Positions 1-64,000 of a stretch of DNA of 64,000 nt are shown piece by piece. Every line of letters starts with the position of its first letter. Position 1 is the first letter of the stretch. The position numbers were made by a program, and so were the translations under genes. Below the pieces are notes generated by a model. That model was not told where the DNA came from. It did no database searches and was given only the letters and a program-made list of their open reading frames with translations. The DNA comes from Thermobifida halotolerans (GTDB lineage Bacteria > Actinomycetota > Actinomycetes > Streptosporangiales > Streptosporangiaceae), in contig NZ_CP063196.1 in NCBI RefSeq assembly GCF_003574835.2, forward strand, positions 3,720,001-3,784,000, read 5' to 3'.

Positions 1-466
1 CCAGTCCGGCGCCGGGCAGCCGGTGGACGCGGAACTCGCGGTCGAACCCGGGGACGACCCCCATGAACGCCAGGCCCAGCACGACGGTCAGCGCGCCGAG
101 GACCCGGGTGATGACGTCGGAGTGGTCGAGCAGCAGCCCGCCGACGCCGCCGACGAACACTCCGACCGACACGAAGACCGCGGAGAAGCCCGCGACGAAC
201 AGCAGGCTTCCGGCGAGCATGGTCCACCGCCGGGAGACCAGGAGGTCGTCGACCGTGGCGACCCCCACGGCGCCGTCGCCCGCGGGGCGTTCGGCCGCCG
301 CGCGGCGGTGCGCGGCGATGTCGGCTCCCGTCAGGCCGGTCACGTAGGACAGGTATCCGGGCACGAGCGGGAGCACGCACGGGGACAGGAAGGAGACCAG
401 ACCGGCGGCGACGGCCAGCGGGACGGCGAGCAGGAGGGAGCCGGAGAGGATGGTCTCGGTGATCAC
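1..466 (-). CDS. ccdA: Cytochrome c biogenesis protein CcdA, partial (C-terminus outside window)
   Basis: Membrane protein that passes electrons from cytoplasmic thioredoxin across the membrane to an extracytoplasmic thioredoxin-like protein used in cytochrome c maturation. I translated the minus strand by hand: 155 codons stay open to the window edge. Near residue 30 there is FLSPCVLPLVPGYLSYVTG, the typical first-helix motif of CcdA with its redox Cys, followed by further hydrophobic helices. The start is GTG at 466, whose last bases overlap the TGA of the upstream resA-like gene (GTGA overlap), so the two are translationally coupled. In actinobacteria resB and ccsA usually follow, which would lie outside this window. 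Confidence 0.88.
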   Translation of the reverse strand, partial: MITETILSGSLLLAVPLAVAAGLVSFLSPCVLPLVPGYLSYVTGLTGADIAAHRRAAAERPAGDGAVGVATVDDLLVSRRWTMLAGSLLFVAGFSAVFVSVGVFVGGVGGLLLDHSDVITRVLGALTVVLGLAFMGVVPGFDREFRVHRLPGAGL

Positions 467-1089
467 GGGGAATCAGCGTCCTCGGCGGTGACCGTGTCGA
501 CCAGTTCGGTGAGTTCGTTGTAGGTGGTGGCGCCGATGACCCGGGCGGCGATGCGGCCCTGACGGTCGATGACGAGCGTGCTGGGGATGGCCTGCGGCGG
601 GACGGTGTCGCGGAACGCCTGCGGCACCTCGCCCGGCTGGTCGTACAGGCTGGGGTAGCCGACCTCCTGGTTGCGTTCGAACGCCTGGGCGGCGGTGCGG
701 TTGTCCTTGATGTTGATTCCGAGGAAGCGCACTCCCTCGTCCTCGTTCTCGGCGCTGACCTCGTTGAGGACCGGGGTCTCGGCGCGGCACGGCGCGCACC
801 AGCTCGCCCAGAAGTTCACCACGACGACGTCGCCGGAGTAGTCGGCGAGGCTGACGGGGTCGCCGTCCAGCGTCTCGCCCTCGACCTCCGGGGCCGCCTC
901 GCGCTCCCCCGGCTCGAACAGGGTGCTGGTTCCGTCACCCGAGATGTAGCGGTCGTCCTCGCCGGCCGCCCCGGAATCGACTCCCCCGGCTCCCCCGGCA
1001 CAGCCCGCCAGCGCGACCAGTGTCGCCGCGGCGGCGACGCCGCGCAGCACAGCGGCACGCGCTCGGAAGCCGGTTCTGATGAAGGGCAT
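463..1089 (-). CDS. TlpA/ResA-type thioredoxin-like lipoprotein
   Basis: Membrane-anchored thiol-disulfide oxidoreductase, 208 residues, probably reducing the haem-binding cysteines of apocytochrome c outside the membrane. The protein begins with a basic stretch, a hydrophobic segment and a lipobox (LAGC, Cys30), so it should be a lipoprotein. The redox motif WCAPC lies at 97-101 within FWASWCAPC, and a cis-Pro region (QAIPSTLVID) follows. A longer reading frame extends to 1224, but ATG 1089 is preferred because it starts directly before the signal peptide and has GAGG upstream. It overlaps ccdA by four bases, and the pairing matches the system II (Ccs) maturation locus. Confidence 0.88.
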   Translation of the reverse strand: MPFIRTGFRARAAVLRGVAAAATLVALAGCAGGAGGVDSGAAGEDDRYISGDGTSTLFEPGEREAAPEVEGETLDGDPVSLADYSGDVVVVNFWASWCAPCRAETPVLNEVSAENEDEGVRFLGINIKDNRTAAQAFERNQEVGYPSLYDQPGEVPQAFRDTVPPQAIPSTLVIDRQGRIAARVIGATTYNELTELVDTVTAEDADSP

Positions 1090-1245
1090 CGCAAAAGACC
1101 TCGTCAGCGGGATGCGGCAGAAAATGCACCAACAACGACGAAGTGTAGTAGACGCCCGGGAGAGCCTGGCGGGGGCCTGTGGATACCGCCGTGAGGACGA
1201 GTCCGCAGGGGCGATGCCCCGCACCGCCCCCCGGGATCGACGGGA

Positions 1246-1449
1246 TCAACCCGCCTCGACGAACGCCTCGCGGAGGTAGTCGTGTACGGCACGCTCCGGC
1301 ACCCGGTAGGAACGCCCCACCCGGATGGCCGGCAGCGTCCCGGAGTGCACCATTCGGTAGACCGTCATCTTGGAGACTCGCATGATCGCGGCCACCTCGG
1401 CCACAGTCAGGAACCTCACCTCTCCCAGCGAACCCTTGTTCCCGCTCAT
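1246..1449 (-). CDS. Small excisionase-family helix-turn-helix DNA-binding protein
   Basis: A 67-residue protein made of a single winged HTH of the MerR/excisionase type: LTVAEVAAIMRVSKMTVYRM forms the helix-turn-helix and the following GRSYRVPERAVHDYLRE the wing and last helix. Such proteins bind DNA, and family members in actinobacteria include developmental regulators such as BldC, a paralogue of which lies at 55936 in this window. ATG 1449 is chosen because the upstream extension to 1566 is basic, low in conservation and precedes a more credible start. The 299 bases between this gene and the next one upstream hold a short AT-rich patch (around 1570-1600) that could be its promoter. The target genes are unknown. 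Confidence 0.8.
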   Translation of the reverse strand: MSGNKGSLGEVRFLTVAEVAAIMRVSKMTVYRMVHSGTLPAIRVGRSYRVPERAVHDYLREAFVEAG

Positions 1450-1748
1450 GTCCTGACGCTCTCTTTCCCGGACGTGCGCCCGCGTCCCTGTCTGCCGCGC
1501 GTACCGGCTCCCACTCTTCGCCCCGGCCGCGCTCGTGTGTCGCCCGACAACTTTCGACCCGTCCATTCTCAGAGTAAATCTCGGGTCACGCTATTAAAAG
1601 GGCGTTTTTGCACCGCGGACGGGACCGGGGGCACGGAGGCGGCGGTCGAGGTTTACCTCCTGGGTAGACCACTGCCCCCACCGGGAAAGCCCTGCGTGAA
1701 CTGTGTTTCCGTCCGGCCTCCGGACCTTTGCGGCCACGGGTCCGGATT

Positions 1749-2546
1749 TCAGACCAGTCCCGCTCGGTGGATCACGTAGTCCGAAAGCGGGCGGTAGGTG
1801 TCCGGGAGGTATCCGTCGTCCAACGGCACCGTGGTATGCAGTTTTCCTTCGTGTTCGCCCAGGAAGAGCGCAGGATCGTTACTGTCGGCGAAGCCGATGG
1901 TCTCCACCCCGGCCTCGCCCGCCGCCCCCGCGAACCCGTGGTCGGCGATGACCAACTGCGGCCACGGCGTTCCCTCCTCCGCCAGGCGGGACAGCACCGC
2001 GCGCATCGCGAAGGGGTGGTGGCTGTGCCTGGGGGTCCTGCCGTCGACCACCATTCCCACGTCGTCGCGCCAGACCAGGATGCGGCGGGTCGGCGGGTAC
2101 TCCCCCGAGACGTCGTAGGCGTATCCGGCCGCGGCGGTGACCACCGTGCACCCGTGGTCGACCAGCAGGTCCTTCCAGGTCCGGTAGACCTCGGCCAGGT
2201 TCCTGGGGTGTCCGGTCGCGAACATGACGCGTTCGCGGTCGCGTGCGGCCCGGGCCATCCGGTCGGCGACCGACTCCAGGGCGTCCACGGTGCGGTCGGG
2301 GTCGATGGTGTCGATCCCCCACAGGTAGCCCTCGTCCGCGACGACACCGCAGCGCTTGGCCATCAGTGCGAGGACGTCGGAGAACGACCACTCCCGGGTG
2401 AAGGTCAGCCCGAACTGATGGTAGGGGTCCCCCTGAACCAGCCGCCGGTAGTGCTTGAGGTTGTTCTGCCGCGGGGTGTCGACCTGCCCGGCGATCCCGG
2501 TGCGCACCAGATGGTCGATGAGTTCCGCGCGGGAGGGCGGCGTCAC
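1749..2546 (-). CDS. Conserved actinobacterial phosphatase-like protein
   Basis: A 265-residue soluble protein without a signal peptide. It resembles a family usually annotated only as 'phosphatase' that sits near proC and acuC in many actinobacteria. Visible features include an N-terminal basic helix with HLVRTGIAG, a GIDTIDPDRT segment, MFATGHPRNL near residue 110, a WRDDVGMVVDGR stretch, and VIADHGFAGAAGEAG near the C-terminus. Several conserved Asp and His residues would fit a metal-dependent hydrolase, but I cannot assign the fold or substrate with certainty. It is followed downstream by the HTH gene with a gap of about 300 bases, so it is probably its own transcription unit. Confidence 0.6.
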   Translation of the reverse strand: MTPPSRAELIDHLVRTGIAGQVDTPRQNNLKHYRRLVQGDPYHQFGLTFTREWSFSDVLALMAKRCGVVADEGYLWGIDTIDPDRTVDALESVADRMARAARDRERVMFATGHPRNLAEVYRTWKDLLVDHGCTVVTAAAGYAYDVSGEYPPTRRILVWRDDVGMVVDGRTPRHSHHPFAMRAVLSRLAEEGTPWPQLVIADHGFAGAAGEAGVETIGFADSNDPALFLGEHEGKLHTTVPLDDGYLPDTYRPLSDYVIHRAGLV

Positions 2547-2694
2547 AGGTGGGACCCCCTTCTCACGTGCATGTCAAGATTCCGACAATTGCGGATTATC
2601 CCGACACCGTCTTACCCCGTTCGCACCGTGTTCAACTCTTCCCCGACTTCGGCGTTTCTTTCCGGTGCCGTCTCCTGCGGTTCACCGTTGCGGA

Positions 2695-3873
2695 TCACAG
2701 CATCGGATCGATGCCGTGGCAGGGGAACACCGCCCTGCGGGTGGCGCGGATCGCGCGGTCCACCGCGTCGCCGGGGTCGAAGCCCGCCTCGAACGGGGTG
2801 TAGTCGGCCTTGTGGCCGTCGGTCATGTGCAGCGGGGCCACCTCGCCGGTGCGCTCCTTGACGAACTCGTGCCACTCGTCGGGGGTGCGCGTCTCGGGGT
2901 CGATCGGATACCCCGACGCCTGGGCCAGCAGGTGGCTCCAGGCACGCGGCACCACCTGGACGAGTTCGTATCCGCCGCCGCCGAGCAGGACCCAGCGCCC
3001 CGCGGCGGTCTCCTTGGCCAACTCGTGCAGGGCCTCGTAGGTGCGGCGCTGCCCGTCCAGACTGACCGTCAGGTTGGCCAGCGGGTCGAGCGTGTGGGTG
3101 TCGCAGCCCTGCTGGGTGACCAGCACCTCGGGCTGGAACTCGCGCAGCAGCGGTGGGACGACCGCGTGGAAGGCGCGCAGCCACATGGCGTCGTTGGAGC
3201 CCGCGGGGAGCGCCACGTTGACCGCGTACCCCTCGGCGTCGGGCCCTCCGATCTCCTCGGGGTACCCGGTTCCGGGGAACAGCGTCAGCGGGGACTCGTG
3301 CAGGCTGATGGTCAGCACCCGGGGGTCGTTGTAGAACATCTCCTGCACGCCGTCGCCGTGGTGGACGTCCACGTCGACGTAGGCGACCCGCTTGGCGCCC
3401 TGCTCCAGCAGCCAGGCGATGGCCAGCGCGGCGTCGTTGTACACGCAGAAGCCCCACGCCTTCCTGGGCATGGCGTGGTGCAGTCCTCCCGCGATGTTGG
3501 CGCCGTGTTCGGCCTCTCCGGTCCACACCGCGCGCGCCGCCGCCACGGAGGCGCCCGCGATCAGCGCGGACGCCTCGTGCATGTTGGCGAAGACGGGGTT
3601 GTCGAGGGTGCCGAGGGAGTAGGTCTCGTCGGGCCGCAGGGTCTGCCCGGCCCGTTTGACGGCGGCGACGTAGTCGCGGTCGTGGACGAGTTCCAGCAGG
3701 GCGTCGTCGGCCGGTTCGACCGGTGCGAAGGAGATTCCGGGCGCGTCGAAGACACCGAGCCGACGGCTGAGGTCCATGGTCAGTTCGACCCGGATGGGCG
3801 CGAGCGGATGCTGCGGGCCGAAGTTGTAGCCGGTCAGCCCGTCGTTCCACGCGATACGCAGCGAACAGCCCAT
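2695..3873 (-). CDS. acuC: Acetoin utilization deacetylase AcuC (class I HDAC fold)
   Basis: Zinc-dependent lysine deacetylase of 392 residues, the usual length. AcuC in Bacillus deacetylates and activates acetyl-CoA synthetase. The His-His pair of the active site is at 132-133 (GLHHAMPRKAWGFCVYND) and the metal-binding motif DVDVHHGDG is at 167-175, where the second Asp (169) and first His (171) are the expected zinc ligands. Later GGGGYEL matches the glycine-rich loop with the catalytic Tyr. The gene stands alone between proC and the phosphatase-like gene. In actinobacteria its substrate is likely acetyl-CoA synthetase or other acylated enzymes, which is inference. The start ATG 3873 agrees with the family N-terminus. 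Confidence 0.88.
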   Translation of the reverse strand: MGCSLRIAWNDGLTGYNFGPQHPLAPIRVELTMDLSRRLGVFDAPGISFAPVEPADDALLELVHDRDYVAAVKRAGQTLRPDETYSLGTLDNPVFANMHEASALIAGASVAAARAVWTGEAEHGANIAGGLHHAMPRKAWGFCVYNDAALAIAWLLEQGAKRVAYVDVDVHHGDGVQEMFYNDPRVLTISLHESPLTLFPGTGYPEEIGGPDAEGYAVNVALPAGSNDAMWLRAFHAVVPPLLREFQPEVLVTQQGCDTHTLDPLANLTVSLDGQRRTYEALHELAKETAAGRWVLLGGGGYELVQVVPRAWSHLLAQASGYPIDPETRTPDEWHEFVKERTGEVAPLHMTDGHKADYTPFEAGFDPGDAVDRAIRATRRAVFPCHGIDPML

Positions 3874-3973
3874 ACGCTCTCCCCGTCAACAGCGGTGTTC
3901 CTCACCACATTAGTTGACCGGAAAGGGCGGCGACCGGCCGGGATCAGCTCGTTTGTCCGCCCGAACCGGACCG

Positions 3974-4768
3974 TCAGCCCTCGGAGAGCTCGCGGCTGCG
4001 TCTCCGCGCGGCCTCCACCGCGTCGGTGAGGGCGCTGCGCAGACCGCGCCGTTCCAGCTCCCGCAGCGCGGCGGCGGTGGTCCCGCCGGGCGAGGTGACG
4101 GCCTCACGCAGCAGGGCGGGATGCTCCCCGGAGTCGCGCAGCATCGCCGCGGAGCCGACAGCGGTCTGGGCGACCAGCCGCTCGGCGGTCGGACGCGGCA
4201 GCCCCATGAGCACTCCCGCCTCGATCATCGCCTCGGCGACGAGGTAGAAGTAGGCCGGTCCGCTGCCGGACAGCGCGGTGACGGCGTCCATGTGCCGCTC
4301 CGGCACGCGCAGCACCTCTCCCACCGGGCGGAGCAGGGCCTCGGCGCGCGCCAGGTGCTCCTCCGAGGCGTGCGTACCGGCCGCGAGGGCGGTCATGCCC
4401 TGTCCGACCAGGGCGGGGGTGTTGGGCATGGCGCGCACCACCGCGGTCTCCGCGGCGAGGTGCTTTTCCAGCACGGTCGTGGTGATCCCGGCGGCCACGG
4501 AGATGACCAGGCGGTCCGCCGGAAGCGACGCCGCGATCTCGTTCAACGCCGCGACCATGTCCTGCGGCTTGATCGCGAGGACGAGCGTGTCGGCGCGGGC
4601 CGCGGCCCGCGCGGCGGGGACGCTGGCGACTCCGTAGCGCTCCCGCAGCTCCTCGGCGCGTTCCCGACGCGCCTCGGTGACGAGCACGTCGGCCGGGTCG
4701 TGCCCGGTGTTCAGAATTCCGGCGAGCAGGGCCTCACCCATCCGGCCCGCTCCGATGATCGCGATCAT
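3974..4768 (-). CDS. proC: Pyrroline-5-carboxylate reductase
   Basis: Catalyses the last step of proline synthesis, reduction of pyrroline-5-carboxylate with NAD(P)H, in the cytoplasm. The 264-residue protein starts with the Rossmann motif MIAIIGAGRMGEALLAG, has the family segments VISVAAGI and VRAMPNTPALVGQGMT, and ends with the ProC signature ALSGSGPAYFYL plus SPGGTTAAAL. ATG 4768 is preferred to the longer frame (4840), because it sits directly before the Rossmann strand and has GGAAGGTG upstream. Proline genes proA and proB are not in the window, so this is a stand-alone gene as in most actinobacteria. Confidence 0.95.
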   Translation of the reverse strand: MIAIIGAGRMGEALLAGILNTGHDPADVLVTEARRERAEELRERYGVASVPAARAAARADTLVLAIKPQDMVAALNEIAASLPADRLVISVAAGITTTVLEKHLAAETAVVRAMPNTPALVGQGMTALAAGTHASEEHLARAEALLRPVGEVLRVPERHMDAVTALSGSGPAYFYLVAEAMIEAGVLMGLPRPTAERLVAQTAVGSAAMLRDSGEHPALLREAVTSPGGTTAAALRELERRGLRSALTDAVEAARRRSRELSEG

Positions 4769-4915
4769 GCAGTCACACCTTCCGACGTCTGCCACGGTAC
4801 GGCATGGGCGGTCCGGCCCACAGGAAGGATACGTCCGCACATGGCGCTCCTGTGATCCTGTACCTGTGGTCGCGTTCAGCGAGCGGGCGCGACCGCGGGT
4901 ACGGGATCGCCGCTG

Positions 4916-5506
4916 TCAGTGCCGCTTCCGTTCGGACAGTCCCATGACCAGGCGGACCGCCGGGGCGTAGTGGGTCACGACCTCCTCCGGATCGGCCGAG
5001 GCCAGCGGTTCGGCGCGGATGATGTAGCGCACCAGGACCATCCCGAACAGCTGGGAGGCGATCAGACCGGCCCGCAGCGGCTCCACCCCGATCCTGGGCG
5101 CGATCCGCTTGGCGAGGATGTCGGTCATGAAGCCGCGCAGGACGTCGGCGGCCCGCTCACTGGTCATGGCCGAACGGAGCAGGGCGAGGAAGGGGGCCCG
5201 GTCGTGCTCGTCCCCCCAGACCCGCAGGAAGAGGCGGACCACCGTCTCGGCGGGGTCGTGCTCGGGATCGAGCATGATCCGTTCCAGCATCTCGCCCGGG
5301 TCGTAGGGGATCTCCATCGCCGCGATGAACACCCGGTCCTTGGTGCCGAAGTAGTGGTGCACCAGGGCGGGGTCGACCCCCGCCCTCCGGGCGATGCCGC
5401 GCACCGAGGCTCCGTCGTACCCCTTCTCGCCGAAGTCGAGACGCGCCGCCCGCAGGATCGCCTCGCGTGTCCGGGTCGTTCCCGGGCGCCGACCGGTCCG
5501 AGCCAC
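4916..5506 (-). CDS. TetR-family transcriptional regulator
   Basis: A 196-residue repressor-type protein. The N-terminal 50 residues form the TetR DNA-binding domain: TREAILRAARLDFGEKGYDGASVRGIARRAGVD is visible with the recognition segment ALVHHYFGTKDRVF. The C-terminal ligand domain resembles the TetR_C_17/18 group (LASQLFGMVLVRYII). It lies between proC and the isomerase gene, each with its own likely transcript, so the regulated gene cannot be read from context. The ligand is unknown. Confidence 0.85.
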   Translation of the reverse strand: MARTGRRPGTTRTREAILRAARLDFGEKGYDGASVRGIARRAGVDPALVHHYFGTKDRVFIAAMEIPYDPGEMLERIMLDPEHDPAETVVRLFLRVWGDEHDRAPFLALLRSAMTSERAADVLRGFMTDILAKRIAPRIGVEPLRAGLIASQLFGMVLVRYIIRAEPLASADPEEVVTHYAPAVRLVMGLSERKRH

Positions 5507-5543
5507 CCCGCCCCGTCCTGTCCGTTCCGCCGTCCGGGGCCGC

Positions 5544-6467
5544 TCAGAGCCTGCCGCTGACCGTGCCGTCGCCTCCGACCGAGAACACGCGGGGCTCCCC
5601 GGTGGAGGACGTCGAGTGCACCACGATCCGCTCGCGGTCCTGGGCGGTCTGCCGCGCGCTCCGCGCGAAGTGCAGCCGGGTGAACGCCAGTGCCTCGGCC
5701 AGGTCCGTCAGCCGTCCCTCGCGGTCGGACTTGCGGGTGTTGACCTCCAGCACGATCTGGCCCCGGTAGTCGGTGTGGGCGAGGTGCTCCAGGAGTTCGG
5801 CGCAGGGCTGGCCGCCCCGGCCGGGGATCAGGTGCTCGTCGAAGTTCTGCCCGCCGACGCCGTCGGCGAGGTGCACGTGGGAGAGTCGGTCGCCGAGTTG
5901 GCGCGCCATGTCCATGGCGTCGGAGCGCGACATGGCGGTGTGGGAGAGGTCCAGGGTGACGTCGGGGTAGTCGCGGTCCAGCGGGTTCCAACTGGGCGCG
6001 TAGGGAACGACCTCCCTGCCCCGCATGCGCACCTGGTACATGTTCTCGACCGCGAAGACGACGTCGGTCTCCTCCTGCATCCGCTGCACGCCGTCCTCGA
6101 ACTCCTTGGCGTACTCGCGCTGCCACTTGAAGGCGGGGTGCACCACGACGGTGGAGGCTCCCAGCGCCTCGGCCATGTCCTTGGACCTGAGGAGCTTGGC
6201 CCACGGGTCGCGGCCCCACACCCGCTGGGTGAAGATCAGGCACGGGGAGTGGATCGCGGTGATGGGGATCTGGTGGTAGTCCGACAGGCGGCGGAGCATG
6301 TCGATGTCCTGGCTGACCGGGTCGGCGGTGACCAGCACCTCGACGCCGTCGTAACCGAGCTTGGCGGCGATCTCGAAGGCCGCGGGCGTCTTCTCCGGGT
6401 ACACCGACGCCGTCGAGAGGACGACGGGGGCGTCTGGAACCTGGATAGCGTTCACTTGAACCACCAT
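5544..6467 (-). CDS. Sugar phosphate isomerase/epimerase-like TIM barrel protein
   Basis: Protein of about 307 residues of the AP-endonuclease-2/xylose-isomerase-like fold. Characteristic pieces are [10 protein letters not shown] near the N-terminus, [34 protein letters not shown] with metal-type His and Asp, [19 protein letters not shown] and IVLEVNT, in the order expected for a divalent-metal TIM barrel. The substrate is not evident. The start is uncertain: ATG 6467 is the only ATG near the conserved region but lacks a Shine-Dalgarno, and GTG codons a few residues later are alternatives. A much longer frame (to 7283) runs antisense to the methyltransferase gene and is rejected as a start. 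Confidence 0.75.
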
Positions 6468-6562
6468 ACGTGCTGTCGTAACAGGAATGCCTGCGCGCAT
6501 GTGGCCCGTAGGAGGGACGGCGCGCTGTGTCGCCGGGCCGCGGCGGGGGTCCGCGTCATCGT

Positions 6563-6568
6563 TAGGGT
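6563..6568 (+). promoter_or_regulatory. -10 box (TAGGGT) of a probable leaderless transcript
   Basis: TAGGGT ends seven bases before the GTG of the methyltransferase gene and there is no Shine-Dalgarno between them, the usual arrangement for leaderless mRNA in actinobacteria. Confidence 0.5.
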
Positions 6569-6575
6569 CGCTTAG

Positions 6576-7274
6576 GTGAACAAAGCGCTCGCCGGGGCGA
6601 TTCCCAGCCCCAACATCTGGAACGCTCCGCGGACCTACGAGACGGAGAACCGCGCCGCCGATCCCGACGGTCGGATCGAGGAGGCGATGCGCGCGGTCCG
6701 GGGGTGGGCCGGAGCGCACGTTCTGGACATCGGTTGCGGCACCGGCTTCCACCTGCCGCGCTTCGCCGTTGAGGCGCGGCGGGTCACCGGGGTCGAGCCG
6801 CACCGGCGGCTCGCCGAGGCGGCTCGGGCGCGTGTGCGGGCACTGCCCAACATCACCGTACACACCGGGGTCGCCCAGCGTCTTCCGGTCGCCGACGCCT
6901 CGGTGGATGTGGCGCACGCGCGGTGGGCGTACTTCTTCGGTCCCGGCTGCGAGCCGGGCCTTGCCGAACTGGAGCGGGTGGTGCGGCGCGGCGGTGTGGC
7001 GTTCGTCATCGACAACGACGCCACCCGCGGCACCTTCGGCGACTGGTTCCGCCGTTCGCTGCCGTCCTATGACCCGCTCGCCGTCGAGCGGTTCTGGAGC
7101 GGCCACGGGTTCACACGGCGGTCCGTGGACATGGGGTGGCGCTTCGAGCGCCGCGCGGACTTCGAGGCGGTGGTGCGGATCGAGTTCCCTCCCGACCTCG
7201 CCCAGGAGATCATCGACGGCCACCGGGGGCTCGAGGTCGACTACGCGGTCAACCTCTGGTGGCGGGAGTACTGA
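6576..7274 (+). CDS. Class I SAM-dependent methyltransferase
   Basis: A 232-residue methyltransferase of the Methyltransf_11 type. Motif [16 protein letters not shown] lies near residues 50-64, the acidic end of strand 2 is VTGVEPH, and motif IV/V follow as [16 protein letters not shown] and [17 protein letters not shown]. The substrate cannot be told. It is divergent from the isomerase gene and upstream of radA by about 210 bases, so it is probably a single-gene unit. GTG 6576 is preceded at the correct distance by TAGGGT, which supports a leaderless start. Confidence 0.82.
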
Positions 7275-7472
7275 ACCGTCCACGTCGCCTCCTCTCCCGG
7301 CGGTCTACGGCGAACGGGCGCGGTACGGGCCGCTGCCCTTCCGTCCCCTACCACTCCCCTGCCCTGTCCGATCGCGCGCGCGGCGATCCGGTTCCGGACC
7401 ACCGCGGAGAAAACCCGTCCCCCCGTCCTCTCGGACCGCCCCGGTCGGGCCGCGGCTGTCACCGGCAGGCGC

Positions 7473-7478
7473 TAGCGT
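7473..7478 (+). promoter_or_regulatory. -10 box (TAGCGT) of radA, probable leaderless transcript
   Basis: TAGCGT ends six bases before the radA ATG at 7485 and no ribosome binding site lies between, which fits a leaderless mRNA. Confidence 0.5.
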
Positions 7479-7484
7479 GCTTGT

Positions 7485-8849
7485 ATGGCGAGGGCAGCGA
7501 AGCGGACGTTCCGGTGTACCGAGTGCGGCTGGACCGCTCCGAAGTGGGTGGGTCGCTGCGGCGACTGCCAGGCGTGGGGCACCGTCGAGGAGGTCTCGTC
7601 GCCGGTGCCGGGCGGGGTGGCCCCGGTCAGGGTCGGCACGCCCGCGCGGCCCATCTCCGAGATCGACGTCGAGGCCGCCCAGGCGTCCCCGACCGGTCTG
7701 GAGGAGCTCGACCGGGTGCTGGGCGGCGGGGTCGTGCCCGGCGGGGTGATGCTGCTCGCCGGTGAGCCCGGGGTGGGAAAGTCCACCCTGCTGCTGGAGG
7801 TCGCCGCGTGCTACGCGGAACTGGGTCCGGTGCTGTACGTCACCGGCGAGGAGTCGGCGGGGCAGGTGCGGTTGCGCGCCGAGCGGGTGGGGGCGCTGGC
7901 TCCCAAGCTCTACCTGGCGGCCGAGACCTCGCTGGCCACGCTGGCCGGCCACGTCGACGAGGTGGTGCCGCGGCTGCTGATCGTCGACTCGGTGCAGACC
8001 ATGAGCGCGCCCAACGTCGACGGGGTACCGGGCGGTGTCTCCCAGGTCCGCGAGGTCGCCGCCGGACTGATCCGGCTGGCCAAGGAGCGCGGGATCGCCA
8101 CCGTCCTGGTCGGGCACGTCACCAAGGACGGCTCCATCGCGGGGCCGCGGGTGCTGGAGCACCTGGTGGACGTGGTGCTGCAGTTCGAGGGCGACCGGCA
8201 TTCGCAACTGCGCCTGCTGCGCGCGGTGAAGAACCGGTACGGTCCCACCGACGAGATCGGCTGCTTCGAGCTCACCGACTCCGGCATCGTCGGCCTGCCC
8301 GACCCGAGCGGCCTGTTCCTCACCCGCCGCAGCGAACCGGTGCCGGGCACCTGCGTCACGGTCACCGTCGAGGGGCGGCGTCCCCTGATCGCCGAGGTGC
8401 AGGCACTGGTGGCTCCCACCGCGCTGCCGCAGCCGCGCCGCGCCACCTCGGGTCTGGACTCCGCGCGGGTGGCGATGGTGTCGGCGGTGCTGGAGAAGCG
8501 GGTCAACCTGCGGATGGGGACGGCCGACGTCTACACCTCCACGGTCGGCGGGGTGCGCCTGGTGGAGCCGTCGGTGGATCTGGCGCTGGCGCTGGCGCTG
8601 GCGGGGTCGCACACCGATCTGGCGCTGCCGCGCGGGATGGTCGCCATCGGCGAGGTGGGGCTGGCCGGTGACGTGCGCGTGGTCAGCGGCCTCCAGCGTC
8701 GGCTGCAGGAGGCCCAGCGGCTGGGGTTCACCACCGCGATCGTGCCCGCCAGCGCCGACGATCCGGTCGAGGTCGAGGGCATCACCACCGTGGGCGTCAC
8801 CGATCTGGGGCAGGCGCTGCTCACCGCCTTCCCCGACCTGCGCCGCTGA
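7485..8849 (+). CDS. radA: DNA repair protein RadA (Sms)
   Basis: RecA-like ATPase that promotes branch migration of recombination intermediates and helps repair in the cytoplasm. The 454-residue protein has the full RadA layout: a four-Cys zinc finger (C11, C14, C25, C28), Walker A GEPGVGKST at 93-101, Walker B LLIVDSVQT near 164-172, the RadA signature KNRYGP at 249-254, and a C-terminal Lon-like domain with GVRLVEPSVDLALALAL. The length is normal for the family. The start ATG is leaderless-type. The gene has no operon partner downstream; more than 600 non-coding bases follow. Confidence 0.96.
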   Translation: MARAAKRTFRCTECGWTAPKWVGRCGDCQAWGTVEEVSSPVPGGVAPVRVGTPARPISEIDVEAAQASPTGLEELDRVLGGGVVPGGVMLLAGEPGVGKSTLLLEVAACYAELGPVLYVTGEESAGQVRLRAERVGALAPKLYLAAETSLATLAGHVDEVVPRLLIVDSVQTMSAPNVDGVPGGVSQVREVAAGLIRLAKERGIATVLVGHVTKDGSIAGPRVLEHLVDVVLQFEGDRHSQLRLLRAVKNRYGPTDEIGCFELTDSGIVGLPDPSGLFLTRRSEPVPGTCVTVTVEGRRPLIAEVQALVAPTALPQPRRATSGLDSARVAMVSAVLEKRVNLRMGTADVYTSTVGGVRLVEPSVDLALALALAGSHTDLALPRGMVAIGEVGLAGDVRVVSGLQRRLQEAQRLGFTTAIVPASADDPVEVEGITTVGVTDLGQALLTAFPDLRR

Positions 8850-8929
8850 TCCGGCAGCGGCGCACGGGCGCCCCCGGAGCCGTGCACCAGCGCCGGAAGG
8901 TCGAGAAGACGACCCGGTGAGCCCCGACT

Positions 8930-8986
8930 CCCAGGGGGAAAATGTGAGGTGACCTCAGCCCCAGGGGGAAGTCTGAGGTGGCCTCA
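8930..8986. repeat. Two tandem units, each CCCAGGGGGAA followed by a TGAGGT/ACCTCA-type palindrome
   Basis: CCCAGGGGGAA occurs at 8930-8940 and again at 8960-8970, exactly 30 bases apart. Each copy is followed by a near-identical palindrome, TGAGGTGACCTCA (8945-8957, perfect 6-bp arms) and TGAGGTGGCCTCA (8974-8986). Paired, similarly spaced palindromes look like operator sites for a dimeric regulator, but no known regulator is recognised. They are about 470-515 bases upstream of the cellulase start and just downstream of radA. Confidence 0.5.
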
Positions 8987-9273
8987 ACCCGAGGAGGGTT
9001 GTCACCTCGGCCCCGTGGGAGCGGGCGGGACAGGGGTGAAGGCACACGCCCGCGGGAGGGGGGTGCTGTCGGCGGCCGGTCGAGGCGCCCCGGCCCCGAA
9101 CCCACCAGCGCCCCAGGGCGCCGAGTCCGGCCGCGGCCGACCCGTGGTCACCCGCCCCGGACGCTTTCCTGGAACACCTCGCTCTTCCGGTCACCCAGCG
9201 GCCTCCGCACACCTCCCCGGCATCCCGACACCGGGTGACACAGCCCATGGTGGTGACCCTGGGTGATCGGACG

Positions 9274-9302
9274 TTGACTTTTCTGATTTGGGTACTTTAT
9301 GG
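9274..9302 (+). promoter_or_regulatory. Possible sigma-70-type promoter for the cellulase gene
   Basis: TTGACT at 9274-9279 is a good -35 box in an otherwise GC-rich region, and an AT-rich stretch (TACTTTATGG) follows 13-19 bases later and could supply the -10. The exact -10 hexamer and spacing are unclear, so this is tentative. It lies about 110 bases before the CelR-type operator. Confidence 0.35.
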
Positions 9303-9385
9303 TGATCCGCGCCACAGAAGTGGCGGCCGGCGGGCGGGCGACCCCCGATCTTCTCCTGTTGCCAGCCCGAGTCCCCTCCCCTGTT

Positions 9386-9399
9386 TGGGAGCGCTCCCA
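9386..9399. promoter_or_regulatory. CelR-type operator TGGGAGCGCTCCCA
   Basis: A perfect 14-bp inverted repeat, identical to the site bound by CelR, the LacI-family repressor of cellulase genes in Thermobifida fusca that is released by cellobiose. It lies 59 bases upstream of the cellulase GTG. The match is direct; binding here is inferred. Confidence 0.85.
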
Positions 9400-9458
9400 G
9401 CCCTCCTCCGGTCCCACCCACGCCCGTCCGGGCGTGCTCCCCCGAAAGGACACAGGCA

Positions 9459-11291
9459 GTGGGCACACCGACCCTCCTGATGAAACGAATACGCGTCGGC
9501 GCGGTCGCGGCCGCCCTCGCAGCGACCGCGCTCGTCCCGCTGGCGCCCTCTCCCGCCCTCGCCGCCGACGGCGACGACTGGCTGCACACCGACGGCAACC
9601 GGATCGTGGACGCCGCGGGCAACGAGGTGTGGCTCACCGGAGCCAACTGGTTCGGCTTCAACACCAGCGAACGCGTGTTCCACGGGCTGTGGGCCGCCAA
9701 CATCGAGGACGTCACCCGGGCGATGGCCGAACGCGGCATCAACATCGTGCGCGTTCCCGTCAGCACCCAACTGCTCCTGGAGTGGAGGGACGGCCAGGCC
9801 GCGCCGAGCGGGGTCAACGAGTACGTCAATCCCGAGTTGACGGGCATGAGCAACCTCGAGGTCTTCGACTACTGGCTGCAACTCTGCGAGAAGTACGGCC
9901 TCAAGGTCATGCTCGACGTGCACAGCGCCGAAGCCGACAACTCCGGCCACGTCTACCCGGTGTGGTACAAGGGCGACATCACGACGGAGGACCTCTACGT
10001 CGCCTGGGAATGGATCACCGAGCGCTACAGGAACAACGACACCATCGTCGCCGCCGACATCAAGAACGAACCCCACGGCAAGGCCGACGAGGACCCCCGC
10101 GCCAAGTGGGACGGCTCCACCGACGTCGACAACTTCAAGCACGTCTGCGAGACCGCGGGCAACCGCATCCTCGCCATCAACCCGAACATGCTCATCCTGT
10201 GCGAGGGCATCGAGGTCTACCCCGAGGACGGACAGAACTGGTCCTCCACCGACAGCCGGGACTACCACTCCACCTGGTGGGGCGGAAACCTGCGCGGCGT
10301 CGCCGACCACCCCGTCGACCTGGGCGCGCACCAGGACCAACTGGTCTACTCGCCGCACGACTACGGCCCCAGCGTCTTCCAGCAGGAGTGGTTCGAGGGC
10401 GAGTGGAACAAGCAGACCCTGACCGAGGACGTCTGGCGCCCCAACTGGCTCTACATCCACGAGGACGACACCGCGCCGCTGCTGATCGGCGAGTGGGGCG
10501 GCTTCCTCGACGGCGGCGACAACGAGAAGTGGATGGAGGCGCTGCGCTCTCTCATCGTCGAGGAGCGACTGCACCACACGTTCTGGGCGCTCAACCCCAA
10601 CTCCGGGGACACCGGCGGTCTGCTCGGCTACGACTGGGTGACCTGGGACGAGCAGAAGTACGCCTTCCTCGAACCCGCCCTGTGGCAGCACGACAACAAG
10701 TTCGTCGGCCTGGACCACCAGGTCCCGCTGGGCGGCAGCGGCTCCACCACCGGTCTGTCGCTGAACCAGTACTACGGCGACGCCCCGACCGACCCGCCCA
10801 CCGACCCGACCGACCCGCCCACGGACCCCACCGACCCGCCCACGGACCCTTCGGGTGAACTCCAGGTCCAGTACCGCAACAACAGCCTCTCCACCGACGA
10901 CAACCAGATCGGTCCGGGGCTGCGACTGGTCAACACCGGAGGCACCACGGTCGACCTGGCCGACGTGGAGATCCGCTACTACTTCAGCAACGAGTCCGGC
11001 GGCGCCCTCCGGTACTCGTGCGACTGGGCACAGGCGTCCTGCTCCAACGTCAGCGCGTCCTTCGGCTCGCTGTCCGCCCCGGGCGCCGACTCCTACCTGG
11101 CGCTCACCCTCAGCGGCAGCCTGGCCCCCGGCGCCTCCACCGAGGTCCAGGGGCGCGTCCACACGTCGAACTGGGCGAACTTCGACGAGAGCGACGACTA
11201 CAGCCGCAGCGCCGACACCGAGTGGACGGTCACCGGGACGGTGACCGCGCACATCGGCGGAACGGTGGTCTGGGGCGCCCCGCCCGCCTGA
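9459..11291 (+). CDS. cel5B: Secreted GH5 endo-1,4-beta-glucanase with C-terminal CBM3
   Basis: Extracellular cellulase of 610 residues. Residues 1-35 form a signal peptide ending in ALA, followed by a GH5 catalytic domain (about 40-420) with the acid/base Glu204 in KNEP and the nucleophile Glu345 in IGEWGG. A short linker of repeated Pro-Thr-Asp-Pro (443-465) leads to a family 3 carbohydrate-binding module (about 467-610) that should bind crystalline cellulose. The start is GTG 9459, with AAAGGA eight bases upstream; the ATG at 9480 has no ribosome site. The architecture agrees with T. fusca Cel5B, so the symbol is likely but not proven. Control by CelR is suggested by the operator upstream. 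Confidence 0.92.
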   Translation: MGTPTLLMKRIRVGAVAAALAATALVPLAPSPALAADGDDWLHTDGNRIVDAAGNEVWLTGANWFGFNTSERVFHGLWAANIEDVTRAMAERGINIVRVPVSTQLLLEWRDGQAAPSGVNEYVNPELTGMSNLEVFDYWLQLCEKYGLKVMLDVHSAEADNSGHVYPVWYKGDITTEDLYVAWEWITERYRNNDTIVAADIKNEPHGKADEDPRAKWDGSTDVDNFKHVCETAGNRILAINPNMLILCEGIEVYPEDGQNWSSTDSRDYHSTWWGGNLRGVADHPVDLGAHQDQLVYSPHDYGPSVFQQEWFEGEWNKQTLTEDVWRPNWLYIHEDDTAPLLIGEWGGFLDGGDNEKWMEALRSLIVEERLHHTFWALNPNSGDTGGLLGYDWVTWDEQKYAFLEPALWQHDNKFVGLDHQVPLGGSGSTTGLSLNQYYGDAPTDPPTDPTDPPTDPTDPPTDPSGELQVQYRNNSLSTDDNQIGPGLRLVNTGGTTVDLADVEIRYYFSNESGGALRYSCDWAQASCSNVSASFGSLSAPGADSYLALTLSGSLAPGASTEVQGRVHTSNWANFDESDDYSRSADTEWTVTGTVTAHIGGTVVWGAPPA

Positions 11292-11318
11292 CACGTCCGC
11301 TCGGTCGGGAAGCGGAAA

Positions 11319-11368
11319 GGACCGCGCCGCCGCTGGCCACTCCTTGTGCGGCTGCGGCGGCGCGGTCC
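11319..11368. terminator. Strong hairpin between convergent cellulase and gatD genes
   Basis: A perfect 15-bp stem (GGACCGCGCCGCCGC with its complement at 11354-11368) and a 20-base loop sit between the two convergent genes. It ends nine bases from the gatD stop. It can serve both strands; there is no U-tract, as is common in actinobacteria. Confidence 0.7.
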
Positions 11369-11376
11369 CCGTACGG

Positions 11377-12087
11377 CTACAGCACGGCGGCCAGCCGCTC
11401 GTCGTGCAGGCGCTCACCCCACGACGGCGGCAGCGGCGCGATCTCGCCCACCCGCCAGCGCAGCAGCAGGTCGGCGAGCGCCGGGTTGCGCGGCAGCGCC
11501 GGACCGTGCAGGTAGGTGCCGAGGATCTGCCCCTGGTAGGCGCCCTCGGTGGCGTCGTCGTTGCCGATTCCCCTGACCGTGGTCGACAGGGGCTTGGCCG
11601 ACGGACCGATCGCGGTGCGGCCCTGGTGGTTCTCGAACCCGGTGATCCGCCCCACGCCCAGGGCCGGGTCCACGTCCGCGACGATCTCCCCGACCGCCCT
11701 GGTCTCCCCCCGGCCGCTGCGCACGTCGAGAATGCCGACGCCGGGCAGCGGGTTGGCGGCGTCGTCGCCGTAGGTCTCGCCGATGATCTGGTATCCGGCG
11801 CAGACCGCGAAGACCGCCGCGCCCCGCTCGGCCGCCCGCTTGAGCCCGCCGTCGGCGCGCAGCCGCTCCGCCGCGAGGATCTGCGGCCGGTCCTCGCCGC
11901 CGCCGAGCAGGTAGATGTCGCCCTCCACCGGAACCGGATCGCTGGAGTGGACGCGCACGATCTCGGTGGCGATGCCGCGCAGTTCGGCGCGGCGCCGCAG
12001 GATCAGCACGTTGCCCTGGTCGCCGTAGGTGCTGAGCAGGTCGGGGTAGATCCACACGATCCGCAGTGCGCTGCTGGTGTCGCTCAT
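11377..12087 (-). CDS. gatD: Lipid II isoglutaminyl synthase, glutaminase subunit GatD
   Basis: Glutamine amidotransferase (CobQ-like class I) that supplies ammonia to MurT for amidation of D-glutamate in lipid II. The protein has 236 residues; the nucleophile is Cys96 in VFAVCAGYQ, and the catalytic His194 lies in YLHGP. The N-terminal strand WIYPDLLSTYGDQGN is typical of GatD. The gene lies 12 bases downstream of murT and is surely co-transcribed with it. The reaction occurs on the cytoplasmic face of the membrane and affects cross-linking of peptidoglycan. Confidence 0.92.
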   Translation of the reverse strand: MSDTSSALRIVWIYPDLLSTYGDQGNVLILRRRAELRGIATEIVRVHSSDPVPVEGDIYLLGGGEDRPQILAAERLRADGGLKRAAERGAAVFAVCAGYQIIGETYGDDAANPLPGVGILDVRSGRGETRAVGEIVADVDPALGVGRITGFENHQGRTAIGPSAKPLSTTVRGIGNDDATEGAYQGQILGTYLHGPALPRNPALADLLLRWRVGEIAPLPPSWGERLHDERLAAVL

Positions 12088-12099
12088 GGGACTCCCCCT

Positions 12100-13356
12100 C
12101 TACTGGATACGGCCGTAGGCCGTGCGGATCTGCTGGAAGGCCGTGTAGTTGGCGATCACGTCGACCTTGGTGATGTCGGGCTGCTCCGACTTGAGTTCGG
12201 TGAGGATCTGCTCGACGCTGTCGGCCACCTCGAAGGGCACCTCGTCGGTCTCCAGGCGCAGCGCGAGGTCGGTGCGGCGCTCCCCCATCACGAACACGCG
12301 GCGGCCGCGCAGCACCGTGTAGTCCACGTCCCACAGCCAGGAGGTGTCGCGTCCGTCGGGGATCTGCGCGTTCACCGAGAGAATGACCGGCACCCGCGGC
12401 GGGTCCAGGACGGCGAACGACTCCAGCCAGCCCGCCGGGTTCTTGGCCAGCAGCAGCCTGACCTCGACCCCGTTGGTGACCACCGAGGTGTAGCGTCCGG
12501 CGACCGACTCGATCTCGCGCAGCCGGGGCAGCGCCTGCTCGGGGCGGATTCCGTAGGCGGCGGCCGTGGCCAGCGCGATCGCCGCGTTGGCGCGGTTGGC
12601 GTCCCCCGGCAGCCGCAACTGGAGTTTGTGCTTCTGGCCTTCGGGGTCGGTGACCGTGTCGGCGGTGTTGTCCACCGACCACGTGGTGGCGGGCCTGCTC
12701 AGCCCGCACTCGGGGCACTCCCAGTGCGGGTCGGGCTCACGCTTGAGGTGGCCTCCGCACTCGGGGCAGCACCACGAGTCCTCCTTCCACCGCTGCCCGG
12801 CCGCGACCCAGGTCGCGTGCGGCGCGCCGAGTCCGGCCCAGGTGACCAGGGGGTCGTCGGCGTTGGCGACGACGTGCGCCTGGCTCTCCGACAGGGCTTC
12901 CCGCCACTTCTTGGCCAGCAGGTTGATCTCGGAGGCGCGGTCCATCTGGTCGCGGCTCAGGTTCATCAGCACGACCACGACGGCGTTGGTCTCGCGCAGC
13001 ACCTGCGGCAGGTACTTCTCGTCGGTCTCCAGGACACCGACCCGCGCCCTGGGGTGGTTGGACAGCGCGGTGATGTGGCCGGTCGGCATGTTCGCGCCGT
13101 GCTCGTTGGTGGCGATCTCACCGATCTCACGCAGGGCCGAGGAGATCAGCCGGGTCGTGGTGGTCTTTCCGTTGGTAGCGCTGACCAGGGCGATCCGGCG
13201 TCCGCGGGCGAGTTCGGCGAGCAGGTTCGGTTCGACCTTGAGCGCGATTCGCCCCCCGATGACCGAGCCGTCGCCGCGCCCGGTGGCCCGGGACAACGAG
13301 GCCGCGCCCCTGCCCAGCGCGGCAGCGAGCTGGGCACGCAAGGGAAGTTCGCTCAT
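12100..13356 (-). CDS. murT: Lipid II isoglutaminyl synthase, Mur-ligase subunit MurT
   Basis: ATP-dependent ligase partner of GatD that converts D-iso-glutamate of lipid II to D-iso-glutamine. The 418-residue protein carries the Mur-ligase P-loop VSATNGKTTTTRL (about 58-70), a central zinc ribbon with two CPEC motifs (C197, C200, C214, C217) that marks MurT among Mur ligases, and the C-terminal DUF1727 domain ending in VDVIANYTAFQQIR. ATG 13356 is chosen instead of a longer frame to 13452 because it matches the family N-terminus. The gatD gene follows directly. Confidence 0.93.
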   Translation of the reverse strand: MSELPLRAQLAAALGRGAASLSRATGRGDGSVIGGRIALKVEPNLLAELARGRRIALVSATNGKTTTTRLISSALREIGEIATNEHGANMPTGHITALSNHPRARVGVLETDEKYLPQVLRETNAVVVVLMNLSRDQMDRASEINLLAKKWREALSESQAHVVANADDPLVTWAGLGAPHATWVAAGQRWKEDSWCCPECGGHLKREPDPHWECPECGLSRPATTWSVDNTADTVTDPEGQKHKLQLRLPGDANRANAAIALATAAAYGIRPEQALPRLREIESVAGRYTSVVTNGVEVRLLLAKNPAGWLESFAVLDPPRVPVILSVNAQIPDGRDTSWLWDVDYTVLRGRRVFVMGERRTDLALRLETDEVPFEVADSVEQILTELKSEQPDITKVDVIANYTAFQQIRTAYGRIQ

Positions 13357-13437
13357 TGATCCCCACAACGTTCGATGGAAGAGAGTAAGAGACGCCTTCG
13401 CTACAGGCGGCCGTCCCAAGCCTATTGCCCTGTCAAG

Positions 13438-13470
13438 GGCGCAAACCGTCACGACGCCTCGGGTTGCGCC
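13438..13470 (-). terminator. Possible terminator hairpin downstream of the EccC-like gene
   Basis: GGCGCAA at the left and TTGCGCC at the right can pair around a GC-rich loop, with two more C-G pairs after one bulge. It lies about 70 bases after the stop at 13537 and before murT, so it could end the upstream transcript. The stem is modest. Confidence 0.4.
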
Positions 13471-13536
13471 TTCTTCACATTTCCGGAGTGCCCGGTTAAC
13501 ACGTCCGTCCGGTCCCCGGGCCGGTGCGGGCGGCGC

Positions 13537-15468
13537 TCACCCCACCGGACGCCGCCAGTCGAGGCGTTCGGGGGGCGGGCCGACGTTGGCCTCCGCCTCC
13601 TCCCCGGCCGGTTCGGCCGTGTCCGTCCCGGCCTCGGCGTCGGCCTCCTCCGCGGTCCTCAGCGTCGCGGTGGGCAGGGTGAGGATTCCGGGATTGGTGT
13701 CGGCGACCACCGGGGCACCCGAGGGACCGGGCAGGACCATGGCGGTGTGCGGCAGCCGCCGCAGGCCGTAGACGTCCAGCTTCTGGGTGATGAGCCGGTC
13801 GGTGCTGTCCTCGGCCGACAGCGTGTCCTGCTCGGCCGCGTGCGTGGTGGCCTTGCCCCAGGCGGTGGCCGCGCGGATGTGCCGGACGAGGGTGAGCGGA
13901 GCGATCGACTTGGCGGCGTGGCGGACCGGGGAGGCCGCGGTGACCCGCTGGGAGGTGTCGGTGGTGTAGCCGTCGGCGGTGGTTCCGTCCAGCGCGGCTC
14001 CGACGATCTCGGTGAGCGGGTGCAGCCGCACCCGGCGGTCGGCGCCGAGGAAGTCGGCGACGGCCGCGGCCGAGTCCGCGTCGGGCTGGCGCATGACCAC
14101 GGGCAGGACTCCTTCCGCGCGCAGTTGGGCCAGGGCGTTCTCACCCGCCCGCCGGTACAGCAGCACCACCCCGGTGGCCAGTCGCGCGGCGGCGTCGGTC
14201 AGGCGGCGCACCGCCCACTCGGGCAGCGCGTCGGCACCGCACAGGACGATCATGCGCGTCCACGGCCGTCCCGGTCCGCTCCGGGCGGCCCGCAGCTCCA
14301 GCAGTGTGCTGAGCGACTCGGCGGTGTAGGTGCCGTAGGCACGCTCGGCGAACTCCCCGGCGCTGCGGTCGGTGGCGATGATCTTCACCTGGGCGTAGGG
14401 CTCCTGCTCGGCGCGGATGCCCAGTCCTTCGAAGGGCAGCAGTGCCCGACGCAGCGCGCAGGCCCGTTCCGCGGCCGCGGGGTCGTCGGCGAACGCCTCG
14501 CGCAGCTCCTCGCGTTCCCGGCCGGTCAGCAGGGCCAGCGCCGGATCGTCGCGGGCGTCGTCCTCCCCCGGCAGTCCGAGCCACCCGAGTGCGGCGACGA
14601 CCCGTACGATCTCGGCGTCACCGCCCAGCACCGCGAAGATCCGCTCCAGGACGCCCCGGTCGGCGTCGACGTCTCCTCCGGGATCGACGGCCCGGACCGT
14701 GGCGGCGAGGATCGCGGCGCGGCGGCGGGTGTTGAGGTTGGCTCCGAGCTTCATCCGGGGCAGGTCCGCGGGCAGCACCCAGACCCGGGGGATGAGACCG
14801 CAGCGTTGGGTGAGCGCGACGAACTGCCCGGCGACCGCACGCCCCGAGAGGTCGACGACGGTGAGGTCCCCGCCGTCCCTGATCAGGGCCGCGCCGACCG
14901 TGGTGAGCAGCGCGGACCAGCCGATCTCGGCTCCGCCCACGGCGACGACCCGGTGGGTGTCCTCGGAGACCTCGACGGCGTGCCAGCGAGGCTGGGCCTC
15001 GTAGACGCGCCTGCGGTGCTGCCACTCGGTGTACCGGGCGGCGTGCTCCTCCTGCCGCTCCCGGAGTTCACGCCGCTTCCTCTCCTGTTCCGAGGCGCGT
15101 CGGCCCCGTTCTCTGGCGAGCAGTTCTCCCATGTCGCTGCGGCTCTGGGCGAGGACGAGGAACACCGGGAACGCCACGGCCAGGCAGGCGAGGCAGCCGA
15201 GGACGGCGAGGAGGAGCGGCATCACCCCGATCATGGTCAGCAGGAGCATGACCGTGCCGATGAGGACGAGAAGGCACAGGCCGACCAGCAGGGGACGGTT
15301 GGTCTCGGCTTCGGAGCGGCGTTTGGCCGTCTCCCAGTCGGCGTCGGCGGCGCGCTCCTCGGGGGTGGGGCGACGCGGCGGCGGCCCCGGCGAAGGGACC
15401 AGCGTCTCGTAGCGCCAGCCGAGAAAGGGCCTGCCTGACCGTCTGCGCTCCGATCGGTCGTCGGGCAA
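13537..15468 (-). CDS. EccC-like two-helix membrane protein without a canonical P-loop
   Basis: A 643-residue protein of unknown function. After about 58 basic residues there are two hydrophobic helices (about 59-108), a charged coiled-coil-like stretch rich in Arg and Glu (about 115-150), then a large cytoplasmic region. This order resembles the N-terminal part of FtsK/EccC ATPases of type VII secretion. The region GGAEIGWSALLTTVGAALI then LTVVDLSG, and later MIVLCGADALPEWA, look like remnants of nucleotide-binding folds, but I find no GxxxxGK[ST]. It is therefore either a non-ATPase relative or a different protein. It lies between murT and the sigma factor gene. Confident as a gene, weak in function. 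Confidence 0.65.
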   Translation of the reverse strand: MPDDRSERRRSGRPFLGWRYETLVPSPGPPPRRPTPEERAADADWETAKRRSEAETNRPLLVGLCLLVLIGTVMLLLTMIGVMPLLLAVLGCLACLAVAFPVFLVLAQSRSDMGELLARERGRRASEQERKRRELRERQEEHAARYTEWQHRRRVYEAQPRWHAVEVSEDTHRVVAVGGAEIGWSALLTTVGAALIRDGGDLTVVDLSGRAVAGQFVALTQRCGLIPRVWVLPADLPRMKLGANLNTRRRAAILAATVRAVDPGGDVDADRGVLERIFAVLGGDAEIVRVVAALGWLGLPGEDDARDDPALALLTGREREELREAFADDPAAAERACALRRALLPFEGLGIRAEQEPYAQVKIIATDRSAGEFAERAYGTYTAESLSTLLELRAARSGPGRPWTRMIVLCGADALPEWAVRRLTDAAARLATGVVLLYRRAGENALAQLRAEGVLPVVMRQPDADSAAAVADFLGADRRVRLHPLTEIVGAALDGTTADGYTTDTSQRVTAASPVRHAAKSIAPLTLVRHIRAATAWGKATTHAAEQDTLSAEDSTDRLITQKLDVYGLRRLPHTAMVLPGPSGAPVVADTNPGILTLPTATLRTAEEADAEAGTDTAEPAGEEAEANVGPPPERLDWRRPVG

Positions 15469-15602
15469 CGCTCACAACCTCCCACCCGGCCACGAGGGGA
15501 CAGACCGGCGAATCCTCAGGCGATGGACACGACTGTGGCCAATTCGTAGCCATGGTGTCACGGCTTTGCGGAAACCGGTCCACCGGATCGGCGCTGCCCG
15601 CG

Positions 15603-17099
15603 TCAGTCCGGTCCCGCCTGGCACGCGGCCCGGTAGGTCTTGCCCTCGGTGGTCGCGGTGGCTCCGTCGGCCGCGCTGGCCGTGACCGACCAGGCCACCG
15701 AGGCGTCCAGGGGCAGTCCGCCGACGCTGGCGTACCAGTCGCCGGGGGCGTCGCCGGGGGCCATGGCGACCCGCTGGGAGCCGGAGGGACCGGTGACGGT
15801 CAGGGTCACCGCGGTCGCCTCTCCCCGGGTCCGGGCGGACACCGCCAGGGTCCAGGTGGCGGGGCACTCCTCCTCGGTGGCGTCCCGCGCACCGGCGGAG
15901 AGGGACAGCGGGACGGCCGGGGACTCGCCGTCTCCCGGCTCGGGCTCCCCGGCGTCCGGGGAGGCGGGGGCTCCGGAGACCGGGACCTCCGTCTCGACCG
16001 CGTCCGCCTCCGGGGCCCGGGGCTCCCGCGCGGTCGGGTCGGCCGCGGCCGTGGTCTCCGGAGAGGGGACGGAGAGGCGGGGTTCGACCGGTTCCAGGGA
16101 GACCACCGGTACCGCCTCGACCTCGTTGCCGCCCGCCGCCACCTCGGCCAGCAGCGGCAGCGCGGTCCAGCCCGCCAGGGCCAGGACCAGCAGCCCGGCG
16201 GCCAGCGTCAGCGCGGCGGACAGCCGCCCGGGACCGGCGGGGGTCCTGGTCGCTCCGTCGCCCCGCGCGGGGAAGCCGTCGCCGCGGTAGGGGCCGGCCT
16301 GGGCGGCGAACTCGGCGTGGTGGGAGACCAGTTCGGGGTCGAAGGCGTTGGTCAGCAACTGCTCGCGCAGGAAGGCGGGGGCCGCGGCGATGGGCAGCAC
16401 GCCCAGCAGCGACGCGGGGGCCACCAGTGCGGCGCGTTCGCGTTCGCAGTTCTCACACGTGGCCAGGTGACGGTTGATCCGCTTGCGCCACAGCGGGCTG
16501 AACCGGCCGTCCCACCCCCGGAGCAGGGTGCGCAGCGCTTCGCAGTCGCGGCCCCGGGTACGTGCCACCAGCAGCGCGCCTATGGAGCGTTCGAGCTGGG
16601 CGCGCGCGGTGGAGGCCACCGCGTTGGCCTGTTTGACGCCGACGCCGAGGACCGCGGCCAGTGCGGGACCGTCCAGTTGGTGGCGCAGGGTCAGGTGGAT
16701 GACCTCGTGCTCACGCGGGTTGAGACCCCTCATCGCCTCGTGGACGAGGTCGCGTGTCTGCTCCCGGTGGACTTCGGTCTCGGGAGGGCGCAGGGTCTCG
16801 TCGCTCATGTCCGTCGCCTCGTCGAGTGCGGTGAACCGGCCGCGGGTGCGGAGGACGCGGTGGCACCGGGAGCGGGCGATGGCGTACAGCCAGGGGCGCA
16901 GCGCGTCGGGGTCGCGCAACTGGGTGATCCGCTCGCGTGCGATGAGGAAGACGTCGTGCACCGTGTCGGCGGCCGCCTCGGCGTCGTCGAGCAGCCTCAG
17001 ACTGTAGTCGTAGAGGCGATCGGCGTAGGCTCGGTACGCCTCGCTCAGTCCGTCCCGCTCGCCTCTCGCGATCGCGTGCACGATGTCTGCGTCACGCAT
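15603..17099 (-). CDS. ECF sigma factor fused to a zinc anti-sigma domain, membrane helix and exported tail
   Basis: A 498-residue fusion. Residues 1-175 are an ECF sigma factor: region 2 (LSEAYRAYADRLYDYSLRLL, then DTVHDVFLIA) and region 4 (LNPREHEVIHLTLRHQLDG followed by a helix-turn-helix). Next comes an anti-sigma zinc finger, HLATCENC (His211, Cys215, Cys218), then a single membrane helix near 293-317. The rest is a Pro/Glu/Ala-rich stretch and a small exported domain with two cysteines at the C-terminus. ECF groups with fused anti-sigma parts are known in Streptomyces; the activating signal is unknown. The start is taken at ATG 17099, seven bases after TAGGCT; TTG 17105 is the alternative. 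Confidence 0.85.
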   Translation of the reverse strand: MRDADIVHAIARGERDGLSEAYRAYADRLYDYSLRLLDDAEAAADTVHDVFLIARERITQLRDPDALRPWLYAIARSRCHRVLRTRGRFTALDEATDMSDETLRPPETEVHREQTRDLVHEAMRGLNPREHEVIHLTLRHQLDGPALAAVLGVGVKQANAVASTARAQLERSIGALLVARTRGRDCEALRTLLRGWDGRFSPLWRKRINRHLATCENCERERAALVAPASLLGVLPIAAAPAFLREQLLTNAFDPELVSHHAEFAAQAGPYRGDGFPARGDGATRTPAGPGRLSAALTLAAGLLVLALAGWTALPLLAEVAAGGNEVEAVPVVSLEPVEPRLSVPSPETTAAADPTAREPRAPEADAVETEVPVSGAPASPDAGEPEPGDGESPAVPLSLSAGARDATEEECPATWTLAVSARTRGEATAVTLTVTGPSGSQRVAMAPGDAPGDWYASVGGLPLDASVAWSVTASAADGATATTEGKTYRAACQAGPD

Positions 17100-17106
17100 G
17101 GCCAAG

Positions 17107-17112
17107 AGCCTA
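17107..17112 (-). promoter_or_regulatory. -10 box (TAGGCT) of the sigma factor gene, probable leaderless transcript
   Basis: On the minus strand TAGGCT ends seven bases before ATG 17099 with no ribosome binding site in between. Confidence 0.5.
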
Positions 17113-17152
17113 GCCTCGCTGTCGGTTCCGGCATAGTCCCGCCAACGGTGGT

Positions 17153-17194
17153 GGCGCGACCGCGGTCACGGTTCCCCGCTTCCGCGGTCGCGCC
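17153..17194 (-). terminator. Terminator hairpin downstream of the LPVTG gene
   Basis: A perfect 13-bp stem, GGCGCGACCGCGG pairing with 17182-17194, encloses a 16-base loop. It begins 19 bases after the stop codon at 17214 and precedes the sigma factor promoter. Confidence 0.65.
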
Positions 17195-17213
17195 GTCTCG
17201 GGTGGCTGCGGAA

Positions 17214-17978
17214 TCAGCCTTCGATGCCGTCGCCGTGCTGGTCGCGGCGCCGGTACAGCAGCAGTCCCCCCGCGCCGACCGCGGTGAGCAGCCCGCCCGT
17301 TCCCGCGAGCAGTGCCAGACCGGGGCCGGTCACCGGCAGCCCGCTGTCGGCTCGGGGCCTGTCGGCGGGGGCGTCGTGGGGCCTGTCGGCGGGAGTCTCC
17401 CCGGGCCCGTCGCCGGGTTCGCTCCCCGGCTCGTGGGGGGTGTCGGCGGGCAGGCAACTGTCGGAGACGTGGGTGAGGGGGCAGTCCGGCAGGGGGGTGT
17501 CCGGCGGCTCGGGGGTCCCGGGGCAGTAGACGTGGTCGTTCTTCACGAAGCAGCCGTCCTCGTCGAGGGGGACGGGGTGCTCGTCGCCCGGGCAGTACAC
17601 CCGGCCGCGGTCGTCATGGTGGAAGAAGCACCCGCCGTCGGTCTCGGTCCAGCCGTCCTCCTCGGGCCCGCAGGGCTCCTCGACGGTGCACCCGTCGACC
17701 GGCGGGTCCTCCTCGCCGCTCTCGCAGCCCTCGTCGGGGCAGGGCGCCGGGGGAGTGTCCTCGGGCGACTCCTCGAGCTCGTCCAGCAGCACGAGGGGGC
17801 CGGACGGGAGCGGCAGCGGGGTGAACGGCACGGTGGGCTCGGCCTCGACGAGCGGGCCGCCCGAGGCCGGGCCGACGTCGTCGGCGAGCGCGGAGGAGGC
17901 CGTGGCCGGGGAGGCGATCCCCGTGCCGACGGCGAGGATCGCGGCGGTCAGTATCCGCCGGATACGGAGGGTGGGCAT
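17214..17978 (-). CDS. Cys-rich secreted protein with LPVTG cell-wall sorting signal
   Basis: A 254-residue exported protein. It has a signal peptide (about 1-32, ending ALA), an acidic proline-rich body, and a sortase signal: LPVTG at 214-218, a hydrophobic stretch and YRRR near the end. A sortase should cleave between Thr and Gly and attach the protein to the cell wall. The middle holds at least ten cysteines in short repeats (GCFF..VYCPG, GCFV..VYCPG), which may form disulfides or bind metal. No enzymatic domain is recognised. It lies directly upstream of the membrane-linked sigma factor, but has its own terminator. ATG 17978 has AAGGAG upstream. Confidence 0.8.
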   Translation of the reverse strand: MPTLRIRRILTAAILAVGTGIASPATASSALADDVGPASGGPLVEAEPTVPFTPLPLPSGPLVLLDELEESPEDTPPAPCPDEGCESGEEDPPVDGCTVEEPCGPEEDGWTETDGGCFFHHDDRGRVYCPGDEHPVPLDEDGCFVKNDHVYCPGTPEPPDTPLPDCPLTHVSDSCLPADTPHEPGSEPGDGPGETPADRPHDAPADRPRADSGLPVTGPGLALLAGTGGLLTAVGAGGLLLYRRRDQHGDGIEG

Positions 17979-18097
17979 CGTCGCGGCTCCTTGGTGTGCG
18001 TCGTTTCTGCGCGTTCACCGGTAAGAGCCACACCGGGGGCCGGGGACAACGGTTTTTCGGCGCGAATCCCGGAAGAATCTTCCCGGCCCCGGAAACG

Positions 18098-18132
18098 CCG
18101 GTGGCGACGGGAGACCCTCCCGTCGCCACCGG
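18098..18132 (-). terminator. Strong hairpin downstream of sseC, first of two
   Basis: A perfect 16-bp stem (CCGGTGGCGACGGGAG with its complement) has a 3-base loop. It is the second structure met by polymerase leaving sseC and probably the main terminator. Confidence 0.7.
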
Positions 18133-18133
18133 T

Positions 18134-18159
18134 GGACGGCCGCGCCGCGACGGCCGTCC
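18134..18159 (-). terminator. Hairpin immediately after sseC, second of two
   Basis: A 9-bp stem (GGACGGCCG with CGGCCGTCC) and an 8-base loop start five bases after the sseC stop codon and adjoin the longer hairpin at 18098-18132. Confidence 0.6.
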
Positions 18160-18164
18160 GACGA

Positions 18165-18467
18165 TCAGGCCTGCACCTGCAGGTCGACGACCTTGCCGGT
18201 CTCGGCGTCCACCGCGTACTCGGCGGTGAAGCCCTTGGAGGCCAGCACCCGGATCTTCCACTCGCCGTCGGCGGCGAAGAAGCGGAAGGTGCCCTCCTCA
18301 CCGGTCACGACCTCACCGACGAAGTCGTCGGAGGCGCTGAGCAGGCGCACGTAGGCGCTGGCGAGCGGCTGGCCGTCCCGGGTCACCGTGCCCTGGATGA
18401 CCGCCTGGTCCCCCGCGTCGACGTCGGCGAGGGCCACTCCCCCGACCGGGGCTCCGCATGTGCTCAC
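18165..18467 (-). CDS. sseC: DUF1416 protein SseC, partner of sulfurtransferase
   Basis: A 100-residue protein of the DUF1416 family, found only in actinobacteria directly after rhodanese-like sulfurtransferase genes (for example cysA2-sseC of Mycobacterium tuberculosis). The body has the beta-sandwich pattern of carboxypeptidase-regulatory-like domains: VIQGTVTRDGQPLASAYVRLL and GTFRFFAADGEWKIRVLA. A Cys lies near the N-terminus. The start is GTG 18467, which overlaps the sseA stop as GTGA, so the two are co-translated. Its exact job in sulfur metabolism is not known. Confidence 0.88.
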   Translation of the reverse strand: MSTCGAPVGGVALADVDAGDQAVIQGTVTRDGQPLASAYVRLLSASDDFVGEVVTGEEGTFRFFAADGEWKIRVLASKGFTAEYAVDAETGKVVDLQVQA

Positions 18468-19303
18468 TTGGCCTCCCCCAGCTCCACCGGGACGCCCACC
18501 AGGGAGCCGTACTCGGTCCAGGAGCCGTCGTAGTTCTTCACGTTCTCCAGCCCCAGCAGCTCGTGCAGGGCGAACCAGGTGTGCGAGGAGCGCTCGCCGA
18601 TCCGGCAGTAGGCGATGATGTCCTTGTCCAGGTCGACCCCGGCCTGCTCGTACAGCTCCTTCAGTTCCTCGTTGGACTTGAAGGTGCCGTCCTCGTTGGC
18701 GGTCTTGGCCCACGGGATGTTGCGGGCGGTCGGGATGTGGCCCGGGCGCTGCGAGGTCTCCTGCGGCAGGTGCGCGGGAGCCAGCAGCTTGCCGGTGAAC
18801 TCGTCGGGCGAGCGGACGTCGACCAGGGCCTTGCTGCCGATCGCGGAGACGACCTCGTCGCGGAAGGCGCGGATGGAGGGGTCCTGCTCCTTGGCGGTGT
18901 AGGTGGTCCTCTCGCGCTGCGGGACCTCCTCGACCAGCTCGCGGGACTCCAGCTCCCACTTCTTGCGGCCGCCGTCGAGCAGGCGCACCTTCTCGTGGCC
19001 GTAGAGCTTGAAGTACCAGTAGGCGTAGGCGGCGAACCAGTTGTTGTTGCCGCCGTAGAGCACGACGGTGTGGTCGTTGGCGATGCCGCGCTCGGACAGC
19101 AGCGCCTCGAAGCCGGCCTTGTCGACGAAGTCGCGACGGACCGGGTCCTGGAGGTCCTTCTTCCAGTCGATCTTGACCGCGTTGCGGATGTGGCCCTTGT
19201 CGTAGGCCGAGGTGTCCTCGTCGACCTCGACGATGACGACATCCGGGTCGTTCAGGTGAGCCTCCACCCAGTCGGCGTCCACCAGGACGTCGGAGCGGCT
19301 CAT
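18464..19303 (-). CDS. sseA: Thiosulfate/3-mercaptopyruvate sulfurtransferase
   Basis: Two-domain rhodanese of 279 residues that transfers sulfane sulfur, probably from thiosulfate to cyanide or thiols. The N-terminal inactive rhodanese domain spans about 5-125 and the active domain about 150-279. The catalytic Cys233 is in AYCRIGERSSHTW; CRIGERS is the loop of actinobacterial CysA/SseA proteins. ATG 19303 is preceded by an ideal AAGGAGG and is preferred over the frame that extends to 19384. It is followed by sseC with overlap. The name cysA2 is used for the mycobacterial counterpart. Confidence 0.92.
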   Translation of the reverse strand: MSRSDVLVDADWVEAHLNDPDVVIVEVDEDTSAYDKGHIRNAVKIDWKKDLQDPVRRDFVDKAGFEALLSERGIANDHTVVLYGGNNNWFAAYAYWYFKLYGHEKVRLLDGGRKKWELESRELVEEVPQRERTTYTAKEQDPSIRAFRDEVVSAIGSKALVDVRSPDEFTGKLLAPAHLPQETSQRPGHIPTARNIPWAKTANEDGTFKSNEELKELYEQAGVDLDKDIIAYCRIGERSSHTWFALHELLGLENVKNYDGSWTEYGSLVGVPVELGEAK

Positions 19304-19861
19304 GGGAACCTCCTTGGTTGTGTTTCTGCTGCTTGACACAGCGTGCGAATCTTCCGGAACGGAACGTCGCCGTCCGGGACGCACTCGTGCCCCCGTTGTC
19401 GTGGCGGGTCGGGTGCGTTGCGCGTCGGGAAGCGGAGAACGGCCCGTGTCACGGGTGTCGTCTCCGCGCGGAGTGGCGCGTGGGAGAGGGTGCGGCGGCG
19501 GGAAGGCCGCGAGGCCGTGAGCGTGGTCGCTCTAACAGGCAGCGTGACAGAGCGCCGTGGCGACACGGCAGAAGTCGACGGCGCGTCGCTTCGTCAAGAG
19601 CGCGTCTGTCAGGAAAGTCACGGAGACGATGTTACGTGCTTGACACTCCGATGTCACGGGTGGGCTGTTTCACAGGCCGCGGGCCGGAGCCGTCCGCCGC
19701 CGCCCGCGGCGGCGAACGCCGGTGGTGCGGGGTTTGCGCGGCAGGCCGGTGCCGCCCGCCGCGACCGCGGCGCCGTGGACGGGGCCGGGAAAGAACATCC
19801 CGCACCACCGGGTGCGGGAGTGGTGCGGGATGTTCTCGGTGTGCGGGCGGACGGCGGCGGG
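19304..19861. other. Intergenic region between sseA and the LmeA-like gene
   Basis: About 560 bases with no convincing gene. It should include the sseA promoter, which I cannot place, and it contains the strong hairpin at 19793-19835 that ends the lmeA-like transcript. Several short frames exist but none has a ribosome site with sensible sequence, and I found no typical cysteine-type leader peptide. Confidence 0.5.
19793..19835 (-). terminator. Terminator with two competing hairpins after the LmeA-like gene
   Basis: A perfect 16-bp inverted repeat (GAACATCCCGCACCAC, complement at 19820-19835) has an 11-base loop. The left arm can also pair with the loop (CCCGCACC with GGTGCGGG) to make a smaller nested hairpin. 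It lies 26 bases after the stop at 19862. Confidence 0.7.
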
Positions 19862-20548
19862 TCAGGCGTCGGAGGAGCCGACGATCTGCACGTCGCTGCC
19901 CACAGCGGTGGCCTGGATGCCGTTCGGCAGCAGTTCCACCTCGGTCACCCTCAGGTCGAAGGGCAGGCGGGGAAGCTGCACCGTGGGCGCGAGCATGGTC
20001 TGCGCCCAGCTCATCGGCACCAGTTCCTCACCCAGTTCGACGTCGCTCGGGGTGACGATGAGGACGTCGTCCTCCACCTCGATCTGGAACCTGCTGGAGA
20101 CGGAGACGCTGAAGCCCTCGTAGGCGAGGTCGCCGGAGATGCGGGGCTCCCCGTTCTCGCTCTCGATCACCACGCCGGGGGGCAGCCGCTTCTGCAGCTC
20201 GCTGTAGGGCAGCAGCACCGTGCCCTCAACGCCTCCGGCCACCACGTTGGGCTGCGACAGCAGGTCGGAGAAGGGGGCCCTGACGTCGGTCAGCGTCACG
20301 TCGACCCGGTCGACCTGCACCTCCTCGACGGTCAGTGCGCCGGTGACCACGTGGATCTCCTGGTATTCCCCGCCGATGGCCTGGTTGAGGAACGGGAAGC
20401 CCCCGATGGTGACCTCCGGTTCGGCCGCCATGTCGTACTGCTGCGCGATCCGCTTGGCGATCTCACTCTCCGCCGCGTAGTGGGACCCGCGGTCGGCGGC
20501 CACCAGCAGCACCAGCAGGAAAATCAGGAAGACGAGGAACTTTCGCAT
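19862..20548 (-). CDS. LmeA-family (DUF2993) phospholipid-binding protein
   Basis: A 228-residue exported protein. An N-terminal membrane anchor or signal (MRKFLVFLIFLLVLLVAADR) is followed by a DUF2993 domain with the conserved segment VTIGGFPFLNQAIGGEYQEI. In mycobacteria LmeA is a periplasmic phosphatidylinositide-binding protein needed for lipomannan elongation. The equivalent function in this organism is an inference. The gene stands alone, with the strong hairpin downstream. Confidence 0.85.
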   Translation of the reverse strand: MRKFLVFLIFLLVLLVAADRGSHYAAESEIAKRIAQQYDMAAEPEVTIGGFPFLNQAIGGEYQEIHVVTGALTVEEVQVDRVDVTLTDVRAPFSDLLSQPNVVAGGVEGTVLLPYSELQKRLPPGVVIESENGEPRISGDLAYEGFSVSVSSRFQIEVEDDVLIVTPSDVELGEELVPMSWAQTMLAPTVQLPRLPFDLRVTEVELLPNGIQATAVGSDVQIVGSSDA

Positions 20549-20730
20549 CGGGCTTCCAGCACACTCCGTAGATTCAGCGAGCCACGCTGCGCTTCGAACG
20601 CACCGGACCCGGGTATCGCTAGGAGATTACTTCAGTCGTCCGGTTGGTCCGGATCCGCGGTGGAGTATCCCAGTGAACTTTGAGGAAGCACCCAGCTTCG
20701 GGAGCCTGCCGTCGGGTGCCCCGGCCGGGA

Positions 20731-21936
20731 TCAGTGCGGCATCAGCATGTCGGGGAGGTTGTCGGCCGCCGACGCCCCCGCCAGGGACAGCTCGATGACG
20801 TTGGTGGCCACGATGTGGCGGACGCAGCGCCGCGCGAAGTCGATCACGTGCGGCTGCTGCTCGTGTTCCTCGTAGGCCAGGCGGTCGCGGTAGATGGCGT
20901 AGACGATGCGCTGCTGCGGAGAGCTGGGCACGGTGTGGCAGGCGTACAGGAGCGTGTCGGGCTCCAGTCGGCTGACCTCGTCGACGACCTCGTCCACGCA
21001 GTCGTCGAAGGCCGCCTCGTGGCCCTCTTTCAGCGTGTAGATGGTGATGATCCCCTGGACCTTGGGGGCTCTGCGCGGTTCGGGCTCCGGGGCGTCGAAG
21101 TCGCCGGGTTCGGCCCTGCGCCGCCCGCGTCGCACCGGCTCCTCGTCGAAGTCGTCGTGGTCGGCTCTGCGCCGTCTGCGTCGCACCGGCTCCTCCTCGT
21201 CTTCCTCGTCGGGGTCGTCGTCGAAGAACTCGTCCTCGTCGCGGTCACGGCCCCTGCCCCTGCGCCGGCCGCCGCGACGCGGCGGGGCGCTCGCCCTGAG
21301 CACCGCGACCCACAGCGCGCTCACCGCTCCCAGCATCATGAGCTGGCCGAGCGGGCCCAGTCCGAACCGGCTGACGAGGATCTCCAGCAGTGCCGCCAGC
21401 GCCACCAGTCCCAGCACGCCCAGTTCGTGCCGTCCCCGCGCCGGCGCCTCGGGCATGCGCCGTGCCGCCGAGACCGCCGCGGTCAGCAGCGCCACCAGGA
21501 CGAACAGGTGCACGAGCGCGAGGACGCCCATCGGGATCGCGTCGTAGTGCTCCGACGCGGCCGGATAGCCGCTGTCGAAGCGTCCGCGCAGCCGGTCCAG
21601 GCTGAGGACCACCAGCGGGACGACGGTCAGCGTGGTGACCACCAGACGCGTTCCGAACCGGCCTCTGGGCGACTCCACCGCGTACTCGACGGCTCCCCAC
21701 CCCAGGAACAGCGGTCCCAGCAGGCCCACACCGATCTGGAGGATGCGGAAGGTGGCGTTGGAGAAGTCCAGGAGGGCGGCGGGGAAGGCCGCGCTGAGCG
21801 CGACCGTGGTCGCCACCGCGGCCGTCACCCAGACGACGGTGGCGATTCCCGGATACCGATAAGCACGCGCGCCGAGCGCCGCGGTGGCGCTCCAGGCCAC
21901 CAGGGCGCAGACGAATGCAAGTCCTACCTCGACCAT
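20731..21936 (-). CDS. Membrane protein with C-terminal antibiotic-biosynthesis-monooxygenase-like domain
   Basis: A protein of about 401 residues. The first 230 residues hold around seven hydrophobic helices. A cytoplasmic linker, about 80 residues, is very rich in Arg, Asp and Glu (runs such as FFDDDPDEEDEEE and two similar PVRR(R/G)RRRA copies). The C-terminal domain (about 305-401) reads like an ABM ferredoxin-like fold: IITIYTLKEGHEAAFDDCVDEVVDEV, LLYACHTVPSSPQQRIVYAIYRDRLAYEEHE. Such small domains are usually free-standing. Start ATG 21936 is chosen because it opens directly into the first helix; ATG 21972 and others lie upstream. The role is unknown. Confidence 0.7.
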   Translation of the reverse strand: MVEVGLAFVCALVAWSATAALGARAYRYPGIATVVWVTAAVATTVALSAAFPAALLDFSNATFRILQIGVGLLGPLFLGWGAVEYAVESPRGRFGTRLVVTTLTVVPLVVLSLDRLRGRFDSGYPAASEHYDAIPMGVLALVHLFVLVALLTAAVSAARRMPEAPARGRHELGVLGLVALAALLEILVSRFGLGPLGQLMMLGAVSALWVAVLRASAPPRRGGRRRGRGRDRDEDEFFDDDPDEEDEEEPVRRRRRRADHDDFDEEPVRRGRRRAEPGDFDAPEPEPRRAPKVQGIITIYTLKEGHEAAFDDCVDEVVDEVSRLEPDTLLYACHTVPSSPQQRIVYAIYRDRLAYEEHEQQPHVIDFARRCVRHIVATNVIELSLAGASAADNLPDMLMPH

Positions 21937-22109
21937 CCCGACAATGATGCTGCACTTTTCGGACGGAACGCGCATTCGGTTCCGGAGCAATCCAACCCAG
22001 GAGTGGGATCATTCTGGCATATCGGTCATTTTTGACAGGGATATGTGACTTACCTCACTCCCCATGTCTTCGGGTTCCCCAACCGCGACCCACCCGCCAT
22101 CCCTGCCCG

Positions 22110-22115
22110 TAGGCT
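22110..22115 (+). promoter_or_regulatory. -10 box (TAGGCT) of the HAD gene, probable leaderless transcript
   Basis: TAGGCT ends seven bases before ATG 22123 and no Shine-Dalgarno is present. Confidence 0.5.
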
Positions 22116-22122
22116 CGTCTCC

Positions 22123-23016
22123 ATGTGGAGCCGTCTCCGAGACCGTGACCACGGCCGCACCGCGCTCGCCGGAGCGGCCTCCGCCACGGCAGCCGCCAAC
22201 ACCCTCGTCCACACGGACGACGCGCACGCCTCCGACGAGCGTGCCGATCCCCACAGAACCGCCGCCTTCTTCGACGTGGACAACACGCTCATGCGCGGCG
22301 CGTCCATCTACCACTTCGCCCGCGGACTGGCCGCACGCGACCTGTTCACCACCCGTGACCTCCTCCGGTTCGGCTGGGGGCAGATGGTCTTCCGGATCAG
22401 CGGCTCCGAGCAGCGCAACCACATCAACGCCGCACGCGAGGCGGCCCTGGCGTTCGTGGCCGGGCACAAGGTCGACGACCTGGTCACGCTGTGCGAGGAG
22501 ATCTACGACGAGACCATGGCCGACCGCATCTGGGAGGGCGCGCGGCGGCTGGTGCGGCGCCACCTCGACGCCGGACAGCGGGTCTGGCTGGTCACCGCGA
22601 CCCCGGTGGAGCTCGCCGACATCATCAAACGCCGCCTCGGACTCACCGGCGCACTGGGCACGGTCGCCGAGTCCGTGGACGGCGTGTACACGGGCCGCCT
22701 GGTGGGCGACCTGCTGCACGGCCCCGCCAAGGCCGAGGCGGTCCGCGCGCTCGCGGAGCTGGAGAACCTCGACCTCACCCGGTGCACCGCCTACAGCGAC
22801 TCCTACAACGACCTTCCGCTGCTGTCCCTGGTGGGCCACCCCAACGCGGTCAACCCCGACGACGACCTGCAACGGCACGCCCACACGCACGGCTGGCCCG
22901 TGCACGACTTCCGCAGGCACCGCACCGCGCTGACCGTCGGCCTGCCCTCCGCGATGGCGGGAGCGGTGGCGGGCGGGGTCCTGGTGGGCCTGCTACGCCG
23001 CCGCAGACCCCTCTGA
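22123..23016 (+). CDS. HAD-IB family phosphatase, membrane-anchored
   Basis: A 297-residue hydrolase of the SerB-like HAD subfamily IB. The nucleophile motif FFDVDNTLM has Asp51 and Asp53; motif II is VWLVTATP; the C-terminal acidic motif is [11 protein letters not shown]. The last 30 residues form a hydrophobic glycine/alanine helix ending in LRRRRPL, so it is probably held in the membrane. Relatives act on phosphoserine or phospholipids, and the substrate here is not known. The start is leaderless-type. A longer frame from 22045 is rejected because it would place the start before TAGGCT. Confidence 0.82.
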
Positions 23017-23059
23017 GCGGCGGTCACGGCGCGCCGCCCGGAGAGGCGGGGAGGCCGCG

Positions 23060-23085
23060 GCGCGCCGCTCAGGCGCGCCGCTCAG
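23060..23085. repeat. 13-bp tandem duplication at the 3' end of the epimerase gene
   Basis: GCGCGCCGCTCAG occurs twice in direct succession (23060-23072 and 23073-23085). The second copy contains the epimerase stop codon, so the duplication may have copied or created the end of the gene. Confidence 0.7.
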
Positions 23086-24083
23086 GCGCGGCGCAGCGGG
23101 CGGCGCCGACGGCGGGCCGGGACCGTGCGCGACACCGCGCACCCGGCCACGTAACTGTCGAAGGCCTCCTGCGAGGTGTAGGTCGGCGACCAGTCGAGGG
23201 CGCGCTGCACCGCGCTGCAGTCCAGGAGGCGGCCGGAGTCCAACTGCCGCAGCCGCTCGGGGGAGTAGTCGAGCCGTCGGCGGCCCGCCAGGCTGCCCAG
23301 TACCCGCAGCCCCGGTTCGGGCACCGGCAGCATCATGGACCGCCCGGCCCGGCGCAGGCACTGCGACAGCGGGATCGCGTCCGGGGCGGCCACGTCGAAG
23401 ACGCCGTCGCGGTCGGTGAGCGCCATCCTGCGGATGACCTCGACCCCGTCCTCCTCGTGCAGGAACTGCATCCGGGGGTCGTGGCCCCGCAGCACCGGCA
23501 CCAGACGCCGCTCCAGGTACTGGGTGAGCGGAGACTCCACCGACGGCCCCATGAGATCGGCGAGGCGCAGCACCGCGATGGACAGGTCGGGCCGTCGGCG
23601 GCCGAGACCGCGCACATAGCGCTCCGACACGGCGGCCTCGGTGAGTTCTCTCGGTCGCGCCGTCCTCCGGACGCGGATCCTCTCGGCGTCCGGAACCTCC
23701 TGGCGCGGCTCGTGCGCACAGCCGTAGACCGCGGCCGTGGAGCGGACGACGAGCCGCCGCACGCTGCTGGACCGCTGGCACGCCTCCAGCAACTGCATCG
23801 TGCCCAGGACGTTGTTCTCCGCCGTCCGCGCACGCCCCGCCGTCTGCGGCGCGACGGCCAACCGGAGATGAAGGACGGTGTCGGCGCCCGAATCCCGTAC
23901 GGCCGCGGCGACACCGCCGCCGTGCAACCCGGCCCGGACGAACTCCGTCCGTCCCAGCGGATGCTCGGGCGCCGCGGAGTCGACGCCGATGACTCGTTCC
24001 ACGTCGGGGTGGTCCTGCAGGGCGGTTGCGACTCTGGCCCCCAGATAACCCGAGACCCCGGTGACAAGCACGACGCGGGCCAT
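23082..24083 (-). CDS. NAD(P)-dependent epimerase/dehydratase-like protein
   Basis: A 333-residue protein of the extended short-chain dehydrogenase family. The dinucleotide motif VLVTGVSGYLGARV is at 5-18, and an ENNVLGTMQLLEAC stretch follows. The usual active-site YxxxK appears as SERYVRGLG, where the Tyr is present but the Lys is missing, so it may bind NAD without ordinary catalysis. Its C-terminus is very rich in arginine. It is divergent from nothing obvious; the bS22 gene lies upstream on the same strand. Function unknown. Confidence 0.78.
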   Translation of the reverse strand: MARVVLVTGVSGYLGARVATALQDHPDVERVIGVDSAAPEHPLGRTEFVRAGLHGGGVAAAVRDSGADTVLHLRLAVAPQTAGRARTAENNVLGTMQLLEACQRSSSVRRLVVRSTAAVYGCAHEPRQEVPDAERIRVRRTARPRELTEAAVSERYVRGLGRRRPDLSIAVLRLADLMGPSVESPLTQYLERRLVPVLRGHDPRMQFLHEEDGVEVIRRMALTDRDGVFDVAAPDAIPLSQCLRRAGRSMMLPVPEPGLRVLGSLAGRRRLDYSPERLRQLDSGRLLDCSAVQRALDWSPTYTSQEAFDSYVAGCAVSRTVPARRRRRPLRRA

Positions 24084-24202
24084 ATCGACGACTCCTTCAA
24101 CGGGCGGAGGTGGCGGAGGAGGGTTGTCTCCGCGTCGCTCGCAACCACCACACCCGCCGTGAGGGGAACCGGTCCTCGCGACACGTCCGCGGAGAGACAG
24201 GC

Positions 24203-24301
24203 CTACTTCTTGTTGCGGCGTGCGATACGGGTCTTCTTGAGCAGCTTGCGGTGCTTCTTCTTCGCCATGCGCTTGCGACGCTTCTTGATGACCGAACCCA
24301 T
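24203..24301 (-). CDS. Small ribosomal subunit protein bS22 (32 residues)
   Basis: A 32-residue, extremely basic peptide ([19 protein letters not shown] at the start) of the AURKAIP1/Cox24 type. It resembles bS22, a small protein seen in the 30S subunit of mycobacterial ribosomes near the decoding centre. The longer frame from 24394 is not credible, since ATG 24301 has a good GAGGTGA site and the homologous peptide begins MGSVIKK. It is easily missed by gene callers. Confidence 0.85.
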
Positions 24302-24516
24302 GGGATCACCTCGGTTGCACAATCGGTGGAAAGAGCATGACGGCGTGACACGGGACAGGGGACCGATCCGCCGTCGGGGCGGGTGCGGCGGCACGCGACA
24401 CGCGGCCCGACACCCGGGTGAGCCGCCTCGTCCGAAGCGGCGCCCAAAAAACTAGCCTACCCTCTCCGTCCGCGGGACGAACGCGGCCGTTTCCTCCTCG
24501 GCCCGGAACGGGCAGC

Positions 24517-25152
24517 TCAGGCCCCCGGTATGGCGGAACTGCCGGGGTACAGGGACGCCGCCGGTTCGGCGTAGGAGACGGCGACCAGTCGCTCCTCCTC
24601 GAAGGTCAGCGAGGTGACACTGGCCAGGTTGCACTGGCGTCGGTCCGGACGGTGCCACAGGCGCTGCTTCTCGGCGGCGCGCCGGATGACCCAGATGGGG
24701 AGCTGGTGGCTGACGCACACCGCCTCGCGCCCCCACGCCTCCTTGCGCACGTGGCGGACGACCTCGCTCATGCGCCGCACGATCGCGCGGTACGGCTCGC
24801 CCCAGGAGGGCAGGAACGGGTTGTACAGCCTGCTCCAGATGCGCGGGTCGGCGATCGAGCGGGAGGTGAAGGGCTTTCCCTCGAAGCGGTTGGCGGCCTC
24901 CAGCAGCCGCGCGTCGAGATGGACCTGCAGGTCGAGCCCGGTGGAGATCGGCTCGGCGGTCTCCTGCGCCCGTTCCAGCGGCGAGGAGTACAGCACCGCG
25001 ACGTCACGGTCGGAGAGCCACTCCGCCGCGAGTTCGGCCATCTGGCGTCCCCGCTCGCTGAGATGGAAGTCGGGAAGCCTCCCGTAGAGGATTCCCTCGG
25101 GATTGTGCACCTCACCGTGGCGCAGCAGGTGGATGACGGTGGTCGTGGACAT
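24517..25152 (-). CDS. Histidine phosphatase family protein (phosphoglycerate mutase-like)
   Basis: A 211-residue enzyme of the branch 1 histidine phosphatase superfamily. The phosphoacceptor motif LLRHGEVHNPEG is at about residues 9-20, the second catalytic portion is LYSSPLERAQETAEPI, and VCVSHQLPIWVIRR carries the second active-site His. It is likely a phosphatase for a small metabolite rather than a glycolytic mutase, but the substrate is open. It lies 41 bases downstream of the LysR gene and may be transcribed with it. ATG 25152 matches the family start. Confidence 0.85.
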   Translation of the reverse strand: MSTTTVIHLLRHGEVHNPEGILYGRLPDFHLSERGRQMAELAAEWLSDRDVAVLYSSPLERAQETAEPISTGLDLQVHLDARLLEAANRFEGKPFTSRSIADPRIWSRLYNPFLPSWGEPYRAIVRRMSEVVRHVRKEAWGREAVCVSHQLPIWVIRRAAEKQRLWHRPDRRQCNLASVTSLTFEEERLVAVSYAEPAASLYPGSSAIPGA

Positions 25153-25193
25153 GGCGCCGGACCGCTTTCCTTCTGGTTCGTTCCTGGCCCGGT

Positions 25194-26141
25194 TCACGCG
25201 GTGACGGAACCGGGGCGGAGGTGGACCGTCCGCGTGGTCCCCACCGTATCGACCGCCTCGCGCAGGGCCTCCACCATCGCCTGCACCGCGGGACGGCGCC
25301 TGGACTCGCAGCGCCACACGATGTAGAGGTGGCGTACCAGGCGGGGACGGACCGGGACCGCGACAACCCCCGCAGGAAGAGTACCCCTGCCCAGGCGGGG
25401 CAGTAACGCGACACAGTGGCCTTCCGCGACCAGGGCCAACTGGGTGGGGTACTCCTGCGAGAAGTGCACGATGCGCGGTTCCATCCCGTGGGAGCGCAGC
25501 GTGTGGCACAGCCAGGCGTGGCAGATGTCGCTGGGCGGGGCGCCCACCCAGTCCTCGGTGGCCAGGTCGGTGACGGCCAGCGTCGCACGGTCGGCCAACG
25601 GGTGCGCGCTCGGCAGCGCGATCTCCGCCGGGTCGTCCATGAGGTGGAGCTTGTCCATCCCCTCGGGGAAGGACAGCGGCGAGCCGCGCCAGTCGTGGAC
25701 GACGGCGAGGTCGAAGTCGCCGCGCAGCACCTGCGGCAGCGCGGCCTTGGGGTCGCACTCGTGCAGCTCCACGGTGAGTTCGGGGTGGGCCTCGGTCACC
25801 GTGCGCAGCGCACGCGGCATGATCCCGCGCGAGGCGGTGGCGAAGGAGGCGACCTTGAGCTTGCCCACGACGCTGCCGCGCTTGGCCTCCAGGTCGGCCT
25901 CGGCCTCGGCGACGAGACCGAGGATGCGTTCGGCGTGCCCGGCCAGCAGCATCGCGGCGTCGGTGAGCCGGACTCCGCGCCCGCTGCGTTCCAGAAGCCG
26001 GCAGGCGGTCTCCCGCTCCAACTTGGCGATCTGCTGGGAGACCGCGGAGGTGGTGATGCCCAGAACCTCCGCGGCCGCGCTCACCGAACCGTACTCGGCG
26101 ATCGCGTGGAGCGCCCTCAGGCGGTCGAGATCGAGCATCAC
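25194..26141 (-). CDS. LysR-family transcriptional regulator
   Basis: A 315-residue regulator: HTH at the N-terminus (LRALHAIAEYGSVSAAAEVLGITTSAVSQQIAKLE in the first 45 residues), followed by a two-lobed effector domain with KLKVASFATASRGIMPRAL and HPLADRATL. Start codons GTG 26141 and ATG 26138 are adjacent and cannot be told apart. A perfect inverted repeat TAAAGA-TC-TCTTTA sits 7 bases upstream of the start and could be its operator. It lies between hemL and the histidine phosphatase gene. The effector is unknown. Confidence 0.87.
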   Translation of the reverse strand: MMLDLDRLRALHAIAEYGSVSAAAEVLGITTSAVSQQIAKLERETACRLLERSGRGVRLTDAAMLLAGHAERILGLVAEAEADLEAKRGSVVGKLKVASFATASRGIMPRALRTVTEAHPELTVELHECDPKAALPQVLRGDFDLAVVHDWRGSPLSFPEGMDKLHLMDDPAEIALPSAHPLADRATLAVTDLATEDWVGAPPSDICHAWLCHTLRSHGMEPRIVHFSQEYPTQLALVAEGHCVALLPRLGRGTLPAGVVAVPVRPRLVRHLYIVWRCESRRRPAVQAMVEALREAVDTVGTTRTVHLRPGSVTA

Positions 26142-26148
26142 CCCATCG

Positions 26149-26162
26149 TAAAGATCTCTTTA
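26149..26162. promoter_or_regulatory. Inverted repeat TAAAGATCTCTTTA at the LysR gene start
   Basis: Two perfect 6-bp arms with a TC centre stand out by AT content in GC-rich DNA. The position directly before the start codon suggests autoregulation. It is not the exact T-N11-A LysR box, so assignment is tentative. Confidence 0.45.
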
Positions 26163-26244
26163 ACAGTGGGCCAGCGAAATCCGTAGCCCGACTGCGCGGG
26201 CGGCCCCGGCCTCCCGGACCTGGGCCGCCCGGAGCTCTTCCCGG

Positions 26245-27537
26245 TCAGCCCGCCTGGGCCGCCGCCTTGGCCGCGGCGGGCAGCGCGGAGACGATCCGGT
26301 CCAGGGCCGCGTCGTCGTGGGCGGCGGAGAAGAACCACGCCTCGAACGCCGCGGGCGGCAGGTAGACGCCCCGCTCCAGCATCGCGGTGAAGAACGCCGC
26401 GTAACGGGCGGTGTCCTGGGCGCGGGCGCCGTCGAAGTCGACCACCTCGGTGTCGGTGAAGAACACCGTGAACAGGTTGCCGCCGTGCTGGACGCGGTGC
26501 GGCACGCCCTCGGCGGTCAGCGCCTCGCCCACGGCCGCGGAGACCCGCGCGGCGGCGGCGTCGATGCGCGCGTAGACCTCGGGGGTGGCGTTGCGCAGCG
26601 TGGCCAGACCGGCGGCGGTGGCCAGCGGGTTCCCCGAGAGCGTGCCCGCCTGGTAGACGGAGCCGCTGGGGCTGAGCTGGTCCATGAGGTCGGCCCGGCC
26701 GCCGAACGCGGCGGCGGGCAGCCCGCCCCCCATGACCTTGCCGAAGGTCATGAGGTCGGGGGTGACCCCCTCCAGACCGAACCAGCCCGACGGGCTCACC
26801 CGGAAGCCGGTGAGGACCTCGTCCAGGACGAGCAGCGCGCCGTGCCGCGCGGTGATCTCCCGCAGCCTGGCGTTGAAACCGTCCCTGGGCGGGACCACAC
26901 CCATGTTGGCGGGGCACGCCTCGGCGATGACGCAGGCGATCTCGTCGCCGGACTCGGCGAAGGCCGCCTCGACCGCGGCGGCGTCGTTGTAGGGCAGCAC
27001 GATGGTGTCGGCGGCGCTGGCCCCGGTGACCCCGGGCGAGTCGGGCAGGGCGAAGGTGGCGACCCCCGAACCGGCGGCGGCCAGCAACGCGTCCACGTGG
27101 CCGTGGTAGTTGCCCGCGAACTTGACCACCTTGGCGCGGCCGGTGGCGCCGCGGGCCAGCCGGATCGCGGACATGGTGGCCTCGGTGCCGGAGTTGACCA
27201 GCCGCACCTTCTCGACCGGGGTGCGCGCCACGATCTCCTCGGCCAACTCCACCTCGGCGGCGGTCGGCGCGCCGTAGGAGGTTCCCCTCGCCGCGGCCTC
27301 GGCCAGGGCCTCGACGACGGCCGGGTGGGCATGCCCCAGGATCAGCGGACCCCACGAGCAGACGAGGTCCACGTAGGTGTTTCCGTCGACGTCGGTGAGG
27401 TGGGCCCCCCTGCCCGACGCCATGAACGGCGGGGTGCCTCCGACCGCCTTGAAGGCCCGGACCGGCGAGTTGACCCCGCCGGGGATCACGGCGCGGGCGC
27501 GTTCGAACAGCTCACGTGATGTCTGATGAGTAGCCAC
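26245..27537 (-). CDS. hemL: Glutamate-1-semialdehyde 2,1-aminomutase
   Basis: PLP-dependent enzyme of tetrapyrrole synthesis that turns glutamate-1-semialdehyde into 5-aminolevulinate. The 430-residue protein has the GSA-AT hallmarks: [13 protein letters not shown] at the start, [45 protein letters not shown], and the PLP lysine in [18 protein letters not shown]. The length is standard. It is in the same strand as, but separated from, the rex-hemACDB cluster by pglX, primase-like and rraA genes. The GTG start has GAAGAG close by. Confidence 0.95.
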
Positions 27538-27742
27538 CTCTTCAGTCTGTCAGTACCTCGGCCGCACCCGTTTCCGGGACTCGGCCGCCCCGCCGGGTCG
27601 GCTCCGGGGGGCCGCGCCGGTGTCCGGACCGGCCCGCGAGCCCCTGCGAACCGGCGGGTAACTTTGGGGGCGCGTCCATGCCTCCCGGGGCCTTCCGCAC
27701 GGGTTCCCGGTTCCCGACACCGACGACCACGTGGAGACCGCG

Positions 27743-28234
27743 ATGTCCCAGACCTTCGCCACCGCCGACCTGATCGACGCCCACGGCGACGAACTCGCCA
27801 GTTGCGAGACCCAGTTCCGCCAGTTCGGAGGCGTCCGGGCGTTCTTCGGTCCGATCCGCACCGTCAAGTGCCACGAGGACAACGCCCTGGTCAAGGAGAT
27901 CCTCAACCAGCCCGGAGGGGGACGGGTGCTGGTGGTGGACGGCGGCGGCTCGCTGCGGTCGGCGCTGATGGGCGACATGATCGCCGAGGCGGCCGAGCGC
28001 AACGGCTGGGCGGGCGTGGTGATCAACGGTGCGGTGCGCGACGTGGCCGAACTGGCCGGGCTGTCACTGGGAGTCAAGGCACTGGGGTCCAATCCGCGCA
28101 AGTCCGCCAAGGCGGGCGCCGGCGTGGTGGACGGTCCGGTCGCCTTCGGCCAGGTGGTGTTCGCGCCGGGCGCGTGGCTGTACAGCGACGAGGACGGGAT
28201 CGTGGTCAGCGAGCGGGAACTGCCGCTGGACTGA
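27743..28234 (+). CDS. RraA-like protein (ribonuclease E regulator / HMG aldolase family)
   Basis: A 163-residue protein with the RraA fold. Seen motifs are [12 protein letters not shown] at the start, [59 protein letters not shown], and [11 protein letters not shown] near the C-terminus. Family members either inhibit RNase E in E. coli or act as divalent-metal 4-hydroxy-4-methyl-2-oxoglutarate aldolases; the GDMIA...R..D arrangement is that of the aldolase-type active site. ATG 27743 has GGAGACC just upstream and is preferred to the GTG at 27731. Confidence 0.87.
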
Positions 28235-28747
28235 GCCGGCGCCCCCGAGGGGGCGCCGGTGTCGTCGGTGGAGGCCGCGTCCCGACGTGCCCCCCTTTTT
28301 TCCATCTCCCCCTGGTACGCCGGGACGCGGCCCGTCTGTGACGGGTGGACGGAGCATGCCGGGGATGCCCGCCCACCCGGACCTGGACGCGCTCGCCGAC
28401 CACCGCGACCGCAGGGGACGGTCGCCGTCGCCGTCCGAGAGAAGCGGACGCCGCACCTGCCCGGCGGGGCCGGAAAACAGCGCGTACAAACTCTCGGTGA
28501 GCACTCTGCTTCAGAATGTTACTCCCATGAGACGGAAGCGTGGGTCGATTCGCGATTTTCCCCAGACGGATCCCGCAGGACCCGGCGTTCCCGGCCCCGG
28601 AGGCCCGGCCCGCCGTCGCCGACGCTCTGACCGCCATCGGCGCCGCCGCGGCCGGATCTCGCGTTCCGGCCCTGCGGGAAGCCCGGGGCCTGGCAGGATG
28701 AGAAACGCGTGTGCCCCGAGAAGCCGAAGTGGATTTAGGGAGGCGCG
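28235..28747. other. Intergenic region between rraA-like gene and pglX
   Basis: About 510 bases. The start is the rraA terminator hairpin (28236-28259). The part around 28480-28560 is poorer in GC than its surroundings and may hold the pglX promoter, but no clear -35/-10 pair could be fixed. AGGGAGG at 28737-28743 is the ribosome site of pglX. Confidence 0.5.
28236..28259 (+). terminator. Terminator hairpin of the rraA-like gene
   Basis: CCGGCGCCCCC pairs perfectly with GGGGGCGCCGG around a GA loop (11-bp stem), starting two bases after the stop codon. Confidence 0.75.
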
Positions 28748-31700
28748 GTGGCGGGCCGGAGAGACCGAGGCGGGCTACTGGACGACCTACGCCAGCAGGT
28801 CACACTGCTGGAGGACGACCTCCGCGCCCGAAGCGGGGAGGACGAGTGCGCGACCGTCCTGGAAGAGGAGTACCGCGAGGCCCTCGAGGCACAGCGCACC
28901 GCCGCCGCCTACCGGACGTGGCGGGACGAGCGGGTCACCCAGGTGGCGGCGGCGTGGGTGCTGGGAACCCTGTTCGTGCGGTTCTGCGAGGACAACGGAC
29001 TGATCGAGCAGCCCTGGATCGCCGGTCCCGGCGACCGCCTGGACCTGGCCGAGAGCCGGCACCAGGCGTTCTCCGCCACCGCCCCCAACCTCGGCGACCG
29101 CGACTGGCTGGTCGCCGCCTTCATCCACCTCGCGAAGTGCCACCGCACCACCGAAGGACTGTTCAACCGCTCCTACAACCCGCTGTGGCAGATCACCCCC
29201 AGCCACGAGGCGGCCGGCGCCCTGCTCCGGTTCTGGCGCCGCCGCGGCCCCGACGGCGGACCGGTGCACGTCTTCACCGACCCCGACCTGGACACCCGTT
29301 TCCTCGGGGACCTCTACCAGGACCTCAGCGAACACGCGCGCAAGACCTACGCCCTGCTGCGGACCCCCGGGTTCGTCGAGGAGTTCGTCCTCGACCTCAC
29401 CCTGGAACCGGCGATCGAGGAGTTCGGTCTGGATCCGGAACTGGAGGTGCACGACTCCTCCGGCGAGGTCGCCTGGCGGCACAGGGGCCTGCGGACCATC
29501 GACCCGGCGTGCGGCAGCGGCCAGTTCCTCCTCGGCCTGTTCACCCGCATCCTCGCCCGGCACCGCGAGGCCGCGGGGCCGGAGGCCGACGACTGGGAAC
29601 TGGTCCGCAAGACCCTGGAGTCGGTGCACGGCTGCGACAAGAACCCGTTCGCGGTCGGCATCGCCCGGTTCCGCCTGCTCGTCGCCGTGCTGCGGGAGAC
29701 CGGGACCCGGCGACTGGACCAGGCGCCCGACTTTCCCCTCCACGTCGCCGTGGGCGACTCGCTGCTGCACGGCCGGGGCGTGGAGACCATCGCCGACGAC
29801 CTGCTCCCCGCTGGTCGGCGCATGTTCGCCTACACGACCGAGGACGTGTGGGAGCACTCCAGGCGGGTGGACCTGCTGGGCAGCAACAGCTACCACGTGG
29901 TGGTGGCCGACCCGCCCTACACCACCGTCCGGGACAAGCAGGAGAACGCCAACTACCGCTCCGCCTACGACGTCTGCTCGGGCTCCTACGCGCTGTCGGT
30001 GCCGTTCGCCCAGCGGATGTTCGGGCTGGCCACCCGTGAGCACGCGGGCTTCACCGGGCAGATCACCGCCAACTCGTTCATGAAACGCGAGTTCGGCAGG
30101 AGGCTCATCGAGGACTTCTTCGGCCGGAAGGTGAAACTGACCCACGTCATCGACACCTCCGGCGCGTTCGTCCCCGGCCACGGCGCCCCGACCGTCATCC
30201 TCGTCGGACGCAACACCATCCAGGGCTGGGCAGACCCGATCCGGGAGGTTCTGGGCGTGCGCGGGGAACCGAGCCCGCCCGAGGACCCGGCCCAGGGGCT
30301 GGTGTGGCGCTCGATCGTCGAGAACGTGCACCGCCCCGGCATCGAGACCTCATGGGTGAGCGTCCGCAACGGGGACCGCGACCTGCGTATCACGCACCCC
30401 TGGTCGCTCAGCGGCGGAGGCGCCGACGAACTGCGGCGTCGTCTGGAGAGCGCTCCGGAACGCCTCTCGGACCGCGTCGCCGAGATCGGCTTCGGCGGGG
30501 TGCTCCGCGAGGACTGCGCCTACATGGTGGGCGAGGCCGCGCTGGAGCGCGCCCGGATCGGCGCGGAGCACCGGCGGCCGGTCGTGGAGGGCGACTCCGT
30601 CCGCGACTTCCGGATCACCGACGCGGTCGTCTCGCTGTGGCCGTACTCCGCCGCGACGCTCACACCCGCCCTCTCCTTCGAGGCGCAACGCCTCCTCTGG
30701 CCCCGCCGCACCCTGCTGCGCAACCGGTCGGCCTACGGGAGCACCCAGCTCGAGCGCGGCCTGACCTGGTACGAGTACTCGACGTTTCCCGCCGAGCGCT
30801 ACCGTGTCCCGCTGTCCATCACCTACGGGGAGACGGCGACGCACAACCACTTCGTGCTGGACCGGGGCGGGAAGGTCTTCAAGCAGACCGCTCCGGTGGT
30901 CAAGCTCCCGGAGGGGGCCACCGAGGAGGACCACCTGCGGCTGCTCGGGGTGCTGAACTCCTCCACCGCGTGCTTCTGGCTCAAGCAGGTGAGCCAGGGC
31001 AGAAGCGGCGGCGGGCCGGGGCGCACGCTCCTGGAGGAGGCGTGGGAGGAGCGCTACCAGTTCACCCCGACCAAACTCCACGGCTTTCCGCTGCCCACCC
31101 TGCTCCCCCTCGACCTCGGCCGCGCCCTGGACTCCCTCGCCCGGGAGGCCGCCTCCCACGAGCCCTCCGCCGCCGTGGCCGGGGGGGCGCCCACCCGCGG
31201 GAGGCTGGCCGAGGCCAGGGCCGCCGCCGAGTCGGTCCGCCGTCGGATGATCGCCCTGCAGGAGGAGCTCGACTGGCAGGTCTACGGCCTCTACGGGCTG
31301 CTCTCCGACGCCGAGGCCGCGGCCGTGGTCGCCTCCGACCCCTCGAAGACACCCGAGATCAGCCTGGGGGAGCGCGCCTTCGAGATCGTCCTCGCCCGCC
31401 AGATCGCGGTCGGCGACTCCGAGACCGCCTGGTTCTCCCGGCACGGCTCCACCCCCGTCACCGAACTCCCCCGGCACTGGCCCGAGGAGTACCGCAGGGT
31501 CGTGCAGGCCCGTATCGACCTCATCGAGAAGCGCCGCGACCTGGCGCTGGTCGAACGGCCCGAGTGCAAGCGCCGCTGGGCCGAGGAGCCGTGGGAGGGA
31601 CGGGAGGCCGCCGCGCTGCGGTCCTGGCTGCTCAACCGGTGCGAACGGCGTGACCTGTGGTTCGTCTCCCGGGACGGGCGCGACGACGTGCCGCGCGCCA

Positions 31701-32368
31701 TGATCCTGACCCAACTGGCCGACGCCCTCGCCCACGCATCCGACGGAGACGACGTCGTCACGGTCGCCGAGTGGTACGCCGCCGACCACCTGGGCCGCCC
31801 CGGCGCGCCCCTGGTCGAGGTGCTGGAGCGGCTCGTCGCCGACCAGCACGTGCCCTACCTGGCCGCGCACCGCTACAGACCGTCCGGGTTGCGCAAACGC
31901 GCCCGGTGGGAGCAGGTGTGGGCCCAACAGCGCGAGGAGGACCGCACCGGGCGGCGGTTGGACATCCCGGTGCCGCCCAGGTACACCTCCGCCGACTTCC
32001 GACAGCCGTCCTACTGGGCCCTCCGCGGCAGGCTCGACGTGCCGCGGGAGCGGTTCGTCTCCTATCCCGACGCCGCGCCCTCCGGTGGCCCCGCGCTCGT
32101 GGTCGGCTGGGCCGGATGGGACCACGCGCAGCGGGCCGAGGCCCTCATGGACCTCGTCGAGGCCCACTCCGCCACCGAGGACCGGACCCGCGAGCGGATC
32201 ACCCCCCTGCTGGCGGGGGTGCACGAACTCCTGCCGTGGCTGCGCCAGTGGCACGGCTCCCCCGGCCACGGCGGCGGCACGGCCGAACGGACCACCCGGT
32301 GGCTCGCCGACCAGCAGGAGCGCCACCACTTGAGCGAGGACCACCTCACCACCTGGCGACCCGCCTGA
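28748..32368 (+). CDS. pglX: BREX-2 / Pgl adenine-specific DNA methyltransferase PglX (solitary)
   Basis: Large N6-adenine methyltransferase of 1206 residues, the usual PglX size. In BREX type 2 (the Streptomyces phage growth limitation system) PglX methylates host DNA and with PglW, PglY, PglZ and others blocks phage growth. Motif I is IDPACGSGQFL (251-261) and the catalytic motif DPPY is at 388-391 (VVVADPPYTT). Family segments RDKQENANYR, GFTGQITANSFMKREFG and THVIDTSGAFVPGHG all follow in order. The C-terminal third holds specificity-type and helical regions. GTG 28748 has AGGGAGG four bases upstream. None of the other BREX-2 genes is in the window, and core genes flank it. Confidence 0.88.
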   Translation: MAGRRDRGGLLDDLRQQVTLLEDDLRARSGEDECATVLEEEYREALEAQRTAAAYRTWRDERVTQVAAAWVLGTLFVRFCEDNGLIEQPWIAGPGDRLDLAESRHQAFSATAPNLGDRDWLVAAFIHLAKCHRTTEGLFNRSYNPLWQITPSHEAAGALLRFWRRRGPDGGPVHVFTDPDLDTRFLGDLYQDLSEHARKTYALLRTPGFVEEFVLDLTLEPAIEEFGLDPELEVHDSSGEVAWRHRGLRTIDPACGSGQFLLGLFTRILARHREAAGPEADDWELVRKTLESVHGCDKNPFAVGIARFRLLVAVLRETGTRRLDQAPDFPLHVAVGDSLLHGRGVETIADDLLPAGRRMFAYTTEDVWEHSRRVDLLGSNSYHVVVADPPYTTVRDKQENANYRSAYDVCSGSYALSVPFAQRMFGLATREHAGFTGQITANSFMKREFGRRLIEDFFGRKVKLTHVIDTSGAFVPGHGAPTVILVGRNTIQGWADPIREVLGVRGEPSPPEDPAQGLVWRSIVENVHRPGIETSWVSVRNGDRDLRITHPWSLSGGGADELRRRLESAPERLSDRVAEIGFGGVLREDCAYMVGEAALERARIGAEHRRPVVEGDSVRDFRITDAVVSLWPYSAATLTPALSFEAQRLLWPRRTLLRNRSAYGSTQLERGLTWYEYSTFPAERYRVPLSITYGETATHNHFVLDRGGKVFKQTAPVVKLPEGATEEDHLRLLGVLNSSTACFWLKQVSQGRSGGGPGRTLLEEAWEERYQFTPTKLHGFPLPTLLPLDLGRALDSLAREAASHEPSAAVAGGAPTRGRLAEARAAAESVRRRMIALQEELDWQVYGLYGLLSDAEAAAVVASDPSKTPEISLGERAFEIVLARQIAVGDSETAWFSRHGSTPVTELPRHWPEEYRRVVQARIDLIEKRRDLALVERPECKRRWAEEPWEGREAAALRSWLLNRCERRDLWFVSRDGRDDVPRAMILTQLADALAHASDGDDVVTVAEWYAADHLGRPGAPLVEVLERLVADQHVPYLAAHRYRPSGLRKRARWEQVWAQQREEDRTGRRLDIPVPPRYTSADFRQPSYWALRGRLDVPRERFVSYPDAAPSGGPALVVGWAGWDHAQRAEALMDLVEAHSATEDRTRERITPLLAGVHELLPWLRQWHGSPGHGGGTAERTTRWLADQQERHHLSEDHLTTWRPA

Positions 32369-32461
32369 TCCGCGGCGCCCCACCGTCCGGGGGCTGCTTC
32401 CGCTCCGGAGTCCGCGTCCGGAGCCCGCGGCACACCGGCCGGGTCGGCACGCGGGCCTCCC

Positions 32462-33130
32462 TCAGGAGCCGGAGGGGGTGCCGCACACGTCGACGAGGAT
32501 GCTCAGCACCGCGATCGGATCGGGCAACTGGACGGGGCCCTCCGTGGTGAACGGGGAGCGGATCCAGTCGACGGTGCGCCCCGAGGGCAGCAGCGACGGC
32601 GGAGCCGGCACGTAGCTGTCCCGGCAGTGCCAGCGCAGCCCCGCCGTGTCCTCGACCGTCTCGGGAAAGCAGTCGAGGCGGCACGACCACCACTCTTCCT
32701 CGTCGACGGGGGAGCGGGTGGCCACGAAGAACAGGTAGCGCTGGGCGTCCAGCGCCGCGACCGGTCCCGGGTGCAGTCCCGCCCGGTCCATCTGGGCCAT
32801 GGCCATCACCCCCGCGCCGGCGGGCACGTCGAAGACGTCGAAGACCCGCCCCGTCGGCAGGATGATGTTCGCCTCGGGTGCGGAGCTCCACCAGCGCCTG
32901 ATGGCGTCGGGATCGGTGCCGGCCTCCATCGCCCACGCCGCGCTGGTCGGGTGCACGCCCGGCGCCGGACAACCCAGCCGGTCGCAGGTGCACGCGCGCG
33001 GCCCCTCCCGGTCGGGGTGGGCCCCCCGGCACACCGGCCACCCGAGCGCCGCGTACTCCAGCGCGGCGTCGACCATGGCAGCCGGTTTCTGACGGCGGCG
33101 TCTGCGTCTGCCGCCCAGCACACCGACCAT
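32462..33130 (-). CDS. Primase-polymerase (prim-pol)-like N-terminal domain protein
   Basis: A 222-residue protein resembling the bifunctional primase/polymerase domain family without a helicase part. It has ALEYAALGWPVCRGAHP near the N-terminus, cysteines with zinc-type spacing (ACTCDRLGC), WWSSAPEANIILPTGRVFDVFDVP (the prim-pol hydrophobic-D-x-x-D strand), and a C-terminal IRSPFTTEGPVQLPDP. Homologues lie next to hem genes in many actinobacteria. Whether it is catalytic is uncertain, because the second Asp motif is weak. It converges on pglX and precedes hemB on the minus strand. Confidence 0.7.
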   Translation of the reverse strand: MVGVLGGRRRRRRQKPAAMVDAALEYAALGWPVCRGAHPDREGPRACTCDRLGCPAPGVHPTSAAWAMEAGTDPDAIRRWWSSAPEANIILPTGRVFDVFDVPAGAGVMAMAQMDRAGLHPGPVAALDAQRYLFFVATRSPVDEEEWWSCRLDCFPETVEDTAGLRWHCRDSYVPAPPSLLPSGRTVDWIRSPFTTEGPVQLPDPIAVLSILVDVCGTPSGS

Positions 33131-33268
33131 GAATCCCCCCTCACTCTCGTCCCGGCCCCCGACACCCGGTGTGCGGGAGCCCGTGGGACCGGGCCCGCGG
33201 GGCGTCGGGGCTGTCTGCGTCTCCCCGACGCCGTCTGGGCCGGCCGGGGAGTTCGGTCTCGTTCCCGG

Positions 33269-34252
33269 CTACCGGAGCAGTCGCGCCGCCTCGGTGGCCC
33301 AGTAGGTGAGGATCTGCCCGGCGCCCGCCCTCCGGTAGGAGGTGAGGGTCTCCAGGATCACCCGTTCGCGTTCCAGCCAGCCGTTGCGGGCCGCCGCCTC
33401 GACCATCGCGTACTCACCGCTGACCTGGTAGGCGGACACCGGCACGGAGACGGCCTCGGCGACCCTGGCCACGATGTCCAGATAGGCCAGTCCCGGTTTG
33501 ACCATCACCATGTCGGCTCCCTCGGCCAGGTCCAGTTCGACCTCGCGCAGCGCCTCCCTCGCGTTGGCGGGGTCCTGCTGGTAGCTGGAGCGGTCACCGA
33601 ACCGCGGCGCGCACTCGGCGGCGTCGCGGAACGGCCCGTAGAACGCCGAAGCGTACTTGGCGGCGTAGGAGAGGATCGCGACGCCGGTGTGCCCGGCCGC
33701 GTCGAGCGCGGTGCGGATCGCCCCCACCTGGCCGTCCATCATGCCGCTGGGGGCGACCACGGCCACCCCGGCCGTGGCCTGGGCCACCGCGACCGAGGCG
33801 TAGCGCTCCAGGGTGGCGTCGTTGTCGACCTCGCCCGTGTCGGTGAGCAGTCCGCAGTGTCCATGCGAAGTGTACTCGTCCAGACACAGATCGGCCATCA
33901 GTACGACGTCGTCGCCGAGGTCGGCGTTGAGGTCCCGCAGCGCCCGCTGCACGATCCCCTCGGGGTCGTCGGCGGAGGAGCCCCGCTCGTCCTTGGCCGC
34001 GGGCACGCCGAACAGCATGATCCCGCCGACACCGGCCTCGACCGCCTCGTGGGCGCTCCTGCGCAGGCTCTCACGGGTGTGCTGGTGGACCCCCGGCATG
34101 GAGGCGATCTCCTGCGGCGCGTCGATGCCCTCCTTGACGAACATCGGCAGGATGAGCTCTTCGGGCCGGACGCGCGTCTCCGCGACCAGCCGCCGCATCG
34201 CGGGCGTGGTGCGCAGCCGGCGCGGCCGGGCCACGGGGAAACGGGCGGTCAT
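33269..34252 (-). CDS. hemB: Delta-aminolevulinic acid dehydratase (porphobilinogen synthase)
   Basis: Joins two 5-aminolevulinate molecules into porphobilinogen. The 327-residue protein carries ADLCLDEYTSHGHCGLL, in which the metal-site pattern is Cys-x-Asp ... Cys instead of the all-Cys zinc site of the E. coli type; the Schiff-base lysines are in YAAKYASAFYGPFRDA and MVMVKPG. ATG 34252 has AGGAGA upstream. It is the last gene of the rex-hemA-hemC-hemD-hemB series, starting 20 bases after hemD. Confidence 0.95.
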   Translation of the reverse strand: MTARFPVARPRRLRTTPAMRRLVAETRVRPEELILPMFVKEGIDAPQEIASMPGVHQHTRESLRRSAHEAVEAGVGGIMLFGVPAAKDERGSSADDPEGIVQRALRDLNADLGDDVVLMADLCLDEYTSHGHCGLLTDTGEVDNDATLERYASVAVAQATAGVAVVAPSGMMDGQVGAIRTALDAAGHTGVAILSYAAKYASAFYGPFRDAAECAPRFGDRSSYQQDPANAREALREVELDLAEGADMVMVKPGLAYLDIVARVAEAVSVPVSAYQVSGEYAMVEAAARNGWLERERVILETLTSYRRAGAGQILTYWATEAARLLR

Positions 34253-34272
34253 TCGGGTTCTCCTGTCCTGCG

Positions 34273-35961
34273 TCACATCATGGTCTTGCGGCGGCGGCCC
34301 CGGCGCTTCTGGCTGGGCCGCAGCACGGGCTTGCCCGCCTCGACCGCGGCCCGCCGCTGCGCCGCGCCGAACTCCGCGAGCGCCTCGGCCAGCACCGCCA
34401 CCGACGGCTTCGGCGCCTGGACGTCCACGCGCAGCCCGAACTCCTCGGCGGTCTTGGCGGTCTCCGGCCCGATCACGGCGATGACCGTGGTGGCGTGCGG
34501 CTTGCCCGCGATGCCGACGAGGTTGCGGACCGTGGAGGACGAGGTGAACAGCACCGCGTCGAAGCCGCCGCCCTTGATGGCCTCGCGGACGGGCGCGGGC
34601 GGCGGCGCGGCGCGCACGGTGCGGTAGGCGGTGACGTCGTCGACCTCCCAGCCGAGCTTGTCCAGTCCCTGGGAGAGGGTCTCGGTGGCGATGTCGGCGC
34701 GCGGCAGCAGCACCCGCTCGATCGGGTCGATCTCGGCGTCGTAGGGCGGCCACACCTCGACCAGTCCGGCCCCGGACTGCTTGTCCTCGGGCGGCAGCAG
34801 GTCGGGTTTGATGCCGAACGCCCGCAGCGCGGCGGCGGTCTGCTCCCCCACCGCGGCGACCTTCACCCCGGCGAAGGCGCGCGCGTCCAGACCGTAGTCC
34901 TCCAGCCGCTCGCGGATGGCCCTGACCGCGTTCACGGAGGTGAAGGCCACCCACTGGTAGCGGCCGGTGACCAGGCCGCGGACCGCCCGCTCCATCTGCT
35001 GCGGGGTGCGCGGGGGCTCCACCGAGATGGTGGGGACCTCCTCGGGCACCGCGCCGTAGCCGCGCAACTGCTCCGACAGCGCGGCGGCCTGCTCGCGGGT
35101 GCGCGGCACCAGGACCCGCCAGCCGAACAGCGGCTTGGTCTCGAACCAGGAGAGCTTCTGCTGCCGCCGGACCCCCTCACCGACGACGAGCAGGGAGGGG
35201 CGGGCGACCGTGTGACCCTTGGCGTCGGCGGCCTTGAGGTCGGCCGCCAACCGGGCCAGGGTGGAGGTGACGGTGGTCTGCTGGGTGGTGGTGCCCATGC
35301 GGGTCACCGAGACCGGGGTGGTGTCGGCGCGTCCGCCCGCGACGAGGGTCTTGCAGATCCGGTCGAGACCGGGCCCCTTCGCCTCCGGGTCGTCCTCGCT
35401 GGGGGCGTCGGGGAACAGCACGACGAGGGTGGCCCCGCTCTGCGCGGCGCCAACCCAGTCGACGTCGGTGTCGGCGGCGTTGAGCAGCCGGACCTCGTTG
35501 ACGCCCTCGGGCATCAGCTCGGTTCCCGCGTAGGCGGGGACCGCGGTGACGGCGGGGAGTCCGGGCACGATCTCGAACTCGATGCCCGCGTCCCGGGCCG
35601 CTTCGGCGAGTCCGGCGCCCGATTCGGCGAGCAGCGGGTCGCCGCCGTAGAGCCGGACCACGCGCAGCCCCCGGGCGGCCTGGGCGACCGCGAACGCGTC
35701 GCCCCTGTCCTTGTACTCGTCGGGGCCGACGACCGTGGCGTCCGGGCGGCAGTGGTCCAGCAGCGCCTTCCGGTGCCGGGCGAGCGCCGGTCCGGGCTCG
35801 CGGAACGTGAGGACGACGTCGGCCTGCTCCAGCAGCGCGGCACCCCGCAGCGTCAGCAGCTCGGCGTCGCCCGGTCCGGCGCCGACAAGCGCGACGTGGC
35901 CGGCGGCGGGCTTGGCGGCTTCCTCGGCCCCGGTGCCCGGGGTCTCAGTCTGCGGGTTCAC
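34273..35961 (-). CDS. hemD: Fused uroporphyrinogen-III C-methyltransferase / uroporphyrinogen-III synthase
   Basis: Bifunctional protein of 562 residues. The N-terminal part (about 20-255) is a SAM-dependent uroporphyrinogen-III methyltransferase: VALVGAGPGDAELLTLRGAALL, RLYGGDPLLAESG and VPGLPAVTAVPAYAGTEL. The C-terminal part (about 285-540) is uroporphyrinogen-III synthase, with VLVPRTREQAAALSEQL and VLFTSSSTVRNLV. The arrangement is common in actinobacteria and channels uroporphyrinogen to haem, sirohaem and cobalamin. A basic tail (RRGRRRKTMM) closes the protein. It lies between hemC and hemB. Confidence 0.93.
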   Translation of the reverse strand: MNPQTETPGTGAEEAAKPAAGHVALVGAGPGDAELLTLRGAALLEQADVVLTFREPGPALARHRKALLDHCRPDATVVGPDEYKDRGDAFAVAQAARGLRVVRLYGGDPLLAESGAGLAEAARDAGIEFEIVPGLPAVTAVPAYAGTELMPEGVNEVRLLNAADTDVDWVGAAQSGATLVVLFPDAPSEDDPEAKGPGLDRICKTLVAGGRADTTPVSVTRMGTTTQQTTVTSTLARLAADLKAADAKGHTVARPSLLVVGEGVRRQQKLSWFETKPLFGWRVLVPRTREQAAALSEQLRGYGAVPEEVPTISVEPPRTPQQMERAVRGLVTGRYQWVAFTSVNAVRAIRERLEDYGLDARAFAGVKVAAVGEQTAAALRAFGIKPDLLPPEDKQSGAGLVEVWPPYDAEIDPIERVLLPRADIATETLSQGLDKLGWEVDDVTAYRTVRAAPPPAPVREAIKGGGFDAVLFTSSSTVRNLVGIAGKPHATTVIAVIGPETAKTAEEFGLRVDVQAPKPSVAVLAEALAEFGAAQRRAAVEAGKPVLRPSQKRRGRRRKTMM

Positions 35962-36013
35962 TTCGCTCCTCTTCTCACCTGTCCGCGTCCCTGTGCTGCC
36001 TGGGACACGCTGG

Positions 36014-36973
36014 TCAGATCTCTTTTCCCTCCGCGGCGTCGGCCACGATCCGGTCGGCTCCCCCCTGGATCATCTCGTGGGCGAGCCCGCGACCGAGTGC
36101 GGCGGCCGCCTGGACCGTGTCGGGGAAGTCGGCGACGGCGACCGCCCGCTCACCGCGCACCGCCCGTGTCCCGTCGGTGGCGACCACGGCGGCGCGCAGG
36201 CGGAGGCGGCCGTCGGCCGTGAACTCGGCGTGGGCGCCGACCGGTGCGGCGCATCCGGCCTCCAGCTCGGCCAGGACGACGCGTTCGGCGGTGACCGCGG
36301 CCCGGGTGGGGGGATGGTCGACCGCGGCGAGCCAGCTCAGCGTGTCCCGGGCGTCGGCCTCGCGGCACTCCACGGCGAGCGCGCCCTGTCCGGGGGCGGG
36401 CAGCACCTGGTCGACCTCGAACACGTCGGTGACGTCGCCGAGGCGGCCCACCCGGCCCAGTCCGGCGCGGGCGAGCACGACCGCGTCGAGTTCCGCGGAG
36501 GAGACCTTGCCCAGGCGGGTCTCGGCGTTGCCCCGGATCGGCACGTAGCGCAGGTCGGGGCGGAGCGCGGCGAGCTGGGCGACGCGGCGCGGCGAACCGG
36601 TGCCGACGGTCGAGCCGGGGGGCAGGTCGGCGAACTTCAGGCCGTCGCGGGCGCACAGGGCGTCGCGGGGATCGTCGCGTTCGGTGACGGCCGCGAGGGT
36701 GAGGCCGTCGGCGGGAGCGGTGGGCAGGTCCTTGAGGGAGTGGACGGCGAACTCGATGTCTCCGGCCAGCAGGGCGTCGCGCAGCGCGTTGACGAAGACG
36801 CCGGTGCCGCCCAGTTGGGTCAGGTGGGCGCGGGTGACGTCGCCGAAGCTGGTGATGAGGACCAGTTCGACCGGCACCCCGGTGCGCGCGGTGAGGGTGT
36901 CGGCGACCCGCTGGGACTGGCTCGTGGCCATGGTGCTGCGGCGGGTGCCGAGCCTGGCCGGTGTGGTGGGCAT
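36014..36973 (-). CDS. hemC: Porphobilinogen deaminase (hydroxymethylbilane synthase)
   Basis: Polymerises four porphobilinogens into hydroxymethylbilane. 319 residues, with the catalytic Asp82 in HSLKDLPTA and the dipyrromethane-attachment Cys241 in AELEAGCAAPVGAHA. ATG 36973 comes one base after the hemA stop codon, with GGAGAG inside the end of hemA, so the two are coupled. It is followed by hemD about 50 bases later. Confidence 0.95.
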   Translation of the reverse strand: MPTTPARLGTRRSTMATSQSQRVADTLTARTGVPVELVLITSFGDVTRAHLTQLGGTGVFVNALRDALLAGDIEFAVHSLKDLPTAPADGLTLAAVTERDDPRDALCARDGLKFADLPPGSTVGTGSPRRVAQLAALRPDLRYVPIRGNAETRLGKVSSAELDAVVLARAGLGRVGRLGDVTDVFEVDQVLPAPGQGALAVECREADARDTLSWLAAVDHPPTRAAVTAERVVLAELEAGCAAPVGAHAEFTADGRLRLRAAVVATDGTRAVRGERAVAVADFPDTVQAAAALGRGLAHEMIQGGADRIVADAAEGKEI

Positions 36974-36974
36974 G

Positions 36975-38417
36975 TCATCTCTCCTCGCCGGGCGCGGCGC
37001 CGGGTTTGACGACCGCGTCGGGAATCGCGGGGTCGAGGTCGAACAGTTCCCGCAGGGCCTCCGCGTAGGCGACCCCGTCGGGATCGGTCGCCAACTGCTT
37101 GACCCGTACGGTGGGCTGGTGCAGCAGCTTGTCGACGACCCGGTGCACGGTGCGGGTGATCTCGGCGCGCGTCCTGTCGTCGATGTCGGGCAGCCGACCG
37201 TTGAGCCGCTCCAGTTCGCCGTCCACGACCAGTTGGGCCTTGCTGCGCAGCGCGACCACGGTGGGGGCGACGCGTTCGGCGCTGCGCACCGCCTGGTACT
37301 CGGCCACCTCCTCGGCGACGATGTCGCGCACCGCCGCCAGGTCGGTGACCCGTCCGGCCGCACTGGCGCCGTCCTCGGCCACGGCCGTGCGCAGGTCCTC
37401 GATGTCGACCAGGTGGACGCCGGGCAGGTCGCGCACCGCGGGGTCGACGTCGTGCGGCAGCGCGAGGTCCAGGAAGACCAGGGGGCGGTCGGTGCGGTCG
37501 CCGACGGCGGCGGCCACCTCCGCGGCGGTGAGAACCACCCCCTGGGCGCCGGTGCAGGAGATGACCAGGTCGACGTCGGCGAGGTGGGCGGCGGCCTCCT
37601 CGAACGGCACCGCGCGGCCGCGCACCGACTCGTAGCCCTCCGTGAGGCACTCGGCCAGGCGTTCGGCGCGCTCCAGGGTGCGGTTGGCGACGAGCACCGT
37701 ACTGGCGCCCTGCCGGGCGACGGTGTTGGCCGACAGCGCGCTCATGGAGCCCGCGCCGAGCACCATGACCCGGCGGCCGGTGAGGGTCTGGGGGGTGGGC
37801 AGCGCCGCGGTGACCTCCTCGGTGAGGTCCGCGGCGACGGGGCAGGCGGCGGAGGCGGTCGGCGTCCCGGACAGGGGCGCGGCGGGCAGGTGCCGTCGGG
37901 CGACGGTCAGGCCGAAGCTGACCATGTCGGCGCCGGCCTGGTCGAGGTGGGTCTCGGTGTGCGCGCGCTTGCCGACGCGCAGGGCGCGCTGGCCGAGGTC
38001 GTTGAGGACCCGGCCGAGGGTGCCGACGTACTGGGCGTCCTTGAGGGCGTTGCGGACCTGGCCGAGGATCTGCCCCTCCCCGACGACCATGGAGTCCAGG
38101 CCGCAGGCGACGGAGAAGAGGTGCTGGACGGCGCGTTCCTCGTAGTGCACGTAGCAGTGCCGGGCGAGTTCGTCCCGGGAGACGCCGGTGCGACGGGAGA
38201 GCAGCTCGCAGACGGCGGCCACGCCCGGATGGAACTGGTCGACGTCCGCGTAGACCTCGGTGCGGTTGCAGGTGGAGACCATCATCACCTCGTTCACGGC
38301 GGAGGTGTTGACCATCTCCGCCATGAGTTTGAGGCGGGTCTCACCGTTCAGCGCGACGCGTTCGAGCAGCGCCACGGGTGAGCTTCGGTGGCTCATTCCC
38401 AGGGCGAGGACACTCAT
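36975..38417 (-). CDS. hemA: Glutamyl-tRNA reductase
   Basis: First enzyme of the C5 haem pathway, which reduces glutamyl-tRNA(Glu) to glutamate-1-semialdehyde. The 480-residue protein has the nucleophilic Cys50 in STCNRTEVY, the NADPH-binding VMVLGAGSMSALSA, VANRTLERAERLAE and the dimerisation domain. ATG 38417 has GGAG at the right distance, so it is preferred to GTG 38423. It follows rex by about 90 bases and precedes hemC. Confidence 0.95.
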   Translation of the reverse strand: MSVLALGMSHRSSPVALLERVALNGETRLKLMAEMVNTSAVNEVMMVSTCNRTEVYADVDQFHPGVAAVCELLSRRTGVSRDELARHCYVHYEERAVQHLFSVACGLDSMVVGEGQILGQVRNALKDAQYVGTLGRVLNDLGQRALRVGKRAHTETHLDQAGADMVSFGLTVARRHLPAAPLSGTPTASAACPVAADLTEEVTAALPTPQTLTGRRVMVLGAGSMSALSANTVARQGASTVLVANRTLERAERLAECLTEGYESVRGRAVPFEEAAAHLADVDLVISCTGAQGVVLTAAEVAAAVGDRTDRPLVFLDLALPHDVDPAVRDLPGVHLVDIEDLRTAVAEDGASAAGRVTDLAAVRDIVAEEVAEYQAVRSAERVAPTVVALRSKAQLVVDGELERLNGRLPDIDDRTRAEITRTVHRVVDKLLHQPTVRVKQLATDPDGVAYAEALRELFDLDPAIPDAVVKPGAAPGEER

Positions 38418-38504
38418 CCGCACTCCAATGCAGGCATCTTCGCAACGCTCCCTTCCTGTGCGCGCGTCCGTTCGGGCGCCCGCCGCCCCGGCGGTCGGTC
38501 GGTG

Positions 38505-39197
38505 TCAGACCTCCAGGACGTCCATCCAGTCCGGCCCCTGGCGCCCCGCGGACTTGCGCTGCTCGTGGAAGGCCAGGATCTGGAGTTCGATGGACAGATC
38601 GACCTTACGCACATCCACGTGGTCAGGCACATTGAGTACCACGGGGGCGAAGTTCAGGATGCTGGTGACCCCGGCGGCCACGAACCGGTCGCACACTCCC
38701 TGTGCGGCCTTCGCCGGGGTCGCGATGACTCCGATCGAGACGTTCTCACCGGTGACAACGTCTTCCAGACCGTCTATATGCCGTACGGTCAGCCCCGCCA
38801 CCTCCGAGCCCACCACCTCGGGGGCGGCGTCCAGCAGTGCCGCGATCCGGAACCCGCGGGTGCCGAACCCCCCGTAGTTGGCGAGCGCGCGTCCCAGGTT
38901 GCCGACGCCGATGATGGCCACGGACCAGTCCTGAGTGAGGCCGAGTTCACGGGAGATCTGGTAGATGAGGTACTCGACGTCGTAGCCCACCCCGCGGGTC
39001 CCGTAGGAGCCCAGGTGGGAGAGGTCCTTGCGGAGTTTCGCCGAGTTGACCCCCGTGGCCGAGGCCAGCTCCCCGGACGACACCGTCGGGATTCCCCGTT
39101 CGCTCAGCCCCTGCAGCGCACGTAGGTAGAGGGGGAGTCTGGCGACTGTCGCCTCCGGGATCCCCCTATCCCGAGGCCGTGACGGACGGCTGGTCAC
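38505..39197 (-). CDS. rex: Redox-sensing transcriptional repressor Rex
   Basis: NADH/NAD+-sensing repressor, 230 residues. The N-terminal winged HTH (IPEATVARLPLYLRALQGL, SGELASATGVNSAKLRKDLSHLGSYGTRGVGYDV) is followed by a Rossmann domain with VAIIGVGNLGRALANY. NADH binding releases DNA; in Streptomyces Rex controls respiratory genes and its own rex-hem operon. A Rex-type operator lies at 39326-39343, about 130 bases upstream. GTG 39197 has CAGGAG upstream. Confidence 0.95.
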   Translation of the reverse strand: MTSRPSRPRDRGIPEATVARLPLYLRALQGLSERGIPTVSSGELASATGVNSAKLRKDLSHLGSYGTRGVGYDVEYLIYQISRELGLTQDWSVAIIGVGNLGRALANYGGFGTRGFRIAALLDAAPEVVGSEVAGLTVRHIDGLEDVVTGENVSIGVIATPAKAAQGVCDRFVAAGVTSILNFAPVVLNVPDHVDVRKVDLSIELQILAFHEQRKSAGRQGPDWMDVLEV

Positions 39198-39325
39198 AGG
39201 TGCGCGCTCCTGGGCGACATCGGCGTCATGGGCCTTCTCCTGGCCGGTTCGGGGTCAGTCTCGGCGGAGTTGGGTGGTAGCCGCCACGTGACCGGCCGGA
39301 AGGAATTTGCCCTCAGGTTACGCCC

Positions 39326-39343
39326 TTGTGAAAGCACGCACAA
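39326..39343. promoter_or_regulatory. Rex operator (TTGTGAAAGCACGCACAA)
   Basis: Compared with the Rex consensus TTGTGAANNNNTTCACAA the left half is perfect and the right half differs at two positions. It lies in the rex upstream region, so it probably mediates autoregulation and control of the hem genes. Confidence 0.75.
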
Positions 39344-39394
39344 AGTGGGGTCGGACGTCACACGGGAGAACGCGCGCGTGGGCCCGCCGCCCGC

Positions 39395-39670
39395 TCAGCG
39401 CAGCGCGTCGCGCAGCCGCCGCTCGTCCACCCTCCAGAAGTCGTGCTGCTCGCCGTCGACGAAGACGACCGGGATCTTGTCCCAGTACTCCTCCTTCTCC
39501 TCGTCGTCGGCCACGGTGATGTCGCGGACCTCGTAGCGCGCCCCGAGGTCGGCGCAGACGCGCGCGATGACGGCGAGCGCGTCGTCGCACAGGTGGCAGC
39601 CGGGCTTGCCCAGCATCGTGACCACGTGAGGATTCTCACTGTCCTCGGGTCGGCTCGGCCACAGGGCCAT
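39395..39670 (-). CDS. Glutaredoxin-like protein
   Basis: A 91-residue thioredoxin-fold protein of the actinobacterial glutaredoxin 2 type (Glrx-like). The active site is GCHLC with Cys25 and Cys28 and KIPVVFVDGEQHDFWRV with the cis-Pro follows. It likely reduces protein disulfides, possibly with mycothiol as partner, which is inference. ATG 39670 has GAGGAGA upstream. It is just upstream of the Rex gene region and downstream of the MoaD-like gene on the same strand. Confidence 0.88.
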   Translation of the reverse strand: MALWPSRPEDSENPHVVTMLGKPGCHLCDDALAVIARVCADLGARYEVRDITVADDEEKEEYWDKIPVVFVDGEQHDFWRVDERRLRDALR

Positions 39671-39728
39671 TCCTCTTCTCCTCAACTCCGGGACTCCGAC
39701 GGGCCGCGGCCCGTCGTCGGCCGACGAC

Positions 39729-39989
39729 TCACCCGCCCGCGAACGGCGGCAGCACCTCGACGGTCCAGCCGGGCTCCAGGGCGACCTCTCCGTGCGGTCG
39801 CGTACCCACCGGAGTGGAGTCCACCAAAAACGACGAACGATCCAAAACACCGAGCAATGTGGCGTTTCCCTCATGTTTCCGACGGACCTGTTCCAACAGG
39901 TCGCCCAGAGTCCCTGCGGCGAAGGTCTCCTCGGCGCGACCGGCGGCGGCCTTGGCCGCCGCCCAGTACCTGATGGTCCCGTGCGGCAT
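39729..39989 (-). CDS. MoaD/ThiS family sulfur-carrier-like protein
   Basis: An 86-residue beta-grasp protein that ends in the diglycine GG needed for thiocarboxylate formation (VEVLPPFAGG). It starts MPHGTIRYWAAAKAAAGRAEE, as in MoaD. It could serve molybdopterin synthesis or another sulfur transfer. No moaE is nearby. ATG 39989 has AAGGAT about nine bases upstream. It is divergent from glnR. Confidence 0.88.
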   Translation of the reverse strand: MPHGTIRYWAAAKAAAGRAEETFAAGTLGDLLEQVRRKHEGNATLLGVLDRSSFLVDSTPVGTRPHGEVALEPGWTVEVLPPFAGG

Positions 39990-40097
39990 CAACGGATTAT
40001 CCTTGTGTTTACTCGGAGGCAATTTTTCCAGTGAGCATTCTTGTCGGGGGCAATGGGGCCTTCGTACACACCGTTCGCGGGTGACGGGAAGAGGCGC

Positions 40098-40859
40098 ATG
40101 AGCCACCTTCTGCTACTGACCAACTCCAACGAACCGTCCGATCAGATCCTGCCCGCTCTGGGGCTGCTTCTCCACTCGGTGCGTGTCGCGCCGGCCGAGG
40201 CGAGCGCGCTGCTGTCTCCGGGGCACGACCGCGCGGCCGGACTGCCGGTGGACGCGATCCTGGTGGACGCCCGCACCGACCTCGCGTCGGTGCGGAACCT
40301 GTGCCGCCTGCTGAACACCACCGGTCTGGACTGCCCGCTCCTCGCCGTTCTCACCGAGGGCGGTGTCGCCGCCCTCACCCCGGACTGGCAGGTGACCGAC
40401 TTCCTGCTCACCACCGCCGGCCCCGCCGAGGTCGAGGCGCGACTGCGGCTGTCGATCGGCCAGGCCGACAGCGCGGCCGACGACCCCGACGAGATCCGCC
40501 GCGGCGACCTGGTGATCGACGAGGCCACCTACATCGCCCGACTGCGCGGCCGCATCCTCGACCTCACCTTCAAGGAGTTCGAACTCCTGAAGTTCCTCGC
40601 CCAGCACCCCGGTCGGGTGTTCACCCGCGCCCAACTTCTCCAGGAGGTGTGGGGTTACGACTACTTCGGCGGCACCCGCACGATCGACGTGCACGTGCGG
40701 CGGCTGCGCGCCAAACTCGGCACCGAGTACGAGTCCCTGATCGGAACCGTGCGCAACGTCGGCTACCGCTTCGTCATGGACCCCGTGGCCAAGGCCGCGG
40801 GCGACGAGGCGGTACCGCAGGCGGACGAGGCGGAGCGACTGGCCAAGCACAAGGTCTGA
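40098..40859 (+). CDS. glnR: Nitrogen regulator GlnR
   Basis: OmpR-type response regulator of 253 residues, orphan (no histidine kinase), that controls nitrogen assimilation genes in actinobacteria. The N-terminal receiver-like domain begins [19 protein letters not shown] and has [10 protein letters not shown] at the phosphoacceptor position. The C-terminal winged HTH is highly conserved: [50 protein letters not shown]-type and [11 protein letters not shown]. It matches Streptomyces GlnR. ATG 40098 has GGGAAGAGG upstream. Confidence 0.93.
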
Positions 40860-41076
40860 GCCTCCCGCGTGTGCTCCCCCGCACCCCTGGCGCATCCTCC
40901 GTGTCACCGGACGACCACTCAGGGGTCGTATTCCGGAGCCGAAACACCTAGGATGCTGGAAACCGGTTGTCGTGCGACCGGCCGCCCCGCGGCTCGGTCG
41001 CACGCAGGTCTCCGGCCGACCGCGACAGGTCCGCACGGTCGAAAGCACGCGGTTTGGAACCGAGGAGGATCCTCCC

Positions 41077-42231
41077 ATGCCCCCTGGGATGGAGGCGCCC
41101 CCGTCCCGCTCCTCGCGGCGTAGGCGGATCGGAATCCCGCTGGGCGCGATGTTCATCGGCTGCGTCCTGGTGCCCACGCTGCCCGCCTCCGCCGACGCCA
41201 CCCTCGTCCTGAGGACGGAGAACCGGAGCGTCGCTCCGGGAGTCTCGTTCTCCCTGCCGCTGTCCGTCGAGAACACCCTCGGCTCCTCCGAGATCACCAT
41301 CACCGACGCGACCGCGACGGCCGACTCGTCGGCGGTCCGGGAGCTCGAGGTCACGGGGCTGCCCGAGACACTCGGTCCCCAGGACTCCGCCGGGGCCGAG
41401 GTTGTGGGCGCCGCGGCGGAGAACGCGGCGGGCTCCGAGATCAGGGTCGATGTCGTGGTCAGCTACTCCTACGAGACTCCGTGCGCCCCGCCGTCCCCCT
41501 CCCACTCCCCGTCCCCCTCCCCGACTCCCTCCCCCTCGCCGAGCCCCTCCGGTCCGCCCTCCGCGTCCGCGAGCGCCGACCCGTCCGCGACCGCCGATCC
41601 GTCCGCTCGGCCCCGGCCGGGGACCTCCCCCTCCCCCACGGCGTCACCGAGCAGCGGCGAATGCGCGGTCATCCGCACCGGAACAGCGGAGATCAGCGCC
41701 TGGGTGACGGTGGACACGCCCATCCCGACGCCCACCTCACCGGCGCCCACGTCGACACCCACCAGAAGCCCCGACAGAGGGCAGGAGCCGGGCGGTCAGA
41801 CCTCGGCGCCGCCCAGCACCTCCACACCGGACCGGACTCCCCCGGCCACGCGTTCCCCCTCGCCCGCGCGTACCCCCCAGCGTCCCCCCGCGCCGCACAG
41901 TCCGGTGTCCACTCGCACACCGGACTCCCCCTCCCCGAACCCCTCGATCCCGTCCCGGGGCCAGTTGCCGACCGACGCGGTCGATCTCCCCGAACTGGCG
42001 GGTCCGGCGGACGAGTACGCCGAACTCCCCATGGTCACGCCGGGCGAGGAGGACGGCGGGAACGACGCCGCCGCCACCGTCGCCCAGGAGGACGAGCGGG
42101 TCGACCCGCTCGTCACCCCGTTCGTCCTGCTGCTGGTCCTGATGCTCCTGCTGCTGTTGGCCACCCCCCTGGGGCCGGTCCGGCGGGTGCGCGTCAGACA
42201 CGCCTACGTCGGCCGCCGACGCAGGCACTGA
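41077..42231 (+). CDS. Pro/Ser/Thr-rich exported protein with C-terminal membrane anchor
   Basis: A 384-residue surface protein. Signal peptide (basic start, hydrophobic stretch, cut after ASA near residue 40), a small beta-rich domain (about 42-132: LVLRTENRSVAPGVSFSLPLSVENT), and a long low-complexity region with SPSPSPTPSPSPS-type repeats up to about 315, broken by a short CAVIRTGTAEISAWV segment. It then has a helix (LVTPFVLLLVLMLLLLLATP) and a basic tail. The layout is that of a cell-wall-spanning stalk. No function is recognised. ATG 41077 follows GAGGAGGAT. Confidence 0.75.
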   Translation: MPPGMEAPPSRSSRRRRIGIPLGAMFIGCVLVPTLPASADATLVLRTENRSVAPGVSFSLPLSVENTLGSSEITITDATATADSSAVRELEVTGLPETLGPQDSAGAEVVGAAAENAAGSEIRVDVVVSYSYETPCAPPSPSHSPSPSPTPSPSPSPSGPPSASASADPSATADPSARPRPGTSPSPTASPSSGECAVIRTGTAEISAWVTVDTPIPTPTSPAPTSTPTRSPDRGQEPGGQTSAPPSTSTPDRTPPATRSPSPARTPQRPPAPHSPVSTRTPDSPSPNPSIPSRGQLPTDAVDLPELAGPADEYAELPMVTPGEEDGGNDAAATVAQEDERVDPLVTPFVLLLVLMLLLLLATPLGPVRRVRVRHAYVGRRRRH

Positions 42232-42256
42232 ACGGCGTCGCGCACGGGCGGATCGG

Positions 42257-42262
42257 TAGGCT
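42257..42262 (+). promoter_or_regulatory. -10 box (TAGGCT) of mshD, probable leaderless transcript
   Basis: TAGGCT ends six bases before ATG 42269, with no ribosome binding site. Confidence 0.5.
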
Positions 42263-42268
42263 CGTCGC

Positions 42269-43234
42269 ATGAGCCACATCCTCACCACCGACGCGCTCGA
42301 CGCCGAACAGGTCGAGGCGGTGCTCGCGCTGGCCCGGACCGTACGCGAGACGGACGGCGTCGACGCGCTGTCGGAGCAGACCCTGCTGCGGGTCCGGCAC
42401 GGCGCCCTCGGACGGTCGCGCTTCCACCTGGCCCACGTGTCGACCGACCGGGGGCAGGTCCTGGGCGGTTTCGCGTTCGCCGAGGCCGCGCCGGGCGAGC
42501 CGGACTCCGCGGAGTTGGCGGTCGCGCCCGCGTTCCGGCGGCGCGGGCTGGGGCGGCGGCTGCTGGACGACCTGTTCGCCAGCGCCGGCGCGCGCGGCCT
42601 GCGGGTGTGGGCGCACGGCGACCTGGCGGCGGCCCGGGCGCTGGCAGCCTCGGCGGGGCTGGAGCGGATGCGGGGACTGTGGAAGATGCGGCTGCCGCTG
42701 CGCGCGACGGAGCGGGCCGCCGCCCCGGAACTGCCCGAGCCCCGACCGGCTCCGAAGATCACCGAGATCCTGGAGATCCGGACCTTCCGGGTGGGCGCCG
42801 ACGAGCGGGAGTGGCTGCGCACCAACGCCCGCGCCTTCGCCGACCATCCCGAGCAGGGCGGCATCACCCTGGAGGATCTGCGGCAGCGCGAGCGGGAGGA
42901 GTGGTTCGACCCCGAGGGCTTCTTCGTCGCGGTCGATCCGCGCGACGGCCGGATCGCGGGCTACCACTGGACCAAGACGCACGCCGACGGGGCGGGACTG
43001 ACCGACGGCGAACCGGTGGGCGAGGTCTACGTGGTCGGTGTGGATCCCGCCTGGCAGGGCAGCGGACTGGGCCGGGTGCTGACCCTGGTCGGGCTGCGTC
43101 ACCTGCGGGACCGGGGGCTGCCGTGGGTACTGCTGTACGTGGACGAGGAGAACCGTCCCGCGGTGCGGCTGTACCGGTCGCTCGGCTTCGAACTGTGGGA
43201 GAGCGACGTCATGTACGGGCGCACCGACCGGTGA
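42269..43234 (+). CDS. mshD: Mycothiol synthase
   Basis: Final step in mycothiol synthesis, acetyl transfer from acetyl-CoA to Cys-GlcN-Ins. The 321-residue protein consists of two GNAT domains: the first with AELAVAPAFRRRGLGRRLLDDLF, the second with VYVVGVDPAWQGSGLGRVLTLVGLRHL and the C-terminal VRLYRSLGFELWESDVMY. Length and layout fit MshD. Mycothiol is the main low-molecular-weight thiol of actinobacteria. The start is leaderless-type. Confidence 0.95.
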   Translation: MSHILTTDALDAEQVEAVLALARTVRETDGVDALSEQTLLRVRHGALGRSRFHLAHVSTDRGQVLGGFAFAEAAPGEPDSAELAVAPAFRRRGLGRRLLDDLFASAGARGLRVWAHGDLAAARALAASAGLERMRGLWKMRLPLRATERAAAPELPEPRPAPKITEILEIRTFRVGADEREWLRTNARAFADHPEQGGITLEDLRQREREEWFDPEGFFVAVDPRDGRIAGYHWTKTHADGAGLTDGEPVGEVYVVGVDPAWQGSGLGRVLTLVGLRHLRDRGLPWVLLYVDEENRPAVRLYRSLGFELWESDVMYGRTDR

Positions 43235-43244
43235 CCCGGCTCAC

Positions 43245-43263
43245 GTTCACTCTCGGTGTTCAC
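43245..43263 (+). promoter_or_regulatory. GTTCAC repeats in the pstS upstream region, distal pair
   Basis: GTTCAC at 43245-43250 and 43258-43263 (13 bases apart) resemble PhoP (PHO box) half-sites. A further single copy is at 43325-43330. Confidence 0.45.
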
Positions 43264-43367
43264 CTACCCCGCCATATGATGTCGTCCCAGGTTAATTAGG
43301 GACAATTACCCCAAAAGGTGCGTCGTTCACTCGATCTCCACCAGAAAGACGAACTGCCTTTGACGGC

Positions 43368-43401
43368 ATTCATGGTGACGTTCACTACTCGTTCACCTTC
43401 T
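43368..43401 (+). promoter_or_regulatory. PHO box upstream of pstS
   Basis: GTTCAC occurs at 43380-43385 and 43391-43396, exactly 11 bases apart, the spacing of PhoP direct repeats in Streptomyces, with a weaker unit ATTCAT at 43368-43373. It lies about 105 bases before the pstS start, so phosphate starvation control is likely. Confidence 0.75.
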
Positions 43402-43505
43402 TTGGTACGACTGGCCACTTCGGCTCCCTACCTTGGCTTTCGGCGGGAGCGCCGACCGTTCCCCCGCACGAATGGTGAGTAAGCCAGAGGAAGGACACCG
43501 GGGCT

Positions 43506-44621
43506 GTGAAGCTCTCTAGGTATGGCAAGATCGCGGGCGCGACCCTCGCCGGCGCCCTTGCGCTCTCCGCCTGCGGTAGCGACCAGGCTGTCGACTCGAC
43601 CGAGAACGGTGCCGCGGCTGCGGGCAGCGTCGACTGCGTCCAGGGCGGTGGCACCCTGGCCGGTGCCGGCGCCAGCTCGCAGGAGAACGCCATGGCCGCG
43701 TGGGTGGCCGCCTACACCGGCGCCTGCGCGGACACCACCGTCAACTACGACTCGGTGGGTTCCGGAGCGGGCCGTTCCCAGTTCATCGAGGGAGCGGTGT
43801 CCTTCGCCGGTTCCGACGCCGCCATGGACGAGGAGGAGACCGAGCAGGCCACCGAGCGTTGCGGCTCCGAGGTCGTCCACCTTCCCGCCTACATCAGCCC
43901 GATCGCCGTCATCTTCAACCTCGAGGGCATCGACTCGCTGAACCTGAAGCCCGAGGTGATCGCCGGGATCTTCAACCAGGAGATCACCGAGTGGAACGAC
44001 GAGGCGATCGCCGCCGACAACCCCGACGTCGAACTGCCCGACACCCCCATCGTCCCGGTGAACCGCTCCGACGAGTCCGGGACCACCGAGAACTTCGTGG
44101 CCTACCTGTCCGAGGCCGCTCCTGACGCCTGGCCGCACGAGGTCAGCGGCGACTGGCCGATCGAGCCCGTCGAGGCCGCCCAGGGTTCCTCCGGCGTCGT
44201 CTCCGCCGTCCAGGGCGGCACCGGCACCATCGGCTACGTGGACGCCTCGCACGCCGCCGACTTCGGCACCGTGGCCGTCGGCGTCGGTGGCGAGTTCGTC
44301 CCCTACAGCCCCGAGGCCGCCGCCGCGATCGTCGACTCCGCCGAGCCGCGCGAGGGCAACACCGAGAACGACCTGGCCGTCGAGCTCGACTACGCCACCG
44401 AGGAGTCCGGGGTCTACCCGATCGTGCTGGTCAGCTACGAGATCGTGTGCATGGAGTACCCCGAGCAGTCCGAGGTCGACCTGGTGAAGAGCTTCCTCGG
44501 CTACGTCACCAGCGAGGAGGGCCAGCAGGCCGCCGCCGACGAGGCCGGCTCCGCGCCGATCTCCGAGGGCACCCGCGAGAACATCCAGTCCGTTCTGGAC
44601 CAGATCCAGGCCGCGAGCTGA
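43506..44621 (+). CDS. pstS: Phosphate-binding lipoprotein PstS
   Basis: Extracytoplasmic phosphate-binding lipoprotein of the high-affinity ABC transporter, 371 residues. The lipobox LSAC ends with Cys23, and the phosphate-site segments GGTLAGAGASSQENAM, SVGSGAGRSQFIEG, FAGSDAAM, NRSDESGTTENF and SSGVVSAVQG are all present. The first gene of the pst operon. A stem-loop after its stop (44644-44682) could raise pstS mRNA relative to the downstream genes. GTG 43506 has AGAGGAAGGA upstream. Confidence 0.95.
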   Translation: MKLSRYGKIAGATLAGALALSACGSDQAVDSTENGAAAAGSVDCVQGGGTLAGAGASSQENAMAAWVAAYTGACADTTVNYDSVGSGAGRSQFIEGAVSFAGSDAAMDEEETEQATERCGSEVVHLPAYISPIAVIFNLEGIDSLNLKPEVIAGIFNQEITEWNDEAIAADNPDVELPDTPIVPVNRSDESGTTENFVAYLSEAAPDAWPHEVSGDWPIEPVEAAQGSSGVVSAVQGGTGTIGYVDASHAADFGTVAVGVGGEFVPYSPEAAAAIVDSAEPREGNTENDLAVELDYATEESGVYPIVLVSYEIVCMEYPEQSEVDLVKSFLGYVTSEEGQQAAADEAGSAPISEGTRENIQSVLDQIQAAS

Positions 44622-44925
44622 TCAGCGCCACGCCTACCACTTCAAGGGTGGGGTTCCACAGCCAGCTGTGGGCCCCGCCCTTGGCTGCGTTGTCCGTCGC
44701 CGCCTCCCGGACGCGCCGGTGGCGCGGCGACGGAACCGCGATTCTCGCCCCGACCGAAGAAACCACCGCGTCGCCGGGTACTTGCGGACCGACGGCCGGG
44801 TTCCTTCCGTCGCGGTCGGAGCGAACTCCACAATGTAACGGGCCCTGCCCTCGTCTGGAAGGACCGCGTCGAGTGCAGACGCCGTCTCTCCAGACGAACC
44901 CGCACCATCTCGACCGGAGTCTCAC
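44622..44925. other. pstS-pstC spacer
   Basis: 304 bases, long for an operon. It contains the hairpin at 44644-44682; the remainder has no convincing gene or promoter, and ends in the ribosome site of pstC (CGGAGTC). Confidence 0.5.
44644..44682 (+). terminator. Possible attenuator hairpin between pstS and pstC
   Basis: AAGGG(T)GGGG..CCACAGC can pair with the complementary AGCTGTGG..CCCCGCCCTT, with a G-U pair and one bulge. Such hairpins after pstS may allow partial termination and differential expression. Confidence 0.6.
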
Positions 44926-45888
44926 ATGACCACCACGGACCCGTCCACGACGGCCCGCGCGCCCCAGGGCAGACGTCGGATCGGTGACGTCCTCTTCGCC
45001 CGGGGAGCGCAGGGGTCAGGCATCCTGATCCTGGCGATCCTGGCGGGGGTCGCCGCCTTCCTGATCATCCAGTCCTTCGACTCCCTGGCCGCGAACACCG
45101 CGAACTTCCTCACCAGCACCGAATGGGACGCCAACACCCGTGAGGAGCCCGCGTTCGGCGTGGCCGCCCTGGCGTTCGGCACCGTGCTGGCCGCGGCGAT
45201 CGCCCTCGTCCTGGCCACCCCCGTCGCCATCGGCATCGCCCTGTTCATCGCCTACTACGCGCCCCGCCGCATCGCCGCGGTCCTGGGCTACCTGGTGGAC
45301 CTGCTCGCGGCGATCCCCAGTGTCGTCTACGGCCTGTGGGGCATCGGCTGGCTCGTCGTGCAACTGGTGCCGTTCTACGCCTGGCTGGAGACCTACTTCG
45401 GCTGGATCCCGCTGTTCGCCGGTCCGGTCTCCACGACCGGCCGCACCATGCTGAGCGCGGGCATCGTGCTGGCGGTCATGATCCTGCCGATCATCACCGC
45501 CATGACCCGCGACGTGTTCCTCCAGGTCCCGCAGGCGCACCGGGAGGCCGCCCTGGCACTGGGCGCCACCCGCTGGGAGATGATCCGCATGGCGGTGCTG
45601 CCCTTCGGCCGCCCCGGCATCATCGGCGGTGCGATGCTCGGCCTGGGGCGCGCGCTGGGTGAGACCATGGCCGTGGCCATGATCCTGTCGCCCTCCCTGG
45701 TCATCTCCTGGTTCCTGCTGCAGAGCGGCAACCAGACCATCGCCGCGCACATCGCCCTGCAGTACCCCGAGGCCACCGGTTACGGCGTCTCCGCGCTGAT
45801 CGCGGCCGGTCTGGTCCTCTTCGCCATCACCCTGATCGTGAACATGGCAGCGCGCTTCGTCGTCTCCCGCCGCAAGGAGTTCGCGTAA
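44926..45888 (+). CDS. pstC: Phosphate ABC transporter permease PstC
   Basis: Integral membrane subunit, 320 residues with about six helices. The cytoplasmic EAA loop is REAALALGATRWEMIRMAVLPFGRPGI, which contacts PstB. A 40-residue N-terminal tail precedes the first helix. The stop TAA ends immediately before the ATG of pstA. Confidence 0.95.
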   Translation: MTTTDPSTTARAPQGRRRIGDVLFARGAQGSGILILAILAGVAAFLIIQSFDSLAANTANFLTSTEWDANTREEPAFGVAALAFGTVLAAAIALVLATPVAIGIALFIAYYAPRRIAAVLGYLVDLLAAIPSVVYGLWGIGWLVVQLVPFYAWLETYFGWIPLFAGPVSTTGRTMLSAGIVLAVMILPIITAMTRDVFLQVPQAHREAALALGATRWEMIRMAVLPFGRPGIIGGAMLGLGRALGETMAVAMILSPSLVISWFLLQSGNQTIAAHIALQYPEATGYGVSALIAAGLVLFAITLIVNMAARFVVSRRKEFA

Positions 45889-46977
45889 ATGTCCGCCACG
45901 AAACTGTCCGCTCCGGAGAAGACCGTGCCGCCCCGACCGATCACGTCCTCGCTGGGCGGCAGAACACTGCCCAAGCTCCTGCCGCCGGTACTGCTCGTCG
46001 GTGCCGCCCTGGTCGCCGCGGGAGCCCTGTACCTGTTCGACCTGTGGAACCCCGCGCTGTGGGCGATCGCCACCGCCGTGGGCTACGCGGTCGTCGTCAC
46101 CGCGTTCTCCACCGTCGTGGAGAACGGCCGCAAGGCCAAGGACCGGCTGGTCACCTCGGTCGTCTACGTCTGCTTCGGCATCGCCATGGTGCCGCTGGTC
46201 TCGCTGCTGTGGACGGTGCTGTCGGAGGGCCTGATCCGGCTGGACGGCTACTTCCTGACCGTCTCCATGAACGGCGTCACCCCGAGCATGGACGCGGGCG
46301 GCGCCTACCACGCCATCGTCGGCACCCTGATGATGACCCTCATGGCCGCGGTGATCTCGGTCCCCATCGGCCTGATGACCGCCATCTACCTGGTGGAGTA
46401 CGGCAGGGGAAGACTCAAGCAGGCCATTACGTTCTTCGTGGACGTCATGACCGGCATCCCGTCCATCGTGGCCGGCCTGTTCGTGGTGGCGCTGTGGATC
46501 CTGCTGTTCGGGCCGGGCAACACCAACGGCGCGGCCGGTGCGATCGCGCTGTCGGTGCTGATGATCCCGGTCGTGGTCCGCTCCTGCGAGGAGATGCTGC
46601 GCCTGGTCCCCAACGAGCTGCGGGAGGCCTCCTACGCGCTGGGCGTGCCCAAGTGGCTGACCGTGGTCAAGGTGGTCCTGCCGACCGCCGTCGCGGGAAT
46701 CACCACCGGTGTGATGCTGGCACTGGCCCGCGTGATCGGCGAGACCGCGCCGCTCATCCTCACCGCGGGCTCCTCGGCCGTCGCCATCAACGCCAACCTC
46801 TTCGAGGGACAGATGATGAGCCTGCCGGTGTTCATCTACTCGCAGGTCCGCATGGGCGGTGCCATCAACTACGAGCGCGCCTGGGCCGGTGCGCTGACGC
46901 TGATCATCATCGTGATGCTGCTGTTCCTCGCCGCACGCCTGGTCTCGCGCTTCCTCGCTCCCAAGACGGGGCGCTGA
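45889..46977 (+). CDS. pstA: Phosphate ABC transporter permease PstA
   Basis: Second membrane subunit of the phosphate importer, 362 residues. The family EAA loop is LREASYALGVPKWLTVVKVVLPTAVAGI; GLMTAIYLVEYGRG and FFVDVMTGIPSIVAGLF precede it. About 65 extra N-terminal residues with two helices are typical of actinobacterial PstA. ATG 45889 abuts the pstC stop. Confidence 0.95.
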   Translation: MSATKLSAPEKTVPPRPITSSLGGRTLPKLLPPVLLVGAALVAAGALYLFDLWNPALWAIATAVGYAVVVTAFSTVVENGRKAKDRLVTSVVYVCFGIAMVPLVSLLWTVLSEGLIRLDGYFLTVSMNGVTPSMDAGGAYHAIVGTLMMTLMAAVISVPIGLMTAIYLVEYGRGRLKQAITFFVDVMTGIPSIVAGLFVVALWILLFGPGNTNGAAGAIALSVLMIPVVVRSCEEMLRLVPNELREASYALGVPKWLTVVKVVLPTAVAGITTGVMLALARVIGETAPLILTAGSSAVAINANLFEGQMMSLPVFIYSQVRMGGAINYERAWAGALTLIIIVMLLFLAARLVSRFLAPKTGR

Positions 46978-47034
46978 CCCGTCCGGGCCCTCCCCACAGT
47001 CTGTCCCCATCAACCACGGTCTTTAGGAAACACA

Positions 47035-47814
47035 GTGGCCAAACGAATCGACGTCTCCGGACTGCACGTCTACTACGGTGACTTCCTCGCCGTCGAGGAC
47101 GTCTCGATGACCATCGAACCCCGGTCGGTCACCGCTTTCATCGGCTCCTCGGGCTGCGGCAAGTCCACCTTCCTGCGCACCCTGAACCGGATGCACGAGG
47201 TCACCCCGGGCGCCCGGGTCGAGGGCAAGGTCCTCCTGGACGACCAGGACATCTACTCCGCCGACGTGGACCCGGTGGCGGTGCGCCGCGAGGTCGGCAT
47301 GGTCTTCCAGCGTCCCAACCCGTTCCCGACCATGTCCATCTACGACAACGTCATCGCCGGGGCCAAGCTCAACAACCAGCGGCTGCGCAAGTCCGAGGCC
47401 GACGACCTGGTGGAGCGGTCCCTGCGCGGCGCGAACCTGTGGGAGGAGGTCAAGGACCGCCTGGACCGTCCCGGCGCGGGCCTGTCGGGCGGTCAGCAGC
47501 AGCGGCTGTGCATCGCGCGGGCCATCGCGGTGGAGCCCAGCGTGCTGCTCATGGACGAGCCCTGCTCGGCGCTGGACCCGATCTCGACGCTGGCGATCGA
47601 GGACCTGATCGCCCAGTTGAAGGAGAACTACACGATCGTCATCGTCACGCACAACATGCAGCAGGCCGCCCGGGTCAGCGACGTGACGGCGTTCTTCAAC
47701 CTGGCGGGCACCGGCAAGCCCGGAAAGCTCATCGAGATGGACGAGACCAACAAGATCTTCACCAAGCCGGAGAAGAAGGAGACCGAGAACTACATCACCG
47801 GCCGCTTCGGCTGA
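47035..47814 (+). CDS. pstB: Phosphate ABC transporter ATPase PstB
   Basis: ATPase of the phosphate importer, 259 residues. Walker [10 protein letters not shown] at 37-45, signature LSGGQQQR at 150-157, Walker B VLLMDEP at 170-176. The start is GTG 47035 with TTAGGAA upstream. It is 57 bases after pstA. No phoU gene follows, but a DUF47 protein (PhoU-like fold) lies beyond the Pit gene on the opposite strand. Confidence 0.96.
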
Positions 47815-47834
47815 CCCGGACCTCGGCTCCGACC

Positions 47835-47862
47835 GCGGCCCGCCTGGGAGCAGGCGGGCCGC
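47835..47862 (+). terminator. Terminator of the pst operon
   Basis: GCGGCCCGCCTG pairs with CAGGCGGGCCGC (12-bp perfect stem, 4-base loop GGAG), starting 20 bases after the pstB stop. Confidence 0.75.
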
Positions 47863-47863
47863 C

Positions 47864-47936
47864 AACCGCGATGGTCTCGACACCAGAGGGCGATGTTGCG
47901 CGAAGAAGGCCCCCTGGTGTCGAGACCATCGCGGTT
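47864..47936. repeat. Long inverted repeat after pstB
   Basis: Perfect 23-bp arms (47864-47886 and 47914-47936, each containing the core GGTCTCGACACCAG or its complement) enclose 27 bases. With the next five positions, allowing one mismatch, the stem is 28 bp. It begins two bases after the pst terminator and is longer than a terminator needs to be. Confidence 0.8.
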
Positions 47937-48191
47937 CAGAGCACGTCACCCCGGGGGTGGGGGCGGCCCCCACGCGGTCCGCCCCTGCCCGCCGTAGCCG
48001 CTCCCGCCGCCGCGTTCCCGGCCCCGCCCCGGAGACCGCCCGCTCCCTGCTGGCCGTCGCCGACGCCCTCGCCCACCACGCCCGGCATCCGTGGCGGCCC
48101 GTCTCGGGCCAAGGACCCCCACCTCTTCTCTCCCAGGGAGCACCTGGGGCATGTGGTCGAGGTCCTGGGTCGTTGCGGTTCCGTGGGGTGA

Positions 48192-48217
48192 GCGGCCTCA
48201 ACTCGGGGCGAGGCCGC
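48192..48217 (-). terminator. Hairpin downstream of the Pit gene
   Basis: GCGGCCTC and GAGGCCGC (8 bp) with a 10-base loop lie 16 bases after the stop of the Pit gene (48234). Confidence 0.55.
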
Positions 48218-48233
48218 CCGGGGGCTCTGCCGC

Positions 48234-49229
48234 TCAGAAGACCAGCCGCACCAGTCCGTAGACGCAGGCCGAGAGCACCGCCGTCGCGGGGACGGTCAGC
48301 AGCCAGAAGCACACGATGTTGACGAACACCCCCCAGCGCACCGCCGCCAACTTCCGGGCGGTGCCCGCGCCCACGATGGCCGAGGTGGTGGTGTGGGTGC
48401 TGGAGATCGGCGCGTACCAGACCAGCGCGGTGAAACCCATGATGATCGAGACGGCCGCCTCCACCGAGAATCCCCGGGCCGGATCGATGTGGATCATCCG
48501 GCGTCCCAGGGTGCGCATGATCCGCCACCCGCCGGTGGCGGTGCCCAGCGAGATCGCCACCGCCGAGCAGACCACCACCCAGTCCGGGAGGTGGTAGGTG
48601 TCCTGTCGCCCGACGGTGATCAGGGCCAGGACCACGATGCCCATCGTCTTCTGGGCGTCCTGGAGGCCGTTGCCCAGCGCCAGGGCCGCCGCCGACACGC
48701 TCTGGGCGAGCTTGAAGCCCCGGTTCACCGAGCGCGGGCTCGTGTGCTGGAAGAGCCACAGGATCGCCAGCATGATGAGGTAGCCGAACAGCCACCCCAG
48801 CAGTGGAGCCACCAGCATGGGGATCAGGAAGCTGGTGGCGACGCCGCCCCAGTGGACGCTCCCCGCCGAGGCCAGCGCCGCGCCGACCATCCCGCCGACG
48901 AGCGCGTGCGAGGCGGAGGAGGGCATGCCCCGGTACCAGGCGAAGAGGTTCCAGGCGACCGCGCCGCACAGCGCGGCGAACAGCACCGCGAGGCCGTCGC
49001 CTCCCTCGGTGGGGCTGATGATGTTCTGTCCGATGGTGCGGGCCACGCCTTCGCCGAGGAACGCCCCCAGCAGGTTCATCAGCACGGCCAGCAGGATCGC
49101 GATCCGGGGGGTGAGCGCCCTGGAGGCGACGGAGGTGACGATCGTGTGCGCGGCGTCGTGGAGACCGTTGGTGAACGCGAAGACCAGGGCCGCCATGACC
49201 ACCGCGAGCAGCGCGGGTTCGAGGAGCAC
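48234..49229 (-). CDS. Low-affinity inorganic phosphate transporter (Pit family)
   Basis: A 331-residue permease with about ten helices. Family motifs are FAFTNGLHDAAHTIVTSVASRAL near the N-terminus and ALALGNGLQDAQKTMGIV in the second half, plus STHTTTSAIVGAG. The proton- or metal-coupled Pit carriers import phosphate complexes at higher phosphate levels. It is preceded by the DUF47 partner on the same strand, 45 bases away, forming the common pit operon. Its position next to the pst operon couples both phosphate importers. GTG 49229 has AGGAAC upstream. Confidence 0.92.
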   Translation of the reverse strand: MLLEPALLAVVMAALVFAFTNGLHDAAHTIVTSVASRALTPRIAILLAVLMNLLGAFLGEGVARTIGQNIISPTEGGDGLAVLFAALCGAVAWNLFAWYRGMPSSASHALVGGMVGAALASAGSVHWGGVATSFLIPMLVAPLLGWLFGYLIMLAILWLFQHTSPRSVNRGFKLAQSVSAAALALGNGLQDAQKTMGIVVLALITVGRQDTYHLPDWVVVCSAVAISLGTATGGWRIMRTLGRRMIHIDPARGFSVEAAVSIIMGFTALVWYAPISSTHTTTSAIVGAGTARKLAAVRWGVFVNIVCFWLLTVPATAVLSACVYGLVRLVF

Positions 49230-49274
49230 GGGGGGAGGTGTTCCTGGGGTTGGGGAGAGGGGGGCGGGGGCGGG

Positions 49275-49892
49275 TCAGGATTCCTTGACCGCGATGCTCT
49301 CGACGGTGTTGGCCACGTGCTCGAAGGCGTCGGCCGCGGCTTCCAACTGGTCGACGACGTCCTTGAGTTTGAGGACCGTCAGCGCGTCGTACCTGCCGCT
49401 GAACAGGTGCGCCAGCAGCCTCCGGTACACATGGTCGGCCTGGTTCTCCAACCGGTTGATCTCGACCCAGTAGCCGGACAGGTTCCGCATGGAGCGCAGC
49501 CGCGGCATGGCCTCCGCGGTCAGTTCGGCGGCGCGCTCCAGGATCCCGACCTGGTCGATGATGCCCTTCGGCAGCCGGTCCAACTGGTAGAGCCCGATGA
49601 AGTCCACGGCGGCGTCCATCGAGTCCATGACGTCGTCCAGGCTGGAGGTCAGGCGATAGATGTCCTCACGGTCGAAGGGGGTGACAAAACTCTCGTTGAG
49701 CCGGCGCATGATCGCGTGGGTGCGTTCGTCCCCCGCCTGTTCACACTCCCGCATCTTCTCTGCGATGGTCTCTCGGTCGGCGTCTTCGCTGATGAGTTCC
49801 ACCAGCAGCCGCGAGGCTATGACCAGGTTGTTCGCGAAGTCCGTGAACATTTCGTAGTAGCTGTCATCGCGCGGTGTCAGGCGAAGACGCAC
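49275..49892 (-). CDS. DUF47 (PhoU-like) accessory protein of Pit transporter
   Basis: A 205-residue all-helical cytoplasmic protein of DUF47/Pit accessory type (PhoU fold). Signature parts are YYEMFTDFANNLV, ADRETIAEKMRECEQAGDERTHAIMRRLNESFVTPFDREDIYRLTSSLDDVMDSMDAAVDFI. It probably modulates the Pit transporter. GTG 49892 has GGGAGAAAGAT upstream; a longer frame (to 50075) has no good start. Confidence 0.9.
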   Translation of the reverse strand: MRLRLTPRDDSYYEMFTDFANNLVIASRLLVELISEDADRETIAEKMRECEQAGDERTHAIMRRLNESFVTPFDREDIYRLTSSLDDVMDSMDAAVDFIGLYQLDRLPKGIIDQVGILERAAELTAEAMPRLRSMRNLSGYWVEINRLENQADHVYRRLLAHLFSGRYDALTVLKLKDVVDQLEAAADAFEHVANTVESIAVKES

Positions 49893-50337
49893 ATCTTTCT
49901 CCCATGAGTGCGGTAAGGCTCGTGGTCCTCTGGGCTGTCGGGCCCTGTCCCGCGGAAGCCCCCTGTGGGCGCGACCGCACCACACCCCCGTCTGCGACGC
50001 GGGGTGCGTCACTCGATGTTCATTTACAGCTACCTCGGCGTCCGCCAGAATGCCGACGTAGTGGAGCAAATTCATCCTAACCGTCCCACCTCTGGCGGGG
50101 AGGTGTTACGGAAAACCGACTCGCTGACTGCCTTCAGAGGTATTGTTCGTGAACAAGACACAAACCGGTAAAGAACTCCACAGGCTCCAGGAGCTTCACC
50201 GGTAGGACATCATCACGAAACACAAGATTAACGCAAGAGGCACGACTTGTTCCCTTGATCGGCCAAACTGTTGACTTGCCCATCTCTGCCCGCCGCTCCG
50301 CGGTGCGGCGATCGTTCCCCGATCGTGACCTTCACCG
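49893..50337. other. Divergent intergenic region between the DUF47 and SCP2-like genes
   Basis: 445 bases that should hold the promoters for the pit operon and, on the other strand, for the SCP2-like gene. A perfect palindrome TTGTTCGTGAACAA (50143-50156) stands out; the segment 50200-50280 is AT-richer. No gene recognised. Confidence 0.5.
50143..50156. promoter_or_regulatory. Palindrome TTGTTCGTGAACAA
   Basis: Two perfect 6-bp arms with a two-base centre (GT) lie between divergent genes and could bind a dimeric regulator or a PhoP monomer pair. The protein is unknown. Confidence 0.45.
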
Positions 50338-50847
50338 ATGGCTGACAGACCCACCGCGGCCCAGCGCCGCCACACCGCACTGCGCTCCGCCCTCGACGAG
50401 CAGCTCTCCGCGCTCGGCGAGCCGCCCTACACCGGCCCCGACCTTCCCCCGGCGGTCCTGGAGGCCTGCGCCCGCGCGCTGCTGCGCGCACGTCGCGGCG
50501 GTCGGGAACCCCACCGCCCCGCGCTCAAGGCCGTGGTGCGCGCGACCCTCGCCGAGCTCGCCGCGCGCCATCCGGGCCAGGCGCTGGAGGTCCGCGTCCC
50601 GCCGTACGGGGCGGTGCAGTGCCTGGAGGGTCCCCGCCACACCCGCGGCACGCCGCCCGGCGTGGTCGAGACCGATCCGCTGACCTGGACCGCTCTGGCC
50701 GTGGGGGATCTCACGTGGACCGAGGCTGTCGACTCCCGCCGCGTCTCGGCCAGCGGCGTGCGCGCCGATCTGGCGCCGATGCTGCCGCTGTGGCCCCGCC
50801 CCGGCGCCCCGACCCCGGTTGGCTCCGGGCCCGGGAACAGCGACTAA
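50338..50847 (+). CDS. Sterol carrier (SCP2) family protein
   Basis: A 169-residue protein of the actinobacterial SCP2-like group that precedes purF. The visible features are ALKAVVRATLAELAARHPGQALEVRVPPYGAVQCLEG and DPLTWTALAVGDLTWTEAV, the end of the fold related to maleylpyruvate isomerases. It may bind a hydrophobic ligand; no function is established. The purF promoter lies inside its 3' end. The start ATG 50338 has no good ribosome site. Confidence 0.82.
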   Translation: MADRPTAAQRRHTALRSALDEQLSALGEPPYTGPDLPPAVLEACARALLRARRGGREPHRPALKAVVRATLAELAARHPGQALEVRVPPYGAVQCLEGPRHTRGTPPGVVETDPLTWTALAVGDLTWTEAVDSRRVSASGVRADLAPMLPLWPRPGAPTPVGSGPGNSD

Positions 50848-50850
50848 GCT
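50845..50850 (+). promoter_or_regulatory. -10 box (TAAGCT) of purF, probable leaderless transcript
   Basis: TAAGCT ends seven bases before the GTG at 50858 and overlaps the end of the preceding gene; there is no Shine-Dalgarno. Confidence 0.55.
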
Positions 50851-50857
50851 GAAACAC

Positions 50858-52312
50858 GTGTCGCAACCCGACGGCCGTCTCAGCCTGGACATCGATCCCC
50901 TGGAACGCGCACCGCAGGACGCCTGCGGAGTGTTCGGAGTCTGGGCCCCCGGCGAAGAAGTAAGCAAGCTGACCTACTTCGGTCTCTACGCGCTCCAGCA
51001 CCGAGGCCAGGAGTCCGCGGGCATCGCCCTCAGCGACGGTGAACGCATCGTCGTCTACAAGGACATGGGACTGGTCTCCCAGGTGTTCAACGAGGTGACC
51101 CTCGACTCCCTCAAGGGGCACCTGGCGATCGGCCACTGCCGCTACTCCACCACCGGCTCACCCGTGTGGGAGAACGCGCAACCCACCTTCTTCAGCGCGC
51201 GTGAGGGCGGGCTGGCGCTCGGCCACAACGGCAACCTCATCAACACCCCGGAACTCGCGGCGATGCTGCCCTCCGACCGCCTGACGGCGACCACGGACAC
51301 CGAGGTGCTGACGAGCCTGCTGGCCGCCAACCCCGACCGCACCACCGAAGAGGCCGCCCTGGAGCTGCTGCCCAAGGTCAGGGGCGCCTTCTCGCTCGTC
51401 TTCATGGACGAGCACACCCTGTACGCCGCCCGCGACCCGCAGGGCATCCGCCCGCTGGTGCTGGGGCGGCTGAACAGCGGCTGGGCGGTCGCCAGCGAGA
51501 CCGCGGCCCTCGACATCATCGGCGCCCACCTGGTGCGCGAGGTCGAACCCGGGGAGCTGCTGCTCATCAACGCCGACGGCGTGGTCTCCCGGAGGTTCGC
51601 CCCGGCCGAGCCGAAGGGCTGCCTGTTCGAGTACGTCTACCTGGCCCGTCCCGACACCACCATCGCCGGGCGCAACGTCAACAGCTCCCGCGTCGAGGTG
51701 GGCCGCCGGCTGGCCAGGCAGCATCCGGCCGACGCCGACATCGTCATCCCGGTCCCCGAGTCGGGCACCCCGGCCGCCGTGGGCTACGCCGAGGGCAGCG
51801 GCATCCCGTTCGCCCAGGGGCTGGTGAAGAACTCCTACGTGGGTCGCACCTTCATCCAGCCCAGTCAGACCCTGCGCCAGCTCGGTATCCGCCTCAAGCT
51901 GAACCCGCTGCGCGAGGTCATCGAGGGCAGACGGCTGGTCGTGGTGGACGACTCGATCGTGCGCGGCAACACCCAGCGCGCCCTGGTGCGCATGCTGCGC
52001 GAGGCGGGCGCCGCCGAGGTGCACGTGCGTATCTCCAGCCCGCCCGTCATGTGGCCCTGCTACTACGGCATCGACTTCGCCACCAAGGCCGAACTGGCCG
52101 CGGGCAACCTCTCCGTCGAGGAGATCCGCCGGTCCATCGACGCCGACTCGCTCGGCTTCATCGACCTGGACGAACTGGTCGCGGCCACCCGGGTCGAGAA
52201 GGACCGGCTGTGCCGGGCCTGCTTCGACGGCGTCTACCCGGTCGAGGTCGACGAGGACTCCCGCGGCAAGTACCTGCTGGAGAAGTCCTGCGGCGCGCCC
52301 AAGCGCAGCTAG
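50858..52312 (+). CDS. purF: Amidophosphoribosyltransferase
   Basis: Committed enzyme of purine synthesis, which makes phosphoribosylamine from PRPP and glutamine. A 484-residue protein with a 22-residue propeptide, then the Ntn nucleophile Cys23 in DACGVFGVW; LQHRGQESAGI follows. The PRPP-binding loop is VVVDDSIVRGNTQRALV near 370. GTG 50858 is leaderless-type; an ATG frame from 50819 would start before the promoter box. It overlaps nothing but follows the SCP2-like gene with 10 bases. Confidence 0.95.
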   Translation: MSQPDGRLSLDIDPLERAPQDACGVFGVWAPGEEVSKLTYFGLYALQHRGQESAGIALSDGERIVVYKDMGLVSQVFNEVTLDSLKGHLAIGHCRYSTTGSPVWENAQPTFFSAREGGLALGHNGNLINTPELAAMLPSDRLTATTDTEVLTSLLAANPDRTTEEAALELLPKVRGAFSLVFMDEHTLYAARDPQGIRPLVLGRLNSGWAVASETAALDIIGAHLVREVEPGELLLINADGVVSRRFAPAEPKGCLFEYVYLARPDTTIAGRNVNSSRVEVGRRLARQHPADADIVIPVPESGTPAAVGYAEGSGIPFAQGLVKNSYVGRTFIQPSQTLRQLGIRLKLNPLREVIEGRRLVVVDDSIVRGNTQRALVRMLREAGAAEVHVRISSPPVMWPCYYGIDFATKAELAAGNLSVEEIRRSIDADSLGFIDLDELVAATRVEKDRLCRACFDGVYPVEVDEDSRGKYLLEKSCGAPKRS

Positions 52313-52395
52313 TCCCCGTCCCGTTCCCAGCCGTCTCCCCGCGGCGCGGCGGTCACCGCGTCGCGGACCCACCCACCACGGAAGAGGTTTCTGTC

Positions 52396-53445
52396 GTGTC
52401 AGAGGGCGCCACCAACGCCTACGCCGCCGCCGGGGTCGACATCGCCGCCGGTGAGCGCGCGGTGGACCTGATGAAGAAGCACGTGGCGCGCACCCGCAGG
52501 CCCGAACTCGTCCCCGACGCCAGCGGCTTCTCCGGCCTGTTCCGGCTCGACACCGCCAAGTACACCGCGCCGGTGCTGGCCACCTCCACCGACGGGGTCG
52601 GCACCAAGGTCATGCTGGCCCAGGAACTGGACCGACACGACACGATCGGCATCGACCTGGTCGCGATGGTCGTCGACGATCTCGTGGTCAGCGGCGCCGA
52701 ACCGCTGTTCCTGACCGACTACATCGCCTGCGGCTCGGTGGTGCCCGAGCGGATCGCCGAGATCGTCGGCGGGATCGCCGAGGGCTGCTGCCGGGCGGGG
52801 TGCACGCTGATCGGTGGGGAGACCGCCGAGCACCCCGGCGCCATGGGGCCGGACGAGTACGACCTGGCGGGCGCGGGGACCGGCATCGTGGAGGCCGACG
52901 CGGTCCTCGGTCCCGACCGGGTCCGCGCCGGCGACGTGGTCATCGCGATGGCCTCCTCGGGACCGCACTCCAACGGCTACTCGCTGATCCGGCGCATCGT
53001 CGCGCAGGCCGGACTCGACCTGCGGGCCGAGGTCCCCGAACTGGGCGGGGTGCTCGGTGAGGTCCTGCTCACGCCGACCCGGGTCTACGCCAAGGACTGC
53101 CTGGCGCTCGTCGAGTCCGTCGAGGTGCACGCGTTCGCGCACATCACCGGCGGGGGCCTGGCGGCGAACCTGGCCCGTTCGCTGCCCGACTCGGTGGACG
53201 CCGTGCTGGACCGCGCCACCTGGACCCCCGATCCGGTCTTCGGCTACCTCGCCGAGCAGGGCGGGGTCTCGCGCGAGGACATGGAGGCCACGTTCAACAT
53301 GGGCGTGGGCATGGTGGCGGTCGTCGCCGCGGACTCCGCCGAGCGCGCGCTGTCGGTACTCGCGGAGCGGAACGTGCGGTCCTGGGCCGTGGGATCGGTC
53401 ACACCAGGTTCCGGACGGGCGGTCCTCGTCGGAGACCACCGTTAG
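52396..53445 (+). CDS. purM: Phosphoribosylformylglycinamidine cyclo-ligase
   Basis: Fifth step of purine synthesis (AIR synthetase), 349 residues. The ATP-grasp-free PurM fold is seen in NAYAAAGVDIAAGERAVDLMK, ATSTDGVGTKVMLAQELDRHDTIGIDLVAMVVDDLVVSGAEPLF, the GGETAEHPG motif and AHITGGGLAANLAR. GTG 52396 has GAAGAGG eight bases upstream. It follows purF by 83 bases, likely co-transcribed. A hairpin at 53454-53495 ends the unit. Confidence 0.96.
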   Translation: MSEGATNAYAAAGVDIAAGERAVDLMKKHVARTRRPELVPDASGFSGLFRLDTAKYTAPVLATSTDGVGTKVMLAQELDRHDTIGIDLVAMVVDDLVVSGAEPLFLTDYIACGSVVPERIAEIVGGIAEGCCRAGCTLIGGETAEHPGAMGPDEYDLAGAGTGIVEADAVLGPDRVRAGDVVIAMASSGPHSNGYSLIRRIVAQAGLDLRAEVPELGGVLGEVLLTPTRVYAKDCLALVESVEVHAFAHITGGGLAANLARSLPDSVDAVLDRATWTPDPVFGYLAEQGGVSREDMEATFNMGVGMVAVVAADSAERALSVLAERNVRSWAVGSVTPGSGRAVLVGDHR

Positions 53446-53453
53446 CAGGCATG

Positions 53454-53495
53454 CGAAACCGGGGCTTCTCGTCGGTGAGACAGCCCCGGGTTTCG
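53454..53495 (+). terminator. Terminator of the purF-purM unit
   Basis: CGAAACC-GGGGCT pairs with AGCCCCGGGTTTCG, a 13-bp stem with a one-base bulge and a 15-base loop, nine bases after the purM stop. Confidence 0.7.
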
Positions 53496-53639
53496 ACTCT
53501 GTTCAGATCTCTGAGTCGGCGGATCCGCCCTCGTCAGTCAGCGCCACCTGGGTGGGCCGAACCGATCGTGACGGTGTCCGACGGACGAACCTGATCTTGT
53601 ACGTCCCGCACCCTCTGGTCGACGGTGGGAGACAGCGGA

Positions 53640-53876
53640 TCAGCGACGGTCCGAGTTGGAGTCGTCGCTCGGGTACTTCTCGGCATAGTCCGCGTAGCGT
53701 TCGATCAGGTCGTCGTAAGGGTCACCGTACGTGTCGTCCGGCGAATCCGAAGACTTCGACGCACCCTCACCGACACCCAGCTCTGACCGAAGCCGATCAA
53801 GGTCCGTATTACCGGTGCTGTACTTCAACCGCCGGGCGACCTTCTGCTGCTTGGCCTTGGCTCGGCCGCGCCCCAT
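53640..53876 (-). CDS. DUF3073 small basic/acidic protein
   Basis: A 78-residue protein of the actinobacteria-only DUF3073 family. It has a basic start (MGRGRAKAKQQKVARRLKYS), the family core NTDLDRLRSELGVGE, and an acidic tail rich in Asp and Ser. Its gene regularly lies between purM and bldC in actinobacteria. Function unknown. It is divergent from the hypothetical gene at 54314. Confidence 0.9.
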   Translation of the reverse strand: MGRGRAKAKQQKVARRLKYSTGNTDLDRLRSELGVGEGASKSSDSPDDTYGDPYDDLIERYADYAEKYPSDDSNSDRR

Positions 53877-54313
53877 TGGCTCGACCCCCTCAACGATTGG
53901 GTTCTCGCAAACCCCAGTTCACTAGCAAAACCGCAATGCCGGGCTGGCGGCCATCACCGCACTGACGACAGGCACCAGCTTTACGTACGGATACAACCGT
54001 ACCTGGTTCAGAGCCGACCTGCCTACGCCGCCCGCGCCCAACCGGGTGTGCCGTTCCCGTCACCCCCGTGGGAGTCGGGGTTTCGGAACACAAAAACCCC
54101 GAGATCCGCTTCACGGAAACCTGAAGCATGCTCCACCCCTCCCCCTCCCGGAAGCCGACCTCGCGGTCCGGTCCCGCCCTCCGGTCGGGCGGTGGCCCTG
54201 TGACCCTGGTCTCTCCGGGGCTTCCCCACGACCCGGGGAGCGATGACCGAAAACGGCCGCCGCCCGGAACCAAAATCCCCCGTTCCCCGGCTGTTGTGTG
54301 CCACTATGCGAAC
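53877..54313. other. Divergent spacer between DUF3073 and the next gene
   Basis: 437 bases containing a TCGGGGTTT stem-loop (54075-54102) and, at the end, a possible -10 box CACTAT (54302-54307). Nothing else recognised. Confidence 0.5.
54075..54102. terminator. Hairpin with TCGGGGTTT/AAACCCCGA arms
   Basis: A perfect 9-bp stem with a 10-base A-rich loop. It lies far from any stop codon, between divergent genes, so it may be a regulatory structure rather than a terminator. Confidence 0.45.
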
Positions 54314-55246
54314 GTGCTCCCCTATACCGCCTATCTCCGCCTTTACCAGCCACTCGTGGCGTTCTCCAGCCGTGAGCGGGAGTACTGGCAGGTGTACGCG
54401 AACTCGCCGCACCGCCGTGGACGGACCGAGGCGATGACGGCCGAACACGGCGAGCGCCTGGCCGTCCTGCTGTCCGACCCGCCGCTGGCCGCGCCCCTGG
54501 CGGAGAGCGGCGAGGCCTACGTGCGCCAGGTCGGCGACGAACTGTTCGTCTGCCCCTGGCAGGTCCGGCTGCGGTCCTGGATCGCCTTCTCGACGTTTCG
54601 CACCGCGACGCCGCGGCGGCTCCGCCGGGCGTTCCTGCCCGACCTGGTCGTCCAGGAGACCGAACGCGACTTCGCGCGCTGGCGTGACCGCACCGGCCGG
54701 ACCCAGTCGCAGATCCTGACGAGCGCCTGGGAGGTGCCCCCGGCCTGGTTCGTGCCGTTCGACGCCGGCGGGCGGCGCCTCGCCCTGGGGCGCTCCGACG
54801 ACGCGTGCTCCGGGGAGGAGCCCGTCCGCCCGCCCCACGCCGTCGGGGCGTGCCCGCGGTGCGGGCACGCCCCGACGGCTCCGGAGCACGCCCCGCCCCG
54901 CACCCTGCTCTACGTCACGGAGGTGGCCCAGGCGCGCCCCCGCCTGGCCCGGGCCATACGGCTGGTGAGCGGGTTCTTCCCGGCCGGCTCCTCGTTCCTG
55001 TACGGCCTGGAGCGCCTGGAGGACTGGATGAACGCCCTGGCGCACCCCCGCGCGCTCCTGGAGCTCGACTACGGCGGTCTGGTACACCTGCTGGACGACG
55101 CGGCGCTGCGGTCGGACCACTCGGTCGCGGAGATCCACACGGCGCTCACCGCTCTGGAGCAGGAACGCCCGGAACTGGTCACGGCGATGCGCATGCGGTT
55201 GCGGGAGCGCTGGGACGCGGTCCGCGCTCTCCGGCACGCCAACTGA
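54314..55246 (+). CDS. Conserved hypothetical protein with zinc-ribbon-like CPRCGH insert
   Basis: A 310-residue actinobacterial protein of unknown function near bldC. It begins VLPYTAYLRLYQPLVAFSSREREYWQVYA, has an aromatic-rich middle (FVCPWQVRLRSWIAF) and AWFVPFDAGGRRLALG. A short insert GACPRCGHAPTAP contains a CxxC pair. The rest is helical. The longer frame to 54128 is rejected because the region before 54314 is poor in coding features. GTG 54314 follows CACTAT by six bases, which suggests a leaderless start. Confidence 0.7.
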   Translation: MLPYTAYLRLYQPLVAFSSREREYWQVYANSPHRRGRTEAMTAEHGERLAVLLSDPPLAAPLAESGEAYVRQVGDELFVCPWQVRLRSWIAFSTFRTATPRRLRRAFLPDLVVQETERDFARWRDRTGRTQSQILTSAWEVPPAWFVPFDAGGRRLALGRSDDACSGEEPVRPPHAVGACPRCGHAPTAPEHAPPRTLLYVTEVAQARPRLARAIRLVSGFFPAGSSFLYGLERLEDWMNALAHPRALLELDYGGLVHLLDDAALRSDHSVAEIHTALTALEQERPELVTAMRMRLRERWDAVRALRHAN

Positions 55247-55935
55247 GCTCCGTGGATGTTTGCCCGATCGGGCGGCGATCCCGCCGGGGCCGGGCCTTCC
55301 GCCGCCGCCCCTCGCGCCGTCGAACCTGGTCTACCAGGTTTCTTCCGATGTGTTTTCGGTTTTTGGGCGGGTAGGGGCGGGATAGGTCAGGACGAGTCAC
55401 TCAGTTGGCATCAACCTTACCGAAAATGGGCATAACATCCGATAGGTAGCGTTATAGACTGTGTTGGTATCGTCACAGAGTGCACCTCGGACGCCCGGAA
55501 CCCTTGCCATGCAGGGGGTTCCGCGCCGTCCAGCCGAGCCGCTGGTCACCGTCGGCTCGCGCACTGACAACCCGATCCGCACGGAGAGGGAAGGTCGGAC
55601 CACTGGCCGGGACCGCGCCTCACGCCAGGGGGCGACCCGTTTAAGTCCACACCGTCCTAGCACTTTCGGTCCGCCGGATCGAGAAAAACCAGGCCCGAGA
55701 ACGAAGTTTTGACCGAATACGCCACATGCCACTAAACGTGTCGCTAGAATCACTCAGCGTGACGCGCTACATGTGCGGCTTTGCGGTCCCATTTGACAAA
55801 GTCGCGTTAAGTGGTCACACAATCACCTCGGGTGATGCCAATATAGACCTCAGGGCAATATTGGACATCCGGACCAAGCGCCAGGATTGAAAGTCTCAAG
55901 GATCAGTACCAGATCCGGGAGGAGAGGCCGTACAC
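55247..55935. other. Long upstream region of bldC
   Basis: About 690 bases, unusually AT-rich from 55400 to 55920 for this genome. A -35-like TTGACA lies at 55793-55798 with CACAAT about 19 bases later, giving a possible promoter with a transcript leader above 100 bases. No protein gene or tRNA was recognised; short frames (55397-55753, 55461-55712) are unconvincing. A regulatory or non-coding RNA is possible but not shown. Confidence 0.5.
55793..55823 (+). promoter_or_regulatory. Possible bldC promoter (TTGACA ... CACAAT)
   Basis: A consensus -35 hexamer TTGACA is followed by CACAAT at 55818-55823. The 19-base spacing is long, so this is tentative. The bldC start is about 110 bases downstream. 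Confidence 0.35.
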
Positions 55936-56139
55936 ATGTCAACTCGCACGCCCGAGGCGGAACCCCTGTTGACCCCTGCCGAGGTTGCCACCATGTTCCG
56001 CGTGGACCCCAAGACCGTCACCCGTTGGGCGAAGGCCGGCAAGCTGACCTCGATCCGCACCCTCGGTGGCCACCGCCGCTACCGGGAGACCGAGGTTCGC
56101 GCCCTCCTGGCCGGAATTCCCAGCCAGCGCAGCGAGTAG
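55936..56139 (+). CDS. bldC: Developmental regulator BldC
   Basis: A 67-residue MerR-like DNA-binding protein, nearly identical to Streptomyces BldC. The sequence LLTPAEVATMFRVDPKTVTRW followed by AGKLTSIRTLGGHRRYRE is the winged HTH. In Streptomyces it delays sporulation and binds cooperatively to direct repeats; in Thermobifida it may act in mycelial development, an inference. ATG 55936 has GGGAGGAGAGG upstream. It is followed by a perfect palindromic terminator. Confidence 0.95.
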   Translation: MSTRTPEAEPLLTPAEVATMFRVDPKTVTRWAKAGKLTSIRTLGGHRRYRETEVRALLAGIPSQRSE

Positions 56140-56201
56140 CCTCCCTCGCCCCACACGAGTTCGGCGGGACGGCGGGGGGACGCCCGACACCCGAAAGTCC
56201 C

Positions 56202-56235
56202 GGGGGGTGGGTACCGGTACCGGTACCCACCCCCC
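56202..56235. terminator. Perfect 34-bp palindrome between bldC and the YkvA-like gene
   Basis: The sequence from 56202 to 56235 equals its own reverse complement. Arms begin GGGGGGTGGGTACC and the centre contains GGTACC repeats, so it can fold as a 14-bp stem with a 6-base loop on either strand. It lies between convergent genes and probably terminates both. Confidence 0.75.
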
Positions 56236-56270
56236 AGCGTGTTTCGAGGCGCGATCCGACGGTTCCGGGT

Positions 56271-56633
56271 TCAGGACACCACTTCGCCCTCGATGTGGTC
56301 GGTCCCGATCCGCTCCCAGTTGATGAAGCGCTCGGTCTCGCCCAGCAGCGCGGCCGCCAGCCAGACCGCGACGCCCACGTCGTCGGCCACCCCCAGGAAC
56401 GGGACGAACAGTTCGGGAACGAAGTCGACGGGGGAGAGGATGTAGCCGAGAGCCGCCACGAACAGCACGATCCGCGCGGTGGACAACTCCTTGTAGTGTC
56501 CCCGCATCCGGGCACCCAGCATGCGCGGGAGCGCCCTGACGCGGGCCATGACGGACGGTTTCCCGCTCTGGGTGCTCTCGTAGATCATCTTCCAGGCGGC
56601 GGCGCCGGCAGCGGCGCGGTTGGACTTGCGCAT
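56271..56633 (-). CDS. YkvA-family (DUF1232) membrane protein
   Basis: A 120-residue protein of DUF1232. It has a basic N-terminus and the family core ALGYILSPVDFVPELFVPFLGVADDVGVAVWLAAALLGETERFI, which includes one or two membrane helices. Its function is not known. ATG 56633 follows GAGGTGGAGA. GTG 56648 is an alternative. Confidence 0.85.
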   Translation of the reverse strand: MRKSNRAAAGAAAWKMIYESTQSGKPSVMARVRALPRMLGARMRGHYKELSTARIVLFVAALGYILSPVDFVPELFVPFLGVADDVGVAVWLAAALLGETERFINWERIGTDHIEGEVVS

Positions 56634-56865
56634 TCTCCACCTCGACACGGGGTCACGCGCCCGGAGCCCCTCCGGGCGCCTCTTGCGATATGACGCATCG
56701 CGTCCCTCTTCTGTTCCCCGCTGTCAGCGGGCCTATGCGTGTGCGGGAGTGACACTGTCGGCACCGCCGCACCGGACACACTCCGCCACCGATGTGGCGT
56801 AAGTTGGTTGCGGTCCCACCGACCGCGACCGCCCCACCCCCAAGACCACCAGTCCCGGAGGAAGC

Positions 56866-57735
56866 ATTCCCGCCCCCCACCCGCCCGGACCGCACCGTCC
56901 CGTTCGGCTGCTCGCGGCCTCGGTCGGGCTGCTCCTGGTCTCCGCGTGCTGGTCACCCCCGTCGGGCGCCCGCCCCGACGCCGAGGTGACCGCGACACTG
57001 CCGCTGCCCGGGCCGGGCGGCGACCCCGCGCCCGAGGCCCCGTCCGCCGTCCCCACGCCCTCCCCAACGGCGACGCTGCCCCTGGAGGGCAGGACCGTGG
57101 TCGTGGACCCCGGCCACAACGGCGGCAACGCCGACGCCCCGGAGGAGATCAGCCGACCGGTCCCGGCCGGTCCCGACACCAAGGAGTGCGACACGGTGGG
57201 CGCGCGGAGCGCCGACGGCTACCCCGAGCACGAGTTCAACTGGGAACTGTCCCTGCTCGTACGCGACCGCCTGGAAGCGGCGGGCGCGACCGTGGTCCTG
57301 ACCCGCGACAGCGACGACGGCGTCGGCCCGTGCATCGACGAGCGCGCCGCGATCGGCAACGAGGCCGGGGCCGACGCGGCGGTCTCCATTCACGCCGACG
57401 GGGCCGCTCCGGACTCCCGGGGCTTCCACGTGATCGTCCCCGGCGAGGTGTCCGGCTTCACCGAGCCCATCCTGGAGCCCTCCTACGAGTTGGGCGAGGC
57501 GCTGCGTGACGAGTTCCACGCCGCGACCGACCACCCCTACTCCGACTACCTGGGTGAGGAGGGCATCGACGTGCGCACCGACCTGGGCGGGCTGAACCTG
57601 TCGACCGTCCCCAAGGTCTTCCTGGAGGTCGGCAACATGCGCAACCCCGACGACGCGGAGAGACTCCGGGACCCCGAGTGGCGCGCACTCGCCGCCGACG
57701 GCATCGCCGCGGGCCTGACCCGGTTCCTGGACTGA
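56866..57735 (+). CDS. N-acetylmuramoyl-L-alanine amidase (Amidase_3), lipoprotein, apparent ATT start
   Basis: Peptidoglycan hydrolase that cuts between N-acetylmuramic acid and L-alanine. The Amidase_3 domain (about residues 75-289) has zinc ligands in VVDPGHNGG, EHEFNWEL (Glu) and SIHADG (His), and the catalytic Glu in VFLEVGN. Upstream of GTG 56986 (the first ordinary start) the frame continues into a convincing lipoprotein signal RLLAASVGLLLVSAC with the lipid Cys at position 28. No ATG, GTG or TTG occurs there after an in-frame stop at 56800. ATT 56866, four bases after GGAGG, is the best start; CTG or GTT further in are alternatives. Confidence 0.85.
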   Translation: MPAPHPPGPHRPVRLLAASVGLLLVSACWSPPSGARPDAEVTATLPLPGPGGDPAPEAPSAVPTPSPTATLPLEGRTVVVDPGHNGGNADAPEEISRPVPAGPDTKECDTVGARSADGYPEHEFNWELSLLVRDRLEAAGATVVLTRDSDDGVGPCIDERAAIGNEAGADAAVSIHADGAAPDSRGFHVIVPGEVSGFTEPILEPSYELGEALRDEFHAATDHPYSDYLGEEGIDVRTDLGGLNLSTVPKVFLEVGNMRNPDDAERLRDPEWRALAADGIAAGLTRFLD

Positions 57736-57854
57736 TCCGCGCTCCCGACGACCGGGAGGACCGTGGCGGCGCACGGCACGGAGGCGCGCACGGCGGGACA
57801 CTCCCGAACCCGGACGGTGTGGTACCGCTCACGCTCAGTCGGCACAATATTGCT

Positions 57855-58490
57855 ATGCCACTGACTTCCGGTGATGTGCGCGACAAGCGGTTCAGCACCT
57901 CACGTCTGCGCCTGGGATACGTCCAGGAGGACGTCGACGCCCTGCTGCGGAGGGTGGAGGAGACCCTCAGAGCGCTCGAACAGGGCACCCGCCCCTCGAA
58001 GGTCATCACCGCCTCCGACGTGATGCGGTCCCAGTTCCGGACCACCGTGATGCGGCCGGGCTACGACGAGGAGGAGGTGGACGCCTTCCTCGACGAGGTC
58101 GCCGAGACACTGCGGGGACTGGGGTTGTACTCGCAGCAGTTGCGGGCGGGCAAGCACAGCGCCGAGTACTTCCGGCGGACCGCCGCCCCCCGCCCACGCG
58201 CGCCCGTCTCCTCCCGGATGCGTCCCGAGGACATCCGCAACAAGGGCTTCAACACCACCCGACTGCGTGTCGGCTACTCGGAGGAGGAGGTGGACGCCTT
58301 CCTCGACCGCGCCGAGGCCACCATCGCCGCGCTGGTGAACGGACAGCCGACCGAGGCCCCCCTGACCGCGTCACAGGTGCGTGAGGTGCAGTTCTCCAGT
58401 ACCCGACTGCGCTCCGGTTACGTGGAGACCGAGGTGGACGCGTTCCTCGACGAGATCGCCGACGAACTGGAGCGCTACGGGCTGCACTGA
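57855..58490 (+). CDS. Four-repeat DivIVA-domain protein
   Basis: A 211-residue cytoplasmic protein consisting of four copies of the 35-residue DivI1A-type motif (about 3-39, 51-86, 123-158, 170-205). Each has the pattern [DI]VR..F.TTRLR.GY.EEEVDAFLDE. These motifs are the N-terminal membrane-curvature-sensing part of DivIVA/Wag31, normally present once. The usual long coiled coil is absent. The protein may act at poles or septa, an inference. ATG 57855 follows an AT-rich CAATAT with no ribosome site, so it may be leaderless. Confidence 0.82.
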   Translation: MPLTSGDVRDKRFSTSRLRLGYVQEDVDALLRRVEETLRALEQGTRPSKVITASDVMRSQFRTTVMRPGYDEEEVDAFLDEVAETLRGLGLYSQQLRAGKHSAEYFRRTAAPRPRAPVSSRMRPEDIRNKGFNTTRLRVGYSEEEVDAFLDRAEATIAALVNGQPTEAPLTASQVREVQFSSTRLRSGYVETEVDAFLDEIADELERYGLH

Positions 58491-58517
58491 CCGGCCGCGT
58501 CCGGAGAGCGGCTCCCG

Positions 58518-59120
58518 TCAACCGGCCCGCAGGCTCGCCAGCAGCAGGTCGGCGTAGTAGCCGCCCAACTGGGCGCCGTCCAGTTCGCCGTCGGCGCGGT
58601 ACCACATGCCCAGGTGGTGGATCGAGCCGAAGAAGTAGTTGACCACGATGTCCGCCGGGACCTTCTCGTGGAAGACGCCTTCGCGCATCCCCTCCTCGAT
58701 CAGCGACCGGAACAGCTCGTGGTACCTGCGGCGCTCCTTGCGCACCTCGCTCTGGCGGCCCGGGGAGAGCATGTGCAGCGAGCGGAAGAAGATGACCGTG
58801 TCGTCGAGGTTGTCCACCGTGGTCTGCACGACGTCGGAAGCGGCGGCGTGCAGGCGCTCGGCGACGCCGCCCCCACCCTCGACGATCTGGACCAGCCGGC
58901 TCATCTGCATGTCCAGGACGCGCTGGTAGACCGCGAAGAGCAGGTCGTCCTTGGAGGTGAAGTAGTGGTACATCGCGCCCTTGGTGACCCCGGCCGCCTC
59001 GACCAGCTCCTGGACCGAGACCCGGTCGAAGCCGTGCTGGGCGAACAGGCGGGTGGCTTCGGCCAGGAGACGGTCCGGCACCGAGGGGGATACCGTCTTG
59101 GGCTCGGCTGGCTGCGTCAT
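58518..59120 (-). CDS. TetR-family transcriptional regulator
   Basis: A 200-residue TetR repressor. HTH: LLAEATRLFAQHGFDRVSVQELVEAAGVTKGAMYHYFTSKDDLLFAV. The C-terminal domain is of a type found with fatty acid or acyl-CoA genes (FFGSIHHLGMWYR). ATG 59120 has AGGGGAA upstream; the frame to 59207 is not supported. A palindromic sequence CATACCAACCAGTATG is about 85 bases upstream. Confidence 0.87.
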   Translation of the reverse strand: MTQPAEPKTVSPSVPDRLLAEATRLFAQHGFDRVSVQELVEAAGVTKGAMYHYFTSKDDLLFAVYQRVLDMQMSRLVQIVEGGGGVAERLHAAASDVVQTTVDNLDDTVIFFRSLHMLSPGRQSEVRKERRRYHELFRSLIEEGMREGVFHEKVPADIVVNYFFGSIHHLGMWYRADGELDGAQLGGYYADLLLASLRAG

Positions 59121-59204
59121 GTTCCCCTGCCTCTCGCGTTCCGCCGCGTGGTCCGCGGCGCCGTCGCTCCCCGGATGTGAACGTTCCAAGCATAGGCCAC
59201 CGGG

Positions 59205-59220
59205 CATACCAACCAGTATG
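59205..59220. promoter_or_regulatory. Possible TetR operator CATACCAACCAGTATG
   Basis: CATAC and GTATG form a 5-bp inverted repeat with a 6-base centre. ATACxAACxxGTAT-like sites are bound by TetR regulators of lipid catabolism in actinobacteria. Autoregulation is inferred from the position. Confidence 0.5.
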
Positions 59221-59380
59221 TTGCGGATCTCATCCCACCGGGACAGCGCATCCCGACGATAACGGCGACCCGGCGGTAGGCAAATTCCCGCTATCGTCGG
59301 AGCCGACGGTGTGAACCGTCCCCTCGGGACGGAAACTCCGACGCGCCCCCGAAGAGCACCGAATCCGAACTCTTGTTCGA

Positions 59381-59386
59381 TATGGT
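59381..59386 (+). promoter_or_regulatory. -10 box (TATGGT) of the DUF6504 gene, probable leaderless transcript
   Basis: TATGGT ends six bases before GTG 59393; no Shine-Dalgarno. Confidence 0.45.
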
Positions 59387-59392
59387 GCGCGG

Positions 59393-59641
59393 GTGAGTCT
59401 CTACAACGAACAGATCGACGTCCGTTCCACCACCGACGACGCCCCCGCCCTGTTCTCGTGGCGCGGCACCCTCTACCGCGTGCGCCGGGTCATCGGCACC
59501 TGGCGCGGCACGAGCCCCACCGCTCCCGCCGAGGTGCGGCTGGTCCGGGTGGCGGCGGAGTCCGACCACGGCCACGGGATCGCCGACATCGTTCTGGACA
59601 CCGCGACCAACCACTGGACGATGCGGCGGCTGTGGCACTGA
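59393..59641 (+). CDS. DUF6504 family protein
   Basis: An 82-residue actinobacterial protein of DUF6504, often found next to DNA polymerase IV/ImuB-type genes, but here on its own. It shows ALFSWRGTLYRVRRVIGTWR and a C-terminal WTMRRLWH. Function unknown. Convergent with the YigZ-like gene. Confidence 0.8.
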   Translation: MSLYNEQIDVRSTTDDAPALFSWRGTLYRVRRVIGTWRGTSPTAPAEVRLVRVAAESDHGHGIADIVLDTATNHWTMRRLWH

Positions 59642-59652
59642 CCACGGCCGGC

Positions 59653-59670
59653 GCGCGGATCAGTCCGCGC
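59653..59670. terminator. Hairpin at the convergent ends of DUF6504 and YigZ-like genes
   Basis: GCGCGGA and TCCGCGC pair over a TCAG loop. The stem overlaps the YigZ-like stop codon and lies 12 bases after the DUF6504 stop. Confidence 0.5.
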
Positions 59671-60289
59671 CGACCTCGACCTCCACGGTCGTCACTCCCT
59701 GCGGCTCGCAGACGGCCCGCCCGGCGGTGATCTCGGCGACCCACGCCGCGAACTCCGCCGGGTCGGCCCCGTCCAGCGCGACGTCCAACCGGACGTCGGC
59801 CCCGTAACGCACGTCCAACACCCGGTGCCGCGACTCCCGCAGGTCGCTCTCCAGCCGCCCGGCCTGCTGGTAGTCGGCCAACACCGTCATCACCGGCAGC
59901 GAGCGCCGCTCCAGCACCCCCACCGCGTCGACCGCCGCCGACACCGCGCTGCCGTAGGCCCGGACCAGTCCGCCCGCACCGAGTTTGACCCCGCCGAAGT
60001 AGCGGGTCACCACCGCGACGGTGTCGGTGAGGCCGCGGTGGCGCAGCACCTCCAGCATGGGAATCCCGGCCGTCCCGGCGGGCTCCCCGTCGTCGCTGGA
60101 ACGCTGCACCCCGCCGTCCCCGCCCACCACGTAGGCGGTGCAGTTGTGGGTGGCGTTCCAGTGCTGCCTGCGCCGCCGCGCGATGAACGCCCGCGCCTCG
60201 TCCTCGTCCGCGACCCGCGCGAGCGCGCAGATGAACCGGGACTTCCTGACGTCGATCCGGTGCTCGCCGCCTCGTCTGATCGTTCTCAT
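59660..60289 (-). CDS. YigZ/IMPACT family protein
   Basis: A 209-residue protein of the IMPACT/UPF0029 group. Family motifs are EHRIDVRKSRFICAL, THNCTAYV, SSDDGEPAGTAGIPMLEVL and VTRYFGGVKLGAGGLVRAYG. IMPACT proteins bind or compete for Gcn1-like partners in eukaryotes; the bacterial role is unknown. ATG 60289 has GGGAGCGG upstream. Confidence 0.9.
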   Translation of the reverse strand: MRTIRRGGEHRIDVRKSRFICALARVADEDEARAFIARRRRQHWNATHNCTAYVVGGDGGVQRSSDDGEPAGTAGIPMLEVLRHRGLTDTVAVVTRYFGGVKLGAGGLVRAYGSAVSAAVDAVGVLERRSLPVMTVLADYQQAGRLESDLRESRHRVLDVRYGADVRLDVALDGADPAEFAAWVAEITAGRAVCEPQGVTTVEVEVGAD

Positions 60290-60337
60290 GCCGCTCCCGA
60301 TCGTATGCGCCGCTCCGCACGCCGCCGAGGCGCTCTG

Positions 60338-60343
60338 TAGGGT
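60338..60343 (+). promoter_or_regulatory. -10 box (TAGGGT) of the NUDIX gene, probable leaderless transcript
   Basis: TAGGGT ends seven bases before ATG 60351; no Shine-Dalgarno. Confidence 0.5.
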
Positions 60344-60350
60344 CGTGCCC

Positions 60351-60842
60351 ATGCCGACACCCTCTTTCGTCCTACGACTGCGCGAGCACGTGGGCCACGA
60401 ACTGCTGTCCCTCGTGGGAGTGACGGCGGTGGTGGTCGACCCGGACGGGCGCATCCTGCTGCACCGCCGCGCCGACGACGGACGCTGGTGCACCCCCGGC
60501 GGCCTCGTGGAGCCCGGTGAGCAGCCCGCCGCCACGCTGGTGCGCGAACTACAGGAGGAGACCGGGGTGCGCGTCCACCCCGAGGCGCTGGTCAGCGCGG
60601 TCATGGAGGAGCCGTACACCTACCCGAACGGCGACCGGGTCCAGATCCTCGACCTGGCCTTCCGCTGCCGCCCGGTCTCGGGACAGGCCCGTGTCAACGA
60701 CGACGAGTCCCTGGAGGTGCGCTGGTTCGACTACGCCGACCTGCCCGCGATGCCCGGCCGCATCATGCGCCGCATCGACCACGCCCTGGCGGGAACGGTC
60801 GGCTGGTTCGACCCCCGCGGCGGCCCGTGGCGCGAACCCTGA
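60351..60842 (+). CDS. NUDIX hydrolase
   Basis: A 163-residue Nudix enzyme. The Nudix box GGLVEPGEQPAATLVRELQEE with TGV (residues 50-73) is complete. The N-terminal HELLSLVGVTAVVVDPDGRILL and later VQILDLAFRC suggest a general nucleotide-sugar or nucleoside diphosphate pyrophosphohydrolase; the substrate is unknown. The start is leaderless-type. It is divergent from the YigZ-like gene. Confidence 0.88.
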   Translation: MPTPSFVLRLREHVGHELLSLVGVTAVVVDPDGRILLHRRADDGRWCTPGGLVEPGEQPAATLVRELQEETGVRVHPEALVSAVMEEPYTYPNGDRVQILDLAFRCRPVSGQARVNDDESLEVRWFDYADLPAMPGRIMRRIDHALAGTVGWFDPRGGPWREP

Positions 60843-60887
60843 CCCCCGGTGCGGCGTCGCGCCCGCGGCCTTCCGCGGTCGTGTCGG

Positions 60888-60918
60888 GGCGGGTCGGCCG
60901 CCGCGGACCGACCCCGCC
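60888..60918. terminator. Hairpin between convergent NUDIX and gpx genes
   Basis: GCGGGTCGG pairs with CCGACCCCGC with one bulge over a GC-rich loop, between the two convergent stop codons. Confidence 0.5.
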
Positions 60919-60931
60919 GGGTCGGTTCCGA

Positions 60932-61414
60932 TCAGTTCGGCAGGTTCTCCTCGATCGCGCTGATGATCTCGGGGTCCTCCGGCTCCACCCTGGGCCGGAA
61001 GCGGCCCAGCACCCTGCCCCCGGGAGCGACGAGGAACTTCTCGAAGTTCCACTGGACGTCTCCGGCGACCCCCCGGGAGTCGCGCGCCTTGGTCAACTCG
61101 GCGTACAGGGGGTGCCGGTCGGGGCCGTTGACCTCGGCCTTCTCCAGCATGGGGAAGCTGATCCCGTAGGTCGTGGCGCAGAAGAGCCGGATCTCCCCGG
61201 CGTCACCCGGCTCCTGATCCCCGAACTGGTTGCAGGGCACGCCGACCACGGAGAATCCCCGGTAGGCGTACGCCTCCTGGAGCCGCTCCAGACCGCTGTA
61301 CTGGGGGGTGAGGCCGCACTTGGAGGCGACGTTGACGATCAGCAGCAGTTGGTCCTGCGGCAGTCGAAACGGCTCGCCCTCCAAAGAACGCAACTCGCTC
61401 TGGTAGATCTTCAT
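60932..61414 (-). CDS. Glutathione peroxidase family protein
   Basis: Thiol peroxidase of 160 residues. The catalytic tetrad is seen as Cys33 in VASKCGLTPQYSGL, the Gln in FGDQEPG, and Trp-Asn in VQWNFEKFLV. Bacterial members generally use thioredoxin rather than glutathione, which fits an actinobacterium that makes mycothiol. ATG 61414 follows TAGGCT by seven bases; the longer frame to 61447 is rejected. Confidence 0.92.
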   Translation of the reverse strand: MKIYQSELRSLEGEPFRLPQDQLLLIVNVASKCGLTPQYSGLERLQEAYAYRGFSVVGVPCNQFGDQEPGDAGEIRLFCATTYGISFPMLEKAEVNGPDRHPLYAELTKARDSRGVAGDVQWNFEKFLVAPGGRVLGRFRPRVEPEDPEIISAIEENLPN

Positions 61415-61421
61415 GTTCGGG

Positions 61422-61427
61422 AGCCTA
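61422..61427 (-). promoter_or_regulatory. -10 box (TAGGCT) of the gpx gene, probable leaderless transcript
   Basis: On the minus strand TAGGCT ends seven bases before ATG 61414; no Shine-Dalgarno. Confidence 0.5.
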
Positions 61428-61563
61428 ACCCGCGCCGCCCCGACCATCGGTCATCCAATCCCGTGAATACTCGGTGTAACGGTACGGACGACTCACGTCG
61501 CCGCTCCGGGGACGGGTTCTAGGATCATGGCACAGGCAATTCGGCCGAGGGAGTGCGAACGAC

Positions 61564-63024
61564 ATGCGCAGCGGGCGGCAAGGCTCTGTGCGGCTGGCGA
61601 CCGGCGTGATCCTGCTGTCCGCCCTGGCGGCCTGCACCGGCGGCGGTGCGGAACCCGAGGCGCCGCCGTCCTCGCCGCGTCCGACGCCCACGGTCTACGA
61701 GGGCGAGGTCCCGCCCGGACTGGCGGAGACGCCGCTGCGGTACCTGCACGGCCCCGAGGAGCCCGGCCAGGACATCCTGGACGACCCCTGGGGTGTGCGC
61801 GTCCACGCGGTTGGTGACGCCTTCCTGATCAGCTCCAACAGCGAGGAGCGGCATCTGTTGCAGGACGCCGCCGACGGGAGCGTCCTGTGGCGGGGGCAGT
61901 CGGGCATCGAACGGTTCACCCAGGACCGGACCGGAGCGGACGTGTTCGAGGTGGGCGCGCGCGACGGCGACAGGGTCACCCGCACCGTCGTGGACGCGAC
62001 CGGCGAGTCGGTGTGGACCGGCTCCGACCCCCGCGAGAGCTACCTCAACGGGCTGGTCGTGCGCGCCCCCGCCGAATGGGCGCCGAGCGACCCGTACGGC
62101 GAGTTCGTGCTCCGGGAGCCCGGGGAGGGCGGCGTCGAGTGGTCGTACGAGTTCACCGCCCCCGAGCCGGAGAAGACGGAGGACGAGGACGAGCAGACCG
62201 GCGGGGAGCCGGACGGGGACGAGGAGGACGAGGAGGGCGAGGAGCGGACCGAGGAGGCCGCGCACATGGGCGTCCCGGTGGCCGCACGCGACGACGTGGT
62301 GCTGCTGCACGACGGCGCCGGACTGCTGCAGGCCCGTGACCTCGCCGACGGGGGCGCACTGCTGTGGAGCGTCTCCGGTGACTCCGTGGAGTTCGACGAC
62401 GGCCAGACGCTGTCCACCCCCCGGCCCCGCCTGGTCGGCTTCTACCCGCTGCCCGCCGAGGAGGCCCCGGACGCCCCGGAGGAGGAGCCGGACGAGCCGC
62501 GCCGGACCGTGCTGGTCCGCTGGAGCAGCCCCGAGGAGTCCTCCCTGCTCTCCCTGCACGACCTGCGCGACGGTGAGATGCTGTGGTCGCTGCGCGAGCC
62601 GGGCAGCAACCCCCCCGGCGACGTGTTCGACACCACACCGGTCACCGGAGTCGTCTGGGACCCCGCCACCCGCGTCCTGCTGGTGCCGCAGGCCGACGTC
62701 GCCACCTCGGTGATCGCCGTGGACCTGGCCGCCGGTGAGACGCTGTGGGCGTTCGAGGACGCCGAGGAGCGGTCGGTCTCGCCGCGCTTCGCCCTCGCGG
62801 GCCACGTCTACGGCGACACCCGCGCCGACGACGGAGGCTCCCAGGTGGTCATCGAGACCGAGACCAAGGACCTGGTCGCCGACGACCTGCCCGGCTACGT
62901 GGAGGCGGTCACCGCCGACGGCCACGCCCTCGTCGTGCAGGACCGCCAGCGCTTCGTCTTCGCGCCCGAAACACCGCCGGAGGCGACCGCCACTCCGTCA
63001 CTGTCCCCCACAGAACGTGGCTGA
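61564..63024 (+). CDS. PQQ-type beta-propeller lipoprotein
   Basis: A 486-residue exported protein. Signal peptide with lipobox LAAC (Cys24), then a series of blade-like segments: GSVLWRGQSG, ESVWTGSD, GGVEWSYEF, GALLWSVSGD, GEMLWSLREPG and ETLWAFEDAE, the pattern of PQQ-dependent quinoprotein propellers. No PQQ or metal site is seen, so it is probably a structural or BamB-like protein. It has an acidic insertion (about 200-235) of mostly Glu and Asp, unlike other blades. It lies between the gpx gene (divergent) and mutA. Confidence 0.82.
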   Translation: MRSGRQGSVRLATGVILLSALAACTGGGAEPEAPPSSPRPTPTVYEGEVPPGLAETPLRYLHGPEEPGQDILDDPWGVRVHAVGDAFLISSNSEERHLLQDAADGSVLWRGQSGIERFTQDRTGADVFEVGARDGDRVTRTVVDATGESVWTGSDPRESYLNGLVVRAPAEWAPSDPYGEFVLREPGEGGVEWSYEFTAPEPEKTEDEDEQTGGEPDGDEEDEEGEERTEEAAHMGVPVAARDDVVLLHDGAGLLQARDLADGGALLWSVSGDSVEFDDGQTLSTPRPRLVGFYPLPAEEAPDAPEEEPDEPRRTVLVRWSSPEESSLLSLHDLRDGEMLWSLREPGSNPPGDVFDTTPVTGVVWDPATRVLLVPQADVATSVIAVDLAAGETLWAFEDAEERSVSPRFALAGHVYGDTRADDGGSQVVIETETKDLVADDLPGYVEAVTADGHALVVQDRQRFVFAPETPPEATATPSLSPTERG

Positions 63025-63086
63025 GGTGCGCTTTCACCGACCCTGGTGCGCCCCAAACCGAATGCCGTTCTCTACCATCTCGAGGT

Positions 63087-64000
63087 ATGAGCGTGCCGGA
63101 GAACACAGCCACGGCGTCCGGCGCCCTGACCTTGGCCGCCGACTTTCCCCCGGTGTCGAAGGAGCAGTGGCGCGATCTGGTCGCCGGAGTGCTGCGCAAG
63201 AGCGGGATGGCCGTCGACGAGGCGGCCGGGGCTCCCGAGAGCCTGTTGGCCACCACCACCTATGACGGAATCGTCATTCAGCCGCTGTACGACGGGGGCG
63301 ACGACGTCGAGTCCGGGTTCCCCGGCATCGCGCCGTTCACCCGGGGGACGCGCCCGCAGGGAGCGGTGGCCGACGGTTGGGACGTACGGCAGCGCCACGC
63401 GGACCCGGACGCCGCGGCCGCCCGCAGGGCGGTGCTGGAGGACCTGGAGAACGGCGTCACCTCGGTCTGGCTGGGGGTGGGCGCGGCCGGAGTGCCCGTC
63501 GACCGGATCGGCGAGGTGCTCGCCGACGTCCACCTGGACCTGGCCCCGGTCACCCTCGACGCGGGAGCCGACTACGAGGCCGCCGCCGCGGCGCTGCTCG
63601 CCGCCTACGCCGACCGGGGCCTGCCGGACAGCGCGGTCTCCGGAAACCTGGGCATCGACCCGCTCGGCCTGGCCGCCCGCACCGGTGAGCGCGCCGACGT
63701 CGCCGCCGCCGCGCGGTTCGCCGTGCGGTTCGCCGCCGCACACCCCGGTCTGCGCCTGGTGGTCGCCGACGGCACCCCGGTGCACGAGGCGGGCGGCTCG
63801 GAGGCCCAGGAGCTGGGCGCCGCCGTCGCCTCGGGAGTGGCCTACCTCCGGGCGCTGACCGACGCCGGACTGGATCTGGCCGACGCGGCCGCGCGCGTCG
63901 AGTTCCGGTTCGCCGCGAACGCCGACCAGTTCCTCACCATCGCCAAACTGCGTGCCGCGCGCGCCATGTGGAACCGGGTGACCGAGGTGTGCGGCCTGCC
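63087..64000 (+). CDS. mutA: Methylmalonyl-CoA mutase small subunit MutA, partial
   Basis: The 304 residues present form the N-terminal part of the beta (small) subunit of methylmalonyl-CoA mutase. Seen are LTLAADFPPVSKEQWRDLVAGVL, TYDGIVIQPLYDG, GIAPFTRGTRPQG, GWDVRQRHADPD and, at the end, RFAANADQFLTIAKLRAARAMW. The subunit pairs with the B12-binding MutB, which would follow outside the window. It converts methylmalonyl-CoA to succinyl-CoA or the reverse. ATG 63087 lies eight bases after TACCAT. Confidence 0.93.
   Translation, partial: MSVPENTATASGALTLAADFPPVSKEQWRDLVAGVLRKSGMAVDEAAGAPESLLATTTYDGIVIQPLYDGGDDVESGFPGIAPFTRGTRPQGAVADGWDVRQRHADPDAAAARRAVLEDLENGVTSVWLGVGAAGVPVDRIGEVLADVHLDLAPVTLDAGADYEAAAAALLAAYADRGLPDSAVSGNLGIDPLGLAARTGERADVAAAARFAVRFAAAHPGLRLVVADGTPVHEAGGSEAQELGAAVASGVAYLRALTDAGLDLADAAARVEFRFAANADQFLTIAKLRAARAMWNRVTEVCGL

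Follow-up and report, generated by a model that had tools for sequence, protein, structure and literature searches.

A probable PglX pseudo-methyltransferase in Thermobifida, likely uncoupled from BREX and retained as a DNA-site binder

PglX is regarded as both the writer and the recognizer of BREX. In the BREX-2 PglX of Streptomyces coelicolor (SCO6627; family NF033451), the Y381A change in the NPPY motif leaves methyltransferase activity almost undetectable and does not restore phage resistance, as described in PMC4365076. The BREX-1 counterpart, PglX/BrxX (PDB 8c45 and 9ewz), carries CGSGH in motif I and NPPY in motif IV, the latter also recorded in PMC11842806, where SAM is reported to raise the affinity of BrxX for its site about 5-fold. 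Elsewhere motif I differs, being CGCGN in CamA and CGDGE in BseCI. We found no account of a catalytically dead or solitary PglX in the accessible parts of the open-access literature, the 2026 BREX survey PMC12839542 included.

Here we describe a relative of these proteins encoded in a 64,000-nucleotide stretch of Thermobifida halotolerans DNA, hereafter the window. It resembles BREX-2 PglX in its full length, its SAM motifs, the position of its target-recognition region (TRD) and its DUF7008 domain; it differs in having lost the motif IV asparagine in four of four species, in having lost H259, Q205 and K1100, and in having no adjoining BREX genes. It also lacks the motif I histidine and the motif IV asparagine of the BREX-1 structures, which an A3 profile built from 46 sequences matched only around these two motifs; a phmmer search of PDB with the window protein alone returned no match. 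The features of the locus are as follows.

27743..28234, + strand: putative rraA-like gene, left border of the insertion
28262..28382, + strand: near-invariant two-hairpin element (RNA or DNA), from comparison among Thermobifida
28738..28743, + strand: ribosome-binding site GGGAGG, 4 bases before the GTG; GGAGG identical in four species
28748..32368, + strand: gene of the finding, encoding the probable PglX-like pseudo-methyltransferase (1206 aa); syntenic orthologues in 4/4 Thermobifida genomes
29360..29362, + strand: Q205R; position changed in all four orthologues
29501..29527, + strand: motif I (residues 252-260), DPACGSG-Q-F, with an intact SAM-binding core, from sequence comparison
29522..29524, + strand: codon of H259, changed to Q in the window protein, from sequence comparison
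29909..29920, + strand: motif IV, DPPY instead of NPPY, residues 388-391; orthologues SPPH, EPPH, SPPA
30440..30838, + strand: approximate TRD, residues ~565-697, placed by divergence and homology, not structure
31247..32362, + strand: C-terminal DUF7008 domain, residues 834-1205, from Pfam
32045..32047, + strand: K1100R in the DUF7008 domain; position changed in all four orthologues
32462..33076, - strand: Prim-Pol gene (Pfam), right border of the insertion

The open reading frame begins with GTG and runs through 1206 codons without an internal stop. Its product scores 1712.6 bits against NCBIfam NF033451 (BREX_2_MTaseX; cut-off 400) over residues 10-1206, 1568.7 bits against the PADLOC PglX model and 1059.6 bits against the PADLOC REase_MTase_IIG model. 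It is thus a full-length family member and, as an earlier sequence-only reading had claimed, has PglX length, motif I DPACGSG and motif DPPY. That reading had also credited it with every segment of the family; full length holds, but six of 227 near-invariant PglX positions are altered, N388 and H259 among them. Pfam recognized an Eco57I-type methylase and DUF7008 above cut-off and an MmeI methylase below it; no nuclease family was among the matches.

The neighbouring genes include putative rraA, hemB and hemL. The locus was compared between genomes, as the earlier reading had proposed. The window copy lies between rraA and prim-pol/hemB in 4/4 Thermobifida genomes, and the 11 rraA/prim-pol loci examined outside the genus all lack it. 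Most simply, a BREX-2 pglX would have inserted here before the four species split and been inherited since. The ribosome-binding site proposed for the gene was borne out; a scan of the locus for sigma-70 promoters and terminators found none. A search of 120 genomes of the family found near-full matches to the upstream two-hairpin element only in the four Thermobifida genomes, at this locus; the element matched no known RNA family at E up to 1. A guanidine-II riboswitch match at 28774-28823 was taken as chance because it scores below the gathering threshold and lies inside the coding frame.

The gene had been called solitary. At the locus this is correct: at a threshold of 1e-5 the 64 kb window contains no match to PglY, PglZ, BrxD, the C-terminal half of PglW or the second-core helicase, which agrees with the reported absence of BREX-2 genes nearby. 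Genome-wide it is not, and the idea of a genome without BREX is false. The search for PglW/Y/Z and BrxD that had been suggested located, outside the window, a complete BREX-2 cluster that encodes a PglX, a second core of BREX-2 genes from which pglX is missing, and, elsewhere, a third full-length pglX; the clusters are on the same contig as the window copy but far off. Both other full-length PglX paralogues have NPPY in motif IV. All four genomes that carry the window copy also hold BREX-2 core genes and an NPPY PglX.

The window protein's DPPY is an anomaly that the sequence-only reading had missed, since both same-genome paralogues read NPPY. At the syntenic locus the four species have DPPY, SPPH, EPPH and SPPA, so that the asparagine is lost in 4/4 and the tyrosine in 3/4. 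In our alignment, where some places appear twice under two ids, 161 of 170 rows have NPPY; the other nine comprise the four window orthologues, two of whose rows are duplicated, and three Streptomyces proteins. The reading of motif IV left out fragments in G080, G121 and G115, as well as G485; of the further Streptomyces matches it covered both copies in G630 and in G618, the pseudo copy in G696, the match in G723 and any that were in the alignment under other ids. The SAM-binding motifs X, I, II and III are kept in all seven proteins lacking N388, the window protein included.

Other losses accompany that of the asparagine. Motif I reads CGSGQ in the window protein and CGSGE in its three orthologues, instead of the CGSGH that is uniform in PglX beside PglY/PglZ. 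With near-invariance defined on 101 NPPY proteins, after dropping seven rows (four duplicates, three partial), four of the window protein's six changes are Q205, H259, N388 and K1100; orthologues G001-G003 have 28, 23 and 34 broken positions, against a control maximum of 18. After removal of exact duplicates (161 locus rows to 151), H259 was present at 96/96 of the sampled loci whose stretch includes PglY or PglZ and at 43/55 of those where neither occurs, many of the latter having short flanks. The 12 distinct loci without H259 all lack K1100 too, although they form about three groups and hence few events. K1100 is also absent from two H259-bearing rows, L138 (a partial protein) and L141. Seven PglX-like methyltransferases (L216, L217, L224, L233, L236, L237 and L238) likewise lack H259, K1100 and PglY/PglZ in the stretch but, unlike the window protein, keep NPPY intact.

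Is the gene still under selection? Its frame is intact in 4/4 species, with no stop in any lineage and indels of whole codons, whereas frame-blind change at the observed divergence should produce on average 6-15 stops per pair (500 shuffles, some of which gave none in two of the six pairs). For the window clade, codon-model omega is 0.127, and the same method gives 0.137 for the cluster PglX pair; it is 0.09-0.17 in all six pairs of window orthologues and 0.22 for residues 561-700, the TRD region. Neutral simulations, covering the G000-G001 divergence only, gave omega 0.33-0.55, and each lineage acquired a mean of 5-9 stops. Because 0.127 falls below the simulated neutral range, we conclude that the gene is not a plain relic. 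GC3 is kept as well, at 0.94-0.97 except in one species, where it is 0.86. Constraint is nevertheless relaxed in part, as implied by the 23-34 broken positions, by uncorrected NG86 dN/dS of 0.34-0.64 (hemB, 0.13-0.24; NPPY paralogues, 0.12-0.24) and by the lower codon-model omega of distant NPPY pglX pairs, 0.03-0.06 (two of three at the bound).

A second PglX clade lacking N388 occurs in Streptomyces, where it adjoins a HEC-01A/B-like (ATPase/DUF4276) pair in 5/5 genomes and abuts a BREX-2 cluster in 2/5. Like the window protein, these proteins have lost N388, H259 and K1100 (5/5) and keep the SAM motifs (in the 3 checked); the G696 member retains Q205 and the motif IV tyrosine (EPPY). The two clades differ in origin and in partner genes. 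In trees, the window clade, which includes three rows marked as unusual in composition, is sister to the Thermobifida cluster PglX (support 94 and 88), and a single clade joining it to the Streptomyces proteins was rejected (AU p 4e-7), implying independent origins. The losses are convergent: of the 15 and 26 positions broken by majority in the two clades, 9 are shared (hypergeometric p 2.7e-6), and overlaps in control groups with any broken positions were 0/8, 1/4 and 0/5, two of the five control groups having none and hence being uninformative. A HEC-01B-like (DUF4276) relative was found in 0/4 Thermobifida genomes by a search run without a positive control. The best match to a further Streptomyces-type member elsewhere in the class was 51% in 394 genomes. 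A phage-borne decoy was rejected: none of 50,697 phage records matched at 1e-20. One viral contig did match, with a PglX (L177) that has NPPY and CGSGH, at 41%. Of 72,556 plasmid records, 35 matched at 1e-30, six covering at least 80% of the query, all below 60% identity.

We favor, as the probable explanation, that the window gene encodes a PglX pseudo-methyltransferase that has become detached from BREX and persists as a binder of DNA sites that depends on SAM. Judging from sequence comparison, its ability to mark DNA has probably been lost with the catalytic asparagine (and, in three species, the tyrosine) and with H259, Q205 and K1100, which PglX beside PglY/PglZ keeps, with two exceptions at K1100. 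The SAM-binding motifs, TRD and C-terminal domain are kept under purifying selection. That selection preserves a probably inactive copy in four species hints at an additional function, for example recognizing DNA sites instead of marking them. We infer that the protein would still bind SAM and one type of DNA site without methylating it, and would no longer serve as a BREX-2 writer; it might act as a site-specific binder or sensor for a putative partner, or as a roadblock at its sites. The independent Streptomyces clade beside its ATPase/DUF4276 pair offers a model for such reuse.

The losses could instead mark a slowly eroding relic of the former BREX-2 insertion, and the missing catalytic residues, the many broken positions in three orthologues and the raised NG86 ratios all fit that reading. 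We consider it very unlikely, given the absence of stops, the whole-codon indels, the low pairwise omega and the preserved GC3; the 'remnant' suggested earlier is likewise not supported. The opposite possibility, an active solitary methyltransferase marking its own motif outside BREX, has more to commend it in the window species. Some active methyltransferases belonging to other classes have DPPY, Y391 is kept with an aspartate at 388, and the window protein itself may thus retain activity; motifs X, I, II and III are intact, only 6/227 near-invariant positions have changed, and NPPY persists in the related group that has neither PglY/PglZ nearby nor H259 and K1100. That group, however, kept both N and Y in 7/7 rows, and the same-locus orthologues, with SPPH, EPPH and SPPA, remain under selection, so we think this reading unlikely. 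The earlier proposal of a methyltransferase with another role is therefore apt as to the new role, but the protein is hardly a methyltransferase in those three species. It had also been held that a complete BREX-2 operon with another PglX would make the window copy an inactive paralogue; the operon is there, and 'inactive' is probably right for catalysis but wrong for the gene as a whole.

The remaining alternatives tie the protein to the BREX systems in the same cell. A dead PglX might bind PglX sites or BREX proteins as a decoy or brake on the active systems, which all four carrier genomes could provide. According to PMC4365076, the PglX of S. coelicolor is toxic when PglZ is missing, and therefore a brake could pay. 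The Streptomyces copies abutting BREX-2 clusters, and a window TRD that by eye resembles that of the G001 NPPY pglX, also lend this idea something; against it, the six nearest TRDs include neither same-genome paralogue, and the residues that PglX beside PglY/PglZ keeps (H259, Q205 and, two rows apart, K1100) are lost here. We judge such a role improbable. More improbable still is that the window copy supplies PglX in trans to the pglX-less core (G000:C1:104288-118867), despite the mere 302 bases between its pglW and pglY and the lack of a pglX in the 35 kb examined. The third pglX (G000:C1:3493721-3497389), with NPPY and H259, accompanies this core in G000, G001 and G003; G002 has neither of the two but does carry the window copy. 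With the complete cluster having its own NPPY PglX and H259 lost in the window copy, the suggested subunit for a BREX cluster elsewhere is unlikely.

Finally, a more general reading, which we offer tentatively and consider possible rather than probable, is that dead PglX forms a recurrent class: at least twice, a BREX-2 PglX would have lost the catalytic asparagine and the BREX-linked residues, kept SAM binding and DNA recognition, and come to read unmodified DNA sites, gated by SAM, on behalf of a different effector: HEC-01A/B in Streptomyces and a putative partner in Thermobifida. A copy that is under selection yet lacks the catalytic residues is a natural case of recognition parted from methylation, and it offers a way to see what PglX does when unable to write; it also points to H259 and K1100 as residues associated with BREX membership. 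That such proteins recur beside HEC-01A/B in Streptomyces suggests that other defence candidates can recruit PglX as their recognition subunit, which, if true, would be a new architecture.

The window gene is an intact open reading frame (28748-32368, + strand) encoding 1206 aa. It matches NF033451, the BREX-2 PglX model, at 1712.6 bits over residues 10-1206 (cut-off 400), bearing out the sequence-only reading of a full-length PglX; it also matches PglX in PADLOC at 1568.7 bits and contains Pfam DUF7008 and Eco57I. That it is solitary at its locus was confirmed as well: PglW (C-terminal half), PglY, PglZ, BrxD and a second-core helicase gave no match within the 64 kb window at 1e-5. The surrounding features are as follows; two of the neighbors are genes that we take to be rraA and hemB.

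Features around the window copy
Left neighbor: rraA
28262-28382, + strand: two-hairpin element, 38 pairs predicted, of which 3 show compensatory change across four species
28507-28522, 28539-28562 and 28689-28718: short blocks 5' of the pglX-like gene, almost identical in four Thermobifida species
Right neighbors: Prim-Pol gene, hemB

A syntenic orthologue is present in 4/4 Thermobifida genomes, this one counted, with identities of 75, 73 and 68%. In trees these four proteins form a fully supported clade, which groups with PglX from Thermobifida BREX-2 clusters (SH-aLRT 94 and 88; the composition of three clade rows was flagged as unusual). Of 61 family genomes, 41 had an rraA match, and 20 rraA loci were compared: two were Thermobifida loci with pglX, 11 had prim-pol next to rraA, and seven had no prim-pol in the stretch. 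None of the 11 rraA/prim-pol loci outside Thermobifida carried pglX. Most simply, the gene entered the locus by insertion in the Thermobifida lineage.

The rraA-pglX spacer contains blocks almost identical across the four species; their best ungapped matches were weak at the 11 rraA loci without pglX. The three short blocks are possible promoter or regulator sites. The two-hairpin element has a nearly invariant C/T-rich loop (one base short in G002, another Thermobifida). Of 120 family genomes, only the four Thermobifida gave near-full matches to this element; three more genomes gave short ones of 30-33 bases, and Rfam had no match.

A search of the whole genome (G000; 5.5 Mb, 2 contigs) revealed one complete BREX-2 cluster and a second core, with three full-length pglX genes in all. 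The complete cluster (4,593,332-4,611,952) consists of pglX, brxD, pglZ, pglY, an XRE regulator and pglW, with no brxHI called in it; its pglX is 63% identical to the window copy, and its PglY scores 1015 bits, below the 1700 cut-off. The second core (G000:C1:104288-118867; L056, L057) comprises pglW, pglY, pglZ, brxD and a 711-aa helicase-like gene, placed as brxHI by position; it has no pglX, and the pglW-pglY gap is just 302 bases. The third pglX (3,493,721-3,497,389) is solitary, adjoins an XRE regulator and is 55% identical to the window copy; both it and the cluster pglX match the Sco1979 model, each below its cut-off. This third type occurs in G000 and in two other Thermobifida genomes, G001 and G003, as does the second kind of core, whose PglZ is 36-37% identical to that of the complete cluster; G002 has neither. 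Because they co-occur and are absent together, the third-type NPPY pglX is the likely partner of the core that lacks one, and since it sits elsewhere on the chromosome, this BREX-2 system seems to be split. In G001, other genes fill the 14 kb between pglY and the upstream pglW; in G003 (T. fusca) the two are on different contigs, and a pglX 3' remnant adjoins pglY (G003:C17:288881-289054, L061), with a full-length pglX on another contig.

By eye, an apparent type III CRISPR operon with reverse-transcriptase-like and Cas2-like genes lies next to the complete cluster (G000:C1:4579914-4592465; L009, L005). Also by eye, a cassette of an XRE regulator and an ATPase-like gene recurs beside distant pglX copies (L003/L008, L064, L065, L061), in several places with a DUF397-like small protein.

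We compared catalytic sites, with residues numbered as in the window protein and motifs named X and I-IV. Motif IV (N388-Y391) is DPPY in the window copy, whereas both paralogues in its genome have NPPY; the three orthologues have SPPH, EPPH and SPPA. DPPY occurs in active enzymes of other classes. CGSGH, which ends in H259, and NPPY were found together in 106 of the 115 rows examined first, the nine exceptions being four window-clade proteins (two entered twice) and three Streptomyces proteins; with 55 rows added, NPPY was present in 161 of 170. In all seven proteins lacking N388, the TP of motif X is retained, as are DPxCGSGxF and the aspartates of motifs II and III. A set of 101 NPPY proteins defined 227 near-invariant positions (uniformity of 97% or more). 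The window protein departs from these at six (Q205R, I214V, H259Q, N388D, T480A, K1100R) and the orthologues at 28, 23 and 34, compared with a median of 2, and at most 18, in leave-one-out controls. By these counts the window protein is the least altered clade member, and its losses take in the active-site core; other species have drifted further. S. coelicolor PglX Y381A, a change within NPPY, had almost undetectable methyltransferase activity, and phage resistance was not restored by it (PMC4365076). Sequence comparison points strongly to catalytic death of the three orthologues, and moderately to that of the window protein.

The gene might be a remnant, as had been proposed. Omega, from a codon model with position-specific base frequencies, was 0.127 for the window clade (0.06-0.22 by region), compared with 0.137 for a cluster PglX pair, 0.067 for hemB, 0.048 for rraA and 0.03-0.06 for distant NPPY pglX pairs (two of three at bound). 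GC3 in the four species is 0.94, 0.96, 0.97 and 0.86. High G+C biases the omega estimate: frame-blind evolution of the window gene, simulated to the G000-G001 divergence (48 runs), gave omega of 0.33-0.55 and a mean of 5-9 stops per lineage, whereas the six observed pairs gave 0.09-0.17 and no stop, which argues against a remnant. Without correction, NG86 ratios were 0.34-0.64, higher than those of hemB (0.13-0.24) and of the NPPY paralogues (0.12-0.24). We conclude that the protein is still under selection, partly relaxed.

Across 151 distinct loci compared for PglY or PglZ in the stretch, H259 was present in 96/96 with either partner versus 43/55 without; where both flanks reached at least 5.9 kb, the counts were 47/47 versus 20/29 (p 7e-5). 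K1100 was missing from all 12 loci without H259 and present in 135 of the 137 with it, only L138 (partial) and L141 departing from this pattern; Q205 was present in 139/139 with H259 versus 2/12 without. The 12 loci fall into three groups, namely the window clade, the HEC-01 clade and, with NPPY intact, a separate group, so that independent events number about three. The separate group (L216, L217, L224, L233, L236, L237, L238) keeps NPPY, lacks H259 and K1100, and has no PglY or PglZ in the stretch examined. BREX-1 PglX structures 8c45 and 9ewz have CGSGH, like BREX-partnered PglX; the methyltransferases CamA and BseCI, in contrast, have CGCGN and CGDGE. H259 and K1100 may therefore mark PglX that works with BREX partners.

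By sequence comparison, a Streptomyces clade is a second, independent case of pseudo-PglX.

Streptomyces AAA/DUF4276 + PglX module, motif IV EPP(F/S/Y): loci L124, L126, L129, L278, L279, L280

L124, L126 and L129 have EPPF, EPPS and EPPF, with CGSGT in place of CGSGH, and an omega of 0.199. The type was found in 4 of 246 Streptomyces genomes, two of which repeat L129 (G630) and L126 (G723). In 5/5 distinct genomes (L124, L126, L129, G618, G696) the gene is divergent from an adjoining AAA ATPase and DUF4276-like protein, a pair that in L124 and L129 matches PADLOC HEC-01A and HEC-01B. All five show N388 to E, H259 to T and K1100 to R, with Y391 and Q205 retained in G696; they are not five independent cases, because the L126 and G618 copies are close. 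Next to the module in G630 and G696 stands a BREX-2 cluster that has a PglX of its own (NPPY in G630), and in G618 a cluster with NPPY PglX lies ~100 kb away. A search of the four Thermobifida genomes turned up no HEC-01B relative. A joint tree giving the two pseudo-PglX clades a single origin was rejected (p-AU 4e-7). Of the positions broken by majority, 15 in one clade and 26 in the other, nine are shared (p 2.7e-6, random draw), compared with control overlaps of 0/8, 1/4 and 0/5 in three groups; the other two of five groups had none broken.

What might such a protein do? BREX-1 BrxX binds its site ~5x better with SAM and does not methylate alone (PMC11842806). Lacking motif IV but still recognizing SAM and DNA, a PglX would bind its sites in a SAM-gated manner. 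Among the four orthologues, TRD identity is 56-68%, versus only 40% between the G000 and G002 cluster copies, which fits a fixed role in recognition, the binding being putative. Our verdict, from comparative sequence analysis, is that the window gene appears to encode a PglX pseudo-methyltransferase fixed in the genus; it is not simply a remnant and probably is not a BREX subunit.
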